Positions 1 through 64,000 of a DNA stretch of 64,000 nucleotides are shown one piece after another. Below the pieces are notes generated by a model, which was given only the letters and a program-made list of their open reading frames with translations, had not been told where the DNA came from and ran no database searches. The position numbers and the translations under genes were made by a program. The stretch's first letter is position 1. Each line of letters begins with the position of its first letter. The stretch is taken from assembly GCF_000016785.1 (NCBI RefSeq), contig NC_009486.1, positions 310,001-374,000 of the forward strand. Direction: 5' to 3'. Source of the stretch: Thermotoga petrophila RKU-1 (GTDB taxonomy: Bacteria > Thermotogota > Thermotogae > Thermotogales > Thermotogaceae).

Positions 1-361
1 TCCTCAGAAAACACTCTCATAACCTTTGAAATAGGACCTTTTTCCACAACTATCCCAAGGAACCTCTTCTCCAGCGGATCGAGAACGATGGCACCTTCTT
101 CCGCTTCTCCCAGAATGTAGAAAAAACCTTCTCCCTTCCCGGTCACAAAGAAAAGGTTTCCCACGCTCTTGGTTCCCAGATAAACATCACCTGGATAGAT
201 CCTGTTTTGAAACCTCAAAATCACTTCCTGAACCGTGGCTCTCAGCTTCAGGAAGGGGAAAGTTATTCTGTAAAAAAAGGGCTGTAGTTTGTCAGACACG
301 TTGAAAGTCTCGTTCAGAAAGAAAACGGTGAGGAAGAGAAGAAAAAGGATCAGTCTTTTCA

Positions 362-362
<1 letters not shown>
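1..362 (-). CDS. mreC: MreC-like rod-shape protein, N-terminal part (cut by window edge)
   Basis: An open frame runs from an ATG at 362 to the window edge, about 120 codons, and is incomplete at its 3' end. It begins MKRLILFLLFLTVFFLNETF, one N-terminal membrane segment, followed by a short amphipathic stretch and beta-rich sequence with glycine turns. Its ATG overlaps the stop of mreB (ATGA), so it is the next gene of the mreB operon. MreC normally lies there and has this plan: one transmembrane helix, a coiled coil and a beta-barrel domain in the periplasm that links MreB to wall synthesis. The call rests on position and topology; there is no diagnostic motif in the visible part. The coiled coil looks short. 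It could also be another small bitopic protein. Confidence 0.55.
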
Positions 363-1417
<1,055 letters not shown>

Positions 1418-1419
1418 TC

Positions 1420-1428
1420 TGATAGAAT
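1420..1428 (+). promoter_or_regulatory. Extended -10 promoter of the CBS-pyrophosphatase operon
   Basis: TGATAGAAT on the plus strand fits an extended -10 element (TGn plus TAGAAT, 5 of 6). It lies 25 bp before the TTG start at 1454 and 12 bp before the ribosome-binding site GGAGGTG at 1441. It is divergent from, and almost touches, the mreB promoter, so the two units share a very short control region. Confidence 0.5.
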
Positions 1429-1453
1429 CTTTTTAGTAGTGGAGGTGAAAACA

Positions 1454-3091
1454 TTGGAAAGAGTGTACGTGATAGGACACAAAAATCCGGATACCGACAG
1501 TGTCTGCTCTGCGATAGGGTACGCGCACTTCAAAAACAATGTGGAAAAGGGAAAAACATTCATTCCAGCTCGAAGTGGTGAACTCACGAACGAGTCTCTC
1601 TTCGTACTCAAATATTTTGGAGTAAAGCCTCCCGTTCTCATTGAAACGCTCGAACCTACCGTTGAAGATCTCGAGCTGAAAAACCCCATTTTTGTCTCTC
1701 CGAACACTCCGGTTTACGACGTGGCCATGCTCATGGAAAGCAAAGGAATAAAAAACGTTCCGGTGGTTTCAAAGGAGAAAATGATAGGAGTGGTCACTGA
1801 AAGCAACATTGCTCGAGTCTACGTGAGGAGATTGAAGATAGAACCATTGGTTATACACCCGGTTCCGTTCGATCAGCTAGTAAGGATACTGAAAGCAGAG
1901 GTCGTGTGTGACCACATGAAAGAAAAAATCGTGGCTGGAAAGGTTCACATAGCGGTGGATGCCCTTCATGTGCTCCTGGGAAAGATAGAGATAGGTGACG
2001 TGGTGATCGTGGGAGACAACGAACCGGCCCAGATCGCTCTTCTGGAAAAAGGAGCAAAACTCATGATAGTCGTGAACAACGCCCCAGTATCAAACAGGGT
2101 GCTTGAAATAGCAAAAGAAAAGAACGCCGCCGTTTTGAGAGTGAAGTTCGACGCGTTCGGCGCCGCAAAGCTCATAAACCTTTCACTCCCCGTGACCCTC
2201 GTGATGAGCAAGAAATTCCCCACGGTGACGAAGAAGGACACACTCGAAGAAGTAAAAGAGATCGTCTTCAACTCGAAGATAAGAGCAGCGTTCGTAGAAG
2301 ACGAGAAAGGGCGGCTTTGTGGTGTTATAACTAGGACGGACCTGCTCAAAGATGTGAGGAAAAAAGTGATCCTCGTGGATCACAACGAGATCACCCAGGC
2401 ACCGGAAGGAGTCGAGAAAGCGGAAATCCTCGAGATCATAGACCATCACAGGCTCGGTGGACTGAGCACTCTGAATCCCGTTTTCTTCTACAACGAACCC
2501 GTCGGAAGCACCTCAACAATAGTTGCAGAGTTCTTCTTGAAAAACGGTGTGAAGATGGAAAGGGAGATAGCCGGAATTCTGCTCTCGGGCATCGTTTCCG
2601 ATACACTCTTCTTCAAACTCTCCACGACGACAGAGAAAGACAGGAAGATGGCGAATCTCCTGGCTGATGTTGCCAAACTCGATCTGGAAAAATTTGCGAA
2701 GAAACTGTTGAAAGAAGGGATGAAGATACCGGAAGACGTCGATCCCGCTGAACTGCTGAAGCGCGACGTGAAAGTCTACGAGATGGAAGAAGAATCCTTC
2801 GCCGTTTCTCAGATAATGACGTCGGACTTTTCAACACTTTTGAAAGAAAAGGAACGTTTCACGAACGCACTGAAGACCCTCAAGGGAGAATTCGGTGTCA
2901 AACATTTCTTTGTGCTCTTCACGAATCCTGTGGAAGAAGCGAGTCTTCTGATGATGGATGGAGATCAAAAGTTAGTGGAAAAAGCCTTCAACGCGGAAAA
3001 GAAGGACGGTCTCTTTCTGTTGAAGGGGGTTATGTCCAGAAAGAAGGACTTCGTTCCCAAGATCGGTGAGGTGCTGAGAAGGGAGAGATGA
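1454..3091 (+). CDS. ppaC: CBS/DRTGG-domain manganese-dependent inorganic pyrophosphatase (family II)
   Basis: Family II pyrophosphatase splits PPi to two phosphates in the cytosol. The DHH domain starts with IGHKNPDTDS (metal ligands H and D). It is interrupted at about residues 70-290 by a pair of CBS domains with a DRTGG domain between them, and resumes with VDHNEITQ, IIDHHRLGG and GSTSTIVAEFF, then a DHHA2 domain at the C-terminus. This order is that of the nucleotide-regulated clostridial enzymes of about 545-550 aa; this one is 545 aa. CBS domains in that group bind AMP/ADP (inhibiting) and the DRTGG-containing members bind diadenosine polyphosphates. The TTG at 1454 is chosen because GGAGGTG ends 6 nt before it and the protein then begins directly at the DHH strand; the upstream ATG at 1388 has no such site and lies inside the promoter. 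First gene of a four-gene plus-strand unit. Confidence 0.9.
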   Translation: MERVYVIGHKNPDTDSVCSAIGYAHFKNNVEKGKTFIPARSGELTNESLFVLKYFGVKPPVLIETLEPTVEDLELKNPIFVSPNTPVYDVAMLMESKGIKNVPVVSKEKMIGVVTESNIARVYVRRLKIEPLVIHPVPFDQLVRILKAEVVCDHMKEKIVAGKVHIAVDALHVLLGKIEIGDVVIVGDNEPAQIALLEKGAKLMIVVNNAPVSNRVLEIAKEKNAAVLRVKFDAFGAAKLINLSLPVTLVMSKKFPTVTKKDTLEEVKEIVFNSKIRAAFVEDEKGRLCGVITRTDLLKDVRKKVILVDHNEITQAPEGVEKAEILEIIDHHRLGGLSTLNPVFFYNEPVGSTSTIVAEFFLKNGVKMEREIAGILLSGIVSDTLFFKLSTTTEKDRKMANLLADVAKLDLEKFAKKLLKEGMKIPEDVDPAELLKRDVKVYEMEEESFAVSQIMTSDFSTLLKEKERFTNALKTLKGEFGVKHFFVLFTNPVEEASLLMMDGDQKLVEKAFNAEKKDGLFLLKGVMSRKKDFVPKIGEVLRRER

Positions 3092-3993
3092 CTTTGGAAA
3101 GGTTCTTCGCGTGGCTCGTTGTGGTGTTCTGGGGGATCTCTTTTCTTGCCACCAAAGTGGTAGTTCAGGTTCTGGATCCGTTCTTTGCGGGTTTTCTGAG
3201 GTTCATCTTCGCTTTCTTTTTTCTTTTCCTCATATCCGGTGGAAGACCAAAGCTTTTCAATAAAAATATCGTGATGGCTGGCTTTTGGGGAGTGTTCAGC
3301 TACTTCGCGTTCGAGAATTCCGCCCTCATGTTCACAGAGCCCACCAACGCAGCGATCATAGTGTCTTCAGCTCCTGTATTCTTTCTCCTTTTCTCGCATC
3401 TCGTTCAGAAAAAGAAAACCACTTCGAAGATGTACCTGGGTGTGATCCTGTCCTTTCTCGGGGTGGCCCTCGTCGTTTTGAACGGCAGGTTCGTTCTGAA
3501 ACTGAATCCCCTCGGAGACCTTCTCGCCTTCGGCGCGGCTCTGTCGTGGGTCTTTTACACTCACCACATAGAAAGTCTCGGGAGTCTCTCCTTCAGAGAA
3601 AACGCGGGGATCATGTTCTGGGGCGTTGTGTTCTTCCTTCCTTTCTCAGCCGGAAAGTTCTGGCAGATAAGCGAGATGAACTCAATCGTTGTGATTTCTC
3701 TTCTTTATCTGGGACTCGTCTGCTCGGGTCTTGCTTACTTTCTCTGGAACAAAGCCATAGAGAGACTGGGAAGCAGAACGACAACGAACATGATATACTA
3801 CATACCAGTTGTAACGGCCGTGGCGGAACACCTGCTGAAACTGAAACTTCCCTCCGCTCTTCTTGTGGGAGGAGTTGTGCTTGTGGTGATTGGTCTTTTG
3901 ATCTTCGAAAGGGAGGTTCATTATGAAACTGAGGATAGCACTCGTGGGATGCGGAAGGATCGGACAGAAGAAACACGTTCCAGCGCTGATTGA
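3088..3993 (+). CDS. EamA/DMT-family transporter
   Basis: A 301-aa integral membrane protein with ten hydrophobic segments arranged as two five-helix EamA repeats. Typical repeat sequences are visible: the first near FWGISFLATKVVV, the second near LGDLLAFGAALSWVFYTHH. Members of the drug/metabolite transporter superfamily export amino acids, nucleosides or other small metabolites; the substrate cannot be told from sequence. The ATG overlaps the preceding stop (ATGA), so it is translationally coupled to the pyrophosphatase. Its last 23 or so codons overlap the start of the oxidoreductase gene by 71 nt in another frame, giving a charged tail after the last helix. This overlap is unusually long and is noted in the findings. 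Confidence 0.85.
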   Translation: MTLERFFAWLVVVFWGISFLATKVVVQVLDPFFAGFLRFIFAFFFLFLISGGRPKLFNKNIVMAGFWGVFSYFAFENSALMFTEPTNAAIIVSSAPVFFLLFSHLVQKKKTTSKMYLGVILSFLGVALVVLNGRFVLKLNPLGDLLAFGAALSWVFYTHHIESLGSLSFRENAGIMFWGVVFFLPFSAGKFWQISEMNSIVVISLLYLGLVCSGLAYFLWNKAIERLGSRTTTNMIYYIPVVTAVAEHLLKLKLPSALLVGGVVLVVIGLLIFEREVHYETEDSTRGMRKDRTEETRSSAD

Positions 3994-5005
3994 AACACGT
4001 GATTTGTTCGAAACGGTGGCGGTGTGTGATCTCGTGGAAGAAAGGGCAAATCGCGCCGCCGAACAGTTCGAAAAGTCGGGCTTGAGAAGACCCGAGACAA
4101 TGACGAACTACAGAGAGCTCCTCAAAAGAGAAGACGTAGACGTGATCTCCATAGCCACCGAGAGCGGAAAACACTACCAGATCACCATGGAGGCGCTCGA
4201 AGCTGGAAAACACGTCCTCGTGGAAAAACCCATGGCACTTTCGACGAAGCACATGAACGAGATGGTAGAACTCTCGAAACGAAAGAATCTAAAACTCGGT
4301 GTTTTCTTCCAGAACAGATTCAATCCACCCGTTCAGGAAGTGAGGAAAAAACTCGATTCGGGGGCGTTTGGAAAGATCTTCTACGCGTCTGTCGCCGTGA
4401 GGTGGAACAGAAACGAGGATTACTACAAACAGGCGAGCTGGAGAGGTACCTGGGAGATGGACGGCGGGGTCCTGATGAACCAGTCCACGCACGCCATAGA
4501 TCTTCTTCAGTGGTTCCTCGGAGGAGAGATAGAGGAGATCTACGGGCACATAGCGAACACGAATCACCCGTACATAGAGGCGGAAGACGAAGGTTTCGCC
4601 ATCGTGAAGTTCAAAGGTGGAAAGACGGGCCTGATAGAAGCAACGAGCAACGTGTTTCCGAGAAACCTAGAAGAGACACTCGCTATCTTCGGTGAGAAAG
4701 GAACGGTGGTCATCGGCGGACTCGCCGTCAACAGGATCCTCACCTGGAGATTCGAAGGGGAAGAGGGTCATCCGTTCATGAATCTACCGGATCCGGACAC
4801 GGTGTACGGAGACAGTCACAAGTACGTGTACAGAGATTTCTACGAGGCCGTGACGAACGACAGGAAGCCTTACATCTCTGGAGAAGACGGCAAAAAAGCG
4901 GTGGAGATAGTTCTTGGAATATACAGGTCTTTCCTGGAAGGAAGACCGGTGAAGTACCCCTTCGACTTCTCCACAGAAGAGATGAAAGGAGTAAAACTTC
5001 GATGA
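3923..5005 (+). CDS. Gfo/Idh/MocA-family NAD(P)-dependent sugar oxidoreductase
   Basis: 360 aa. An N-terminal Rossmann fold starts LRIALVGCGRIGQKKHVPA (GxGxxG dinucleotide motif). The family signature EKPMA follows at about residue 95, with the conserved lysine used in catalysis. The C-terminal alpha/beta domain holds DGGVLMNQSTHAIDLLQW, containing the usual GG..D..H catalytic/substrate elements. Such enzymes oxidise or reduce sugars, inositols or their derivatives; the exact substrate is unknown. The start is an ATG with GGGAGG 6 nt upstream (AAAGGGAGGTTCATT), inside the 3' end of the DMT gene. The stop overlaps the rhomboid start (ATGA). Neighbourhood with a transporter suggests sugar or cyclitol metabolism, but that is inference. 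Confidence 0.85.
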   Translation: MKLRIALVGCGRIGQKKHVPALIETRDLFETVAVCDLVEERANRAAEQFEKSGLRRPETMTNYRELLKREDVDVISIATESGKHYQITMEALEAGKHVLVEKPMALSTKHMNEMVELSKRKNLKLGVFFQNRFNPPVQEVRKKLDSGAFGKIFYASVAVRWNRNEDYYKQASWRGTWEMDGGVLMNQSTHAIDLLQWFLGGEIEEIYGHIANTNHPYIEAEDEGFAIVKFKGGKTGLIEATSNVFPRNLEETLAIFGEKGTVVIGGLAVNRILTWRFEGEEGHPFMNLPDPDTVYGDSHKYVYRDFYEAVTNDRKPYISGEDGKKAVEIVLGIYRSFLEGRPVKYPFDFSTEEMKGVKLR

Positions 5006-5709
5006 GAAAACGGGCTGTCTATTTCATTCTGCTCTTCAACGCGTTCATATTCGTGATGATGACCTTTTCTGGTGTTTTCTCGACCAGGGATCCTGTTCTT
5101 CAGATGCTGCTTTTGTTGAGATACGGAGCGCAGTACGGTCCCAGAGTCGACGCGGGAGACTGGTTCAGGTTGATCACCGCTCTGTTCGTCCACGGAGGAA
5201 TACTCCACATACTGTTCAATTCATACGCGCTTTACTACTTTGGCCTGATCGTGGAGGATATATACGGAACGGAGAAGTTCCTGGTCGGTTATTTCTTCAC
5301 CGGAATCGTGGGTAATCTGGCAACGCACGTGTTCTACCACGACACAATCTCCGTCGGGGCTAGTGGTGCCATCTTTGGCCTCATCGGAATACTCTTCGCG
5401 GCGGGTTTTCGAAAGGACACACCCTTCTTCATGAAACCTGTGACCGGCATGTCGCTTCTTCCCATCATTCTGATCAACGTTGTGTACGGATTTCTCCCGG
5501 GCACGAACATCAACAACGCGGCTCATCTTGGAGGTTTCCTGTCTGGAATGCTTCTTGGATACACGATGAGACCCTTCTCGTGGAAAAGGAGGACCCTCTG
5601 GAGGGTCCTCGCGATAGTCGTCGTTTCGCTCGTCGTTCTCTCTTACGTTTTCCTGATTAGACAGATCCCGGAGATCGACGAAGCGATCAGAAGGTTCAAA
5701 GCAGGATGA
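5002..5709 (+). CDS. Rhomboid-family intramembrane serine protease
   Basis: 235 aa with six or more hydrophobic helices. The catalytic serine is in GASGAIFGLIG (GxSG) at about residue 117 and the catalytic histidine in NNAAHLGGFLSG at about residue 175; the conserved loop HGGILHILFNSYALYYFG, with the H and N of the oxyanion region, is at about 70-88. All residues needed for activity are present. Rhomboids cut transmembrane helices within the membrane; the substrate is not predictable. Last gene of the plus-strand unit, coupled to the oxidoreductase by ATGA. Its final codons overlap the convergent dehydrogenase gene by 14 bp, and no terminator separates them. The coding region contains a strong GC-rich hairpin at 5589-5610. 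Confidence 0.92.
   Translation: MRKRAVYFILLFNAFIFVMMTFSGVFSTRDPVLQMLLLLRYGAQYGPRVDAGDWFRLITALFVHGGILHILFNSYALYYFGLIVEDIYGTEKFLVGYFFTGIVGNLATHVFYHDTISVGASGAIFGLIGILFAAGFRKDTPFFMKPVTGMSLLPIILINVVYGFLPGTNINNAAHLGGFLSGMLLGYTMRPFSWKRRTLWRVLAIVVVSLVVLSYVFLIRQIPEIDEAIRRFKAG
5589..5610 (+). repeat. Intragenic GC-rich hairpin in the rhomboid gene
   Basis: GAGGACCCTC and GAGGGTCCTC are perfect 10-nt inverted arms separated by TG. No T-tract follows, so it is not a typical terminator. It lies about 100 bp before the convergent gene ends and could slow read-through, or be chance. Confidence 0.5.
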
Positions 5710-6993
5710 TCTTGTCTCTGTTTTCTTTCACGTCTTTTGTGATGTTTTTGGTGTCGAAGACCACGGGCGCGTTCTTCACAACGAAGTCGTAATCAACTCC
5801 GTTCTTGTGGGCGGTCGTGATCACCACGATGTCCACGCCTTTCAGGTACTCTTCAGTGAGTTCGACCCGTCGGTGAATCCTGTCTCCTCTCTTCACTTCC
5901 GGAACGTAAGGATCGAAGAATTCAACTACCGCTTTCTTCTTTTCGAGGTGGTCCCAGACCTTCAGCGCAGGCGACTCCCTCGTGTCGTCTATATCACCCT
6001 TGTACGCGACTCCAAGAAGAAGCACTTTCGAGCCGTTCAAAGGTTTCTTTCTCTCGTTCAGGATGTCCTGAACTCTCATCACCACGTACTCGGGCATGAA
6101 GTCGTTTATTTCACCGGCCATCTCCACGAGGTCGAGCCTCACGTCGTACTCCTTCGCTTTGTAAGCGAGGTAGAAGGGATCTATCGGGATGCAGTGCCCT
6201 CCCGCACCAGGTCCGGGATAGAAGGGCATGAATCCAAAGGGCTTTGTTGCAGCAGCGTCTATCACTTCCCAGATGTTGATTCCCATTCTTCGCGCGACGA
6301 TGGCCACTTCGTTTATGAGGGAGATGTTGACCAGTCTGAAGGTGTTCTCGAGCACCTTCGCCATCTCCGCCGCCCTCGGTGAAGAGACGGTGTGAACGGG
6401 TGCCTCGAGCACGTTTTCATAGAGGATCTTCGCAAGCTCCGTGCATTTTTCCGTCACACCACCGACTACCTTCGGTGTGTTCTTCGTCTTGTAAATTCTG
6501 TTTCCGGGATCCACCCTTTCAGGACTGAAGGCGAGATAGAAATCCTTCCCGACTTTCAGTCCAGTGGATTCCAGGATGGGCAGGACGACCTCCTCGGTGG
6601 TTCCCGGGTAGGTGGTGCTCTCCAGCACAACAAGCATTTCTCTGTGGAGGTACTTTGCAATCTCCTTTGCAGTATTTATGACGTAGGTGAGGTCGGGTTC
6701 CTTGTACTTCCCGAGCGGTGTTGGAACGCATATCGTGACGACGTCGCAGTTCTTCATCTCAGAAAAATCTGTGGTGGCCCTGAGCATACCTTTTTCCACA
6801 AGATCTTTGAGGTCCTCGTCGACCACGTCTCCTATGTAGTTTTCCCCGCGGTTCACCATATCGACCCTCTTCTTTTGGATATCGAACCCTAACACTTTGT
6901 ATCCCGCTTTTGCTTTTTCAACGGCGAGTGGAAGGCCCACGTACCCGAGGCCGATCACTCCGAGAAGAGCCGTTTTGTTCAGAAGTTTTTCTT

Positions 6994-7000
<7 letters not shown>
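5696..7000 (-). CDS. UDP-N-acetyl sugar 6-dehydrogenase (WbpA/WecC type)
   Basis: 434 aa. This family oxidises the C6 hydroxyl of UDP-GlcNAc or UDP-ManNAc to the uronic acid with two NAD. The N-terminal Rossmann domain shows IGLGYVGLPLAVEKAKAG; the middle domain has SPERVDPGNR and the catalytic-cysteine motif GAGGHCIPIDPFYLAYKA; the C-terminal UDP-binding domain has LLGVAYKGDIDDTRESPAL. The GGHCIPIDPFYL form is that of the N-acetyl-sugar branch rather than UDP-glucose dehydrogenase. The product would feed surface polysaccharide or glycosylation. It overlaps the upstream radical SAM gene by 7 nt and is the last gene of the leftward tRNA-Thr/tilS/ftsH run. No glycosyltransferases are adjacent, so its exact sugar is unknown. 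Confidence 0.9.
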
Positions 7001-10654
<3,654 letters not shown>

Positions 10655-10668
<14 letters not shown>

Positions 10669-11914
10669 AATATGTACCTCCTTTCACATAACCGACAGGG
10701 TATTCCAGAAGCTCCACAACCACATCTTCTGGCAAAAAGTTTGAGCGGGCGATTCCCGGAACCCAGAGAACACGATCTTCTTCATCGACGAGGAGAGGAA
10801 CCCTGTCTCTGTAAAAAGTTGGGACTTTCTTCTCGATGAAAACATCCTTCAACTTTCTCTCCCTGCCGTTGACTATTATTCTATCACCTTCTTTTCTGTT
10901 TCTGACCCAAAATTTCATATCGTTTCTGTTATTCACCACTCTTATTTTAAACCCTTCCATCTCCAGCATGTCACCTTTCACTTCAACACGGTATTTTTCC
11001 CTGAAAACGGTCTTTCCCACAGCCACATAACCGAAAGATCGTTCCACGAAAACTCCGCTCCAGAGCTCTACTCTCTTCGACTTCAAGGCTCCGATCAGTT
11101 TTTCGTATTCTGGTACCCTTCCGCACATCTCTTTCAACACCCATCTTGTGACTTCGAGGAAGAAAAAAGGATCTTCAGGCTCAGCGAACACGGCGTAGTC
11201 TTTGTAGAAATAGACATTTCTCTCGACAAAATCCTGCACGGTTCTTTCAACGAAATTTCTCAACAAAAGGGTGACAGAAACCAGTCTATAGACGGCATCC
11301 TCCACAGTGGGGTTCAATTCTTTCATGAGAGGGACTATTCTGTGTCTGATGAAATTTCTCGTGTATTTGACGTCGTAGTTGGTTTCGTCAACAACGTAAG
11401 GAACACCTTTCTCTCTGGCGTACTCTTCTATTTCGCTCCTTTTAAAAACAAGAAAAGGTCTGATGAACTCTTCTCTTTTAGGAGAAATGCAGGCAAGACC
11501 AAGGGGGCCTGTTCCTCTTATCAGTCTGTGGACAACCGTTTCCAGAAGGTCGTTTTTGTGATGTGCGAGGGCGATCTTTGTAGCGCCGACCTTCTTTGCC
11601 GTTCTCCTCAGAAAATCGTATCTCAACTCTCTTGCGATCTCTTCCAATGTTTTACCCGAATCTTTCCAGAGAGAAGGAACATCCACCTCTGACGTTTCTA
11701 CAGGTACGTTCCACTGGCGACAGATCCTTTCCACGAACTCCCTGTCCCTTCTGGAAGACTCTCTTATCCTGTGATCGAGGTGAGCCGCTGTGATCTTGAT
11801 CTTCAAAAGGGGGGAGAATTTTTTCAGAACGTACAGGAGGGTCATCGAATCTATTCCGCCGGAGACAGCAACAAGTACGTGCTCTCCTTCTTCAAGCAGT
11901 TTTTCTTCCTTCAA
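10655..11914 (-). CDS. tilS: tRNA(Ile)-lysidine synthase TilS
   Basis: TilS attaches lysine to C34 of the AUA-reading tRNA-Ile in an ATP-dependent reaction, which changes both decoding and charging. The PP-loop VAVSGGIDSMTLLYVL sits at residues 14-29, followed by the lysidine-synthase segments LDHRIRESSRRD and ALAHHKNDLLETVVHRL. The middle domain and the C-terminal TilS_C-like domain (KLKDVFIEKKVPTFYRDR) are present. Coordinates here use the TTG at 11914 (419 aa). No good ribosome-binding site precedes that codon. The frame stays open upstream to 11950, where an ATT codon lies 10 nt after GGAGG; a start there would add 12 residues (SDEFEERFLSFL after Met), the helix that normally precedes the PP-loop. 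The gene follows tRNA-Thr by only 27 nt. Confidence 0.93.
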
Positions 11915-11977
11915 AAAGCTCAGAAATCTTTCTTCAAATTCGTCGGAAATGTTTCACACCCCTCCATTAAAAAGAAA

Positions 11978-12053
11978 TGGAGCCAGCGGTGGGACTCGAA
12001 CCCACAACCTGCGCATTACGAATGCGCCGCTCTGCCGGTTGAGCTACGCTGGC
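11978..12053 (-). tRNA. tRNA-Thr (anticodon CGT)
   Basis: A 76-nt cloverleaf with CCA encoded at its 3' end. The acceptor stem GCCAGCG pairs with CGCTGGC; the D arm has GCTC/GAGC, the anticodon arm GCGCA/TGCGC encloses the loop TTCGTAA with anticodon CGT (plus-strand 12018-12020), and the T arm reads GTGGG TTCGAGT CCCAC. It reads ACG codons. After CCA comes TTTCTTTTT, then the ribosome-binding site for tilS, so the tRNA may be the head of the tilS-ftsH transcript. Confidence 0.97.
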
Positions 12054-12068
12054 CTCCCTCTGGTTTCT

Positions 12069-12096
12069 ATTTTACCAGCCGCACAGGAATTTTCAA
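12069..12096 (-). promoter_or_regulatory. Promoter of tRNA-Thr (and probably tilS-ftsH)
   Basis: Minus-strand TTGAAA (12096-12091) and TAAAAT (12074-12069) are separated by 16 bp, and the -10 box ends 15 bp before the tRNA 5' end. No other promoter is visible between the tRNA and tilS, so this may drive the whole leftward run. Confidence 0.65.
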
Positions 12097-12110
12097 GACC
12101 TCCCGGGTTG

Positions 12111-12116
12111 TATAAT
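12111..12116 (+). promoter_or_regulatory. -10 box of proC
   Basis: Perfect TATAAT on the plus strand 26 bp before the proC ATG, with GGGAGG as ribosome-binding site between. No convincing -35 is seen; the region overlaps the divergent tRNA-Thr promoter. Confidence 0.5.
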
Positions 12117-12142
12117 ATCCAAAAAGACCGGGAGGGAAGATC

Positions 12143-12910
12143 ATGACGATCGGTATCGTCGGTGTTGGTAACATGGGTTCGATCTTCGCAGAGAAATTTT
12201 CGAAGGAGGCCGAAAGGATTCTCCTTGTTGAAAAGGACAGTGAAAAACTCTCCCGATTCGATGCACCTCCATACGAAGTTGCCGATCTGGAAAAAGCTCG
12301 TGAGGCAGATCTGATAGTCCTCGCGGTCAAACCTCAGGACGCTCCCGTTGTGCTCGGCACGTTGAAAGGTTTCGACGGAATCCTGCTCTCGATAGTTGCC
12401 GGCTTGAAAATCGAAGAGATAAGAAAGTACGGTATTCACAAGGTGGCAAGAATTATGCCGAACGTCGCTGTGAGAGTGGGAGAAGGGGTGCTCGCCACCG
12501 CCTTCAGCGCTGATATGAGTTCTGAAGAGAGAGAACTCGTCAAATCACTCCTTGAGAAACTCGGTTTCGTCGTTGAAATAGAGGAAAAGCTCTTTTCAGC
12601 CGTCACCGCCCTCACTGGAAGCGGTCCCGCTTTCATCTTCGTCGTGGTGGAGGCGTTCCTCGACGCCGCGCTGAAGATGGGCATCCCACTCGACACGGCG
12701 AAAGAACTTGTTTATAGGCTCTTCAGAGGTTCCGCGGAGCTTTTAATAGAGACGGACGAACACCCGGCTCTGTGGAAACACAGGGTGAGCTCTCCGGCCG
12801 GAACAACCATAGAAGGACTCATCACAATGGAGAGGTTCGCCGTGAGAAGTGGTGTTATAGAGTCTCTGGTGTCTTCTTACAAAAGGGCACTCGAACTGGA
12901 GGAAAAGTGA
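12143..12910 (+). CDS. proC: Pyrroline-5-carboxylate reductase
   Basis: 255 aa. Last step of proline synthesis: reduction of 1-pyrroline-5-carboxylate with NAD(P)H in the cytosol. The N-terminal Rossmann motif is GIVGVGNMGSIF. The C-terminal dimerisation domain carries the family signature ALTGSGPAFIFVVVEAF and the end motif SSPAGTTIEGL. Length is slightly under the usual 265-275 aa. ATG start with GGGAGG 5-9 nt upstream (CGGGAGGGAAGATC). The next gene starts directly after its stop codon. Confidence 0.95.
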   Translation: MTIGIVGVGNMGSIFAEKFSKEAERILLVEKDSEKLSRFDAPPYEVADLEKAREADLIVLAVKPQDAPVVLGTLKGFDGILLSIVAGLKIEEIRKYGIHKVARIMPNVAVRVGEGVLATAFSADMSSEERELVKSLLEKLGFVVEIEEKLFSAVTALTGSGPAFIFVVVEAFLDAALKMGIPLDTAKELVYRLFRGSAELLIETDEHPALWKHRVSSPAGTTIEGLITMERFAVRSGVIESLVSSYKRALELEEK

Positions 12911-13450
12911 ATGTTTCCAAGAAAGGAATTCCTGAAAAACGGTTCTCTGCTCCTGATAAGAGAAGCCAGCATCTGGGACGCAAAAAGAATTGTGGAGTAC
13001 ATGAAAGAAGTAACATCAGAAACGGATTTTCTGATCACCCGACCGGATGAGGTTTACGATGTTTCCACGGAAAGAAACTACATAAGAATGTACAGAAACA
13101 ACCCCGGAAAACTCATGATAGTGGGAGAGATCAACCGAGAAATCGTTTCCCTGCTGACCTTCACAGGATTCGGAAGAAAGAGGACGAAGCACGTTGGAGA
13201 AATAGGCATAAGTGTGAAAAAGAGATACTGGAACATTGGAATCGGAACCAGAATGATCACAAGCGCCATAGAATGGGCACGCAGGAACGATTTTATAAGG
13301 ATCCAGCTCGAAGTTCTGAAGTCGAACGAAAGGGCCATAAGTCTCTACAGGAAACTTGGCTTCGAACTCGAGGGAGTAAAGAGAAAGGCCGTCAGAAGGG
13401 ACGACGGCTCCTTCGAGGATGTGTTCGTTATGGCGCTTCTTCTGGATTAG
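12911..13450 (+). CDS. GNAT-family N-acetyltransferase
   Basis: 179 aa. GNAT enzymes move an acetyl group from acetyl-CoA to an amine. The acetyl-CoA pyrophosphate-binding motif A is RYWNIGIGTRMI (R/Q-x-x-G-x-G/A form) at about residue 98-109; the downstream strand-helix IQLEVLKSNERAISLYRKLGF is the usual motif B. It resembles RimJ/RimL/SpeG-like members acting on small amines or protein N-termini; the substrate is unknown. Start ATG at 12911 has GGAGGAAAAGTGA in front and abuts the proC stop, so the two form one unit. Its last 4 bp overlap the convergent polC end. Confidence 0.85.
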   Translation: MFPRKEFLKNGSLLLIREASIWDAKRIVEYMKEVTSETDFLITRPDEVYDVSTERNYIRMYRNNPGKLMIVGEINREIVSLLTFTGFGRKRTKHVGEIGISVKKRYWNIGIGTRMITSAIEWARRNDFIRIQLEVLKSNERAISLYRKLGFELEGVKRKAVRRDDGSFEDVFVMALLLD

Positions 13451-16400
13451 AAAAGTGTGAACTGTTCCGTTTCTGGAAGGCTTCCGAGAACACCCAGGCT
13501 TCTCATCAACTCTATGTGATTTTTGTTGACTTTGGTTCTCTTCATGAGGTCTTCCACCGAAGTGAACGGTTTTTCTTCCCTGGCTCTGACGATCGATTCG
13601 GCCACACTGTCACCCAGTCCTGGAAGTTTGTTGAAGGGAATTCTCAGCGAGTTTCCTTCTATGAGAAATTTCTTCGCGTCGGATTTGAAGATGTCGGGTG
13701 GTAGGAAGGAAAAACCTCTCAGTATCATTTCCAGAACGACTTCCAGAACGCTCTCTTCGTTTTTCTTCTGAACATCTTTACCGGTCATCGCTTTGAGTTC
13801 TCTCAAGCGCCTCTTTATGGCTTCCTTTCCTTTAAGGACGAGAACCGGATCAAACTGATCACCTTTTATCGTGAAGTACGCCGCGTAAAACTGAAGAGGA
13901 TAGTGAACCTTGAAGTAAGCGATTCTGAAGGCCATACTCACATAAGCCACAGCGTGAGCCTTCGGAAAGAGATATTTGATCCTCTTGCATGATTCGATGA
14001 ACCACTCTGGAACCTTCAACTTTCTCATTTCACTCTCCATTTCTTCTGTGATACCCTTTCCCTTCCTGACGTTTTCCATGATCTTGAAAGCAAGAGAAGG
14101 TTCCATTCCCTTGTGTATGAGGAAGTTCATGATGTCGTCCCTACACGAAATAACATCGGAGAGCTTGGCGTAGCCGAGGTTTATCCAGTCGCGCGCGTTG
14201 TTCAACCAGACGTCCGTACCGTGTGACAGTCCTGAGATCCTCACAAGCTCGGCGAAACTCTTCGGTCTCGTCTCAACAAGCATTCCCCTCACAAACTCGG
14301 TTCCAAACTCCGGGATTCCGTAAGTTCCCACGTCGCTCTCCAGCTCAACTGGATCCACACCGAGGGGCTTCACAGAACTGAATATGGCGAGCGTGTCGGG
14401 GTCATCCATGGGAATCGTCATAGGGTCAATTCCGGTGAGGTCTTTTAGCATCTTGATGAAAGTAGGATCATCGTGACCGAGTGCATCTATCTTCACCAGA
14501 TCGTCGTGGATCGTTTCGTACGCGAAGTGTGTGGTGAACACTCCCGCGTTTCTATCGTTGGCTGGATACTGTATGGGAGTGAAATCGTAGACTTCTTTGT
14601 CTTTCGGTATGATCATGAGTCCTCCTGGGTGCTGGCCCGTTGTTCTCTTCACTCCCGTGATCATGGAAACGAGTCTTTCCATCTCCGCCTTTCTGAGCTT
14701 CTTTCCGGTTTTCTCTTCGTAGCTTCTCACGTAACCCACCGCGCTTTTTTCCGCGATGGTGTTTATGGTTCCCGCCCTGTAGACGTGGTCTTTACCGAAG
14801 AGTTCTTCCACGAAGCGATGAGCACGTTCCTGATACTCTCCTGAGAAGTTAAGATCTATGTCGGGGACCTTGTCACCTTCAAACCCCATGAACGTTTCAA
14901 ACGGTATGTCGTGACCGTCTTTTCTGAGAGGAGCACCGCACACTGGGCATTTTTTATCGGGAAGGTCGTAACCCGCTCCGTATCTGTCGTCTTCGACAAC
15001 CTTGAAGTATTTGCACTCCGGACACCTGTAGTGCGGTGGCAGAGGATTCACCTCGGTTATCCCGAGGAGATTGGCCACAAGTGAAGATCCAACGGATCCT
15101 CTGGATCCAACCACGTAACCATCGCTCATAGATTTCTGAACGAGCTCCTGAGCGATGAGATAGAGAACGGCGTATCCATGATTTATGATGGCGTTCAGTT
15201 CCCTTTCCACTCGCTTCTGAACGATTTCGGGAAGTGGATCACCGTAGATCTCGTACGCCCTCTTCATGGTGAGGCTTCTCACTATTTCATCGGCGTTCTC
15301 TATGATCGGCGGGTGGAGCTTCTTCTCGAGCGGCTGCACTTCCTCGATCATATCGGCTATTCTGTTGGGATTCTCTATCACGACTTCCCTCGCGATCTCT
15401 TCATCTTCGAATATCTCCATCGCCTTTTCGAGCATTTCTTCGGTCGTTCTGAGGTAGAGTGCGGGCTGATTCTCGAAGTTTCTGTTTCCCTGAGGTGCCA
15501 GAAGTGCAGCTCTGCCCCTGGCATCTTCGGGATCGAGGAAATGAACATCACCGGTCATGACGACGAATTTGTTCAGCTTTTTCGCTATTCTGTAGAGTCT
15601 TCGGTACACTTCTTTCAGCCTTTCTCTGTCTAAGTCCTCTTCGTCTTCGGCTATAACGTCGAGCGGCATGACTTCTATGTAGTCGTAGAACTTTGCGATC
15701 TCCTCGAGTTCTGAATCACTCGCCCCTTCGAGGGCGGCACGTCCGAGCTCACCGGAGATACACGCGCTTCCCACAAGCAGTCCTTCTCTGTTTTCGATGA
15801 GCGCACTTTTGAGGATCCTCGGAACACCGTAGAAGTACTTTATATAGGAATCAGAAACCAGTTTGTAGAGGTTTTTCAATCCCTTTTTGTTCTGAACGAG
15901 GATCGTACAGTGGAAGGGTTTCAACGCGGTGTAGTCTATCGTATCCTTCAAATTCTCAATTTCTGAAAGCTTCGTGATCCCGATCTTCTTCATCATCTCA
16001 ACGAACCTGAGGAAAACCTGAGCGGTGACCCTCGCGTCATCCAGGGCCCTGTGGTGACGGAACGGACCCAATCCGAGCTTTTCCACAACGGAATCCAGAG
16101 AGTAGCTTCTCATTTTTAGAAGGGACTTTGCGAGGGCGAGCGTATCTATGTAGGGTCTTTCCCAGTCCAACCCCATCACTTTTTTGATCCACAGCCTCAG
16201 AAATCTGTAGTCGAAGTTGGCGTTGTGGGCAACGATGATGGAATTCTCCAGAAAACCGAGGAATTCCGGTAGAACTTCCTCGATGCTTCTCTTGTTTTCC
16301 AGCATCTCTTGAGTGATTCCGGTGATCTCCGAACTTCTTCTTGAGATCTCCCTGGAAGGCTTTATGAGAGTGTGGTACTCGTCCACTATCTGGCCGTCCT

Positions 16401-17550
16401 GTATCTTCACCGCTCCTATCTCGATGATCTCGTCCACCTGAGGGTCGAGGCCCGTTGTCTCGAAGTCGAGGACGACGAATGTGGCATTTTCGAACGATGA
16501 ATCGTAGGAGAGGTTCCTTATTACGGGCTCCACGTCGCTCACTAAGTACGCTTCGATACCGAAGATGGGCTTTATTCCAGCTTCTTTCGCTGCGTCGTAG
16601 AAGTAAGGTATGGCCTGAACGTTCCCATGATCCGTGAGAGCTACCGCGGGGAAGCCCCATTCCTTGGCTCGTTTCACATATTCGTTCACATCCGTTATCG
16701 CGTCTTGATCGCTGAACTTAGTGTGGGCGTGGAGCTCCACCCTCTTGACTGGAGAGTTGTCCATCCTTTTCGCTTCGGGAAGTTTTGTGATTCCCTTCAC
16801 GTAAAGGGTGGGCTCTCCGTTTTCGAGAAGGAGGTCTCCTGTGGCAACGATGACGTCTCCCAACGATATCTTTCCTTCGACCTTTTCAACGTCGTTGAAG
16901 ACCTTGCAGATCAGAGAATCCTCTCCGTCCGTTAGGTAAATCAGAAGGACCGTTTTTTTCCCCTCGATCTTCTCTATTTTGAAGACCTTGCCCTTCACCG
17001 ATGTCTTTTTGTTGTACTCAAAGATTTTTGAGGGGGTGAAGACGATCTTTCTGGGTTTCTGTCCAAAGATGTGGTTTTCATCCTCGATCTTCAATTCTTC
17101 ACCCTTCGGTTCTTCTCTCTTTTCTGGTTGTGGTACTTCCTTTTTCAAAAGATCTTCCGGAGGCTCCACGACCTCAAACATGATCTCCGTTCCGGGAGGC
17201 AGTAATTCATCGAGCTGTTTTTTCGTGCTTCTGAGTTTCGAGGCGATCCTGTCCCGTGCGAAATCTCCAAGCACTTTCAGAATCAGTCTGTTTCCTTCGA
17301 AAACAACATCCTTTATGTAGGGGACGTTACCGTTGAGAAGAGAAAGTATCTTTCCCTTTAGATCCCCGTTACTTTTTTGAGCGCCGTTCACGATGACTCG
17401 AAACCTCGTTTCCTTTTCGAGTAAGCTAACAAGATTCTCTACTTCGGAGGAAAATTTTTCCACAGAAACGAGAACCACACCCGCGTCGGGATCTATCTCT
17501 ATACTCTCGAATGTTACATCTTTCCATTTCAGATTTTCAATTTTCTCCAT
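13447..17550 (-). CDS. polC: DNA polymerase III alpha subunit, PolC type
   Basis: 1367 aa. The replicative polymerase of the Gram-positive/Thermotoga type, with built-in 3'-5' proofreading. Order: N-terminal domain (1-160); OB fold at about 180-265; PHP domain starting [13 protein letters not shown] at about 272; an inserted DnaQ-like exonuclease beginning [12 protein letters not shown] at about 360 with the later HNANFDYRF and [11 protein letters not shown] motifs; the remainder of PHP; the Pol III palm with [15 protein letters not shown] and a zinc site CPECKYF...CPVC; fingers; and a tandem helix-hairpin-helix at the end. PolC usually has 1430-1470 residues, so this is compact, mainly in the N-terminal region. 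It overlaps ruvC by 14 nt at its start, so replication and Holliday-junction repair genes are coupled here. Confidence 0.97.
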
Positions 17551-18034
17551 GTGTTACCCTCCTTGCTCTGCTCTGAAGGGCGTGGCACCAAGCTATGGCG
17601 AGTGCGTCTGCCGCATCGTCGGGCCTGGGAATTTCCGAAAGGTTCAGAAAACGCTTTATGTTCTCCTGAATCTGTTTCTTGCTTGCCCTTCCATACCCCG
17701 ACAGCGAAACCTTCACTTCGTTCGGTGCGTATTCAAAGACAGGTATGTTTTTTTCCGCGAGAGCGAGAAGAAGTACACCACGTGCCTCCCCCACACCTAT
17801 GGCAGTGGTAACGTTTTTCACAAAGAACAGCTTTTCCATGGCACACTCGTCTGGAGAGAAACGTTCAAGAACTTTCAAAAACTCTTCGTAGATTCGCTTC
17901 AACCTCTTCTCTGCTGGAAGATCTTTGGGAGTCTCTATCGTTCCGTGGAAAACGTGAGAGATCCTGTTTCCGGACACTTCAATGATGCCTATTCCTACAA
18001 TTCCGTAGCCGGGATCTACCCCAAGGATCCTCAA
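17537..18034 (-). CDS. ruvC: Holliday junction resolvase RuvC
   Basis: RuvC cuts four-way DNA junctions symmetrically with RuvAB. With the start used here the protein has 165 aa and begins [11 protein letters not shown], so the four acidic catalytic positions are D7, E67 and the C-terminal [10 protein letters not shown] group (D140 and D143 by family pattern). I chose the TTG at 18034 since GGAGG (18044-18048) lies 9 nt upstream. The TTG three codons earlier (18043) directly abuts that GGAGG and cannot use it. Distance to queA upstream is 82 nt on the same strand without a terminator, and it overlaps polC downstream. Confidence 0.95.
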
Positions 18035-18116
18035 GGAACCCAACCTCCATTATACTGTTCACATATTTTCGTTTTCTATACTTTGTGTTTAAGAGAAGGG
18101 TGTTTTTTCCAAACCG

Positions 18117-19124
18117 TTACAGAATCAGCATCGCATCACCGAAAGAGAAGAATCTGTATCTTCTTTTCACGGCTTCTCTATAGGCCTCCATGACGAAATC
18201 CTTCCCCGCGAACGCTGCAACCAGCATAAGAAGAGTGGAACGAGGAAGGTGAAAGTTGGTAATCAAAGCATCAACGAGTTTGAACTCGAAGGGTGGATAT
18301 ATGAAGAGGTCGGTTTTTCCCACGTATTCTTCCTGCTCGGGAAGTCTGGCGATTGTCTCCAAGGTTCTCACCGTTGTTGTTCCAACCGCTACAATTCTGT
18401 TTCCCCTTTCCCTTGTCTCTCTGAGTTTTTTGATCGTCTCTTTTGTAACCTGGTAGAATTCCTCATGCATCTTGTGTTTTTCCACTTCCTCAACCTTCAC
18501 GGGCCTGAAAGTCCCTATTCCCACGTGCAGAACAACTTCAGCGAATTGAACTCCCTTTTTCTTCAACTTCTCTATGAGTTCTGGTGTGAAGTGAAGCCCC
18601 GCGGTCGGTGCAGCGACGGAGCCTTCTTCTTTCGCGTACACGGTTTGATACCTCTCGAGCGGAACTTCGTTTTTTATGTACGGCGGAAGAGGTGTTCTGC
18701 CCTTCTCGAAGATCAATCTATCGTCCTGAGGCTGAAACTTCAGAATCCTCGTTCCATCTTCACCCCGACCGAGGCAGACGGCGGACAGATCCTCATCGAT
18801 TACAAGTTCCGTTCCTTTTTTCACCTTCTGACCCGGTCTCACAAGGCACTTCCAGATACCTTCCTCCAAACGCTCTATCAAAAGAATTTCGATGCTGGCA
18901 CCCGTTTTTTTCCTCGCGTAGAGGCGGGCTGGTATCACCTTCGACACGTTCAGAACGAGCAGATCGCCGGGTTCAAGATACTCTATTATCTCCCGGAATA
19001 TGCGGTGTTCTATTCTCTGCGTCTTTCTGTGGAGCACCATGAGTCGGGAAGCGTCCCGTGGTTCCACAGGTTCCTGCGCTATGAGTTCTGATGGAAGTTC
19101 ATAATCGAACTCTGATACCTTCAT
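18117..19124 (-). CDS. queA: S-adenosylmethionine:tRNA ribosyltransferase-isomerase QueA
   Basis: QueA transfers the ribosyl part of SAM to preQ1 in tRNA, giving epoxyqueuosine. 335 aa, the usual size. Family segments visible: SEFDYELPSELIAQEPVEPRD at the N-terminus (shown here as positions 3-23), GDLLVLNVSKVIPARL, TAGLHFTPEL (containing the AAPTAGLHF signature) and NFHLPRSTLLMLVAAF. The ATG at 19124 is selected because GAGGTG precedes it by 7 nt and the protein then begins MKVSEFDYELP like its relatives; an in-frame ATG at 19157 would overlap lnt further. The gene overlaps lnt by 26 nt. A T. maritima QueA structure exists, as I recall. Confidence 0.96.
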   Translation of the reverse strand: MKVSEFDYELPSELIAQEPVEPRDASRLMVLHRKTQRIEHRIFREIIEYLEPGDLLVLNVSKVIPARLYARKKTGASIEILLIERLEEGIWKCLVRPGQKVKKGTELVIDEDLSAVCLGRGEDGTRILKFQPQDDRLIFEKGRTPLPPYIKNEVPLERYQTVYAKEEGSVAAPTAGLHFTPELIEKLKKKGVQFAEVVLHVGIGTFRPVKVEEVEKHKMHEEFYQVTKETIKKLRETRERGNRIVAVGTTTVRTLETIARLPEQEEYVGKTDLFIYPPFEFKLVDALITNFHLPRSTLLMLVAAFAGKDFVMEAYREAVKRRYRFFSFGDAMLIL

Positions 19125-20610
19125 TCCTTTCACCTCGCATTCTGGAAATGAAAACACTGACTACCGCCAGAATCACAGAGAGGTAAAAGAACCAGTCTCC
19201 GTATCTGACGTAGAACGTTTCGCCTTTTCTCGGTTTGATGTGAAACTCTCCTGCCAGTCTCACCCGCAGAGGAAGAGCATCTACTATTCTACCGTACTCG
19301 TCAACGAGACCTGTGATCCCGGTGTTCGCCACCTGAAGGAACTGTCTTCTCGTTTCAACGGCCCTGAACACTCCCTGGACAAAGTGATTCAACAGCGCTG
19401 CTTTGTAGTGAAACCACCCATCGTTCGTCACAACGATGAATATTTCGCTTCCGTTTTTCACGAAAGCGCGTGATACCTCCGGAAAGTAACTTTCAAAACA
19501 GATCTGAACAGAGAGCGGGGGACTCTCCCCAACGTTGAAGACAGAAAAACCCCGTCCAGGTTCATAGTAGGACAATCCTTTCAGGAAACTGAAAACCCCA
19601 AAGACCCTCGGGTACGGCAGTTTTTCCACAAAGGGAAAAAGCTTCACCTTGGAATAGACCTTTCTGAATCTTCCATCTTCCAGAACAAAAACACTGTTCT
19701 GGTTGTCCGCGGGAAATCCTATCACGAAGGTGTTCTCCTCCGAGAGCTCTCTCAGCTTCTGAGAATAACGCACATCCTCCAGAAAGAACGCCTCGGGAGT
19801 GATCACGATGCTTCCGTGGAAATCCTTCGTCATCGACTCGAGAAGCTCAAGCATCTCTCCACTTGACACAGAATATTTCAGAGAAGTGGGAACATTTGGT
19901 TGAAGCGCGACCACCTCGAAAGAACCACGTTCAGGAACGGGAAGAAGGTGTACAACAGAAGAGTTCAACAGATAGACGAAGAAGATCACAGGAAATATGA
20001 GAAGACCCTTTCTTCTCTTCAAGAACTCATGGAAGAGGACGTTCAGGGAAACTATCAAAAAAACGAGGCCCAGAGTCCCCGTGATGGAAACGATCTGTAT
20101 CAATCCGGTGTGGCTGTAAAGCGCTTCTGAGATCCTTCCTCCGGTGAATCCGAGTTCTCCCACACCGCGGAGATACTCGAAGATGGTATAGACGGAGGCA
20201 AGGTAAAGAGTCTTCAGAACGATCGATCGCGGTGCAAAGTACGAGAGAAATCCAAACCCAAAAAATGGAACAGCTTCAATGATTCCCATCAGCACAAACA
20301 CCACGATTCCAAGCCAGGAAGGGTATCTTCCAAAGACAAGGGGCACGTTCTCCGTCAGAGTTGGAAGTACCCAGAAGAAAGATATCAGTACGTGAGTGAA
20401 AAAGTAAACGAAAGAAAGAAACCCCCTTTTCCACACTCCCTTGCCTTCCACCGCGTACAGAAGTGGAATCAGAGAAAACCAGATCAAAGCTCCGGAGAGA
20501 AATCCCGGCATCGAAAGAGCGGTGAGAAAGCCGGAGAGAACACTGAGAAGAAGGCTAACCAACCCTCTCCACCGCCTCTCTAAGGACCTCCACCACCGTC
20601 TTCTGTTCAC
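19099..20610 (-). CDS. lnt: Apolipoprotein N-acyltransferase (Lnt-like)
   Basis: 503 aa. Lnt adds the third acyl chain to the N-terminal cysteine of lipoproteins at the periplasmic face. Six to seven hydrophobic segments fill the first 200 residues, one more lies at the C-terminus, and a carbon-nitrogen hydrolase domain sits between. The catalytic triad appears complete: E in VITPEAFFLED, K in KVKLFPFVEKLPYPR and C in SVQICFESYFPE. The start is uncertain: the ATG at 20610 overlaps degT by 56 nt, while a TTG at 20562 sits at the degT stop behind GGAGAGGG but with almost no spacing. Lipoprotein substrates exist nearby (the LysM/3D lipoprotein at 24809). Confidence 0.9.
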   Translation of the reverse strand: MNRRRWWRSLERRWRGLVSLLLSVLSGFLTALSMPGFLSGALIWFSLIPLLYAVEGKGVWKRGFLSFVYFFTHVLISFFWVLPTLTENVPLVFGRYPSWLGIVVFVLMGIIEAVPFFGFGFLSYFAPRSIVLKTLYLASVYTIFEYLRGVGELGFTGGRISEALYSHTGLIQIVSITGTLGLVFLIVSLNVLFHEFLKRRKGLLIFPVIFFVYLLNSSVVHLLPVPERGSFEVVALQPNVPTSLKYSVSSGEMLELLESMTKDFHGSIVITPEAFFLEDVRYSQKLRELSEENTFVIGFPADNQNSVFVLEDGRFRKVYSKVKLFPFVEKLPYPRVFGVFSFLKGLSYYEPGRGFSVFNVGESPPLSVQICFESYFPEVSRAFVKNGSEIFIVVTNDGWFHYKAALLNHFVQGVFRAVETRRQFLQVANTGITGLVDEYGRIVDALPLRVRLAGEFHIKPRKGETFYVRYGDWFFYLSVILAVVSVFISRMRGERNEGIRVRL

Positions 20611-21706
20611 TTTCTGTGATGCTCGTAAAGAACGGTATGGCGAGCGTTTTCTCAGATTCCCTCTCCGTCACGGGAAGCAGTCCTTTCATGCTGCCGAAGA
20701 GTTTTTCGTAGAAGGGTTGAAAGTGGACGGGATAAAAGTAGTTTCTAACCTGGATTCCCTTCTCCTCCATGTACCTCATCACACGGTTTCTATCAGGATC
20801 TTCCAGCCTCACGACGTAGACGAACCAGCTCATCTTAGTGACGTAATCTTCCACAACGGGCACCTTTACCCAGGAAAACTCCTTCAACATCTTTGAATAT
20901 CTCTCCGCCGCTCCTGCGCGTTTTTCTACGATCTCATCGATTCTTTCCATTTGAGAACATCCAAGCGCAGCCGACATCTCGTCGATTCTGTAGTTGTAAC
21001 CGAAACGCACATGGTGGAGCCATTCGTTCCCCTCACCTCTTCCCTGGTTGCTCATGCTCTTTACAACGGTGTGTATCTTTTCATCGTTCGTCACAACAAC
21101 ACCACCCTCTCCTGTGGTGATCTGTTTGTTCGGGTAAAACGCGAAAGCGCCGGCCACTCCAAAGGTGCCCACCTTTCTTCCTTTGTACTCGGATCCAAGA
21201 GCCTCACAGGAGTCTTCCACCACCGCGATGCCGTACCTCTGACAGACGTCGAGAATCCCGTCCCAGTCGAGGGGATGCCCAAAAACATCAACGGCCATGA
21301 AGAGACGGGGTTTTCCTTTTATCTCAACGTTTCCCTGTTTGAATCCTTTGAGGCACCTTTTCACCGCCTCCTCCAGTGTTTCTGGAGAAACGTTCAGAGT
21401 TCTCTCATCCACATCCACAAAAACAGGGACTGCCCTTTTCATGAGGATTACGTTAACAGAAGCGATGAAGGTGAAGGAAGGCACAAGGATCAGATCTCCC
21501 TCGTCGATATCGAGACTCTCCAGGATGAGATGGAGCGCAGCTGTTCCACTGCTCACCGCCCAGCCGAATCTGGCACCCGTGTATTCGGCCACCATCTCTC
21601 CAAAACGCTTCGTGTATTCACCGAGACTGAGCCTTCCGCTTTTTAAAACTTCCACTACCCTTTCGATGTCCTGCTCGTTTATATCGGGCCTTGATAACGG
21701 AATCAT
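20555..21706 (-). CDS. DegT/DnrJ/EryC1/StrS-family sugar aminotransferase
   Basis: 383 aa. PLP enzymes of this family aminate keto-sugar nucleotides. It begins MIPLSRPDINEQDIERV, the family's normal opening (IPLsrPdi..eei). The PLP-phosphate cup is SSGTAALHL, the aspartate region VEDSCEALGSEYKGRKVGT, and the Schiff-base lysine lies in FYPNKQITTGEGGVVVTN. The ATG at 21706 is chosen because GAGG lies 7 nt upstream; an in-frame GTG at 21715 overlaps that site. It is the first gene of the degT-lnt-queA-ruvC-polC leftward run. Together with the UDP-sugar dehydrogenase at 5.7 kb it suggests amino- or acidic-sugar surface glycans, but the two genes are far apart. Confidence 0.9.
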   Translation of the reverse strand: MIPLSRPDINEQDIERVVEVLKSGRLSLGEYTKRFGEMVAEYTGARFGWAVSSGTAALHLILESLDIDEGDLILVPSFTFIASVNVILMKRAVPVFVDVDERTLNVSPETLEEAVKRCLKGFKQGNVEIKGKPRLFMAVDVFGHPLDWDGILDVCQRYGIAVVEDSCEALGSEYKGRKVGTFGVAGAFAFYPNKQITTGEGGVVVTNDEKIHTVVKSMSNQGRGEGNEWLHHVRFGYNYRIDEMSAALGCSQMERIDEIVEKRAGAAERYSKMLKEFSWVKVPVVEDYVTKMSWFVYVVRLEDPDRNRVMRYMEEKGIQVRNYFYPVHFQPFYEKLFGSMKGLLPVTERESEKTLAIPFFTSITESEQKTVVEVLREAVERVG

Positions 21707-21732
21707 CGATATCACCTCGTCTCAATGATATC

Positions 21733-21758
21733 AAAAAATCCCCCTCCACCGGAGGGGG
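21733..21758 (-). terminator. Rho-independent terminator of htrA
   Basis: On the minus strand an 8-bp GC stem (CCCCCTCC/GGAGGGGG, 3-nt loop) is followed by ATTTTTT. It lies 45 bp after the htrA stop and directly before the degT control region. Confidence 0.85.
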
Positions 21759-21802
21759 AAAGATCACCAAAGGGGGCTGTATTAACATTGAGGGGAGGTT
21801 CT

Positions 21803-23182
21803 CTATCTCTGATAGATGAAGCTCACGAAGACTTTCGCTCCATTCCTGTAAATGTAAAGGGCGATGTAGTCACCATTTTTAACAATGGATGTAACTTTCT
21901 TGAGATCCTCTACAGAGTTTATATCATACCTTTTACCGTTCACGTACACTGTGGTGATTACGTCTCCCTTCTGTAGACCGAACTTCCCGGTGCTCTCCTT
22001 CACTATGACCCCGTTTATCTCTTCCGGGATCGAATAAGTCTCCCTGTCGGCCGGCGTGATGTTCGACACTGTGATGCCAAGAACATCGATTTTTTCCTCA
22101 CCAGTCGTTGTTTTCTCTTCTTCAGATGAGGAACCGAACGTCACCTGAACTTTCATGATCTTTCCCTTTCTCTCTATGGTGAGAACGGCTGTGTCTCCCG
22201 GTTTGTAAGTGTGTATGATGGAAACCAACTCTTCGTGACTTCTCACATCCTGATCGTCAACCTTGAGGATCACGTCCCCTTCTTTGAGCCCGGCTTTTTC
22301 AGCGGGAGATCCTTTCTGAACACTCGTTATCAGAGCACCACTCGTAGATTCAAGCCCCAGAGCTTTCGCCGTTTCTTCGGTGAGGTTCATGACCGTCACA
22401 CCGAGGTAAGCCTTCTCAACCTTCTTTTGGGTGAGTATGGTGTCGAGGAACTTCTTCACCGTGTTGATCGGGATGGCAAAACCGAGGTTCACAGCTTCCT
22501 GAGGGTTGACGATGGCCGTATTTATGCCTATCACTTCACCGTGTATGTTCAGAAGGGGTCCTCCGCTGTTTCCCGGGTTGATCGCCGCGTCGGTCTGGAT
22601 GAGTCCCACGTAGTAACCACTTCCATCTGGCTTTGGAATCCTCCTGTTGGTAGCGCTGACCACTCCCACAGTCACCGTGTGCTGGAAGCCGAGGGGGTTC
22701 CCTATGGCTATCGCCCATTCGCCGATCTTTACCTTGTCAGAATCACCGAATTCCAGATAGGGGAATTTCTTATCGCTGGCTTTGATCTTTATGACCGCGA
22801 TGTCGAGCTCTTCATCTCCTCCTATGTACTCCGCGTCGTATTTGCTTCCGTCGAGCATGGTCACAGTGATGTTGTCCGCTCCACCGACCACGTGGTAGTT
22901 TGTGAGTATGTAACCTTCTGGGTCGAAGATGAAGCCCGATCCGAGGCTGGCAACCTGCCTTTCGAAACCGGGTGGAAGTTCACCGAACCACTTTTTGAAG
23001 AACTGCTCAAAATAAGGATCGAAGAAGGAAGTCTTCACCGTCTTCACAACATCTATCTTCACAACGGCCGGTGCACACGCTTCGACCACGTTAACGATGG
23101 GGCTTTCGTAGTCGGGATTGACGTATGGAAAGACGCTGGTGAGCATCAGTACCACAGCGATGGTCAGAAAGAATTTCTTCAT
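21803..23182 (-). CDS. htrA: HtrA/DegP-family periplasmic serine protease
   Basis: 459 aa. HtrA proteins act as protease and chaperone on unfolded envelope proteins. An N-terminal signal sequence (MKKFFLTIAVVLMLTSVFPY) is followed by a trypsin-like domain with catalytic H in ILTNYHVVGG (about 97), D in EELDIAVIKI (about 126) and S in NPGNSGGPLLN (about 205). PDZ1 covers about 265-355 (AYLGVTVMNLTEETAKALGL); a second, more divergent PDZ covers about 375-459. The region before the protease is short. Single gene, ended by a strong terminator, divergent from ftsY. ATG start with GGGAGGGG upstream. Confidence 0.95.
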   Translation of the reverse strand: MKKFFLTIAVVLMLTSVFPYVNPDYESPIVNVVEACAPAVVKIDVVKTVKTSFFDPYFEQFFKKWFGELPPGFERQVASLGSGFIFDPEGYILTNYHVVGGADNITVTMLDGSKYDAEYIGGDEELDIAVIKIKASDKKFPYLEFGDSDKVKIGEWAIAIGNPLGFQHTVTVGVVSATNRRIPKPDGSGYYVGLIQTDAAINPGNSGGPLLNIHGEVIGINTAIVNPQEAVNLGFAIPINTVKKFLDTILTQKKVEKAYLGVTVMNLTEETAKALGLESTSGALITSVQKGSPAEKAGLKEGDVILKVDDQDVRSHEELVSIIHTYKPGDTAVLTIERKGKIMKVQVTFGSSSEEEKTTTGEEKIDVLGITVSNITPADRETYSIPEEINGVIVKESTGKFGLQKGDVITTVYVNGKRYDINSVEDLKKVTSIVKNGDYIALYIYRNGAKVFVSFIYQR

Positions 23183-23295
23183 CTTTTACCCCTCCCTTCG
23201 AAAGGTTTCCGGTTTCTTAGACAAACACCCCGAAGGACTGGTTCAAAAACGTGTGGTATGCTTAATATTAGTCGGGAAACCAGGAGGTAGAAAGG

Positions 23296-24180
23296 ATGGG
23301 ACTCTTCGATTTTTTGAAAAAGGGACTCCAGAAGACGAAAGAAACGTTTTTTGGACGAGTGGTGAAGCTCCTCAAAGGAAAAAAGCTGGACGATGAAACC
23401 CGCGAGGAGCTGGAAGAACTTCTCATTCAAGCGGACGTGGGAGTCGAGACAACGGAATACATTCTGGAGAGATTGAAAGAGAAGGACGGAGACGCTCTCG
23501 AGTCTCTCAAGGAAATCATTCTGGAAATTCTGAACTTCGATACGAAGCTGAACGTTCCTCCTGAACCTCCGTTTGTGATCACGGTTGTTGGTGTCAACGG
23601 AACGGGAAAGACCACCTCTTGCGGAAAGCTCGCAAAGATGTTCGTGGATGAAGGAAAGAGTGTGGTGCTCGCTGCGGCGGATACTTTCAGAGCGGCCGCC
23701 ATAGAACAGCTGAAGATATGGGGAGAACGTGTCGGTGCCACGGTGATATCCCACTCGGAAGGAGCAGATCCGGCCGCCGTTGCCTTTGACGCGGTGGCTC
23801 ACGCTCTCGCCAGAAACAAAGATGTGGTCATAATAGACACCGCCGGAAGACTTCACACGAAGAAGAATCTCATGGAGGAATTGCGGAAGGTTCACAGAGT
23901 TGTCAAAAAGAAGATCCCCGACGCTCCGCACGAAACGCTCCTCGTGATAGACGCCACCACCGGCCAAAACGGACTTGTTCAGGCAAAAATATTCAAAGAA
24001 GCGGTGGATGTCACCGGTATAATTCTCACAAAGCTCGACGGAACCGCGAAAGGCGGAATAACTCTGGCCATTGCCCGGGAACTGGGAATACCCATAAAGT
24101 TCATCGGTGTCGGAGAAAAGGCAGAAGACCTGAGGCCTTTCGATCCTGAAGCCTTTGTGGAGGTATTGATTTCAGAATGA
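23296..24180 (+). CDS. ftsY: Signal recognition particle receptor FtsY
   Basis: 294 aa. FtsY is the SRP receptor GTPase that delivers ribosome-nascent chains to the translocon. The four-helix N domain is followed by the G domain with P-loop [15 protein letters not shown] (about 98), the insertion box, [16 protein letters not shown] and the [10 protein letters not shown] motif. The long acidic A domain of E. coli FtsY is absent; only a short amphipathic N-terminus ([18 protein letters not shown]) remains, as in many thermophiles. ATG start with AGGAGG 10 nt upstream. First gene of a unit with DUF2225, the LysM lipoprotein and the Rrf2 regulator; stop/start ATGA coupling to the next gene. Confidence 0.97.
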
Positions 24181-24833
24181 GCAAGTTCTGGGAAAAAGAA
24201 TTCACCTGCCCTTTCTGTGGAACGAAGTTCAAAAAGAAGATGGTCTTTTTCGACTCCATAAAGATCAAAGCCAGAGATATCGACTTGAAACCTGTTTTTG
24301 AAGATGTGAACCCGATGTTTTACGAAGTGGTGACCTGCCCGAACTGTTACTTTTCTGCGTTCGACAAAGATTTCGAGACCATCACCATAAAAGGAGAAGA
24401 GACGGAAAGAAAGCTGAAAAAACTGCTCGAAGAAGCCAAGAAAAAGGTCGAATTGAAAAACGTGGAGAACCACGTGGAAGCGATCAAGCGCTACGCTTTG
24501 AGTGGAATGGTGTACTCTGTTTTGAACCAGAGAAAGAAAGTAGCGATCTCTTATCTAAAGATCGCCTGGCTGTTCAGAGAGCTGGGAAAGTCAGAAGAAG
24601 AAAAGCGCTATCTCGAAAGAGCTTTGAAGGAATTCGAAAGCCACTACAAGTACGACTATTACCAAGAATCGGACGAACCCATGATACTCTTCTATCTGGG
24701 TGTTTTGAATCAAATCCTGGGCAACAGGAAAGAAGCCGCGAGGTGGTACGAACTCCTCCTGAGAAAGTACGACGGCAAATCCCTTTACGCGAAGGTGGGG
24801 AGGGAAAGATGGCAGGAATTAAGAAGATCTTAA
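24177..24833 (+). CDS. DUF2225 protein (zinc-ribbon plus TPR-like helices)
   Basis: 218 aa. The N-terminus carries two CxxC pairs: CPFCGTKF at about 10-13 and CPNC at about 53-56, which would bind one zinc ion. The rest is helical with repeats resembling tetratricopeptides (AISYLKIAWLFRELG, MILFYLGVLNQILGN, EAARWYELLLRKY). This arrangement defines DUF2225, whose function I do not know. It overlaps ftsY by 4 nt (ATGA) and the next gene by 25 nt, so it is cotranslated with them. No signal peptide; cytosolic. Confidence 0.8.
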   Translation: MSKFWEKEFTCPFCGTKFKKKMVFFDSIKIKARDIDLKPVFEDVNPMFYEVVTCPNCYFSAFDKDFETITIKGEETERKLKKLLEEAKKKVELKNVENHVEAIKRYALSGMVYSVLNQRKKVAISYLKIAWLFRELGKSEEEKRYLERALKEFESHYKYDYYQESDEPMILFYLGVLNQILGNRKEAARWYELLLRKYDGKSLYAKVGRERWQELRRS

Positions 24834-26473
24834 TGTTTTCTCTGATACTGATATTTCTCGCAGCATGCGTATCTCCCGAACTGGAGGAAAAATTGAACAA
24901 TTTAGAAAACCAGATAAGACAGCTGAACACTCAGATAGACTCCATCGAAAAGAAGATGCTGGACTTGGAAAACAAGATGAAGGCACAGGAAAGTTCTCAG
25001 GAAGAGTTGGAAGCGCTGAAAAGAGATGTAAGATATCTCAAAGAGGATCTATCTTCCCTGCAGGAAGAGTTCTCCAGCAAAATGAGCGATCTCGAGAACA
25101 GTTACTACTCCATCTCCATGAAACTTCCTGCAGTGGAAAAAGCCGCCTCCATCTTCTCCGAGATAGAAGACATGAAATCGAAAATCTCAGAATTGGAGAG
25201 AAAAGTGAGTATTGTTTCACTCGGAAGTTCCCCGGAAGTCTCAGAAGATCTGAAACACATCCTTCTCGATCTCGAAGAGAGGGTTTCCACTCTGGAAAAG
25301 AACGTTTCGGTGGTGGATCGAATAGAAGAAAGGCTGGAAAGTACTGAAAAACTTCTCTCCAAAGTGGCCTTACGCGTTCTTTCACAGGGCGAAACGGAAG
25401 CGAAGGTGGTGAACGTTTCAAACGATGAGCTGGAAAGCAGGATATCTGATATCGAGAAAAAGCTTTCCTATCTCGAAACCAACCAGAAGGCGCTGGAACA
25501 GATCGTTCAAAATCTGAAAGATCAGAAGCCTTCCAGCTACGCGAACATAGATGTTGAGAGTTACTCACAGCAGTTGAAAAAATACCTCGACGAGTTCAGA
25601 AGACTCGTGAGGAGTTATGAGATCGCAAGGATCCTTGGAATAGAGGAAGGATACGTGTTTGTAAGAGTGGAGCGGGGCGACACCCTCGCGAAGATCAGCA
25701 ACGCGTTCAACCTTGGACCCGACGGTGTGGAAAAAATCATGAAGCTGAACGGCATAGACGACCCGAGGAAGCTCATAGCAGGGAGAATCATAAAGGTTCC
25801 CGTCACGAATCTTTCGACAAGTTTTCCAGTTGGAGAAAAACCCGATCCAAAGGTGATCGTCTCCGGCTTTGGCCTGAAAACCGATGGAACTTTTTCCACG
25901 GGGGTTGAGGTGGAAAGCAACGGGCAGAAGGTAAAAGCTGCGCTTCCAGGGCGAGTGAAGAGTGTAAGCAACGGAACCGTTGTCATATATCACGGAAACG
26001 ATGTGGAAACGGTGTACAGAAATCTCGCTGTGGTTTCGGTGAACGCTGGTGACTGGGTGAGTGCGGGTGACACCATAGGATACGGTGGAAAGAACGTTGT
26101 CTTCGAACTGTATGTGGAAGGAGAACCTAAGGACCCCATGCTCCTTTTCTTTTCCAATATGGGAGAGTTCGAAATCAGTTTCTACACGGAGTGGGAAGAT
26201 GGAAAATTACCGGAACACCCCGCCTTCAGACTCACAAAATCCGGCAAAATTCCTGAAGATTGGAAAACAGCGGCCGCGGATACCACCATCTTCCCCCTGG
26301 GTTCTGTTCTCTACATACCAGAGCTCAGAGACACGCCCAGTGGTGGGGTTTTCGTTGTGGAAGACATCGGCGGGGTGATCAAAGGAAGAAAGATCGATAT
26401 ATATCTGAACAGCATAAGAGAGGCGCTCCAAAACAGAAAGATCGTGTCCAGAGTCTTCGTGTGGAGGGATTGA
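24809..26473 (+). CDS. Lipoprotein with coiled coil, LysM, degenerate M23 and 3D domains
   Basis: 554 aa. The ATG at 24809 (GGGGAGGGAAAG in front) gives a lipoprotein signal: hydrophobic MFSLILIFL then lipobox LAAC. From about 25 to 275 lies a long heptad-rich coiled coil. A LysM domain (RVERGDTLAKISNAFNL) follows at about 290-345 and binds glycan strands. At about 350-455 is a domain like M23 peptidases (VVIYHGNDVETVYRNLAVV) but the usual zinc ligands are gone: YRNL replaces YxHL and VFELYV replaces HxH. The C-terminal 100 residues match a 3D domain (double-psi barrel), with AADTTIFPLGSVLYIP and EDIGGVIKGRKIDIY containing its conserved aspartates. 3D domains occur in wall hydrolases such as MltA- and YabE-like proteins. 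Likely an envelope protein that spans to peptidoglycan. Confidence 0.85.
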   Translation: MAGIKKILMFSLILIFLAACVSPELEEKLNNLENQIRQLNTQIDSIEKKMLDLENKMKAQESSQEELEALKRDVRYLKEDLSSLQEEFSSKMSDLENSYYSISMKLPAVEKAASIFSEIEDMKSKISELERKVSIVSLGSSPEVSEDLKHILLDLEERVSTLEKNVSVVDRIEERLESTEKLLSKVALRVLSQGETEAKVVNVSNDELESRISDIEKKLSYLETNQKALEQIVQNLKDQKPSSYANIDVESYSQQLKKYLDEFRRLVRSYEIARILGIEEGYVFVRVERGDTLAKISNAFNLGPDGVEKIMKLNGIDDPRKLIAGRIIKVPVTNLSTSFPVGEKPDPKVIVSGFGLKTDGTFSTGVEVESNGQKVKAALPGRVKSVSNGTVVIYHGNDVETVYRNLAVVSVNAGDWVSAGDTIGYGGKNVVFELYVEGEPKDPMLLFFSNMGEFEISFYTEWEDGKLPEHPAFRLTKSGKIPEDWKTAAADTTIFPLGSVLYIPELRDTPSGGVFVVEDIGGVIKGRKIDIYLNSIREALQNRKIVSRVFVWRD

Positions 26474-26474
26474 A

Positions 26475-26888
26475 ATGTTCACGATGCGAAGTGAGTACGC
26501 GCTCAGGCTCATGATCGTGATGGCAAAAGAGTACGGAAACTACCTTTCGATGACAGAAATACTGGAGAAAGCGAAACAGTCAGTTCCAAGGGAATTCGCA
26601 GAAAAAATCCTGTACACCCTGAAAAAAGCCGGACTGGTGAAGACAAGAAGAGGGAAAAGCGGTGGATACATGCTGGCGCGTCCGCCAAAAGAAATAAAGG
26701 TCTCTGAGATCGTGTTTCTTCTGGACAGGAAGTCGAAGGTTTTCTTCGACATGCCCGGCTGTCCGGACGAGCTGGACTGCGTTATCAGAGCTCTGTGGAA
26801 AAGGGTAGAGAACGAAATAGAGAAGATTCTAAGCGGTGTGACCCTCGAAGATCTGATAAAAGAACAGGAGGAGAAACTGAAACAGTAA
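26475..26888 (+). CDS. Rrf2-family transcriptional regulator
   Basis: 137 aa. An N-terminal winged helix-turn-helix has the Rrf2 opening (MFTMRSEYALRLMIVMA) and the wing RRGKSGGYMLARPP, then a dimerisation helix. The sensor segment holds GCPDELDCVIRALW. Aligned by eye with IscR (GC-x5-C..HALW), two cysteines are kept but the first cysteine and the histidine ligand are replaced (R before ALW), so an IscR-type 2Fe-2S cluster would lack two of its four ligands. The target is unknown; it might regulate this operon. ATG starts one nt after the previous stop. A terminator follows. Confidence 0.9.
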   Translation: MFTMRSEYALRLMIVMAKEYGNYLSMTEILEKAKQSVPREFAEKILYTLKKAGLVKTRRGKSGGYMLARPPKEIKVSEIVFLLDRKSKVFFDMPGCPDELDCVIRALWKRVENEIEKILSGVTLEDLIKEQEEKLKQ

Positions 26889-26907
26889 AGCCCGCTTCCA
26901 GCGGGCT
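26889..26907 (+). terminator. Terminator after the ftsY-Rrf2 unit
   Basis: AGCCCGCT and AGCGGGCT form a perfect 8-bp stem with loop TCC directly after the Rrf2 stop, followed by CATTTTAC. It also lies at the end of the convergent 64-aa gene and may stop both. Confidence 0.75.
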
Positions 26908-27101
26908 CATTTTACTTTCAGGCTGAGTTTTTCTTCAAAAAATACCTTCTTCCCATCCACCTCGAACTCTTTTATCCCCGTTCTCTGAGCGTATTCCCTC
27001 AAAACTTCCTCGATCTCTTTCTTCTCCGCCCTGAGTTCTTTCATGAGGTCCTTGATTTCCACATACCTTCTCACCAACTGTTCAATGGTGGGGTTCTCCA
27101 T
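26907..27101 (-). CDS. Small charged coiled-coil protein coupled to sfsA
   Basis: 64 aa, not recognised. The first 40 residues are a highly charged helix (EIKDLMKELRAEKKEIEEVL) and the last 20 form a beta-like tail (FEVDGKKVFFEEKLSLKVK). It is likely real: GGAGGTG overlaps the sfsA stop codon and lies 7 nt before its ATG, the frame fills the space to the terminator, and codon use looks like its neighbours. Short helical plus beta-hairpin proteins of this kind include phage and Gam-like pieces, but no assignment is justified. Confidence 0.65.
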   Translation of the reverse strand: MENPTIEQLVRRYVEIKDLMKELRAEKKEIEEVLREYAQRTGIKEFEVDGKKVFFEEKLSLKVK

Positions 27102-27104
27102 GCG

Positions 27105-27773
27105 CTACACCTCCTCACAGATCGACAGCTTCTCTGTTGAACACAGGTACTCTCCATCGTATTTTACCCTGAACACGTCGATATTCACACCGCTTTTCAG
27201 AGCGCGCCAGAAAACTCTTGAAAAAGCCGGGTCAACGTTTCTGTTCGGAAGAAAACAGTCGCTTTCGAGGAAAACCAGGATCAGCAGAAGAGCCTTGAAA
27301 CCGCTTTTCACAGAACTGATCAGCTCCTCGATGTGTCTTCTTCCACGTTCTGTGGGTGCGTCTGGAAACATCGCGACACCATCTTCTTCGTACGTACATC
27401 CCTTCACTTCCACAAAGGTCCTCCTGTCGATCAGGAAATCGAACCTGCTGTTTTCAAAGCGTTTCTCGCTTTCTATCGTGGAGCCTGGGAACAGTTCTTC
27501 CAGAATCTTCCCGGCCACGATACTGTGGAAACCCGAATGGACAAAGACGAATTCATCTCTGTGTTCGACTGCCAGAAGGTCCCAGCCGGTCTTCCTTCGA
27601 TCGGATTCTGCACGCTTCAGGAGAACTCTTTTTCCTTTTTTCAAAAGCGGAAGGCGCCCTGTATTGTGGATGTGTATCAGGGTCTTTTTCCCTTCGACAA
27701 GAGCAACTCCCGTAAATCTGCTCTTTCTTTCCAGAAAGATCCCTTCCGTATCAGCTGGAAGTATCAGTCTCAT
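27105..27773 (-). CDS. sfsA: SfsA-family putative nuclease
   Basis: 222 aa. SfsA, named for sugar-fermentation stimulation in E. coli, has an N-terminal OB fold and a C-terminal PD-(D/E)xK nuclease-like domain. Visible here: the family motifs HIHNTGRLPLL in the OB part and FDFLIDRRTFVEVKGCTY with D, E and K at the expected nuclease positions, then MFPDAPTERGRRHIEEL. Its cellular role is not settled; DNA binding is reported for the family. The ATG overlaps the previous stop (ATGA). Confidence 0.92.
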   Translation of the reverse strand: MRLILPADTEGIFLERKSRFTGVALVEGKKTLIHIHNTGRLPLLKKGKRVLLKRAESDRRKTGWDLLAVEHRDEFVFVHSGFHSIVAGKILEELFPGSTIESEKRFENSRFDFLIDRRTFVEVKGCTYEEDGVAMFPDAPTERGRRHIEELISSVKSGFKALLLILVFLESDCFLPNRNVDPAFSRVFWRALKSGVNIDVFRVKYDGEYLCSTEKLSICEEV

Positions 27774-28249
27774 CTTTGAAGCACCTTTTCGATCTTCCCA
27801 AAAAACAGTGTGTGGAATCCATGATCTTTGTAGAATTTATCGATGATTTCCACGGGAAGAACGAATGGTTCCACGTTGCTAGCAAAGGTCACAGAACATT
27901 CGATCAGCGTGTGGGCTTCTTTAATGGGAGCGGTGAATCCTTCCAATTCATCTAAGTGAAGAAGTCCCTTTTCAAACTTGTTCTCCTGGTATCCACTCAC
28001 ACGTCCAAAGTAATTAAGCGCTTCTCTGTATTCTTCGCTTAGAAAGTTCAGGGTGAATCTTTTGCTCTCCTTCACAAGACGCCAGGTGAATCTCTGAGGT
28101 CTCATAGCAGAGATGAAATACTCTTCCTCCCATATGATCCCGAAGAAACCCCATCCAATCGTCATGCCGTTAACCTTGTTTCCCGCCTTGCTCGTCAGTA
28201 TTACTCTCCCTTCTCTTAGATCTTCCAACAAGCTCTCGTACACGTTCAT
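27770..28249 (-). CDS. Flavin reductase-like FMN-binding protein
   Basis: 159 aa. Length and pattern are of the split-barrel flavin reductase-like domain: a beta strand with the turn NGMTIGWGFFGIIW, then ISAMRPQRFTWRLVKESKRFTLNFL (the typical P..RxT.....e...F..N.l segment), ending in a strand GKIEKVL. Such proteins bind FMN and reduce flavins or accept electrons. The start ATG (28249, GGGGGA in front) lies 80 nt inside the 3' end of the MFS gene, a long overlap. ATGA coupling to sfsA downstream. Confidence 0.85.
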   Translation of the reverse strand: MNVYESLLEDLREGRVILTSKAGNKVNGMTIGWGFFGIIWEEEYFISAMRPQRFTWRLVKESKRFTLNFLSEEYREALNYFGRVSGYQENKFEKGLLHLDELEGFTAPIKEAHTLIECSVTFASNVEPFVLPVEIIDKFYKDHGFHTLFFGKIEKVLQR

Positions 28250-29549
28250 TCCCCCTTTTCAAAAGTAGATACACATCGAGCATTCTGTCTATGGGACGTC
28301 TCAGAGTGACAGAAAGGGTACTCAACATGAAGGCTTTGAACGGGATGTGCTTCTTCACCTTGACTTTTCTCAAAAAGAACACAGCGGAGAATCTGAAGAT
28401 TCCTGCCATCAAAAAGAGCAGTTGAAGTCCAAAAATTTCGAAACCGTGGAGATTTACGTAAATATCAGAGAGAAATTTCGCCGTGATTCCACCTGCAAAT
28501 GAGCCTATAAGACTTCCAGCGCTGGCAAAAGACGCGTTCAAACCGAAGAAAACGGGATCAGACTCGAAAGCAACCTCCATAGGAAGGATGGCGAGTGACA
28601 GGTTTATAGCGGACCACGCGATGGAAGAAAGGAAGGCGTCCGCTACCATCAGGGTTCTGTAAGTATTGGTGTTCATGAAAAACCACATACCGGAGACAAA
28701 AGAAGCAAGGATGATACCGAACTCGGCTATCGTTTTGTGTCCTACCCTGTCAGACACTTTTCCAAGGATCCTGTAAACCAGCATCGCCACAAAGTTGTTC
28801 ACGATCATCATGTAAGCGATGTACGTGTAATCCACACCCAGGTTCTTCAAAAGATGATAGTGATAGAAAGCAGAAGAGAACGTGACCGCCATGTTCCAGT
28901 AAAAGGTGAAGAAGACAAACTTCATAAAGTTTTCGTCCTTGAACACCGCTTTGAGAGGAATTCCCGTTACTGTTTCCCTAACAGGAACGTCCGGTATTTT
29001 GTTCATGGCAAAGATAGAAAGGACGGTTCCCACTGTGGATATGAGAAGCACAAGAACAAAACCCGAAGAGAAATGATCAACTATAGAAGAATAGAGGTAT
29101 ATAATGAGAGCATTTCCTATGGATAGAAACATGTTTCTGTTTCCAAACACCCTTCCTCTTTCCTCTGGAGGAACGAGATCTCTCATCCATGAGTTCCACG
29201 TACTGCTGGAGAGGGCCGCGAAGATCTGGGAAATCACGAGCGCAACGATGAAAATCAACGGTTCTGTTTTCCCAAGCAGTAGAAAAACGATGAGAAAAGC
29301 GAAACTGAATCTGCTGAAAGCGTTGAACACGTTGACCAGAAAACGCCTCTTTCTGTATTTCTGAACAAAGAAAGAGGCAAACAGCTGAAAAAACTGCATC
29401 ATGGGAGGGATTGCAGCGGCGACACTCAGGAGAAACTCGTCCAGATTGAAAAGCATCGCAAGACCTGTGAACACAGGTCCCTGTATTAGAAGCGCGTAGA
29501 ACAGAGAGAAGACACCTTCGAGTGTGAGAAAGAGATAGGCCTTCTTCAT
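28170..29549 (-). CDS. Major facilitator superfamily transporter
   Basis: 459 aa with 12 predicted hydrophobic segments. The loop after TM2-3 reads VQKYRKRRFLVNV and the region LVPPEERGRVFGNRN is typical of MFS (loop 4-5). Another loop, LGKVSDRVGHKT, matches the G-x-x-x-D-R-x-G-x-K motif. Substrate unknown; a drug or sugar exporter is possible. The ATG at 29549 is used because it overlaps the previous stop (ATGA) and starts right at the first helix (MKKAYLFLTLEGVF); an in-frame upstream codon at 29615 would overlap the YjdF-like gene by 70 nt. The charged C-terminal tail overlaps the flavin reductase gene. Confidence 0.88.
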   Translation of the reverse strand: MKKAYLFLTLEGVFSLFYALLIQGPVFTGLAMLFNLDEFLLSVAAAIPPMMQFFQLFASFFVQKYRKRRFLVNVFNAFSRFSFAFLIVFLLLGKTEPLIFIVALVISQIFAALSSSTWNSWMRDLVPPEERGRVFGNRNMFLSIGNALIIYLYSSIVDHFSSGFVLVLLISTVGTVLSIFAMNKIPDVPVRETVTGIPLKAVFKDENFMKFVFFTFYWNMAVTFSSAFYHYHLLKNLGVDYTYIAYMMIVNNFVAMLVYRILGKVSDRVGHKTIAEFGIILASFVSGMWFFMNTNTYRTLMVADAFLSSIAWSAINLSLAILPMEVAFESDPVFFGLNASFASAGSLIGSFAGGITAKFLSDIYVNLHGFEIFGLQLLFLMAGIFRFSAVFFLRKVKVKKHIPFKAFMLSTLSVTLRRPIDRMLDVYLLLKRGNERVRELVGRSKRRESNTDEQGGKQG

Positions 29550-30133
29550 GAACGAGGTCTCCAGAAGAATCGTCCAGTCTTTTTCCTGTACACAATCTTT
29601 GCCATCGTGTAGCATCCTAGAAGATCAAAAATGAGATCCAGCATGGTGCCGTCCAGCCCTTTTTGTGTGTTGTAGTCTGGCAGTATCTTATCCGTCGTGA
29701 ATTCGGCTATTTCCCAAAGGACCCCGGAAAAGACCCCAAGAAGGAACGCCATCAAAACGGCACCCGGCACCTCGTCCCAGAATCTCGATTTTTTCGTCAG
29801 AATCTGGTAAAAAAAGTACGTTATGACAAAAGATCCGTAGAAGTGAAGTATCTTGTCCCAGAAAAATATCTTCTCGTAGAAGTTCAAAAACTGTCCCATC
29901 AGAGAGTGGAGAAATACCGATGAAGAGAGCATCAATTTCGTTCTCTCAGGTATCTCCTGATGGGTTATCTTCTCATAAACGTATGGTGAAAAACCACCGA
30001 GCCAGAATATGAAATATCCTATCGTTTCAACGATTTTGGCTTGAATAATGGAAAAAACAACTGGAATTCCCAGGAGAGCCACTAAAACCTTGTTCAATTT
30101 TTCTTTCCGCTTTTTCACCAGTACTTCGTTCAT
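29546..30133 (-). CDS. DUF2238/YjdF-like membrane protein
   Basis: 195 aa with five to six hydrophobic segments. Sequences WDKILHFYGSFVIT and LWEIAEFTTDKIL, followed by GLDGTMLDLIFDLLG, are the conserved core of the DUF2238 (E. coli YjdF inner-membrane) family. Function unknown. First gene of a leftward unit of five; its ATG has AAGGAGGTGG 7 nt upstream, and TATAAT lies about 35 bp before the start on the minus strand (plus-strand 30153-30158). Divergent from the DedA-like gene, 41 bp apart. Confidence 0.75.
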   Translation of the reverse strand: MNEVLVKKRKEKLNKVLVALLGIPVVFSIIQAKIVETIGYFIFWLGGFSPYVYEKITHQEIPERTKLMLSSSVFLHSLMGQFLNFYEKIFFWDKILHFYGSFVITYFFYQILTKKSRFWDEVPGAVLMAFLLGVFSGVLWEIAEFTTDKILPDYNTQKGLDGTMLDLIFDLLGCYTMAKIVYRKKTGRFFWRPRS

Positions 30134-30174
30134 TTTCTCACCACCTCCTTGCGCTATTATATTTCACGGGAGGG

Positions 30175-30723
30175 ATGAAAAGATTGAAATATCTGTTACT
30201 CTTCTTTGCGACTTTTCTTTTCGACAACTCGGGCACTCCCATCCCAATTTTAACAACAACAGCACTGATCTCCGTTGGAAAGCTGAAGATTTTTCCATCC
30301 TTCTTTACGATCTACCTGGGGCTTTTGAGCTGGGATACTGTGACATTCTTTGCTGGAAAAAAGCTCAAATCGGTGTCTTTCAATCTCAAGTGGAAATTCG
30401 TACGAAAGATTCTCATAGAGTTCTTAAACGTTTATATTTCTTCGGAAAAGATACTGCTCCCACTTTGCAAATTCGTTCCCTGGGTGGGAAAGTTCACTCC
30501 GTTTCTGGCGGGCTACACGGGAAGAAATCTCCCAGCACTCCTTATCATATGGCTTGGGAGCTTGCTCTATGAGAGTACCTTTTTCTTTTCCAGTCTGATA
30601 GCTGGAAAGGTCTTCCTGAAGTTTTCAAAAATTCTGGGGATCGTTCTTTTTGCAGTTGTGATACTTGTTTATCTTCTCTGGAAGAGCAGAATCTCGAAAT
30701 CCATTGTAAAGCATCCAAGATAG
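30175..30723 (+). CDS. DedA/SNARE-associated-like membrane protein
   Basis: 182 aa with four or five hydrophobic segments. The segment VPWVGKFTPFLAGYTGRN resembles the DedA re-entrant motif (F/R-x-P..R....fxAG), and ISVGKLKIFPSFFTIYLGLLSWDTVTF has the usual opening with a D in the membrane. DedA proteins take part in lipid carrier recycling (e.g. undecaprenyl-phosphate translocation). The conserved arginine is a lysine here. The ATG at 30175 abuts GGGAGGG, so the TTG at 30184 (9-nt spacing) may be the true start. Its stop is 1 nt from the end of the convergent methyltransferase/ATP-grasp gene. Confidence 0.65.
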   Translation: MKRLKYLLLFFATFLFDNSGTPIPILTTTALISVGKLKIFPSFFTIYLGLLSWDTVTFFAGKKLKSVSFNLKWKFVRKILIEFLNVYISSEKILLPLCKFVPWVGKFTPFLAGYTGRNLPALLIIWLGSLLYESTFFFSSLIAGKVFLKFSKILGIVLFAVVILVYLLWKSRISKSIVKHPR

Positions 30724-30724
30724 A

Positions 30725-32638
30725 TCATCTGATGTTCAGCCTCTCTTCAGCCGCTTTGAGAATCGCCCCCAGCATCTCCGCGTAAGACATCCCCGCGATC
30801 TTTGCCATTTTTGCAAGATGCCCATCCCAGCACCATCCGGGATTCGGATTCACTTCAAGAAGCTTCGGGTTACCTTCGGCATCGAGCCTCCAGTCGAATC
30901 TGCAGTAATCTCTACACTCAAGTCTTTCGAAGAGTTTCAAACAGCAATCGATGATGAACTTCTCCGTTTCCTCGGGAAGGTCTGCCGGAATGGACTTTAT
31001 GTTCCAGTACGGGGAGTCCGGCAGCCACTTCGCCTCGTACCCACATATCCTTGGAAGCTCTGGAGGGAGCGCGGAGTAGTCTTCCTCTATTATCGGCAGT
31101 ACCATGTAAGAATCCGGTGGATTTCCTATTATACCCACGCTCAGATCCTTTCCTGTCAAGAATTCTTCGACCAGCACAGGTTTATCGTAACCGAACTTAT
31201 TCCTTATCTCTGAAACAGCATTTATGAGTTCTTCAGGTGTGTACACAACACTTTTTTGTGTTATTCCGAAACTTGAATCCCCAAAGTTGGGTTTCACGAT
31301 GGCAGGAAAAGGAAATGGTAGTTCGAAAGTGGTGTCTTCTGGTTTGATGAAGACAGCTCTTGGAACAGGAATACCCATCTCCCTTGCGATTCCTCTGATG
31401 AGGGACTTATCGTAACAGAGGACGAGCGTCTGAGGACCTGAACCGGTGTAGGGGATTCCCAGCATTTCCAACAATGCTGGGACATGGGCTTCTTTCCTGG
31501 GATCGTTGTTGAAACCTTCATCGCACAGATTAAAGACATAGTCAATCTTCCCTTTCAACTTCATCAGGTCAGTGATCAATGTGTCGTGATTATCGAGATA
31601 GGAAAAGTTATACCCTTTCAAGCTTCTGAGAGCTGCTTTCATCTGATCAATGGTGTAAAAATCATCTTCATCGAAAATTGAATTCGGTTTCAGATGATCT
31701 GGTTTTCTGGGATCTCCCAGAACGACCACCACGTTCTTTGTGGTTTGTTCAGGTTTTTTTCTGACAGGGGTCCATTCTTTCTTTGCAACAGCTGTTACTA
31801 TGATCCTTCTTTCCATCATCCCAAGATCCTGGTTTCTCTGCGATGTGGGAGAAAGCTCACCATGGAATTTCACATCGCTGAATCCCGCCGCTTTCAGAAG
31901 ACCTTCCAGTTCTTCATGTGTGTAAAGACGCTCCGCGTAGAACTGATCCGCTATAACTCCCTTTTCGGCGTTGACGATCACCTCACGTGAAATGAGCCTT
32001 TTCCCATCAACCGAAAGAGATCGCTCTCTGCAGACGAAATGTTTCTTGTCGATCCATTCCCAAGACCTCGGCTGGAAGTTGTTTTTCAAATATTCTCCAT
32101 TCGCCACATCGATGAGAATTTTTCCCCATGGCTTCAAAACCCTGAAGACTTCTTTGAGAACTTTTAAATCTTCCTCCACTGTTTCGAAATAGCCGAAACT
32201 GTTACCAAGGATCAACACCACATCAAATGTATCAGGAGAGTACGGTAGTTTTCTTGCATCTCCTTCTCTGAACTTGACGTTCAGCCCCTCTTTCTTTGCC
32301 TGATTTTTTGCTTTTTGAATCAAATAGTGAGAACGATCGAGCCCCTCGACGTTTCGGAAACCGCGTCGCGCCAACTCGAGAGAATGTCTGCCGTGGCCAC
32401 AACACAAGTCAAGGATGTGATCATCTGGAGAGAGATTCAACACGCGCGAGAACAGATCCACTTCTTCTCTGGTAATGTTTATATCGTCCACCACATCTGC
32501 ATCTGTTTTTAGATAGAGCGAATTGAAGATACGACTCCACCAGTCAGGCTCCACATGTTCTTCCAGATCCGTAACAGGTCCCAAAAATCTTCTGTACTTC
32601 CTCTGAATGTTCTTCCTTGGAGATCCGTTGTTCTTCAT
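30725..32638 (-). CDS. SAM methyltransferase / D-Ala-D-Ala-ligase-like ATP-grasp fusion
   Basis: 637 aa in one unbroken frame. About residues 40-285 are a class I methyltransferase: motif I ILDLCCGHGRHSLELARRG, motif II LDRSHYLIQKAK, acidic EGDARKLPYSPDTFDVVL and motif GKILIDVANGEYL. About 305-637 are an ATP-grasp ligase of the D-alanine:D-alanine ligase superfamily: NLCDEGFNNDPRKEAHVPALL, YTGSGPQTLVLCYDKSL, FPAIVKPNFGDSSFGI (lysine and small loop), VLVEEFLTGKDLSVG, and the C-terminal magnesium site CRFDWRLDAEGNPKLLEVNPN. Ligases of this kind join a carboxylate, through an acyl phosphate, to an amine. The joined methyltransferase suggests that one enzyme both methylates and couples an amino acid or peptide. 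Substrate unknown. ATG with GGGGGG upstream. An intragenic inverted repeat lies at 31457-31482. Confidence 0.85.
   Translation of the reverse strand: MKNNGSPRKNIQRKYRRFLGPVTDLEEHVEPDWWSRIFNSLYLKTDADVVDDINITREEVDLFSRVLNLSPDDHILDLCCGHGRHSLELARRGFRNVEGLDRSHYLIQKAKNQAKKEGLNVKFREGDARKLPYSPDTFDVVLILGNSFGYFETVEEDLKVLKEVFRVLKPWGKILIDVANGEYLKNNFQPRSWEWIDKKHFVCRERSLSVDGKRLISREVIVNAEKGVIADQFYAERLYTHEELEGLLKAAGFSDVKFHGELSPTSQRNQDLGMMERRIIVTAVAKKEWTPVRKKPEQTTKNVVVVLGDPRKPDHLKPNSIFDEDDFYTIDQMKAALRSLKGYNFSYLDNHDTLITDLMKLKGKIDYVFNLCDEGFNNDPRKEAHVPALLEMLGIPYTGSGPQTLVLCYDKSLIRGIAREMGIPVPRAVFIKPEDTTFELPFPFPAIVKPNFGDSSFGITQKSVVYTPEELINAVSEIRNKFGYDKPVLVEEFLTGKDLSVGIIGNPPDSYMVLPIIEEDYSALPPELPRICGYEAKWLPDSPYWNIKSIPADLPEETEKFIIDCCLKLFERLECRDYCRFDWRLDAEGNPKLLEVNPNPGWCWDGHLAKMAKIAGMSYAEMLGAILKAAEERLNIR
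31457..31482 (-). repeat. Intragenic 10-bp inverted repeat
   Basis: TCCCAGCATT and AATGCTGGGA are perfect arms with a 6-nt loop, within the ligase half of the fusion gene. No T-tract follows. It may be chance from codon choice (PALLEMLGIP). Confidence 0.4.
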
Positions 32639-32767
32639 TTTTTAAATTCCCCCCTGGATAGTTTTTGACTTTCTGAAAGTATCTATTACTCCGGTTATCA
32701 TTACATCTCAATCGACTGTACAGATAACTTATCATTAAGTAATGATTAAATAATTATTAAATACGAA
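32639..32767. other. AT-rich gap between corA and the fusion gene
   Basis: 129 bp, very AT-rich. On the minus strand TTGAGA and TAATAG are 17 bp apart (weak promoter), and TAATGATAA occurs twice. No terminator for corA is evident, and no small frame with a ribosome-binding site was seen. Confidence 0.3.
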
Positions 32768-33823
32768 TCACAGCCACTTCTTTTTCCTGAAGTAGATCAC
32801 CATGATGACAGCGATCACACCCATAACAGCGAGAACTGCAGGATAGCCCCATTTCCATCTGAGCTCCGGCATGTATTCGAAGTTCATTCCGTAGATACCC
32901 GCTATGAAGGTGAGAGGCATGAAGATCGTCGCTATGATGGTGAGCACCTTCATCACTTCGTTTGTTTTGTTACTTACACTCGAAAGATACACATCAAGAA
33001 GACCGCTCACGATGTCTCTGAAGGTTTCTACGGTGTCTGCGATCTGAATAGTGTGATCGTATACATCTCTGAAATATGGGACCGTTTCTTTTTCTATAAG
33101 AGGAGGAACATCTCTGTAAAGAGAACTCAACACTTCTCTCAACGGCCAGATCGTCTTTCTCAGTTCAACCAGATTTCTCTTGAGTTGATGTATCCTCTGA
33201 ACTGTCTCTTTTTCAGGTCTTTCGAGCACTTCTTCCTCCAGTACATCGATCTCATCACCGATCTTCTCCAGCAGGACGAAATAGTCATCTACCAGTGCAT
33301 CTATCAGTGAGTAGAGGAGATAATCCGCTCCCTTCTTTCTTATGATTCCCCTGTTGTATCTGATTCTTTCCCGTACGGGATCGAACACGTCCCCTATCTT
33401 TTCCTGAAACATAAGAACGCAGTTTTTTGTGAGTATCAAACTGACCTGCTCCGATTCCAGTTCATGAAGATTTTCATCATAGGTGAACATCTTCAGAACG
33501 ATGAACACGTAGTTTTCGAAAAACTCCACTTTTGGTCTCTGATGCACATTGAGGATGTCTTCGAGCACGAGAGGATGAATACCAAAGAACTCACCTATCC
33601 TTTGAACCACATCCGTCCTGTGTATGCCTGTTATGTTTATCCAGGTGGGTGTTGAAGAATCTCTGAAGGGAAGAACGGATTCGACATCTGTGGTTTTGAA
33701 CTCGCGAAATTCCTCTATGGAGTAATTCATCACTTCAATCTCAAAATCTTCCCTGTACTTCCCTGTGTAAACGAGCGTTCCTGGGGGGAGACCTTTCTTA
33801 GCAGACAGCCTCTTTTCCTCCAC
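32768..33823 (-). CDS. corA: Magnesium/cobalt channel CorA
   Basis: 351 aa, same length as the structurally studied T. maritima CorA. CorA is a homopentameric channel for Mg2+ with a funnel-shaped cytosolic domain. The signature GMN is at 312-314 in AGIYGMNFEYMPEL; TM1 runs from about 292 to 312 and TM2 from about 326 to 345, with a basic tail KKKWL. The regulatory Mg-site residues known from the T. maritima structures fall at the right numbers here: D89, D253, D277 and N288. A handful of other positions differ from my memory of TM0561, which suggests a sister strain or species rather than MSB8 itself. Minus strand, upstream of the fusion gene. Confidence 0.98.
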   Translation of the reverse strand: MEEKRLSAKKGLPPGTLVYTGKYREDFEIEVMNYSIEEFREFKTTDVESVLPFRDSSTPTWINITGIHRTDVVQRIGEFFGIHPLVLEDILNVHQRPKVEFFENYVFIVLKMFTYDENLHELESEQVSLILTKNCVLMFQEKIGDVFDPVRERIRYNRGIIRKKGADYLLYSLIDALVDDYFVLLEKIGDEIDVLEEEVLERPEKETVQRIHQLKRNLVELRKTIWPLREVLSSLYRDVPPLIEKETVPYFRDVYDHTIQIADTVETFRDIVSGLLDVYLSSVSNKTNEVMKVLTIIATIFMPLTFIAGIYGMNFEYMPELRWKWGYPAVLAVMGVIAVIMVIYFRKKKWL

Positions 33824-33856
33824 TGCGATCCCTCCCGATCTTTTTGATCCTATTTT

Positions 33857-33886
33857 AAAACAAAAGGCGCACCCAAAGGTGCGCCT
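33857..33886 (-). terminator. Terminator of the ferritin-like gene
   Basis: On the minus strand AGGCGCACC and GGTGCGCCT form a 9-bp stem (4-nt loop) followed by TTTTGTTTT. It lies 19 bp after the stop of the ferritin-like gene and isolates it from corA. Confidence 0.85.
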
Positions 33887-33904
33887 GCCTGAATTGTTGA
33901 ATCT

Positions 33905-34453
33905 TCACTTGAGGAATTTCGAAACGAACGGCGAAGTTTCACCACGCCTCATGAAGTGACCAGATGGCCCCTCTCCGAGGAACTCGGAGAACCAGGATTC
34001 GTGTTCGATCTCTTCGTTCAGAATAGCAAGAGACAGTTCGTAGGTCCTGTGATCTTTACCCGCGGTCATGTTGCATATCTCGGTGTACCCTTTCACCGCA
34101 CATCTTTCAGCGGCAACGAGCACCCTCAGAATCTCCTGAACAGTTGGTTTGTCCGGAAGTCTTGCTGGTGGACATGCAGAGAGATCGTGGAACTCCTTCA
34201 TGCAATCTGGAAGTTTTCCACCGAGCTCGTAGATTCTGGGAACAAGTGCTTCGAAGTGATTTCTGTCTTCGATTCTTGCGACTTCCGCAATCTCTTTGAT
34301 GGTTTCTCCCTCAAGTCCTATGAGGTTCGCTCTCAAGATGGTGTAGTAGTAATAAGTCGTGAGTTCGGCCGCCGCATTCTTGATCAGAAGTTCCAGCAGC
34401 TTATCGACATCAACCCCTGCTTTTTCCACCATTTCCCTCGCCACTCTCGCCAT
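33905..34453 (-). CDS. Ferritin-like DPSL (Dps-like, thioferritin) protein
   Basis: 182 aa, all helical. Ferritin-type carboxylate ligands appear as AELTTYYYYTILRANL (E in helix A), IEDRNHFEAL (E..H, helix B), AAERCAVKGYTEIC (helix C) and LNEEIEHESWFSEF (helix D, ExxH). A C-x8-C pair (CAVKGYTEIC) next to the di-iron site is the hallmark of archaeal/bacterial Dps-like 'thioferritins'; two more cysteines lie in CMKEFHDLSAC. These cages store iron and remove hydrogen peroxide. The role fits an anaerobe's oxidative-stress defence. Own promoter with a leader of about 85 nt and own terminator: a single-gene unit. Ribosome-binding site GGAGG 7 nt before the ATG. Confidence 0.82.
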   Translation of the reverse strand: MARVAREMVEKAGVDVDKLLELLIKNAAAELTTYYYYTILRANLIGLEGETIKEIAEVARIEDRNHFEALVPRIYELGGKLPDCMKEFHDLSACPPARLPDKPTVQEILRVLVAAERCAVKGYTEICNMTAGKDHRTYELSLAILNEEIEHESWFSEFLGEGPSGHFMRRGETSPFVSKFLK

Positions 34454-34549
34454 AGTAACACCTCCTGCTCACTTTCTTAACTCAGTACGCGTTCTTTTCG
34501 TGTTTGTAACAAATCGTAGTTGTTCTATTTTTACTCCAAAGTTTCATTC

Positions 34550-34577
34550 ATTATATCACATCTGACAGAGAATTCAA
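34550..34577 (-). promoter_or_regulatory. Promoter of the ferritin-like gene
   Basis: Minus-strand TTGAAT (34577-34572), 16 bp, TGA-TATAAT (34558-34550, extended -10). It sits in the 3' end of the broken PHP gene. In the leader, TTTGTTACAAA (34503-34513) is a small palindrome-like site. Confidence 0.65.
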
Positions 34578-35275
34578 CCTGTTTTTTCTCATCAAATAGA
34601 TCGCCACATCCGTGTTCTTTCTGATTGCTTCCTTTATCGCCTCGATGTTTTTCTCCGACTTCACAAGGGTTTTCCAGGAGTAAACGTGCCAAAGTTCGTG
34701 AAAATCGGAGTTCGCCACGTATCGATACTTTTTCACACCAACAGAGTTGAACAGGTCATCACGATTCGCGATTTCCCACGCGTCGAACGTGTCCTTGAAA
34801 CGCTCCATGTTCGCCCAGAGATACCACGAAAGATGTTCTTCATCTTGCTTTTTTCTATCCGGATGCGCGGCTATAACAAGAGCGTTTTGCTCCTTCAACT
34901 TCTCCACAATTTCTTCTACAGGCAGTGAAGGATCTACGTACTCCTTCACATCCACGGCGACTATGTGGTACAGATCCGTGTTGTTCGTGATTTCGACACC
35001 CGGTATGAGGATCATTCCATCCAGGCCCTTTTCTGTTCTCTCCAGAGACGTTTCAAATAATCCTGAAACTTATCTTCTGTGATCGCTCCGAGCGGTTCTC
35101 CGTTCCTCTTTCTCTGCTCGAGAGTTCTTCGGTCGACTATATGATCTGTTATGGAAACCACGTCCACTCCATGTTTTCCAAACAGATCCACCACTTCTCC
35201 CAGAGGAAGATGCCCGTCACTCATGTTCGTGTGTACATGGAAATCACAAAGAAGCCATTCCGTATCGGTTTTCAT
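34551..35275 (-). pseudogene. PHP-family metal-dependent phosphoesterase, split by a frameshift
   Basis: Two frames together make one PHP protein. The first (35275-35012, 87 aa) starts MKTDTEWLLCDFHVHTNMSDG with the HxH metal pair and ITDH; it ends at TGA. The second (35015-34551, 154 aa) starts MILIPGVEITNN and carries the remaining metal ligands GVEI, AAHPD and NSDFHELWH. All of these belong to one active site, so neither half can be active alone. The join reads GATGGAATGATCC, where the second ATG overlaps the first stop. From memory T. maritima TM0559 reads W-E-E-Y-G-M-I-L-I here; loss of seven bases (GAGGAAT) would give exactly this sequence. Assembly error is the alternative. AAAGGAG lies before the first ATG. 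Confidence 0.8.
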
Positions 35276-35486
35276 TTATCGTCACTCCTTTGATTGGTTT
35301 GGAAGGTGATGTTTAAGCCATTGTTTATTAGTTTTCAGAACCCTGCATTCATTGCATTAAAATTCTCAAATTTCAAATGTTTATTCCAAATTAAAGTCCT
35401 GTGACTTTCCTTTAATTCAAAGTAAAGAAAAAGACGGGAGGTCCTTTCAGCGGGTATAATCTCTGAGAAAGGGAAGGAGGTGCAAC
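35276..35486. promoter_or_regulatory. Divergent control region of carAB and the PHP gene
   Basis: 211 bp, AT-rich. For carA: TATAAT at 35455-35460, then GGAAGGAGGTG at the start codon; no clear -35. TGCATTAAAATTCT at 35353-35366 matches an arginine-repressor half-site pair (TGAATnnnnATTCA) at 12 of 14 positions. AAAGTC-CTGT-GACTTT (35393-35408) is a 6-bp dyad. No leader peptide or attenuator hairpin is visible before carA. Confidence 0.4.
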
Positions 35487-36665
35487 ATGTCCAAAAAAGC
35501 ACTTCTCGCTTTAGAAGACGGTTCGTTTTTTTTTGGACAGAGTCTGGGTGCAGAGGGTGAAACTTTTGGTGAACTGGTCTTCAACACGGGAATGACAGGC
35601 TATCAGGAAGTCCTCACCGATCCCTCCTACACCGGTCAGATCGTCGTCATGACCTACCCGGAAATAGGAATCTACGGAGTGAACGACGAAGACGTAGAAT
35701 CAGATGGAATAAAAGTTGCCGGTTTTGTTGTCTACAGAAGCGTGGATACCCCTTCCAACTGGAGAGCCACCATGTCTTTCCCCGATTACTTGAAAAAGTA
35801 CAACATCGTGGCCATAGAAGGAGTGGACACCAGAGCACTCACCAGGAAAATTCGAGTGAAAGGTGCTATGAAAGGTGCCATATCGACCGTTGATCTCGAT
35901 CCGGATTCCCTTGTAAAACGGGTGAAAGAAAGCCCCAGTATCGTTGGAAGGGATTTAGCCGGTCTTGTTTCACCGAAGGAAGTCATCGTAGAAAACCCGG
36001 AAGGAGATTTCTCAGTGGTGGTACTCGATTCCGGTGTCAAATGGGGTATTCTCAGAGACCTGAAGAGAGTGGGAGCAAAAGTGATGAGAGTTCCTTACAG
36101 TGTTGATATAGACGACATCAAAAAGCTGAATCCCGACGGTGTTCTGATCTCGAACGGTCCCGGTGATCCCGCCGCCCTTTTGAAAACCGTCAGATTGATC
36201 AAAGACCTTCTGAAAGAAGAAATTCCACTCGCGGGGATCTGCCTTGGGCATCAGCTCCTTGGCCTCGCCGTTGGTGGAAGGACTTACAAGATGAAATTCG
36301 GTCACAGAGGCATCAACCATCCCGTTAAAGATCTGAGAACCGGTCGTGTTCTGATCACAACGCACAACCACGGCTTCGCTGTGGATCCAAAGAGTTTCGG
36401 CCTTCCAGAACTGGGAAGCGAGGATCAGGACGCGAACGTTCTCACGAAAAATCTTCAGAAGATATCCGTCCTCGAAGGAATCAGTCCTCAGGGAATAAAA
36501 GTCGAGATCACCCACATCTCCCTGAACGACGGAACGATGGAAGGAATGAGGCTGGTTGATTATCCAGCCTTTTCTGTTCAATATCACCCTGAAGCCTCTC
36601 CCGGACCTCACGATGCCAAGTACTTCTTCGAAGAATTCAAACGCCTCATAAAGGAGGTAAGGTAA
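35487..36665 (+). CDS. carA: Carbamoyl-phosphate synthase small (glutaminase) subunit
   Basis: 392 aa. CarA hydrolyses glutamine and passes ammonia to CarB for carbamoyl phosphate, used for pyrimidines and arginine. The N-terminal CPSase_sm domain ([18 protein letters not shown]) is followed by a class I glutamine amidotransferase with the nucleophile in [14 protein letters not shown] and the His/Glu of the triad in [16 protein letters not shown] start with AAGGAGGTG 6 nt upstream. The stop TAA shares one base with the carB ATG. Confidence 0.97.
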
Positions 36666-39600
36666 TGCCGAAGAGAGAAGACATAAAGAGGATCCTCGTT
36701 ATAGGATCCGGTCCGATCACAATCGGTCAGGCTGCGGAGTTCGACTATTCAGGTACCCAGGCCCTGAAGGCTCTCAAAAGCGCCGGCTACGAGGTGATCA
36801 TAGTTAACTCCAACTCCGCGACCATAATGACAGATCCGGAGTTTTCCGATGCCGTTTACATAGAACCTCTAACGGTGGAGTTCCTCGAAAAGATTATTGA
36901 AAAAGAAAGACCAGATGCCCTGCTCCCCACCCTTGGAGGACAGACCGCCCTGAATCTCGCTGTGGAACTTGCCGAAAGGGGAATCCTCGATAAATACGGC
37001 GTTCAGTTGATCGGCGCAAAGCTCGAGTCGATAAAGAAGGCCGAGGATAGAGAACTCTTCAAGGAAACCATGGAAAAGGCAGGCCTTGAGGTTCTGAGAA
37101 GCAGACTCGTGAACAACCTCGCCGATGCACTGGAGACGGCAAGAGAATTCGGCTACCCCGTCATAATAAGGCCGAGTTTCACCCTTGGTGGAACAGGTGG
37201 TGGAATCGCGTTCAACGAAGAAGAACTGAGAGACATCGTGACAAAGGGTCTCATAGAAAGTCCGGTTCACACGGTCCTCATAGAGGAGTCGGTCCTCGGC
37301 TGGAAGGAGTACGAACTCGAAGTGGTGAGAGACGGAGCTGGAAACTTCATTGTGGTGTGTTCCATAGAGAATCTCGACCCCATGGGAATACACACCGGAG
37401 ATTCCATAACGGTGGCACCTGCGCAAACACTCACGGACGTTGAGTACCAGAGAATGAGGGACGCAGCTTACAAAGTGATCGATGCGATCGGTATAGAAAC
37501 GGGTGGATCGAACATCCAGTTCGCTTTGGATCCAGAGACCGGTAGAATGGTCGTCATAGAGATGAACCCAAGGGTCTCCAGGTCATCCGCGCTGGCATCG
37601 AAGGCAACGGGTTATCCCATCGCGAAAGTTGCTGCACTTCTTGCTGTTGGTTTCACTCTCGATGAGATACCGAACTACATCACCGGCAAAACGATGGCCG
37701 CCTTTGAACCCTCCATAGACTACGTCGTGGTGAAGATACCGAGATTCCAGCTCGAAAAGTTCCCCGGGGCTGACCCAAGACTGAACACCCAGATGAAGTC
37801 CGTAGGAGAAGTGATGGCGATAGGCAGGACCTTCAAAGAAGCCTTGGGAAAAGCCCTCAGATCCCTTGAACTCGATGCCGCTCCCAAACTGGATCTTGAA
37901 CACATAAGAGAACACCTTGCAAATCCAACGCCGGAAAGGATCTCCTACGTCTTCGCCGCGTTCAGGAACGGAATGGATGTAGAAGAGGTGCACGAACTCA
38001 CTAAGATCGACAGATGGTTCCTCAGAGAAATGAAAGCGTGTATAGAGCTCGAGGAAGAGCTGAAGTTGAAGAAATTCGATGTGGAGATCCTGAAGAAAGC
38101 AAAACAGTGGGGATACTCAGACAGGGAAATTGCGGAGATATGGGGTGTTTCAGAAAAAGAAATCAGAAAGATGAGAGAAGACAACCGGATCTTTCCCGTC
38201 TACAAGATGGTGGACACCTGCGCCGCTGAGTTCGAGGCACAGACCCCGTATTACTACTCCACCTACAACGGCGTGGAGAACGAAGCGGTACCTTCAGACA
38301 GAGAGAAGATCATGATTCTGGGATCCGGTCCCAACAGGATAGGTCAGGGAATAGAATTCGACTACACGAACGTCCACGGAGTGTGGTCCTTCCAGGAAGA
38401 AGGATACGAAACCATAATGGTCAACTCCAACCCCGAAACCGTTTCGACTGACTACGACACTTCAGACAGGCTTTACTTCGAACCGCTCACCGTTGAAGAT
38501 GTTCTGGAGATCGTGAGGAACGAAAAACCGAAGGGAGTGGTGGTGGCATTCGGCGGTCAGACACCACTGAAGATAGCAAAATACCTCGTAGAAGAGAAGG
38601 TGAACATCATAGGAACGAGCTTCGAATCGATTGAGATCGCCGAAGACAGGGAAAAATTCGCTAAGCTTCTGAAACAAATCGGGTTGAAGTGCCCTCCATT
38701 TGGAACGGCATCGTCCGTGGAAGAAGCGTTGAGGGTAGCAGAGAATCTTGGATACCCCGTTCTTGTGAGGCCGAGCTACGTGCTCGGAGGAAGGGCCATG
38801 GCCATTGTGGACACTCCTCAGGAACTCGAAATGTACGTCAAGGAAGCGGCCGTTGTCTCACCGGGATACCCCGTTCTGATAGACAAATTTCTTGAAGACG
38901 CGATAGAACTCGACGTAGATGTCGTGTCGGATGGAAAATATGTGTGGATAGCAGGATTGATGGAGCAGATAGAAGAAGCCGGAGTCCATTCGGGAGATTC
39001 CGCGTGTGTTCTGCCCCCTGTGAGTCTTTCTGAGAAACTCGTGGAAGAGATAGAGGAAACCGTTTACAAGCTTGTAAAAGCGTTGAAGATTGTGGGAGTT
39101 GCGAACATACAGCTTGCGGTGAAAGACGAGGAGATCTACATCATAGAGGCAAATCCCAGGGCATCGAGAACAGTTCCTTTCGTGAGCAAAGCGATCGGAA
39201 TCCCCGTGGCGAGAATCGCCGCCAAAATCATGGTGGGAAGAAACCTGCCTGAGCTCCTTTCTGAGTACTTCCCATATCCCACAAGACCAGGGGTAAAAGT
39301 TGATAAACTGGATGAGAGCGAGATCCTCCCAACTCCCTGGCCGAAGATGTTCTCTGTGAAAGAGGTGGTGATACCGTTCCATAAGTTCCCGGGAACGGAT
39401 GTACTTCTCGGGCCAGAGATGCGCTCCACAGGAGAAGTGATGGGAATCGGTGAAGATTTCGCAGAGGCATTCGCGAAGGCTCAGATAGCCGCCGGAAACC
39501 CCCTGCCAACAACGGGAGCCATTCTCGCAACCGTCGCAGACAAAGACAAGAGGGAAGCCGTTCCTCTCTTGGCTCACCTCGCGGACATGGGCTTTGAGAT

Positions 39601-39964
39601 ATACGCAACCAGAGGAACAGCAAAGGCTCTGCAGTCACACGGTGTGGAAGTGAAGGTGGTTCCAAAGGTGGGAGAAGGAAGACCGGACGTGATAGATCTT
39701 CTGGAGCAGGGAAAGATATCCCTTGTCGTGATCACCCAGTCCAGTGATGAACCTGCGCTCGTCGCCGTCTCTCACGGGAAAGAACCCTTCAAAGTTGAAG
39801 GAAGAAGAACCGTCGGATACATGATAAGAACCACGGCGCTGAAGAGGAAGATCCCATACCTGACCACAGTCGAGTCACTCAGAGCAGCGGTGGCGGCGAT
39901 CAGAAAGATGAAGAAGGGCTCCATCGTGAAGGTGAGAAGACTCACCGACACATGGAAAATGTGA
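36665..39964 (+). CDS. carB: Carbamoyl-phosphate synthase large subunit
   Basis: 1099 aa. Two homologous ATP-grasp halves: the first begins [22 protein letters not shown] with its ATP site near [16 protein letters not shown], the second begins [20 protein letters not shown] (about 540) with [16 protein letters not shown]. Between them is the oligomerisation domain. The C-terminal MGS-like allosteric domain (about 945-1099) contains [17 protein letters not shown], where UMP or IMP binds in relatives. It forms the CarAB complex with the preceding gene. Its stop codon lies within the first arm of the terminator hairpin shared with leuB. Confidence 0.98.
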
Positions 39965-39984
39965 AGGGCCCTGAAGGGCCCTTC
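39963..39984. terminator. Bidirectional terminator shared by carB and leuB
   Basis: GAAGGGCCC, loop TGAA, GGGCCCTTC: a 9-bp perfect stem. The carB stop (39962-39964) and the leuB stop (39983-39985) overlap the two ends of the stem. T-rich stretches on each side are weak (ATTTCTT / ATTTTCC). Confidence 0.75.
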
Positions 39985-41047
39985 ACCATATTTCTTCGAG
40001 TTTTTTACATATGAGATCTCCCATCTGAGAGGTCGAAACCGCCTTTTCTGGATCCTCTGCGATGTCTCTGGTTCTGTATCCCTCTTCTATCACCAGCTCA
40101 ACCGCTCTTTCTATCTTTCTTGCCTCTTCCACCATTCCAAAGGAATGCTCGAGCATCATGGCGAGAGAGAGGATCTGTGCGATCGGGTTGGCGATGTTCT
40201 TTCCGGCTATATCAGGAGCGGAACCTCCTGCCGGCTCGTAGAGGTTCTTATCACCGAAAGACGCGGACGGCAGAAGACCAAGAGAACCAGGAAGTGCCGC
40301 ACTCTCATCCGAGAGAATGTCTCCAAACATGTTCGTTGTGAGGATCACATCGAACTGCGATGGTTTCAGGATGAGCTGCATGGCAGCGTTGTCCACATAC
40401 ATGTGCGTCAGCTCCACATCAGGGTATTCTCTCGCTACTTCGTTCACAACTTTCCTCCACAGCATGGAACTGTAGAGGACGTTCGCTTTGTCAACGGAGG
40501 TGACCTTTTTTCTTCTGTTTTTTGCGATTTCAAAGGCAGTTCTCGCGATCCGTTCCACGGTTTTTCTGTCGTAGATCATGGTGTCGAATCCCTTTTCTTC
40601 ATCCAATCCCCTCGGCTGGCCGTAGTAAACTCCGTAGGAAAGTTCCCTGACGGTCACAAGATCGACCCCGGATCCAATCACCTTTTCTTTCAAAGGAGAG
40701 ACATGCACAAGCGATCTGTAGACCTTTATCGGTCTTATGTTTGCGTAAAGGTTGAGCATCTTCCTTAGGGCAAGAAGCCCCCCTATTTCCGGCCTCTTCT
40801 CCGGAGGAAGATCGTCCCATTTAGGTCCTCCGACGCTTCCAAGGAAGATCGCGTCGGCTTCCAGACATATCTTTTTTGTCTCTTCAGGAAGGGGTTCACC
40901 GAATTTGTCTATGGCATCCCCTCCGATGTGTCCAAAGACTTTCTCAAAGGTTTTCCCCGTTTTCTTTTCCACCACCTCGAGCACTTTAAGAGCTTCCCTT
41001 ACAACCTCGGGACCTATGCCGTCTCCAGGCAAAACCGCTATCTTCAT
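39983..41047 (-). CDS. leuB: 3-isopropylmalate dehydrogenase
   Basis: 354 aa. Oxidises and decarboxylates 3-isopropylmalate to 2-oxoisocaproate with NAD; it may also act on 3-methylmalate in the citramalate route. Family motifs: [15 protein letters not shown], the Mg/substrate segment [25 protein letters not shown] and the NAD site [16 protein letters not shown]. Last gene of the nine-gene ilv-leu operon; 3 nt after leuD. Confidence 0.96.
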
Positions 41048-41050
41048 CCG

Positions 41051-41551
41051 TCACTCCCCCACTTCTTTGAGACAGTATTCAAGCCATCCACCCGCTTCCA
41101 TGATCTTCATGAGAAACTCAGGATATGGTCTTATTCTGTACTCTTTCCCTTTCGTGAGATTCCTCACCACTCCGTTTTCCAGATCCACCTCTGCTACGTC
41201 ACCCTCTTCGAATTCGTCGGCTTCTTTCAGTTCGACGATGGGGAGACCGATGTTTATAGCGTTCCTGAAGAAAATCCTTGCAAAAGACTTGGCTATGACA
41301 CAGGAGATTCCAGCCGCCTTTATGGCAACGGGAGCGTGTTCCCTCGAGGAACCGCATCCGAAGTTCTCTCCTGCCACGATGATCGATCCTTTTATATCGT
41401 CTCGTCTTCCAAAGCCGGGTCTCGCGTCCTCCATACAGTATTTTGCGAGTTCCTGAGGGTCAGAAGTGTTGAGGTACCTAGCCGGTATGATCTCGTCCGT
41501 GTTCACGTTGTCCCCAAAAACGAAAACCTTTCCCTTTATCTTCACCACCAT
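41051..41551 (-). CDS. leuD: 3-isopropylmalate dehydratase small subunit
   Basis: 166 aa. With LeuC it isomerises 2- to 3-isopropylmalate, and citramalate to 3-methylmalate in this pathway. The swivel domain has DNVNTDEIIPARYL and the substrate loop GENFGCGSSREHAP. The row GTG-ATG-GTG-GTG offers four starts (41554, 41551, 41548, 41545); the ATG is given, but GTG at 41545 has the best spacing (8 nt) to GAGG. Two nt after... the leuC stop lies just upstream, so they are coupled. Confidence 0.93.
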   Translation of the reverse strand: MVVKIKGKVFVFGDNVNTDEIIPARYLNTSDPQELAKYCMEDARPGFGRRDDIKGSIIVAGENFGCGSSREHAPVAIKAAGISCVIAKSFARIFFRNAINIGLPIVELKEADEFEEGDVAEVDLENGVVRNLTKGKEYRIRPYPEFLMKIMEAGGWLEYCLKEVGE

Positions 41552-41555
41552 CACC

Positions 41556-42809
41556 TCACAGCTTTCTCGGATCTGCGATGTATCCCTTTATCGCGCTGGC
41601 CGCCGCCACTGCAGGAGATGCCAGGAAAACCTTGCTGTTCGGATGTCCCATCCTTCCAACGAAGTTCCTGTTCGTTGTGGAGATCGCAACCTCTCCTTCT
41701 GCGAGCACTCCCATGTGTCCGCCAAGACAGGGTCCACATGTGGGCGTGGAAACGGCGCAGCCCGCGTCGATGAATATGTCGATGAGTCCTTCTTTGAGAG
41801 CCTGTTTGTAAACCTTCTGGGATCCCGGAATTATGATGCATCGAACGTCCGGTGATACTGTCCTTCCCTTCAGAATCTGCGCGGCAAGTCTGAGATCTTC
41901 TATCCTTCCGTTGGTACAGCTTCCTATCACCGCCTGATCTATCTTTATTCTCTCTTTCTCAGCTTCGGAAACGTCCTTCGCGTTGGATGGGAGGAAGGGA
42001 TATGCAACCTGAGGTTCGAGCTCAGAAAGGTCCATTTCCACTTCTCTCACGTATTTTGCGTCTTCGTCCGGGTACATCTCTTCCACTTCTATGCCTCTTT
42101 CTCTTTCGTAGGCAATGGTGATCTCGTCCACCGGAAACAGTCCCGTCTTTCCTCCCGCCTCGATCGCCATGTTCGAAACGGTGAAACGGCCGTCCATACT
42201 GATCTCTTTCACACCGGGTCCGGAGAATTCTATCGCCTTGTAGTTGGCCCCATCTACTCCCAGTATGGAGATGAGCTTCAACACGAGGTCCTTGGCAGTC
42301 ACCAGATCCCCGAACTTCCCACGAAGAGTCACCTTTATGCTCTCAGGGACACGAAACCACACCTTGCCTATGAGGTAGAAGCCCGCTATGTCGGTGGACC
42401 CCACCCCGGTCGCGAACGCTCCAAGGGCTCCGTAGGTACAGGTGTGCGAATCTGCGCCTACCACGAGATCTCCAGATTTTACGATTCCTTCTTCTGGAAG
42501 CAGCACGTGTTCAATTCCCATCCTGCCTATTTCAAAGAACTTTTCGATCCCCTGCTCTCTTGCGAATTCTCTCATCATCTTTACCTGCATAGCGGACTTT
42601 ATGTCCTTGTTGGGGGTGAAGTGATCCGGAACGAGCACCACTCTGTCTGGATACTTCACTTTCTTTCCACCGTACTCCTTGAACTTCTTTATCGCAAGCG
42701 GAGCCGTTATGTCGTTTGCAAGGGCGACGTCTGGCTCCAGAAGGAGAAATTCTCCCGGTTCCACCTTTCTTCCCGCTTTTTGGGAGAGTATCTTTTCTGC
42801 AAGTGTCAT
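41556..42809 (-). CDS. leuC: 3-isopropylmalate dehydratase large subunit
   Basis: 417 aa, the short LeuC form of thermophiles and archaea. It binds the 4Fe-4S cluster: one cysteine in GSCTNGRIEDL and the pair in PTCGPCLGGHMG. Start ATG at 42809 gives MTLAEKILSQKAGR, as in relatives; an in-frame GTG at 42821 overlaps leuA by 11 nt. Aconitase-superfamily enzyme working with LeuD on isopropylmalate and probably citramalate. Confidence 0.95.
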   Translation of the reverse strand: MTLAEKILSQKAGRKVEPGEFLLLEPDVALANDITAPLAIKKFKEYGGKKVKYPDRVVLVPDHFTPNKDIKSAMQVKMMREFAREQGIEKFFEIGRMGIEHVLLPEEGIVKSGDLVVGADSHTCTYGALGAFATGVGSTDIAGFYLIGKVWFRVPESIKVTLRGKFGDLVTAKDLVLKLISILGVDGANYKAIEFSGPGVKEISMDGRFTVSNMAIEAGGKTGLFPVDEITIAYERERGIEVEEMYPDEDAKYVREVEMDLSELEPQVAYPFLPSNAKDVSEAEKERIKIDQAVIGSCTNGRIEDLRLAAQILKGRTVSPDVRCIIIPGSQKVYKQALKEGLIDIFIDAGCAVSTPTCGPCLGGHMGVLAEGEVAISTTNRNFVGRMGHPNSKVFLASPAVAAASAIKGYIADPRKL

Positions 42810-42810
42810 A

Positions 42811-44352
42811 TCACTCAGCACCCCCGTTTTTTCTGAGAAGGCCTTTAGCGATGAGGTACTTGTTTATTGCGTTTATGTAAGCTATCGCAGAGGCTTCCAC
42901 TATGTCCGTGGAGACACCCCTTCCACTGTAGAGTTCACCGTTTATTCTCAACGTGAGTTTGACCTCTCCCTGTGCGTTCTTTCCAGTTCCAACCGCCTGA
43001 ATTATGTACTCCTCGAGCTTCGGTTGAATACCGAGCGCTTTGTCTATAGCCTTGAAGATAGCATCCACTGGACCGTTTCCTGCCTCTGCTGCTTCTTTCT
43101 TTTCATCTCCAACCTGAAGCACGACCGCCGCGGTTGGAAGCAGCGTGTTTCCGGTGTGTACATGGAAGTGAACGAGCTTGTAACCGTTGATGGGCTCCCT
43201 CAAAACTTCCGAGACGATCGAGAAAAGATCATCGTCGTAAACCTCTTTCTTTCTGTCGGCGAGTTCTGTGAACTTCTCGAACACTTTCTGGAAGGTCTCT
43301 TCGTCGAGTTTGATGCCGTAGCTCTCCAGCTTCTTTCTGAGGGCGTGCTTTCCGGAGTGTCTTCCAAGCACGAGCGTCTCGGAAGACCTGCCGATATCGG
43401 ATGGTTTCATGATCTCGTAGGTCTCCCTGTGTTTCAGCACACCATCCTGGTGTATACCCGACTCGTGAAGGAACACGTTCTCTCCCACTATGGGTTTGTT
43501 TCTGGACGGGATGAGCCCCGTTATATGTGTGAGGAGCCTGGAAGCGGGGTATATGAGCTCTGTCTTTATACCCGTCTCGTAGGGAAGTTTGTCTTTCCTC
43601 ACCTTGAGGATCATCACGAACTCTTCCAGGGCACAGTTTCCTGCCCTCTCTCCGATACCGTTCAGAGTCACTTCGACCTGGGTGGCTCCGTTCTGAACGG
43701 CAGCGAGGGAGTTCGCCACAGCGAGTCCAAGATCGTTGTGACAGTGCACAGAAAGATCGACATTCTCTATACCGGGCACACCCTCTCTCAAGGTCTTTAT
43801 GAGTTCTCCAAACTCATCGGGAAGGGCGTACCCCACCGTGTCCGGAACATTGATCGTTGTGGCTCCGGCTTCGATCGCCGTCTTGTAGGCTTCTATCAAA
43901 AAGGGAACCTCCGTTCTCGAAGCGTCTTCCGCCGAGAACTCCACAAGGTCGAAAAACTGTTTTGCGTAGCCGACGTATCTTCTGATCCTCTCGAGGATTT
44001 CCTCTTTCTCCATTCTCAGTTTGTATTTTCTGTGAATCGGAGAGGTCGCTATGAAAACGTGTATCATACGTTTGTCTTTTGGTCGATCCTTGAGAGCCTC
44101 GTACACCGCGTCTATGTCCTTTTCAACACACCTTGCGAGTCCCACCACTATGGGTTTCTGAACGGCGCTCGCAACTCTTTTTACAGCTTCAAACTGCACG
44201 GGAGATGAAACGGGAAACCCAGCCTCGATGAGATCGACACCGAGATCCTCTAACATGAGTGCCATTTCTACTTTTTCCTCAACCGACATCGAAGCCCCTG
44301 GGGATTGCTCTCCATCCCTCAACGTTGTATCGAAGATCTTAATTCTCCTCAT
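42811..44352 (-). CDS. leuA: 2-isopropylmalate synthase
   Basis: 513 aa. Condenses acetyl-CoA with 2-oxoisovalerate, the committed leucine step. The TIM barrel begins [19 protein letters not shown]; metal ligands lie in [18 protein letters not shown] (HxH). The C-terminal regulatory domain (about 385-513) binds leucine in relatives. It overlaps the citramalate synthase gene by 14 nt and the start AGGAG...ATG is inside that gene. Confidence 0.95.
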
Positions 44353-45955
44353 CGTTTCTCATCTCCTCTTCATCCCTGTGAAGCTTGTACTCTAAGGATT
44401 CGAGAAGAGCGGTCCAGGAAGCCTCTATGATGTTTGGTGAGACACCCACAGTTCCCCACCTTCTCTTTCCATCGCTGGACTCTATGAGAACCCGTGTTGT
44501 CGCTCTGGTACCCGCCTGCTCGTTCAGGATTCTCACCTTGTAGTCTGTGAGTTTCGTGTCTTTCAAAGACGGATAGAATTTTTCGAGGGCCTTTCTCACC
44601 GCTCTGTCGAGCGCTTCTACCGGTCCTTCTCCTTCTGCTGCGGTGTGTTCAAAGGGTTCGTCGTGTCCCAGTTTTTTTGCAACTTCGTCCGGGACTCTGA
44701 CCTTCACGGTTGCTTCGGAGAAACTCTCCTCATCCCTGTTCTTTATGGTCATCACGGTGAAGCCGAGAAACTCAAAGTACTTCTTTCTTTTCCCGAGCAT
44801 ATCCCTGACAAGGAGTTCAAAAGATGCTTCCGCTCCTTCGAAATGGTATCCCTGCGCTTCCAATTCCTTGATCTTTTCGAGAATCTCCCTGACCTTGGGC
44901 GATGATTCATCTACTTCGAATCCCATTTCTCTTATCTTCTCCAGCACGTTGCTCTTACCGGAAAGCTCTGAGATGGATATGATCCTTCTGTTTCCCACAA
45001 GCTCTGGGTTGATGTGCTCGTAAGTCCTTGGATCGCGTTTTATAGCGGAAACATGAACTCCTCCCTTGTGTGCGAAGGCGTAATCACCCACGTAAGGCAT
45101 GTTCTCGATGTGAGGTCTTCCGGAGAGTTCCGCCACGAGGTGTGCCACATCGAAGAGTTTCTTCAAGTTCTCTCTTGGTATAACCTCGAGCCCCATCTTG
45201 AGGACGAGATTTGGGATCACCGAGCAAAGATTCGCGTTTCCACATCTCTCCCCAAGTCCGTTTATGGTTCCCTGAACGTGCACAGCTCCTTTTCTCACGG
45301 CCACAAGTGTGTTCGCCACCGCCACATCCGAATCGTTGTGAGCGTGTATACCGAGCGGAGCTTTCACGTGTTTTTTCACATCTTCGATGATCTCCTCGAT
45401 CTCGTGGGGAAGCGTTCCCCCGTTCGTATCGGCAAGAACAAGACAATCAGCACCCGCTTCCTCTGCCACCTTCAGGGTCTTGAGGGCGTATTCTCTGTTC
45501 GCCTTGTACCCATCGAAGAAGTGTTCCGCGTCGTATATCACTTCATCGGCGAATCTTTTGAGATATGAAACTGTGTCGTATATCATCTTCAGATTCTCCT
45601 CGAGCGTTGTTCGCAGAGCTTTCTCCACGTGAAGATCCCAGCTCTTTCCAAAGATCGTGTAAACAGGTGTTTCCGCTTTTATGAGGGTCTGAATGTTCGC
45701 GTCTTCTTCTATTTTTACGTCGGGCCTTCTTGTGGAACTGAAGGCCGCCACTTTCAGATTCTTGAAGTTCATACCTTTTACAGCTTCAAAAAACGCTATA
45801 TCCTTCGGGTTGGAGCCAGGCCAACCCCCTTCAAGATAGTGAACACCGAGGTCATCGAGTGCCTCGGCAATTCTGATCTTATCTTCGAGTGAGAAAGAAA
45901 CTCCAAAGGCCTGCGCACCGTCCCTGAGCGTTGTATCGTAGACCTTTATACTCAA
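44339..45955 (-). CDS. cimA: (R)-citramalate synthase
   Basis: 538 aa. Condenses pyruvate with acetyl-CoA to (R)-citramalate, the first step of threonine-independent isoleucine synthesis. The opening [20 protein letters not shown] and especially [16 protein letters not shown] are typical of the citramalate-synthase (TIGR00977-like) clade, not of LeuA, which has [11 protein letters not shown] at this place (seen in the next gene). HxH is in [18 protein letters not shown]-terminal LeuA-type regulatory domain is present (isoleucine is the usual effector). TTG start at 45955 with GGAGGTGG 5 nt upstream. Confidence 0.88.
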
Positions 45956-45967
45956 AAGACCACCTCC

Positions 45968-49143
<3,176 letters not shown>

Positions 49144-49147
<4 letters not shown>

Positions 49148-50889
49148 CTTTCATCACCTCTCCTGCTCTCTTCGATGACCTTCAGAACTCTTTCCACGAA
49201 GGTTTCGTCGTATGGGGCTTCAATGAGCGGTGTTCCCACGTCTCCTCCCGGTGGTACCATCGGAAGAACGTTCTCGGCGGGATCAACGACGGCGTGAATG
49301 AGCATCGGCTCTTTGGATTTTGCGAGTTTCTCGATCGCTTCATCGACCTGATCGGGCTTTTCTATTCTCATTGCTTTTATACCAACAGCTTCCGCTATCT
49401 TCGCGAAATCCGGGTTGTCAGACAGAATGGTGGCAGAGTATCTGCAGTTGAAAAAGAGCTGCTGCCACTGTCTCACCATTCCCAGCGCTTTGTTGTCCAT
49501 CACGATGATCTTCACAGGAAGGTTGTACCTTTTTATCGTCATGAGCTCCTGTATGTTCATCTGGAAACCACCGTCTCCAGCGAAGACTACAACTTCTCTG
49601 TCAGGAACTCCTATTTTGGCTCCTATCCCGGCAGGAAGGGCATATCCCATCGTTCCAAGTCCTCCGGAACACAGGAAAGACCTCTGATGTTTGAATTTGT
49701 AGAACTGTGCAACCCACATCTGGTTCTGTCCCACATCCGCAACGACCACCGTGTCATCTGGAAAGACTTTGTTCACCTTTTCCACAACGTACTGAGGTTT
49801 TATGAGCTTCCCATCCCTCTTGTAGGTGAGCGGGTACTTTTTCTTTATCTCCTGGAGCTCTTCGACCCAGTCTGAGAAGTCCGTCTCGATTTCGTATTTC
49901 AAGAATTCCTGTAGGACACTCTTCAGATCACCGACTATGGGCACGTCTACCCTTACGTTCTTCCCGATCTCGGCGGGATCTATGTCAACGTGGACTATCT
50001 TGGCGTTCTTTGCGAATGTCCTGGGATTTCCGAGGATCCTGTCGCTGAATCTCACACCGAGGGCGATGACAAGATCCGCGTTGGCCACAGCGTAGTTTCC
50101 ATAGTAAGTACCGTGCATTCCTATTCCTTCGTAGTAAAGCTTCTCGTCGGAAGGATTCACACCGCGTCCCATGAGCGTGCTGACAGCGGGAACCTTGAAT
50201 TTGTCGATGAACTGGTTTACGAGATCCATTGCACCGGAAAGATTCGCTCCACCACCTACAATGACAACGGGGCGCTTCGATTCTTTCAAGAGTTCAACCG
50301 CTTTCTTTATCTGTTTGGGATGACCTTTCACCGTGGGTTTGTATCCCGGAATTTCCACCGTATCAGGATAGTTGAATTCCCCCTCGGCAGTTTGTATATC
50401 CTTTGGGAAGTCCAGAAGGACAGGTCCCGGCCTTCCCGTTGTGGCAACGTAGAACATTTCTTTTATCGCGTAAGGAAGTTCTTCTATACTCGTAACGAGG
50501 TGGTTGTGCTTGGTGATGGGCATGGTGATTCCCGTGACATCCACTTCCTGAAAGGCGTCTGTTCCTATGAAAGAGGTGGGAACCTGACCGGTGATCACCA
50601 CGATCGGAATCGAATCCATGTAGGCGGTGGCTATGCCTGTGACCGTGTTCGTGGCACCTGGCCCGGAAGTGACGATGACCACTCCGGGCTTTCCCGTGAC
50701 CCTCGCGTAACCATCTGCCGCGTGTGTGGCTCCCTGCTCGTGTCTGAAGAGATAGAATTTTATCTTATCTTCGTAATTGCAGAGTTCGTCGTATACGTTG
50801 ATGATTGCACCACCAGGGATACCGAAAATCGTATCGACTCCCTCTTTCAGAAGGGCTTCAAATAACATCTTTGAACCTTTCATCTTCAC
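49144..50889 (-). CDS. ilvB: Acetolactate synthase large (catalytic) subunit
   Basis: 581 aa. ThDP- and FAD-dependent condensation of two pyruvates, or pyruvate with 2-oxobutyrate. The N-terminal ThDP domain has GIPGGAIINVYDEL and the catalytic glutamate in FRHEQGATHAADGYAR; the ThDP-Mg motif is VVVFAGDGGFQMNIQELMT. GTG at 50889 is chosen (GGAG, 8-nt spacing); another GTG lies three codons upstream at 50898 within the ribosome site. First gene of the nine-gene operon, read from the promoter with a 22-bp dyad just upstream. Confidence 0.97.
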
Positions 50890-50917
50890 GTGAACCACTC
50901 CTCTCGGAGGTTGAATG

Positions 50918-50939
50918 ATTATACCAGATCTGGAATAAT
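50918..50939 (-). promoter_or_regulatory. ilvB extended -10 promoter overlapped by a 22-bp dyad operator
   Basis: Minus-strand TGG-TATAAT (50926-50918) is an extended -10. It lies in a 22-bp inverted repeat: left arm ATTATACCAGA, right arm TCTGGAATAAT, one mismatched pair, perfect core CCAGATCTGG. A protein bound here would block RNA polymerase. The start codon is 29 bp away, so there is no room for an attenuator or T-box. Confidence 0.6.
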
Positions 50940-50965
50940 AAATAAATCAAGAGGGGTTTTTAGGA

Positions 50966-50994
50966 ATGGTATATCACTCGCTTTAAAATGTCAA
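50966..50994 (-). promoter_or_regulatory. Second upstream promoter of the ilv-leu operon
   Basis: Minus-strand TTGACA (50994-50989), 17-bp spacer, TACCAT (50971-50966). The -35 is a perfect consensus, the -10 matches 4 of 6. Transcription would pass the dyad operator. The rest of the gap up to 51117 is AT-rich with no clear promoter for hom; TAAAAT at 51045-51050 is a weak candidate. Confidence 0.5.
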
Positions 50995-51117
50995 GTTGTT
51001 GAATCGAATTTTTTGTTAGAAGTAGCATTTTTATCATGAAAATGTAAAATTTAGGATAAGATGCGAACATATCGATCCTTTAAAATGTTCACAAACTCTT
51101 CCCAGGGAGTGAGAAAA

Positions 51118-53280
51118 GTGCGGGTAGGAATCGCGGGGCTTGGAACTGTGGGCGGCAGTATATATCGCATACTGAAAGAAAGAGGAAATGAAATAGAAAA
51201 AAGAGTCGGTGAAAAGTTCATCATTTCAAAGGTGATAAATCGCTCTCCTAAAAAATACGAACTACTCGGTGTGTCGAAAGAGGAGATAGCTTTCGATTTC
51301 GATGATCTCATCTTGAACAGCGACGTGGTTGTGGAAGCAATAGGTGGGACAGACGTGGCGGTCGATCTCGTACGACGTGCTTTGGAGCTGGGGAGAATCG
51401 TGGTAACCCCAAACAAGAATCTCATCTCCGAGTACGGCAATGAATTCTTAGAGTACATAAAGAAACGAAAGCTTTTCTTCGAGGCATCTGTGGGTGGGGG
51501 TATTCCCATAATATCTCTCCTTCAGGATTATCTGATCTTTCAGAAAGTCACAAGGATACGTGGAATAATGAACGGAACAACGAATTACATCCTCACGGAG
51601 ATGAGCAAGGGAAGATCTTTCGAAGAAGTTTTGAAAGAGGCTCAGGATCTTGGCTACGCTGAGGCTGACCCTACAAACGACATCGAAGGTTACGACGTGG
51701 CGTACAAGGTTTCCGTTCTGGCCGGTGTGGTAACGGGAAGGTTCCCGGGCATAGACAGCGTGCAGTTTGAAGGCATAACCAGAATAGATCCGGAGTATCT
51801 CAAGGAGATCGTTCGCTCTGGAAGAAAGCTGAAGCTGATCGGAGAACTCGACTTTGCGACAAACAGATACGAGGTGCGTTTGAGAGAAGTGACACCAGAG
51901 GATCCGTTCTTCAACGTGGACGGTGTGGACAACGCGATAGAAGTTTCAACCGATCTCGCTGGAGATTTCCTTTTGAAGGGAAGGGGAGCGGGTGGATATC
52001 CCACCGCCAGCGCCGTGATAGCGGATCTCTTCAGAGTGGCGAAGTACAAAGTTCTCGTCGGTGCCGAGAAGTTCTCAGTTGTGGTGATGAAGTTCGGTGG
52101 AGCCGCCATCTCCGATGTGGAAAAACTCGAGAAGGTGGCCGAGAAGATCATAAAGAGGAAGAAGAGCGGTGTGAAACCCGTTGTCGTACTTTCCGCTATG
52201 GGAGACACCACAGATCACCTGATAGAACTCGCAAAGACAATCGACGAAAACCCTGATCCGAGAGAACTCGACCTCCTTCTTTCGACAGGAGAGATACAGA
52301 GCGTGGCTCTCATGAGTATCGCACTCAGAAAGAGAGGTTACAAATCGATTTCCTTCACTGGAAATCAACTGAGGATCATAACCGACAAACGTTACGGATC
52401 GGCAAGGATCATCGATATCAACACGGATATCATTTCGAGGTATTTGAAACAAGATTTCATACCTGTCGTCGCCGGGTTTCAGGGTATAACCGAGACGGGG
52501 GACATCACCACCCTCGGGAGGGGTGGATCGGATCTCACAGCGATCGCTCTCGCTTACTCACTGGGAGCGGATCTGTGTGAACTCTACAAAGACGTGGACG
52601 GGGTGTACACGGCGGATCCCAGGATCGTAAAGAACGCGCGGGTGATAAAAGAGCTCTCCTGGGAAGAGATGATCGAGCTTTCAAGACACGGTGCCCAGGT
52701 GCTGCAGGCAAGAGCGGCAGAATTCGCGAGAAAGTACGGTGTCAAGGTTCTCATAAAGAACGCACACAAGGAGACTCGTGGAACTCTCATATGGGAGGGG
52801 ACAAAAGTGGAGAATCCAATCGTCAGGGCGGTTACCTTTGAAGATGGTATGGCGAAGGTTGTTCTGAAGGATGTACCGGACAAACCCGGTGTCGCAGCAC
52901 GGATTATGAGAACTCTCTCACAGATGGGAGTGAACATCGACATGATCATACAGGGAATGAAAAATGGAGAGTACAACACTGTAGCATTCATCGTTCCAGA
53001 ATCCCAGCTTGGAAAACTCGACATCGACCTTTTGAAAACAAGAAGCGACGCAAAAGAAATCATCATTGAAAAAGGACTCGCAAAGGTCTCCATCGTAGGG
53101 GTGAACCTCACCTCAACACCTGAAATCTCCGCCACTCTCTTTGAAACACTGGCGAACGAGGGGATCAACATCGATATGATCAGTGCATCGAACAGCAGGA
53201 TCTCTGTGATCATAGACGGGAAATACGTGGAGGATGCCGTGAAGGCGATCCACAGCAGATTCGAACTGGACAGGGAGTGA
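51118..53280 (+). CDS. Homoserine dehydrogenase-aspartokinase fusion (HDH first)
   Basis: 720 aa from the GTG at 51118, which has GGGAG 8 nt upstream and begins [19 protein letters not shown]; the frame is open from an ATG at 51061 but that codon lacks a site. Residues 1-315 are homoserine dehydrogenase (NAD motif GLGTVG, then [15 protein letters not shown] and [19 protein letters not shown]). Residues about 320-565 are aspartokinase (MKFGGAAI where most have KFGGTS, and [19 protein letters not shown]). Two ACT domains end the protein (about 571 and 656), where threonine or lysine would bind. E. coli ThrA/MetL have the reverse order. It catalyses the first and third steps from aspartate to homoserine; first gene of the threonine operon. 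Confidence 0.95.
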
Positions 53281-54326
53281 TGAAATTGGGAATACTCGAA
53301 AAGTACAGAGAATTTCTTCCCGTAACAGACAAAACCCCCATGCTCTCTTTGAATGAAGGGAACACTCCTCTCATACCCCTCGTGAACATGAGCAGGGAAC
53401 TCGGAATAAACATCTACGTAAAATACGAAGGGGCCAATCCGACGGGGTCCTTCAAAGACAGAGGAATGGTCGTTGCCGTCGCAAAGGCACTGGAAGAAGG
53501 CTCGAAAGCCATCATGTGCGCTTCAACGGGGAACACCTCCGCATCCGCTGCCGCGTACGCCGCAAGGGCAGGAATAAAGGCGATCGTTCTGATACCAGAA
53601 GGGAAGATCGCACTCGGAAAGCTGGCTCAGGCGATGATATACGGCGCCGTGGTGCTTCAGGTGAGAGGGAATTTCGACAAGTGTCTGGAACTGGTCAAGG
53701 AGATCACATCCAAATATCCCATCACACTCGTGAACAGTATCAATCCCTACAGACTCGAAGGTCAGAAAACGGCCGCTTTTGAGATAGTCGACGAGCTCGG
53801 AGATGCACCGGACTACCACTTCATCCCCGTGGGAAACGCGGGCAACATCTCCGCTTACTGGATGGGATACAAGGAGTATTATCAGCATGGGTTCTCCACC
53901 AAACTGCCGAAGATGATGGGATTCCAGGCGGAAGGGGCCGCCCCCATAGTTCGCGGTCATCCCATAGAAAACCCGGAGACGGTCGCCACTGCAATAAGGA
54001 TCGGTAACCCCGCGAACTGGGAAAAAGCGGTCCGGGCACGCGATGAATCGGGTGGAGACATCGACATGGTGAGCGACGAAGAAATACTGCGCGCACAGAG
54101 ACTCTTGGCTCAGAAAGAAGGGATCTTCTGTGAGCCCGCATCCGCTGCATCGATAGCGGGGCTTTTGAAGAAGCACAGACAGGGAATCTTCAGGGGTGGA
54201 GAGATCGTTGTGTGTACCCTCACAGGGAACGGTTTGAAAGATCCGAACATCGTCATCTCACAGCTTGAACCCCCAAGGATCATAGAAGGAAGAGTAGAAG
54301 AGATTCTGGAGGTACTCGACATATGA
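53280..54326 (+). CDS. thrC: Threonine synthase
   Basis: 348 aa, the short form. PLP-dependent conversion of O-phosphohomoserine to threonine. The PLP lysine is in [16 protein letters not shown]; the phosphate loop is [11 protein letters not shown], and the C-terminal [10 protein letters not shown] motif is present. The ATG at 53280 overlaps the hom stop (TGATG) but has only 2-nt spacing to GGGAG; TTG at 53286 has 8 nt and could be the true start. Confidence 0.96.
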
Positions 54327-55168
54327 AGGTCCTGGTACCGGCCACAACGACCAATCTCGGAGCGGGATTCGACGTCTTTGGACTCGCGCTGGATCTTTTC
54401 AACGAAGTGGAGTTTTCTTTCGATACAAAAGAGACAACCATAGAAAGTACTGGAAAATACGCTTCGGATTTGAAGGACCACAATCTGTTTTTCGAAGTCT
54501 TCAGGTTCTTTGAGAGAAAAACCGGGTACAGAGTTCCGCCAGTCAGGATCAAGCAGACATGCAACATCCCTGTATCGAGCGGTCTTGGATCGAGCGCCGC
54601 TGTGATCGTCGCGGCACTCCACATTGCGAACGAAGGAACGGGCAGAAATCTTTCACGGGAAGATCTTATGAAACTCGCTGTGGAGCTGGAAGGACACCCT
54701 GACAACGTTGTACCCGCTTTCACAGGGGGGCTTGTGGTCTGTTATCAAAACGGAAGTCATCTTGATTTTGAAAAGTTCGAGATCGATCTTTCTCTCACAT
54801 TTTTCGTTCCAAACTTTTCGATGTGCACGAACGAGATGAGAAAGATCCTTCCGGAGAAGGTCCCTTTCGAAGATGCGGTCTTCAACATAAAGAATTCATG
54901 CCAGTTCCTTGCAAAGATCGCAGCTGGAAAGATCAAAGAGGCTCTGAAATACGTGGGAGATCGACTTCACCAGAACTACAGGATAAACGGCAATAAGAAG
55001 ATGAAAGAGTTTGTGGAAGCCATCTTATCAAAAAATCCCGAGTACTGGTTTGTGAGCGGATCCGGTCCTTCTGTTTGTTCCAATATAAATGACTTTGAAG
55101 GGATTCCCTATCTCAAGGACGTTCTGAAGCTGAGGGTGAACAACAGGGGGATGATAGTTTCAGAATAG
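54323..55168 (+). CDS. thrB: Homoserine kinase
   Basis: 281 aa, GHMP kinase family. Phosphorylates homoserine for ThrC. Motif 1 is [21 protein letters not shown], motif 2 (ATP loop) [18 protein letters not shown], motif 3 [16 protein letters not shown] overlap with thrC. Completes the hom-thrC-thrB set. Confidence 0.96.
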
Positions 55169-55179
55169 GGGGTGTATCG

Positions 55180-55914
55180 ATGGGGGCAGTGGTTGTAAAG
55201 GATCTGAGAAAAAGAATTGGAAAGAAAGAGATCCTGAAGGGAATTTCTTTTGAGATCGAAGAAGGAGAGATCTTTGGTCTCATAGGACCGAACGGTGCGG
55301 GAAAGACCACCACACTCAGGATCATCTCCACGCTGATCAAGCCTTCCTCCGGAATCGTCACCGTATTTGGAAAGAACGTTGTTGAAGAACCACACGAAGT
55401 GAGAAAGCTGATCAGCTACCTTCCCGAAGAAGCGGGCGCCTACAGGAACATGCAGGGAATCGAATACCTGAGATTCGTTGCGGGTTTCTACGCTTCCAGC
55501 TCAAGCGAGATAGAAGAGATGGTCGAACGGGCAACGGAGATCGCCGGTCTCGGTGAAAAGATAAAAGACAGAGTCTCAACCTACAGCAAAGGTATGGTGA
55601 GAAAACTCCTCATAGCGAGGGCTTTGATGGTGAATCCTCGTCTCGCCATCCTCGACGAATCCACCTCCGGCCTCGATGTCCTCAACGCAAGAGAAGTGAG
55701 AAAGATATTGAAACAGGCATCTCAGGAAGGTCTCACCATACTGGTCTCTTCTCACAACATGCTCGAAGTGGAATTCCTCTGTGATCGAATAGCGCTGATT
55801 CACAACGGAACGATTGTGGAAACGGGAACCGTTGAAGAACTCAAGGAAAGGTACAAAGCACAGAACATCGAAGAGGTCTTCGAGGAGGTGGTGAAATGTT
55901 CGGAAAACTTCTGA
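55180..55914 (+). CDS. ABC transporter ATP-binding protein (NatA/ABC-2 type)
   Basis: 244 aa. Walker A GPNGAGKTTT at about residue 36, Q-loop region ISYLPEEAGAYRNM, signature VSTYSKGMVRKLLIARAL (YSKGM for LSGGQ), Walker B RLAILDESTSGLDVLNAR and H-loop SSHNMLEVE. The Walker B glutamate and H are present, so it looks active. ABC-2 exporters of this kind move drugs, sodium or lipids. It lies 11 nt after thrB and overlaps the permease gene by 19 nt. The permease is interrupted, so the pair may not function. Confidence 0.9.
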   Translation: MGAVVVKDLRKRIGKKEILKGISFEIEEGEIFGLIGPNGAGKTTTLRIISTLIKPSSGIVTVFGKNVVEEPHEVRKLISYLPEEAGAYRNMQGIEYLRFVAGFYASSSSEIEEMVERATEIAGLGEKIKDRVSTYSKGMVRKLLIARALMVNPRLAILDESTSGLDVLNAREVRKILKQASQEGLTILVSSHNMLEVEFLCDRIALIHNGTIVETGTVEELKERYKAQNIEEVFEEVVKCSENF

Positions 55915-57134
55915 AGAAAGAGATAAAAGAACTTCTCAATCTGGGAGCAATTGTCTCTGTCATTGTGGTGGCTGTTCTGTACGGTTCACTGGGCAACGTG
56001 TTCAAAAGCACCGTAGAGAAATCCACTGTTGGTCAGAAGGTGGCGATCGTGAGGGAAGACACAGGAACGATCGCCGAACTCGCAGAAAAAGCACTCGGCA
56101 ATATGGTGGATATCGTGTACGCAGGAAGTGATCTGAAAGAAGCGGAAGAAGCTGTGAAGAAGGAAAAGGCTCCTGCGATCATTGTGATACCCAAAGGTTT
56201 TTCTCAAAGCTTGGAATCAGGTGAAAAAGCGCGGTTGGAAATTGTGTGGTACCTGAGAGGAACCGGCCTGTCAGAAGCGGTCTCCACGGGTACGATCTCA
56301 TCCCTGATCGAATCCCTCAAGGTGCAGCTTGCTTCATTCTTACTGAACGATCCGAAAAAAGCCCAGCTTCTGTTCGATCCACTCGAGATCGTTCAACACA
56401 CCTACTTGAGGGGAAGCCTCTTCAAAAATCACTCACCAGAAGCGATAATGAACGTCTTCTACTCTCAAAACATAATGATTCCCATTCTCATCATGATGCT
56501 GATAGTCATGTCAGGATCTTCCCTCATCTCTTCACTCGCGATGGAGAAAGAGAACAAGACCCTCGAGACACTCCTCACGATGCCCGTGAAGCGAGAACAC
56601 ATCGCACTCGCAAAGATCGTGGGAAGTGCGATCGTTGGTCTGATCCTTGCGGGAATATACATGGCAGGCTTTTACAGCTATATGAATTCTCTGACGCAGA
56701 ATGTTCAGGGAATGGGGTTGAACTTTAAGGCTGTGGATTTCCTGCTGATGGGGTCGAGTCTCTTTCTTTCCATCTTAGCTGGCCTTTCTCTCTGTATGCT
56801 ACTCGGTATGATGGCAAAAGACTAAAGAAGCGCTCAGCTTCTCACGTTTCCCATTTCGATACTCGCACTGGTTCCGATGATAGCGAACATGATAATGGAT
56901 TTTTCGAACCTTCCAGGAGTTCTCAAAGTGATCGTTTTCCTGATTCCTTTCTCCCATCCCATAATGTCTCCAAAGCTGGCTTTCTATGGAGACTACGGTC
57001 TCATTGTTTCAGGAATTCTGTACCTTCTCATCTTTTCGATTGTCACCACAGTTTTTGTGTTCAGAATATTCAACTCAGATTACGTTGTTCTCGGATGGCA
57101 AAGAGAGAAAAGGCTGAAATTCTTCTCACGCTGA
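55896..57134 (+). pseudogene. ABC-2 type permease interrupted by an in-frame stop
   Basis: The frame codes for an N-terminal helix, a large extracytoplasmic loop (about 30-180) and the first membrane helices (IMIPILIMMLIVMSGSSLIS), then meets TAA at 56823-56825 after MMAKD. It continues in the same frame as RSAQLLTFPISILALVPM and more helices to 57134, in all 412 codons plus stop. That is the usual size and end for NatB/ABC-2 permeases with six helices, so the stop is internal. A single change TAC to TAA would produce it (D-Y-R-S-A-Q). Either a nonsense mutation, strain polymorphism or sequencing error. The upstream part alone (309 aa) would lack the last two or three helices. Its 3' end overlaps the convergent malic enzyme gene by 9 bp. 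Confidence 0.8.
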
Positions 57135-58256
57135 ACCTTTGACAGCAGTATAGACGTTCAAATGAACCTTCATGTCGAAAGCCTCCGGTATGATGCGCTC
57201 TGGTTCTGGTTCACACGAGCGAGCGATGGCTTCCACGGCGGAGAGAAGCATGTTCTTTGTGATCTTCGATCTTTTTTCCACAGCTCCTTTCATAATGCCG
57301 GGGAAAGCGAGGAGGTTATTCACCTGGTTTGGATGATCTGACCTTCCCGTTGCAACGATGAAGGCACCCGCTTCCCTTGCGAGTTCTGGATCTATCTCGG
57401 GAACAGGATTCGCGAGGGCGAATATCACAGGTTTTCTGTTCATCTTCCTTATCCACTCTGGTTTGAGGATGTTCCCCCTCGAAACACCTATGAAGAAATC
57501 AGCCCCTTCCAGGGCCGTTTCAAGATCGCCCGATAGTCCTTCTGGATTGGTGGTACGTGCGATTTCGAGGTGGTACTCGTTCAAACAGGTCTCCGGATTC
57601 TTTTCGTTGAGGATACCTTTTCTGTCGACAGCTACAACGTTTTTTACACCAAGATCGAGTAGAAATTTCACGATGTTGTAGCCAGCGGCTCCTATGCCGT
57701 TCACAACCACCTTTACTTCTTCGATCTTTTTCCCCGTGAGTTTCAGTGCGTTGAGAAAAGCCGCGGACACCACAACGGCGGTTCCCTGCTGGTCGTCGTG
57801 GAAAACAGGAATGTTCATCTCTTCCGAGAGGCGCTGAAGGATTCGAAAACACTTCGGCGCTCCTATGTCCTCGAGGTTTATGCCGCCAAAGCTCGGCTCT
57901 AAACTCTTCACAATGGAGATTATTTTTTCCTCATCCGATTCAGAGAGACAGATGGGAAAGGCGTCGAGATCGGCGAAAGCCTTGAAAAGAAAGGCTTTCC
58001 CCTCCATCACTGGAAGGGCACCGTAAGGCCCTATGTCACCGAGTCCCAGAACGGCGCTTCCGTCTGAAACAACGGCAACTGTGTTCCATCTTGAGGTGTA
58101 AACGTAGGTCTTTTCTGGATCCTCAGCGCAGATTTTGGCAACGTCCGCGACACCGGGTGTGTAGAGCAGAGATAGCGTCTCCCTATCAACCTTCTCAACA
58201 GGAAGGGCAGTTCTTATCTTTCCCTTCAGAAATCTGTGTATCTCGAGCGCATCCAT
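57126..58256 (-). CDS. Malic enzyme (malate oxidoreductase, decarboxylating)
   Basis: 376 aa, short bacterial/archaeal form without extra domains. Converts malate to pyruvate and CO2 with NAD(P). Motifs: LLYTPGVADVAKI, the metal-binding LEDIGAPKCF and FHDDQQGTAVV, and the cofactor motif VVNGIGAAGYNIVKF. ATG at 58256 chosen (GGAG, 8-nt spacing); an in-frame upstream codon at 58265 overlaps fumarase. Five nt downstream of the fumarase beta gene; the operon turns fumarate to malate to pyruvate. Confidence 0.95.
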   Translation of the reverse strand: MDALEIHRFLKGKIRTALPVEKVDRETLSLLYTPGVADVAKICAEDPEKTYVYTSRWNTVAVVSDGSAVLGLGDIGPYGALPVMEGKAFLFKAFADLDAFPICLSESDEEKIISIVKSLEPSFGGINLEDIGAPKCFRILQRLSEEMNIPVFHDDQQGTAVVVSAAFLNALKLTGKKIEEVKVVVNGIGAAGYNIVKFLLDLGVKNVVAVDRKGILNEKNPETCLNEYHLEIARTTNPEGLSGDLETALEGADFFIGVSRGNILKPEWIRKMNRKPVIFALANPVPEIDPELAREAGAFIVATGRSDHPNQVNNLLAFPGIMKGAVEKRSKITKNMLLSAVEAIARSCEPEPERIIPEAFDMKVHLNVYTAVKGSA

Positions 58257-58261
58257 ATCTC

Positions 58262-58756
58262 TCACTCCTTGAAAATCGTGTTCCCACTGCTGTCGATCGC
58301 CACGATGAGGGGAAAATCCTCCACTTCTATCTCGTAGATCGCTTCGGGCCCGAGGTCTTCAAAGGCCAAAACTCTCGATTTCTTCACCCTTTTCGAGAGG
58401 GCAGCGGCCGTGCCGCTTGGGGTAACGAAATAAACCCTCTTCCACTTCTTACAGGCCTCTATCGCCTTTTTTGAACGCTTTCCCTTCCCTATCGTTGCGA
58501 TGGCTCCCAATTTGAAAAGCATCTCCAGGTAGTCGTCCATTCGAGCACTCGTGGTGGGTCCTATGGCACCCACGGGCTTTCCAGACGGCGTTTTGGCGGG
58601 ACCCGCGTAAAAGACAATTTGACCCCTGAGATCCACCGGTGGTTCTTCTCCTCTATCAACGATTTCTTTCAAGCGTCTTTGAGCCTGATCTCTCATCACG
58701 ATGAGCTTACCGGAGTAACGAATTTCCTGACCGGCTTTCAGATCTTCAATCCTCAA
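58262..58756 (-). CDS. Class I fumarase, beta (C-terminal) subunit
   Basis: 164 aa. Corresponds to the C-terminal domain of one-chain class I fumarases (FumA) and to TtdB. Contains the conserved GPTTSARMDDYLEML and FYAGPAKTPSGKPVGAIGP segments that shape the active site with the Fe-S subunit. Fumarase versus tartrate dehydratase cannot be fully separated by eye, but the adjoining malic enzyme favours fumarase. TTG start at 58756, overlapping the alpha gene by 11 nt. Confidence 0.9.
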   Translation of the reverse strand: MRIEDLKAGQEIRYSGKLIVMRDQAQRRLKEIVDRGEEPPVDLRGQIVFYAGPAKTPSGKPVGAIGPTTSARMDDYLEMLFKLGAIATIGKGKRSKKAIEACKKWKRVYFVTPSGTAAALSKRVKKSRVLAFEDLGPEAIYEIEVEDFPLIVAIDSSGNTIFKE

Positions 58757-59564
58757 AAGTCACTTTCCCCCTTCTGCAGAGGTAGCAATCCACCGAGACG
58801 GCAACCGGCAGGGTGGCGATATGGGTCGGAAAATGTTCTATGTGAACAGAGTAAACAGTGATACCCTTTCCGAGACCTTGAAAGCCTATTCCGAGAAAGT
58901 TGAGTTCCTTTTCAAGTTCCTTTTCGAGCCCTGCGTACTTTGGATCTTTGTTTCTCTCTTTGAAGCTCTTCGTAAGCGCTAACTTCGAGAGGAGAAGGGC
59001 CTTATCGGCTGTTCCTCCGATTCCGATACCCACGTGAAGCGGCGGGCAGGCCTTTGCTCCGTGTTCTTTGATGTGCTCGATAACGAATTCTTTGACTTTC
59101 TCCACATCCGAGGTGGGAGTCATCATACGAAGAACCGTGAGATTTTCACTGCCTCCACCTTTCACCAGAAATCTGATCTCAAGGGATTTTCCCTTCACCT
59201 GGAAGATGTGGACGATTGCGGGAGTGTTCGTTCCAGTGTTGATTCTTTCAAAGAGTGGATCGGTGACGATCGAATAACGAAAAGGATACTCGCTGTACAC
59301 CTCTCCAACGGCTCTGTTCAGAGTTTCCTCAATGGGTTCTTCCAGTTTTACCTCGTGACCGATGAAGACGAAGAATTCCACTATCCCTGTGTCCTGACAG
59401 AGTGGAAGTTTTTCCTCTTTGGAAACGCGGTAGTTTTCCTTTATTATATCTGAAAAGGGACCTTCGTACCGCTCGATGATTTCTTCTACCTCTGGATTGA
59501 TCTTTATGTTGGCATCAATGATAGCCTTCTTGATCTTTTCGGAAATAACATGTTTGTTTATCAA
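58746..59564 (-). CDS. Class I fumarase, alpha (Fe-S) subunit
   Basis: 272 aa. Reversible hydration of fumarate to malate using a 4Fe-4S cluster. The three ligand cysteines fit LPLCQDTG (about 55), KACPPLHVGIGIGG (about 176) and VDCYLCRRG (about 263). TTG start at 59564 with GAGG 9 nt upstream. Read from an extended -10 promoter 20 bp before the start; first gene of a three-gene unit with the beta subunit and malic enzyme. Oxygen-labile Fe-S fumarase fits an anaerobe. Confidence 0.92.
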   Translation of the reverse strand: MINKHVISEKIKKAIIDANIKINPEVEEIIERYEGPFSDIIKENYRVSKEEKLPLCQDTGIVEFFVFIGHEVKLEEPIEETLNRAVGEVYSEYPFRYSIVTDPLFERINTGTNTPAIVHIFQVKGKSLEIRFLVKGGGSENLTVLRMMTPTSDVEKVKEFVIEHIKEHGAKACPPLHVGIGIGGTADKALLLSKLALTKSFKERNKDPKYAGLEKELEKELNFLGIGFQGLGKGITVYSVHIEHFPTHIATLPVAVSVDCYLCRRGKVTFED

Positions 59565-59584
59565 AGCTCTTCACCTCAAGGAAG

Positions 59585-59593
59585 ATTATATCA
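59585..59593 (-). promoter_or_regulatory. Extended -10 promoter of the fumarase operon
   Basis: Minus-strand TGATATAAT, identical to the mreB box, in the 45-bp gap divergent to trpB2. The start codon is about 20 bp downstream; no -35 is evident. Confidence 0.6.
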
Positions 59594-59609
59594 CTGAAGG
59601 AGGGGGAAT

Positions 59610-60878
59610 ATGAGAATTGTTGTGAATTTGAAACCTGAGGAAATCCCAAAGCACTGGTACAACGTACTCGCAGATCTTCCGTTCAAACTCGATCCGCCGC
59701 TGGACCCCGAAACGAAACAACCCATTTCACCCGAGAAGCTCTCTGTTATCTTCCCCATGAGTTTGATCGAACAGGAGGTCTCAGAAGAGCGTTTCATCGA
59801 AATACCCGAGCCCGTTCTGAAAGAATACGCCGTTTACAGACCCACTCCCCTCATCAGAGCCACTTTCTTAGAAGAGTACCTCCAGACTCCGGCGAGGATC
59901 TACTACAAGTACGAAGGAGTGAGCCCCACTGGAAGCCACAAGCCGAACACAGCCATCGCCCAGGCCTACTACAACAAGATAGAAGGGGTCAAAAGGCTCG
60001 TCACAGAAACGGGGGCGGGACAATGGGGTAGCGCTCTCTCATATGCCGGCGCCAAGTTCGGATTGGAAGTAAAAGTGTTCATGGTGAAGATCAGCTACCA
60101 GCAAAAACCGATGAGAAAATACATGATGAACCTCTTCGGAGGAAAGGTAACTCCAAGCCCCAGTGAAGAAACGAACTTCGGAAAGAAGATCCTGAGTGAA
60201 GATCCAGACAATCCAGGTAGTCTTGGCATCGCCATCAGTGAAGCACTGGAAGTGGCCGTGTCTGATCCGAACACGAAGTACTCCCTCGGAAGCGTATTGA
60301 ACCATGTTCTGCTCCACCAGACGGTTATAGGCCTCGAAATCAAGAAACAGCTCGAACTCATAGGTGAAAAACCAGACATCTTACTGGGATGTCACGGAGG
60401 AGGATCGAATTTTGGAGGAACGATACTTCCCTTCGTTCCAGACAAACTTTCCGGAAGGGATATCAGGTTCGTCGCCTGCGAGCCCGCCGCGTGTCCATCC
60501 TTGACGAAAGGGAATTACGATTACGATTTCGGAGACACCGCGGGACTCACACCTCTGCTGAAAATGTACACCCTTGGAAAGGACTTCATTCCTCCGAAGA
60601 TACACGCGGGAGGTCTCAGATACCACGGCTCCGCTCCGATAATCGCAAGACTCGTGAAAGAAGGACTTGTGGAGGCACAGGCTTTCGATCAGGACGAGAC
60701 GTTTGAGGCAGCGAAGATCTTCGCAAAGCTCGAAGGAATAATTCCCGCCCCGGAATCCGCTCACGCCATCGCAGGAGCCATAAGGGAAGCAAAGAAAGCG
60801 AAAGAAGAAGGAAAAGAACGTGTGATAGTATTCACTCTGAGCGGCCACGGTCTGCTCGATCTCACAGCGTACGTGTGA
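59610..60878 (+). CDS. trpB2: Tryptophan synthase beta-like protein, TrpB2 type
   Basis: 422 aa, longer than TrpB1 (about 390-400). PLP-dependent condensation of indole and serine. The Schiff-base lysine is in [17 protein letters not shown]; the phosphate loop is [11 protein letters not shown] and the ETGAGQWG segment is present. TrpB2 enzymes carry the N-terminal extension seen here (residues 1-60) and usually work without TrpA, for instance to salvage indole. No other trp gene is in the window. ATG with GGAGGGGG 6 nt upstream. Confidence 0.93.
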
Positions 60879-60891
60879 GGAGGTAAAACAC

Positions 60892-61746
60892 GTGAAGAAG
60901 AAACTGCTGTTCTCCATATGGCTGAACGCCATCATAACGCTCTCTGAAGTGGTCGGCGGCTTGATATCCGGGAGTCTCGCCCTTCTGGGCGACTCCCTTC
61001 ATAATTTTTCCGATACCATGAGCCTTCTCGGAAGCTTCATCGCGATGAAGATCAGCGAGAAACCGAAGAACAAAAAGTACACCTTCGGCTACAGAAGAAG
61101 CGAAATCATTGTGGCTTTCTTGAACTCCGTATCCATCTTCGTTGTTTCAACACTCGTTGTCATCGAAGCGGTGAAAAGATTGGTAAACCCCGCCACCGTT
61201 CACACGTCGGTGCTTCTCCTCGTCTCCTCGATAGGTCTCACTGCCAACTTCTTTTCTGTCATCCTTCTTCACACCCACAGCAAAGAAAGTATGAACGTTC
61301 GATCTGCGTACCTGCATCTCATCGCAGACACCCTGTCCTCGATCCTTGTGGTTCTTGGGGCTGTTTTCATGAGGGTCTGGAAAATATACTGGCTCGACCC
61401 TGTTCTCGCCTTCGTTATAGCCTTATACATGTTCAAAGAAGCCTATGAGATAGTGAAGGAGTCTCTTGAAATTCTCATGGAAGCTTCACCGAACCTGGAC
61501 TTTGAGAAAATAAAGGAGGAAATTGAAAAAATAGAAGGTGTGAGGAACGCCCACCATTTTCACGCCTGGAGAGTGGGAGAGAAAGAAATCCACTTCGAGT
61601 GTCACGTTGAAGTGGACAACATGGAACTGAAAGACGCCCAGAAGATCATAGACGAAATAGAAAAAAGATTGAAAAAATACGGGATAACCCACACCACCGT
61701 TCAGCTCGAATGTGAAAGATGCAGCAAAGAGATGATCTGCAGTTAG
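60892..61746 (+). CDS. Cation diffusion facilitator family transporter
   Basis: 284 aa with six helices and a cytosolic C-terminal domain. Exports Zn2+ or related metals in exchange for protons. Metal site: LGDSLHNFSDTMSLLG in TM2 (here H-x3-D) and HLIADTLSSILVVLGAV in TM5 (H-x3-D), giving an HD-HD site typical of Zn/Cd and some Mn/Co types. The C-terminal ferredoxin-like domain includes AHHFHAWRVGEKEIHFECHVEV. A tail CERCSKEMICS is cysteine-rich. GTG start at 60892 with GGAGG 8 nt upstream. Stop overlaps the convergent ATPase end. Confidence 0.93.
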   Translation: MKKKLLFSIWLNAIITLSEVVGGLISGSLALLGDSLHNFSDTMSLLGSFIAMKISEKPKNKKYTFGYRRSEIIVAFLNSVSIFVVSTLVVIEAVKRLVNPATVHTSVLLLVSSIGLTANFFSVILLHTHSKESMNVRSAYLHLIADTLSSILVVLGAVFMRVWKIYWLDPVLAFVIALYMFKEAYEIVKESLEILMEASPNLDFEKIKEEIEKIEGVRNAHHFHAWRVGEKEIHFECHVEVDNMELKDAQKIIDEIEKRLKKYGITHTTVQLECERCSKEMICS

Positions 61747-64000
61747 AGTTTCAAAACGGGTTCTTCTTTCAAAAGCCTCCTGTCGCTGGTGAATAGTACA
61801 ACCTGTCTGGTCTTGGACACCTCTTTCAGTTCCTGCCAGAGTAGGTCTATCTTCTCATCGTCCAGATCGACAAAAGTGTTGTCCACAACAAGGGGACTCT
61901 CAACCTCCAGAACACGACTTATAAACCTCTTCATCTGAAAACTCAGGAGTTTCAAAGCGGAGGTGTTCAACACATCGACAACCTTTTTTTCTTCGGGAAC
62001 GTTGATCGTCACCATCAGATCCGGAGAAACCTTGAAAACCTGATTTTCCTTGAAGAACCTTCTGTAAACATCCGTCAACTCTACTGCCAGATCCCTTGTG
62101 TAACCCCTCAACAGTTCCTCGTGTTCTTTTTTGATCCGATCCTTAAACTCGGGAATGTAACCAATGGCCCGCTCAAAAATCTCGAGTTCAACCTTCTTCC
62201 TGAAAAGCGCTTCCAGAACATCGAAAGGTTCTTCGAGAGGTGAAACCACGAGTTTCTCCAGTTCACTTTCTATCTGTTCCACTTCTCTTTTGAGTTCTTC
62301 TATTCTCGCGTTTGATCTGCTCGATTCTATCTCTTCTTTTTCTTTCATGAAGTTAGCGATTTCTTTTTCCAGTGAATCTCTGGTTTTCCTCAGATTTGCA
62401 CGTCTTTCCAGAAGGTCTCTCAACACCTTCAATTCATCTTCGCTGTCGACTCCTATTTCCTTCAGCGTGTTTTTCAGTACTTCTTCCTGCTCTCTGGAGT
62501 ACTCCTGCAGTTCTTCCAGATTCTTTTTCTTGGCAGATAGAGAAGCCTCAACGGAGCTTTTCAAAATCAGAAGTTCTCTCATCTGTTCTTCCACGTTTTC
62601 AACCGCCTTTCGTGGTTCACTTCCGTACTTCGAAAGAAACGGTATTCTTTCGAAGACCTTCTTCACGATCTGATCCCTCAAAAATTTTTCGAGTTCTTCG
62701 ATGTTATCAACACCTGCGGTTTCCTTCAGCTTGCTCACGATCTGGTTCTTTCTCTCGATCAACGACCTCTTTTGCGTCGAAAGATTCATGAGCTCACTTT
62801 CAAGTTCAAACAATTTCCTTCTCAACCTGTAATAGTTCCACATGGAAACCACGGAGGCACCTGTTCCTGCCAGTGTCAGATAGAAGAACAGGTATCCCGA
62901 CTTGAGAAAGGCAAAGATGATGGAAACCAGTGCAAAGGTCAGGAAAACGGCAACAAAAATCCTGAAAATAGAAAGTGTTTTGTCGAAGCGCTTCATGTCG
63001 TCACCTGTATTTTCGATCTTTGCCTGAGTTTCTTCGAGTTTTTCATCTATTTCCCTGAGAGGCTCTCTGAGATGACCTATTATCTCGTTCAGCTTTGCTT
63101 TCTGTTCGTTTTCCACCAATTCTATCTGTAACTTCATGTTCTCCAACTTGAGTTTCAGTTCTTCAAGACTGCTGACGGAGAAGTCTTTCATGATCGTCTT
63201 CAGTCTTTCTTCCGTATCTTTCGATTTTTCCTCGAGTGATTCTATCTCTTTTTCCAGTTCTTTACCGCGCTCTCTCAAATAATCCAGTTTCTGGGCAATC
63301 TCGATCGCTTCACGAACTTTTTCTTCGGAAACCGCTGTTTTCCTTTCGATCTCCTCGAGTTCTTTTTCAACACGGAGAAGCTCCGCTTTCATCTCATTGA
63401 TTCTGGCTTCGATAGAAGACAATCTCTCAGACTTTTCACTCTCGAATCTATTGATCTCTTCCTCCAGAAGTCTTCTCTTCTCCTGAAGATCCCGCGAAAG
63501 CTCTTTCTTTCTCTTCAAAACCAGAAGGAGCGATCGTCTTTTTTCTTTCCAGGCCTCAACTCTCTCTTTCAGGTTTGAGATCTCAGCCTCCAGTTCTTTC
63601 GTCTTCTTCATCAAGACAGAGAAATCCTCGTTCAATATCCTTTCAAGTTCCACTGCTTCGGGTCTGTTTCTGTAGCTTTCCATAAGGAAGGAAGCGACCT
63701 TTTTCGAACCGTTGAGGGTGTTGTCCACTCCCTCCGATATGAAAGAAGTGAAGGAAAACAGTTCGGGATCCAGTCTTCCCTGACCGAATTCCACCCTTCC
63801 CTCACTCGTCTCGAGATATCCCCCAAACCTGTTCGAAAACCATGGCCTGTAGTTCTCAAGTTCGGGAAGCTCTCCCGTGAGGCAGTATCTTATAAAATTC
63901 GCAAGGGTGGTTTTTCCAGCTGCGTTCCCTCCGAAGATGATGTTCAACCCGCTTTTCAGGGGGAAAGAAAAATTCTCGAATTTTCCAAACCCTTCAACGT
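61743..64000 (-). CDS. Rad50/SbcC/YhaN-like ATPase with a membrane hairpin (5' end cut)
   Basis: At least 752 codons; the frame is open to the window edge (VEGFGKFENFSFPLKSG before the P-loop), so the true start lies just outside. Walker A is GGNAAGKTT; a long coiled coil of about 250 residues follows on each side. In the middle, IFRIFVAVFLTFALVSIIFAF and GYLFFYLTLAGTGASVVSMW (longest shown 20) are two likely transmembrane helices placed where Rad50 has its hinge. The C-terminal lobe has Walker B-like SPLVVDNTFVDLDDEK and the H-loop region VVLFTSDRR. The signature motif near LNTSALKLLSFQMKR lacks a clear LSGG. The plan fits YhaN, which pairs with the SbcD-like nuclease YhaO; such a partner would be upstream outside the window. 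Partial, function inferred. Confidence 0.8.
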   Translation of the reverse strand, partial: VEGFGKFENFSFPLKSGLNIIFGGNAAGKTTLANFIRYCLTGELPELENYRPWFSNRFGGYLETSEGRVEFGQGRLDPELFSFTSFISEGVDNTLNGSKKVASFLMESYRNRPEAVELERILNEDFSVLMKKTKELEAEISNLKERVEAWKEKRRSLLLVLKRKKELSRDLQEKRRLLEEEINRFESEKSERLSSIEARINEMKAELLRVEKELEEIERKTAVSEEKVREAIEIAQKLDYLRERGKELEKEIESLEEKSKDTEERLKTIMKDFSVSSLEELKLKLENMKLQIELVENEQKAKLNEIIGHLREPLREIDEKLEETQAKIENTGDDMKRFDKTLSIFRIFVAVFLTFALVSIIFAFLKSGYLFFYLTLAGTGASVVSMWNYYRLRRKLFELESELMNLSTQKRSLIERKNQIVSKLKETAGVDNIEELEKFLRDQIVKKVFERIPFLSKYGSEPRKAVENVEEQMRELLILKSSVEASLSAKKKNLEELQEYSREQEEVLKNTLKEIGVDSEDELKVLRDLLERRANLRKTRDSLEKEIANFMKEKEEIESSRSNARIEELKREVEQIESELEKLVVSPLEEPFDVLEALFRKKVELEIFERAIGYIPEFKDRIKKEHEELLRGYTRDLAVELTDVYRRFFKENQVFKVSPDLMVTINVPEEKKVVDVLNTSALKLLSFQMKRFISRVLEVESPLVVDNTFVDLDDEKIDLLWQELKEVSKTRQVVLFTSDRRLLKEEPVLKL

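Follow-up and report, generated by a model that had tools for sequence, protein, structure and literature searches.

A single open reading frame on the minus strand of the 64,000-nucleotide stretch of Thermotoga petrophila RKU-1 analysed here (the window) encodes a protein in which an N-terminal SAM methyltransferase is fused to a C-terminal ATP-grasp ligase (Table 1). The earlier note had read the 637-aa frame as these two enzymes, and Pfam domains and fold models bear this out; both motifs that it quoted, LDLCCGHGRHS and FDWRLDAEGNPKLLEVNPN, were found in the translated protein. Read on the plus strand, this interval (30725–32638) shows nine stops; that strand is not coding. A CorA gene adjoins the fusion gene, and beside CorA lies a gene for a DPS-type ferritin of an archaeal family (window positions 33905–34453; NCBIfam Arch_DPS, above cut-off).

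Table 1 Features of the fusion gene and its immediate surroundings, in window coordinates.
Feature	Residues	Position	Strand	Observation
Whole fusion gene		30725..32638	(-)	ATG at 32638, 637 codons plus stop, stop ending at 30725
AGGGGGG, likely ribosome-binding site judged from sequence		32649..32655	(-)	10 nt 5' of the fusion-gene ATG
CorA Mg2+/Co2+ channel gene		32768..33823	(-)	Directly upstream of the fusion gene; neighbour, putative link only
SAM methyltransferase domain	17-285	31784..32590	(-)	Rossmann core and beta-rich cap; Pfam Methyltransf_25/31/11
SAM-binding motif I, LDLCCGHGRHS	76-86	32381..32413	(-)	D77, C80, G81, G83 and R84 invariant (n=143)
Methyltransferase cap, presumed acceptor site	188-265	31844..32077	(-)	Strands in the model; putative role
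Inter-domain linker	286-299	31742..31783	(-)	Variable; least conserved part between the domains
ATP-grasp ligase domain, Ddl fold	300-634	30737..31741	(-)	Pfam Dala_Dala_lig_C; Foldseek to Ddl structures
KPNFGDSS	449-456	31271..31294	(-)	Aligned to 3r23 and VanA; K449 in 143/143, S456 in 142/143
YEAKW	534-538	31025..31039	(-)	Ddl/VanA alignment; K537 and W538 invariant (n=143)
NPNPGWCWDGH	597-607	30818..30850	(-)	N597, C603, D605 and G606 invariant (n=143); putative role of D605/C603
Segment missing from close relative G091 (L258)		30728..32762	.	Flanks 96.6% and 99.3% identical

The locus has at least 581 relatives, the best 80 of which are all near full length with 69–80% identity, and these full-length homologues from unrelated genomes (at least 80) run counter to the possibility, raised in the earlier note, that two separate genes had been joined by an assembly error. 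An assembly chimera is ruled out by the hundreds of independent homologues and by the 143 full-length bacterial and archaeal copies that make up our conservation alignment. Two other Thermotoga genomes carry full-length copies (96% and 90% identical), and dN/dS among Thermotoga copies is 0.024–0.055 in both halves, indicating strong purifying selection. Distance matrices of the methyltransferase and the ligase agree across the family (r = 0.82); the halves thus evolve together, which is what a single fusion passed on in one piece should show. An AlphaFold model of the full protein (mean pLDDT 87.6, pTM 0.75) shows both domains folded, with moderate confidence in their relative orientation. Conservation and predicted fold together strongly support the catalytic competence of both halves. 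The two domains might nevertheless be chemically unrelated, or one of them only regulatory, with the fusion reflecting shared regulation; this would fit the variable linker at the junction, and any channel between the two sites is putative, given the moderate confidence in domain orientation. We consider this explanation improbable, as both active sites are equally invariant and the fusion has not been split, the genomes searched holding no unfused near relatives beyond contig-end pieces and broken copies. The next-best unfused matches reach at most 38% identity for the methyltransferase (in host genomes) and at most about 43% for the ligase.

The ligase half was recognised by Pfam as Dala_Dala_lig_C (residues 421–627, E = 3.1e-27), and Foldseek against the PDB matched it to whole Ddl enzymes (TMt 0.70–0.84). 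It had been described as complete-looking, and alignment and fold match indeed delimit a complete domain (about residues 300–634) that keeps its catalytic residues. K411, K449, K537, W538, R580, D582, N597, C603, D605 and G606 are invariant in 143/143 copies and E595 is conserved in 141/143, which, with the fold match, places the domain in the ATP-grasp superfamily (K411, K449, R580, D582, N597 and E595). In E. coli Ddl numbering, K449 corresponds to K144, S455/S456 to the S150 loop and K537 to K215, N597 being a retained metal ligand; the Ddl ATP, metal and phosphate residues matched in the fusion are K97, K144, K215, R255, D257, E270 and N272. In an alignment with Bacillus Ddl and VanA, conserved residues of the fusion fall at the Ddl ATP lysines, catalytic arginine, metal triad and serine loop, so that formation of an acyl phosphate followed by amide synthesis is very likely the chemistry of this half.

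The designation as D-Ala-D-Ala-ligase-like thus holds for the fold but not for the substrate, since the acceptor pocket departs from Ddl at defining positions. W538 stands in place of Tyr216, and WCWDGH in place of the carboxylate-binding Ser281 region; Trp538 and Gly606 occupy the Tyr216 and Ser281 positions in 143/143 copies. Scores remain below the Ddl family cut-offs (127.9 versus 245.65 bits for TIGR01205; 137.1 versus 243 bits for PRK01372). As the residues that recognise D-Ala are replaced (Tyr216 by Trp, the Ser281 region by an invariant WCWDG), the fusion is, judged from its sequence, not a peptidoglycan ligase. A D-Ala-D-Ala ligase, or a Van-like D-Ala-D-lactate/serine ligase, with an accessory methyltransferase is almost certainly not what the gene encodes: in both sequence and fold the ligase half matches Ddl and VanA best, but the best Ddl model yields 137 of the 243 bits, another Ddl-like gene is present in the window's genome, the fusion occurs in archaea without murein, and Tyr216 and the Ser281 region are replaced in all 143 copies. 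In six genomes, archaeal or uncharacterised (G103, G104, G109, G117, G119 and G121), the fusion is the only Ddl-like match at 1e-10, so that there it would not serve peptidoglycan.

The methyltransferase half was assigned to the class I SAM methyltransferases on the basis of Pfam matches above cut-off (Methyltransf_25/31/11, with Methyltransf_25 covering residues 75–172 at E = 1.9e-22), the invariance of D77, G81, G83 and D101 in 143/143 aligned copies, and the AF2 model of the domain alone (pLDDT 89.1, pTM 0.88). Ten further residues are invariant in the cap (W193, E194, W195, R204, E205, R206, R218, E219, D231 and Y234; n=143). Structural matches to the model include NmbA, CypM, CcbJ, glycine sarcosine N-methyltransferase (GSMT) and TylM1; the nearest solved structure by sequence is NmbA (PDB 9ri2), which is also among the closest by fold. 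Most of the closest structures (NmbA, CypM, GSMT, TylM1) are enzymes that N-methylate amines or amino acids, with C- and other methyltransferases also present, and from these neighbours we infer methylation of nitrogen rather than of oxygen, sulfur or carbon.

The proximity of NmbA raises the possibility of an N-methylated low-molecular-weight thiol, in which the ligase would couple cysteine to a partner and the methyltransferase would methylate the cysteine nitrogen in the manner of NmbA (PMC12719100). The ligase motif regions contain an invariant C603 and a near-invariant C372 (n=143), which would suit such a product. We nonetheless regard it as unlikely, since identity to NmbA is only 26–27% and no cysteine-related gene recurs near the fusion. 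Among 27 host genomes, BshC was above cut-off in two and present as fragments in one; by the search used it is missing from the other 24, including the window's genome, so that the substrate would not in general be bacillithiol, which is mostly excluded.

The fusion is no isolated curiosity but belongs to a large and very tightly conserved family that spans bacteria and archaea. Full-length copies with 60–80% identity occur in Asgard archaea, the methanogen phylum, Atribacterota and about 20 other phyla; among the matches listed, hosts include Asgard, Methanophagales, Altiarchaeota and Nitrososphaerales on the archaeal side and Atribacterota, Planctomycetota, Aminicenantes, Chloroflexota, Zixibacteria, Omnitrophota, Cloacimonadota and others on the bacterial side. 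Prevalence is highly variable, with the fusion in 31/50 genomes of Atribacterota, 26/148 of the Asgard phylum, 44/295 of the methanogen phylum (complete genomes among them), 8/294 of Planctomycetota (with a 52% branch), 6/199 of Acidobacteriota (fused) and 1/301 of Chloroflexota. Whole-genome searches usually returned one fused copy per genome. In one member (L011:2143-4290) the start typical of the family is partly duplicated internally, so that its N-terminus carries a second, incomplete copy (LGPDQDIEEHVHPDWWRNIFNHLYLKPD).

The family tree mixes phyla, with Thermotogota, Planctomycetota, Methanobacteriota, Chloroflexota and Zixibacteria each requiring at least two placements on well-supported branches, to which misbinned contigs may contribute. 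A tree distance of only about 0.02 separates the nearly identical copies in L017 (assigned to Methanophagales) and L020 (assigned to Nitrosotalea), so that a foreign contig is probably present in one of these bins. Even the genus Thermotoga shows a patchy distribution: the segment missing from G091 is a presence/absence unit of one gene with its upstream region, with no clear direct repeats at the empty-site junctions, and in a second genome of the genus (G092) only fusion codons 455–637 remain, with a stop, beside CorA. The lack of the segment in the first genome and the remnant in the second indicate an accessory gene that Thermotoga has lost on one or more occasions. No match was found in IMG/VR, and no full-length match on plasmids. 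The fusion proteins form a discrete, uncharacterised and horizontally mobile family of bifunctional enzymes.

The surroundings of the fusion gene are almost random across the 143 loci. When 61 neighbours upstream and 68 downstream were scanned with Pfam for a shared operon partner, the matches were mostly singletons, which argues against a multi-gene pathway. In 59 loci, Rfam detected no riboswitch or structured leader at the fusion gene; the cobalamin riboswitch that follows it closely in one locus (L005:4403-4612) belongs to the next gene. Neighbourhoods of the closest unfused methyltransferases and ligases were uninformative. In about eight lineages, a gene for a CorA, MgtE, CitMHS-type or MscS protein lies no more than three genes from the fusion; such genes almost never occur at a greater distance, one weak MgtE match sitting seven genes away. 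CorA is the immediate upstream neighbour in Thermotoga and an Atribacterota clade and lies downstream in Aminicenantes. MgtE directly precedes the fusion gene in L018/L004, and a CitMHS-family transporter does so in a Methanosarcina-like clade; in Altiarchaeota and Lokiarchaea the CitMHS-family gene is found downstream, as is MscS in ANME-like loci. These families were chosen after inspection, most lineages show no association and the neighbours vary, and we treat the association as a lead rather than a test; the fusion is perhaps linked to ion or osmotic homeostasis.

We lean, somewhat beyond even odds, towards a self-sufficient bifunctional biosynthetic enzyme that combines amide formation by the ligase with SAM-dependent methylation, draws on common metabolites and needs no partner genes. 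The C-terminal ATP-grasp domain would bind ATP and two metal ions, phosphorylate a carboxylate and couple this to an amine, so that an amide or a dipeptide-like compound results, and the N-terminal domain would transfer the methyl group of SAM, most likely onto a nitrogen of the same molecule, either before or after ligation. The fusion of the two domains would be explained by one passing its product on to the other as substrate, and as no partner gene travels with the fusion, the substrates would have to be common cellular metabolites. A combined methylation and amide-forming step had been proposed previously; it is the most economical reading, with the catalytic residues kept, but the accompanying analogy with mycosporine synthesis finds no support, as no pathway gene accompanies the fusion anywhere.

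The product would presumably be a small molecule. Modification of a macromolecule, with the ligase extending a protein, a peptide or the tail of a cofactor by an amino acid and the methyltransferase capping the new amine or terminus, seems rather unlikely. Precedents exist in RimK and MptN, ligases that add amino acids to such acceptors, and in CypM, which methylates a peptide N-terminus and is among the best structural matches; the extreme conservation would also suit binding of a conserved partner. Yet no candidate substrate gene recurs near the fusion, patchy presence even in Thermotoga would be odd for modification of core machinery, and by fold the ligase most resembles the Ddl family, which acts on small molecules.

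It is unusual for a 640-residue two-enzyme protein, alone in the genome, to keep 60–80% identity between hosts as distant as Thermotoga, Methanosarcina-like methanogens and Lokiarchaea, and its tight conservation points to a single strongly constrained chemistry whose product is, as far as searches show, unnamed. More speculatively, and with less than even confidence, the fusion may by itself carry out the whole synthesis of an N-methylated amide, serving as organic solute, metal ligand or cofactor, in anaerobic bacteria, methanogens and Asgard archaea, repeatedly acquired horizontally and tied to ion balance. As hosts include Thermotoga and what look like cultured Methanosarcina-group genomes, study of the family could reveal a metabolite common to much of the anaerobic biosphere.

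Other ATP-grasp neighbourhoods were also observed. Tandem pairs of Ddl-like ATP-grasp genes occur in L248, L251 and L252, followed in L248 and L252 by a GNAT-like gene and accompanied in L251 and L252 by a gene resembling KamA-type aminomutases (names by sequence reading); these loci are candidates for a beta-amino-acid peptide pathway. In Thermotogota, a 2,3-aminomutase gene of the lysine/glutamate type (L094:1264-2535) adjoins a Ddl-like ATP-grasp ligase, and in L093, L100, L102-L104, L106, L108, L109, L111, L112 and L114 a Ddl-like ATP-grasp gene adjoins a family of about 480 aa that has no NCBIfam match and, in one member, a weak Pfam match to MutE (methylaspartate mutase E). A related methyltransferase within a 688-aa frame (G006:C3:38686-39369) and a related ATP-grasp within a 726-aa frame (G115:C136:9711-10490) are possibly other fusions.

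The earlier note knew of no characterised enzyme with this domain order, and in agreement, neither Pfam nor NCBIfam has a curated family spanning the whole protein, and the literature searched yielded no description of a methyltransferase–ATP-grasp fusion and no paper naming the family; the main text of a survey of archaeal fusion proteins does not mention a methyltransferase–ligase fusion (PMC11237513). The mycosporine pathway (OMT and MysD) likewise uses a methyltransferase and a Ddl-like ligase, but as separate clustered genes, and no mycosporine genes were found near the fusion. Ddl (3r5x, 1iow) and VanA share the whole ATP-grasp fold and the ATP, metal and phosphate residues, whereas the fusion has an added methyltransferase, the two pocket replacements, a different N-terminal loop, an archaeal as well as bacterial distribution and scores far under the Ddl family cut-offs. 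The closest unfused ligase, a stand-alone Acidobacteriota ATP-grasp protein (L236, G980; 42% identity), has the motifs CD.G..ND and NPNP.W..DGK in common with the fusion and differs in lacking the methyltransferase, C603 and W538. NmbA, whose target in bacillithiol is the cysteine nitrogen (PMC12719100), is the best-scoring methyltransferase structure and has the GRH motif I and SFGYFE motif in common with the fusion, but it is unfused, its cap differs and most fusion hosts are without bacillithiol synthesis. The published NmbA-family threshold is >25% identity over similar length, and the 26–27% identity of the fusion extends over one domain of a protein that exceeds twice the length. Glycine sarcosine N-methyltransferase and CypM have a common fold with the fusion and N-methylate small amines or peptide amines, but are about 20% identical and have no ligase. 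What is new in this type of fusion is the way in which two well-known folds are combined, not the kind of system.
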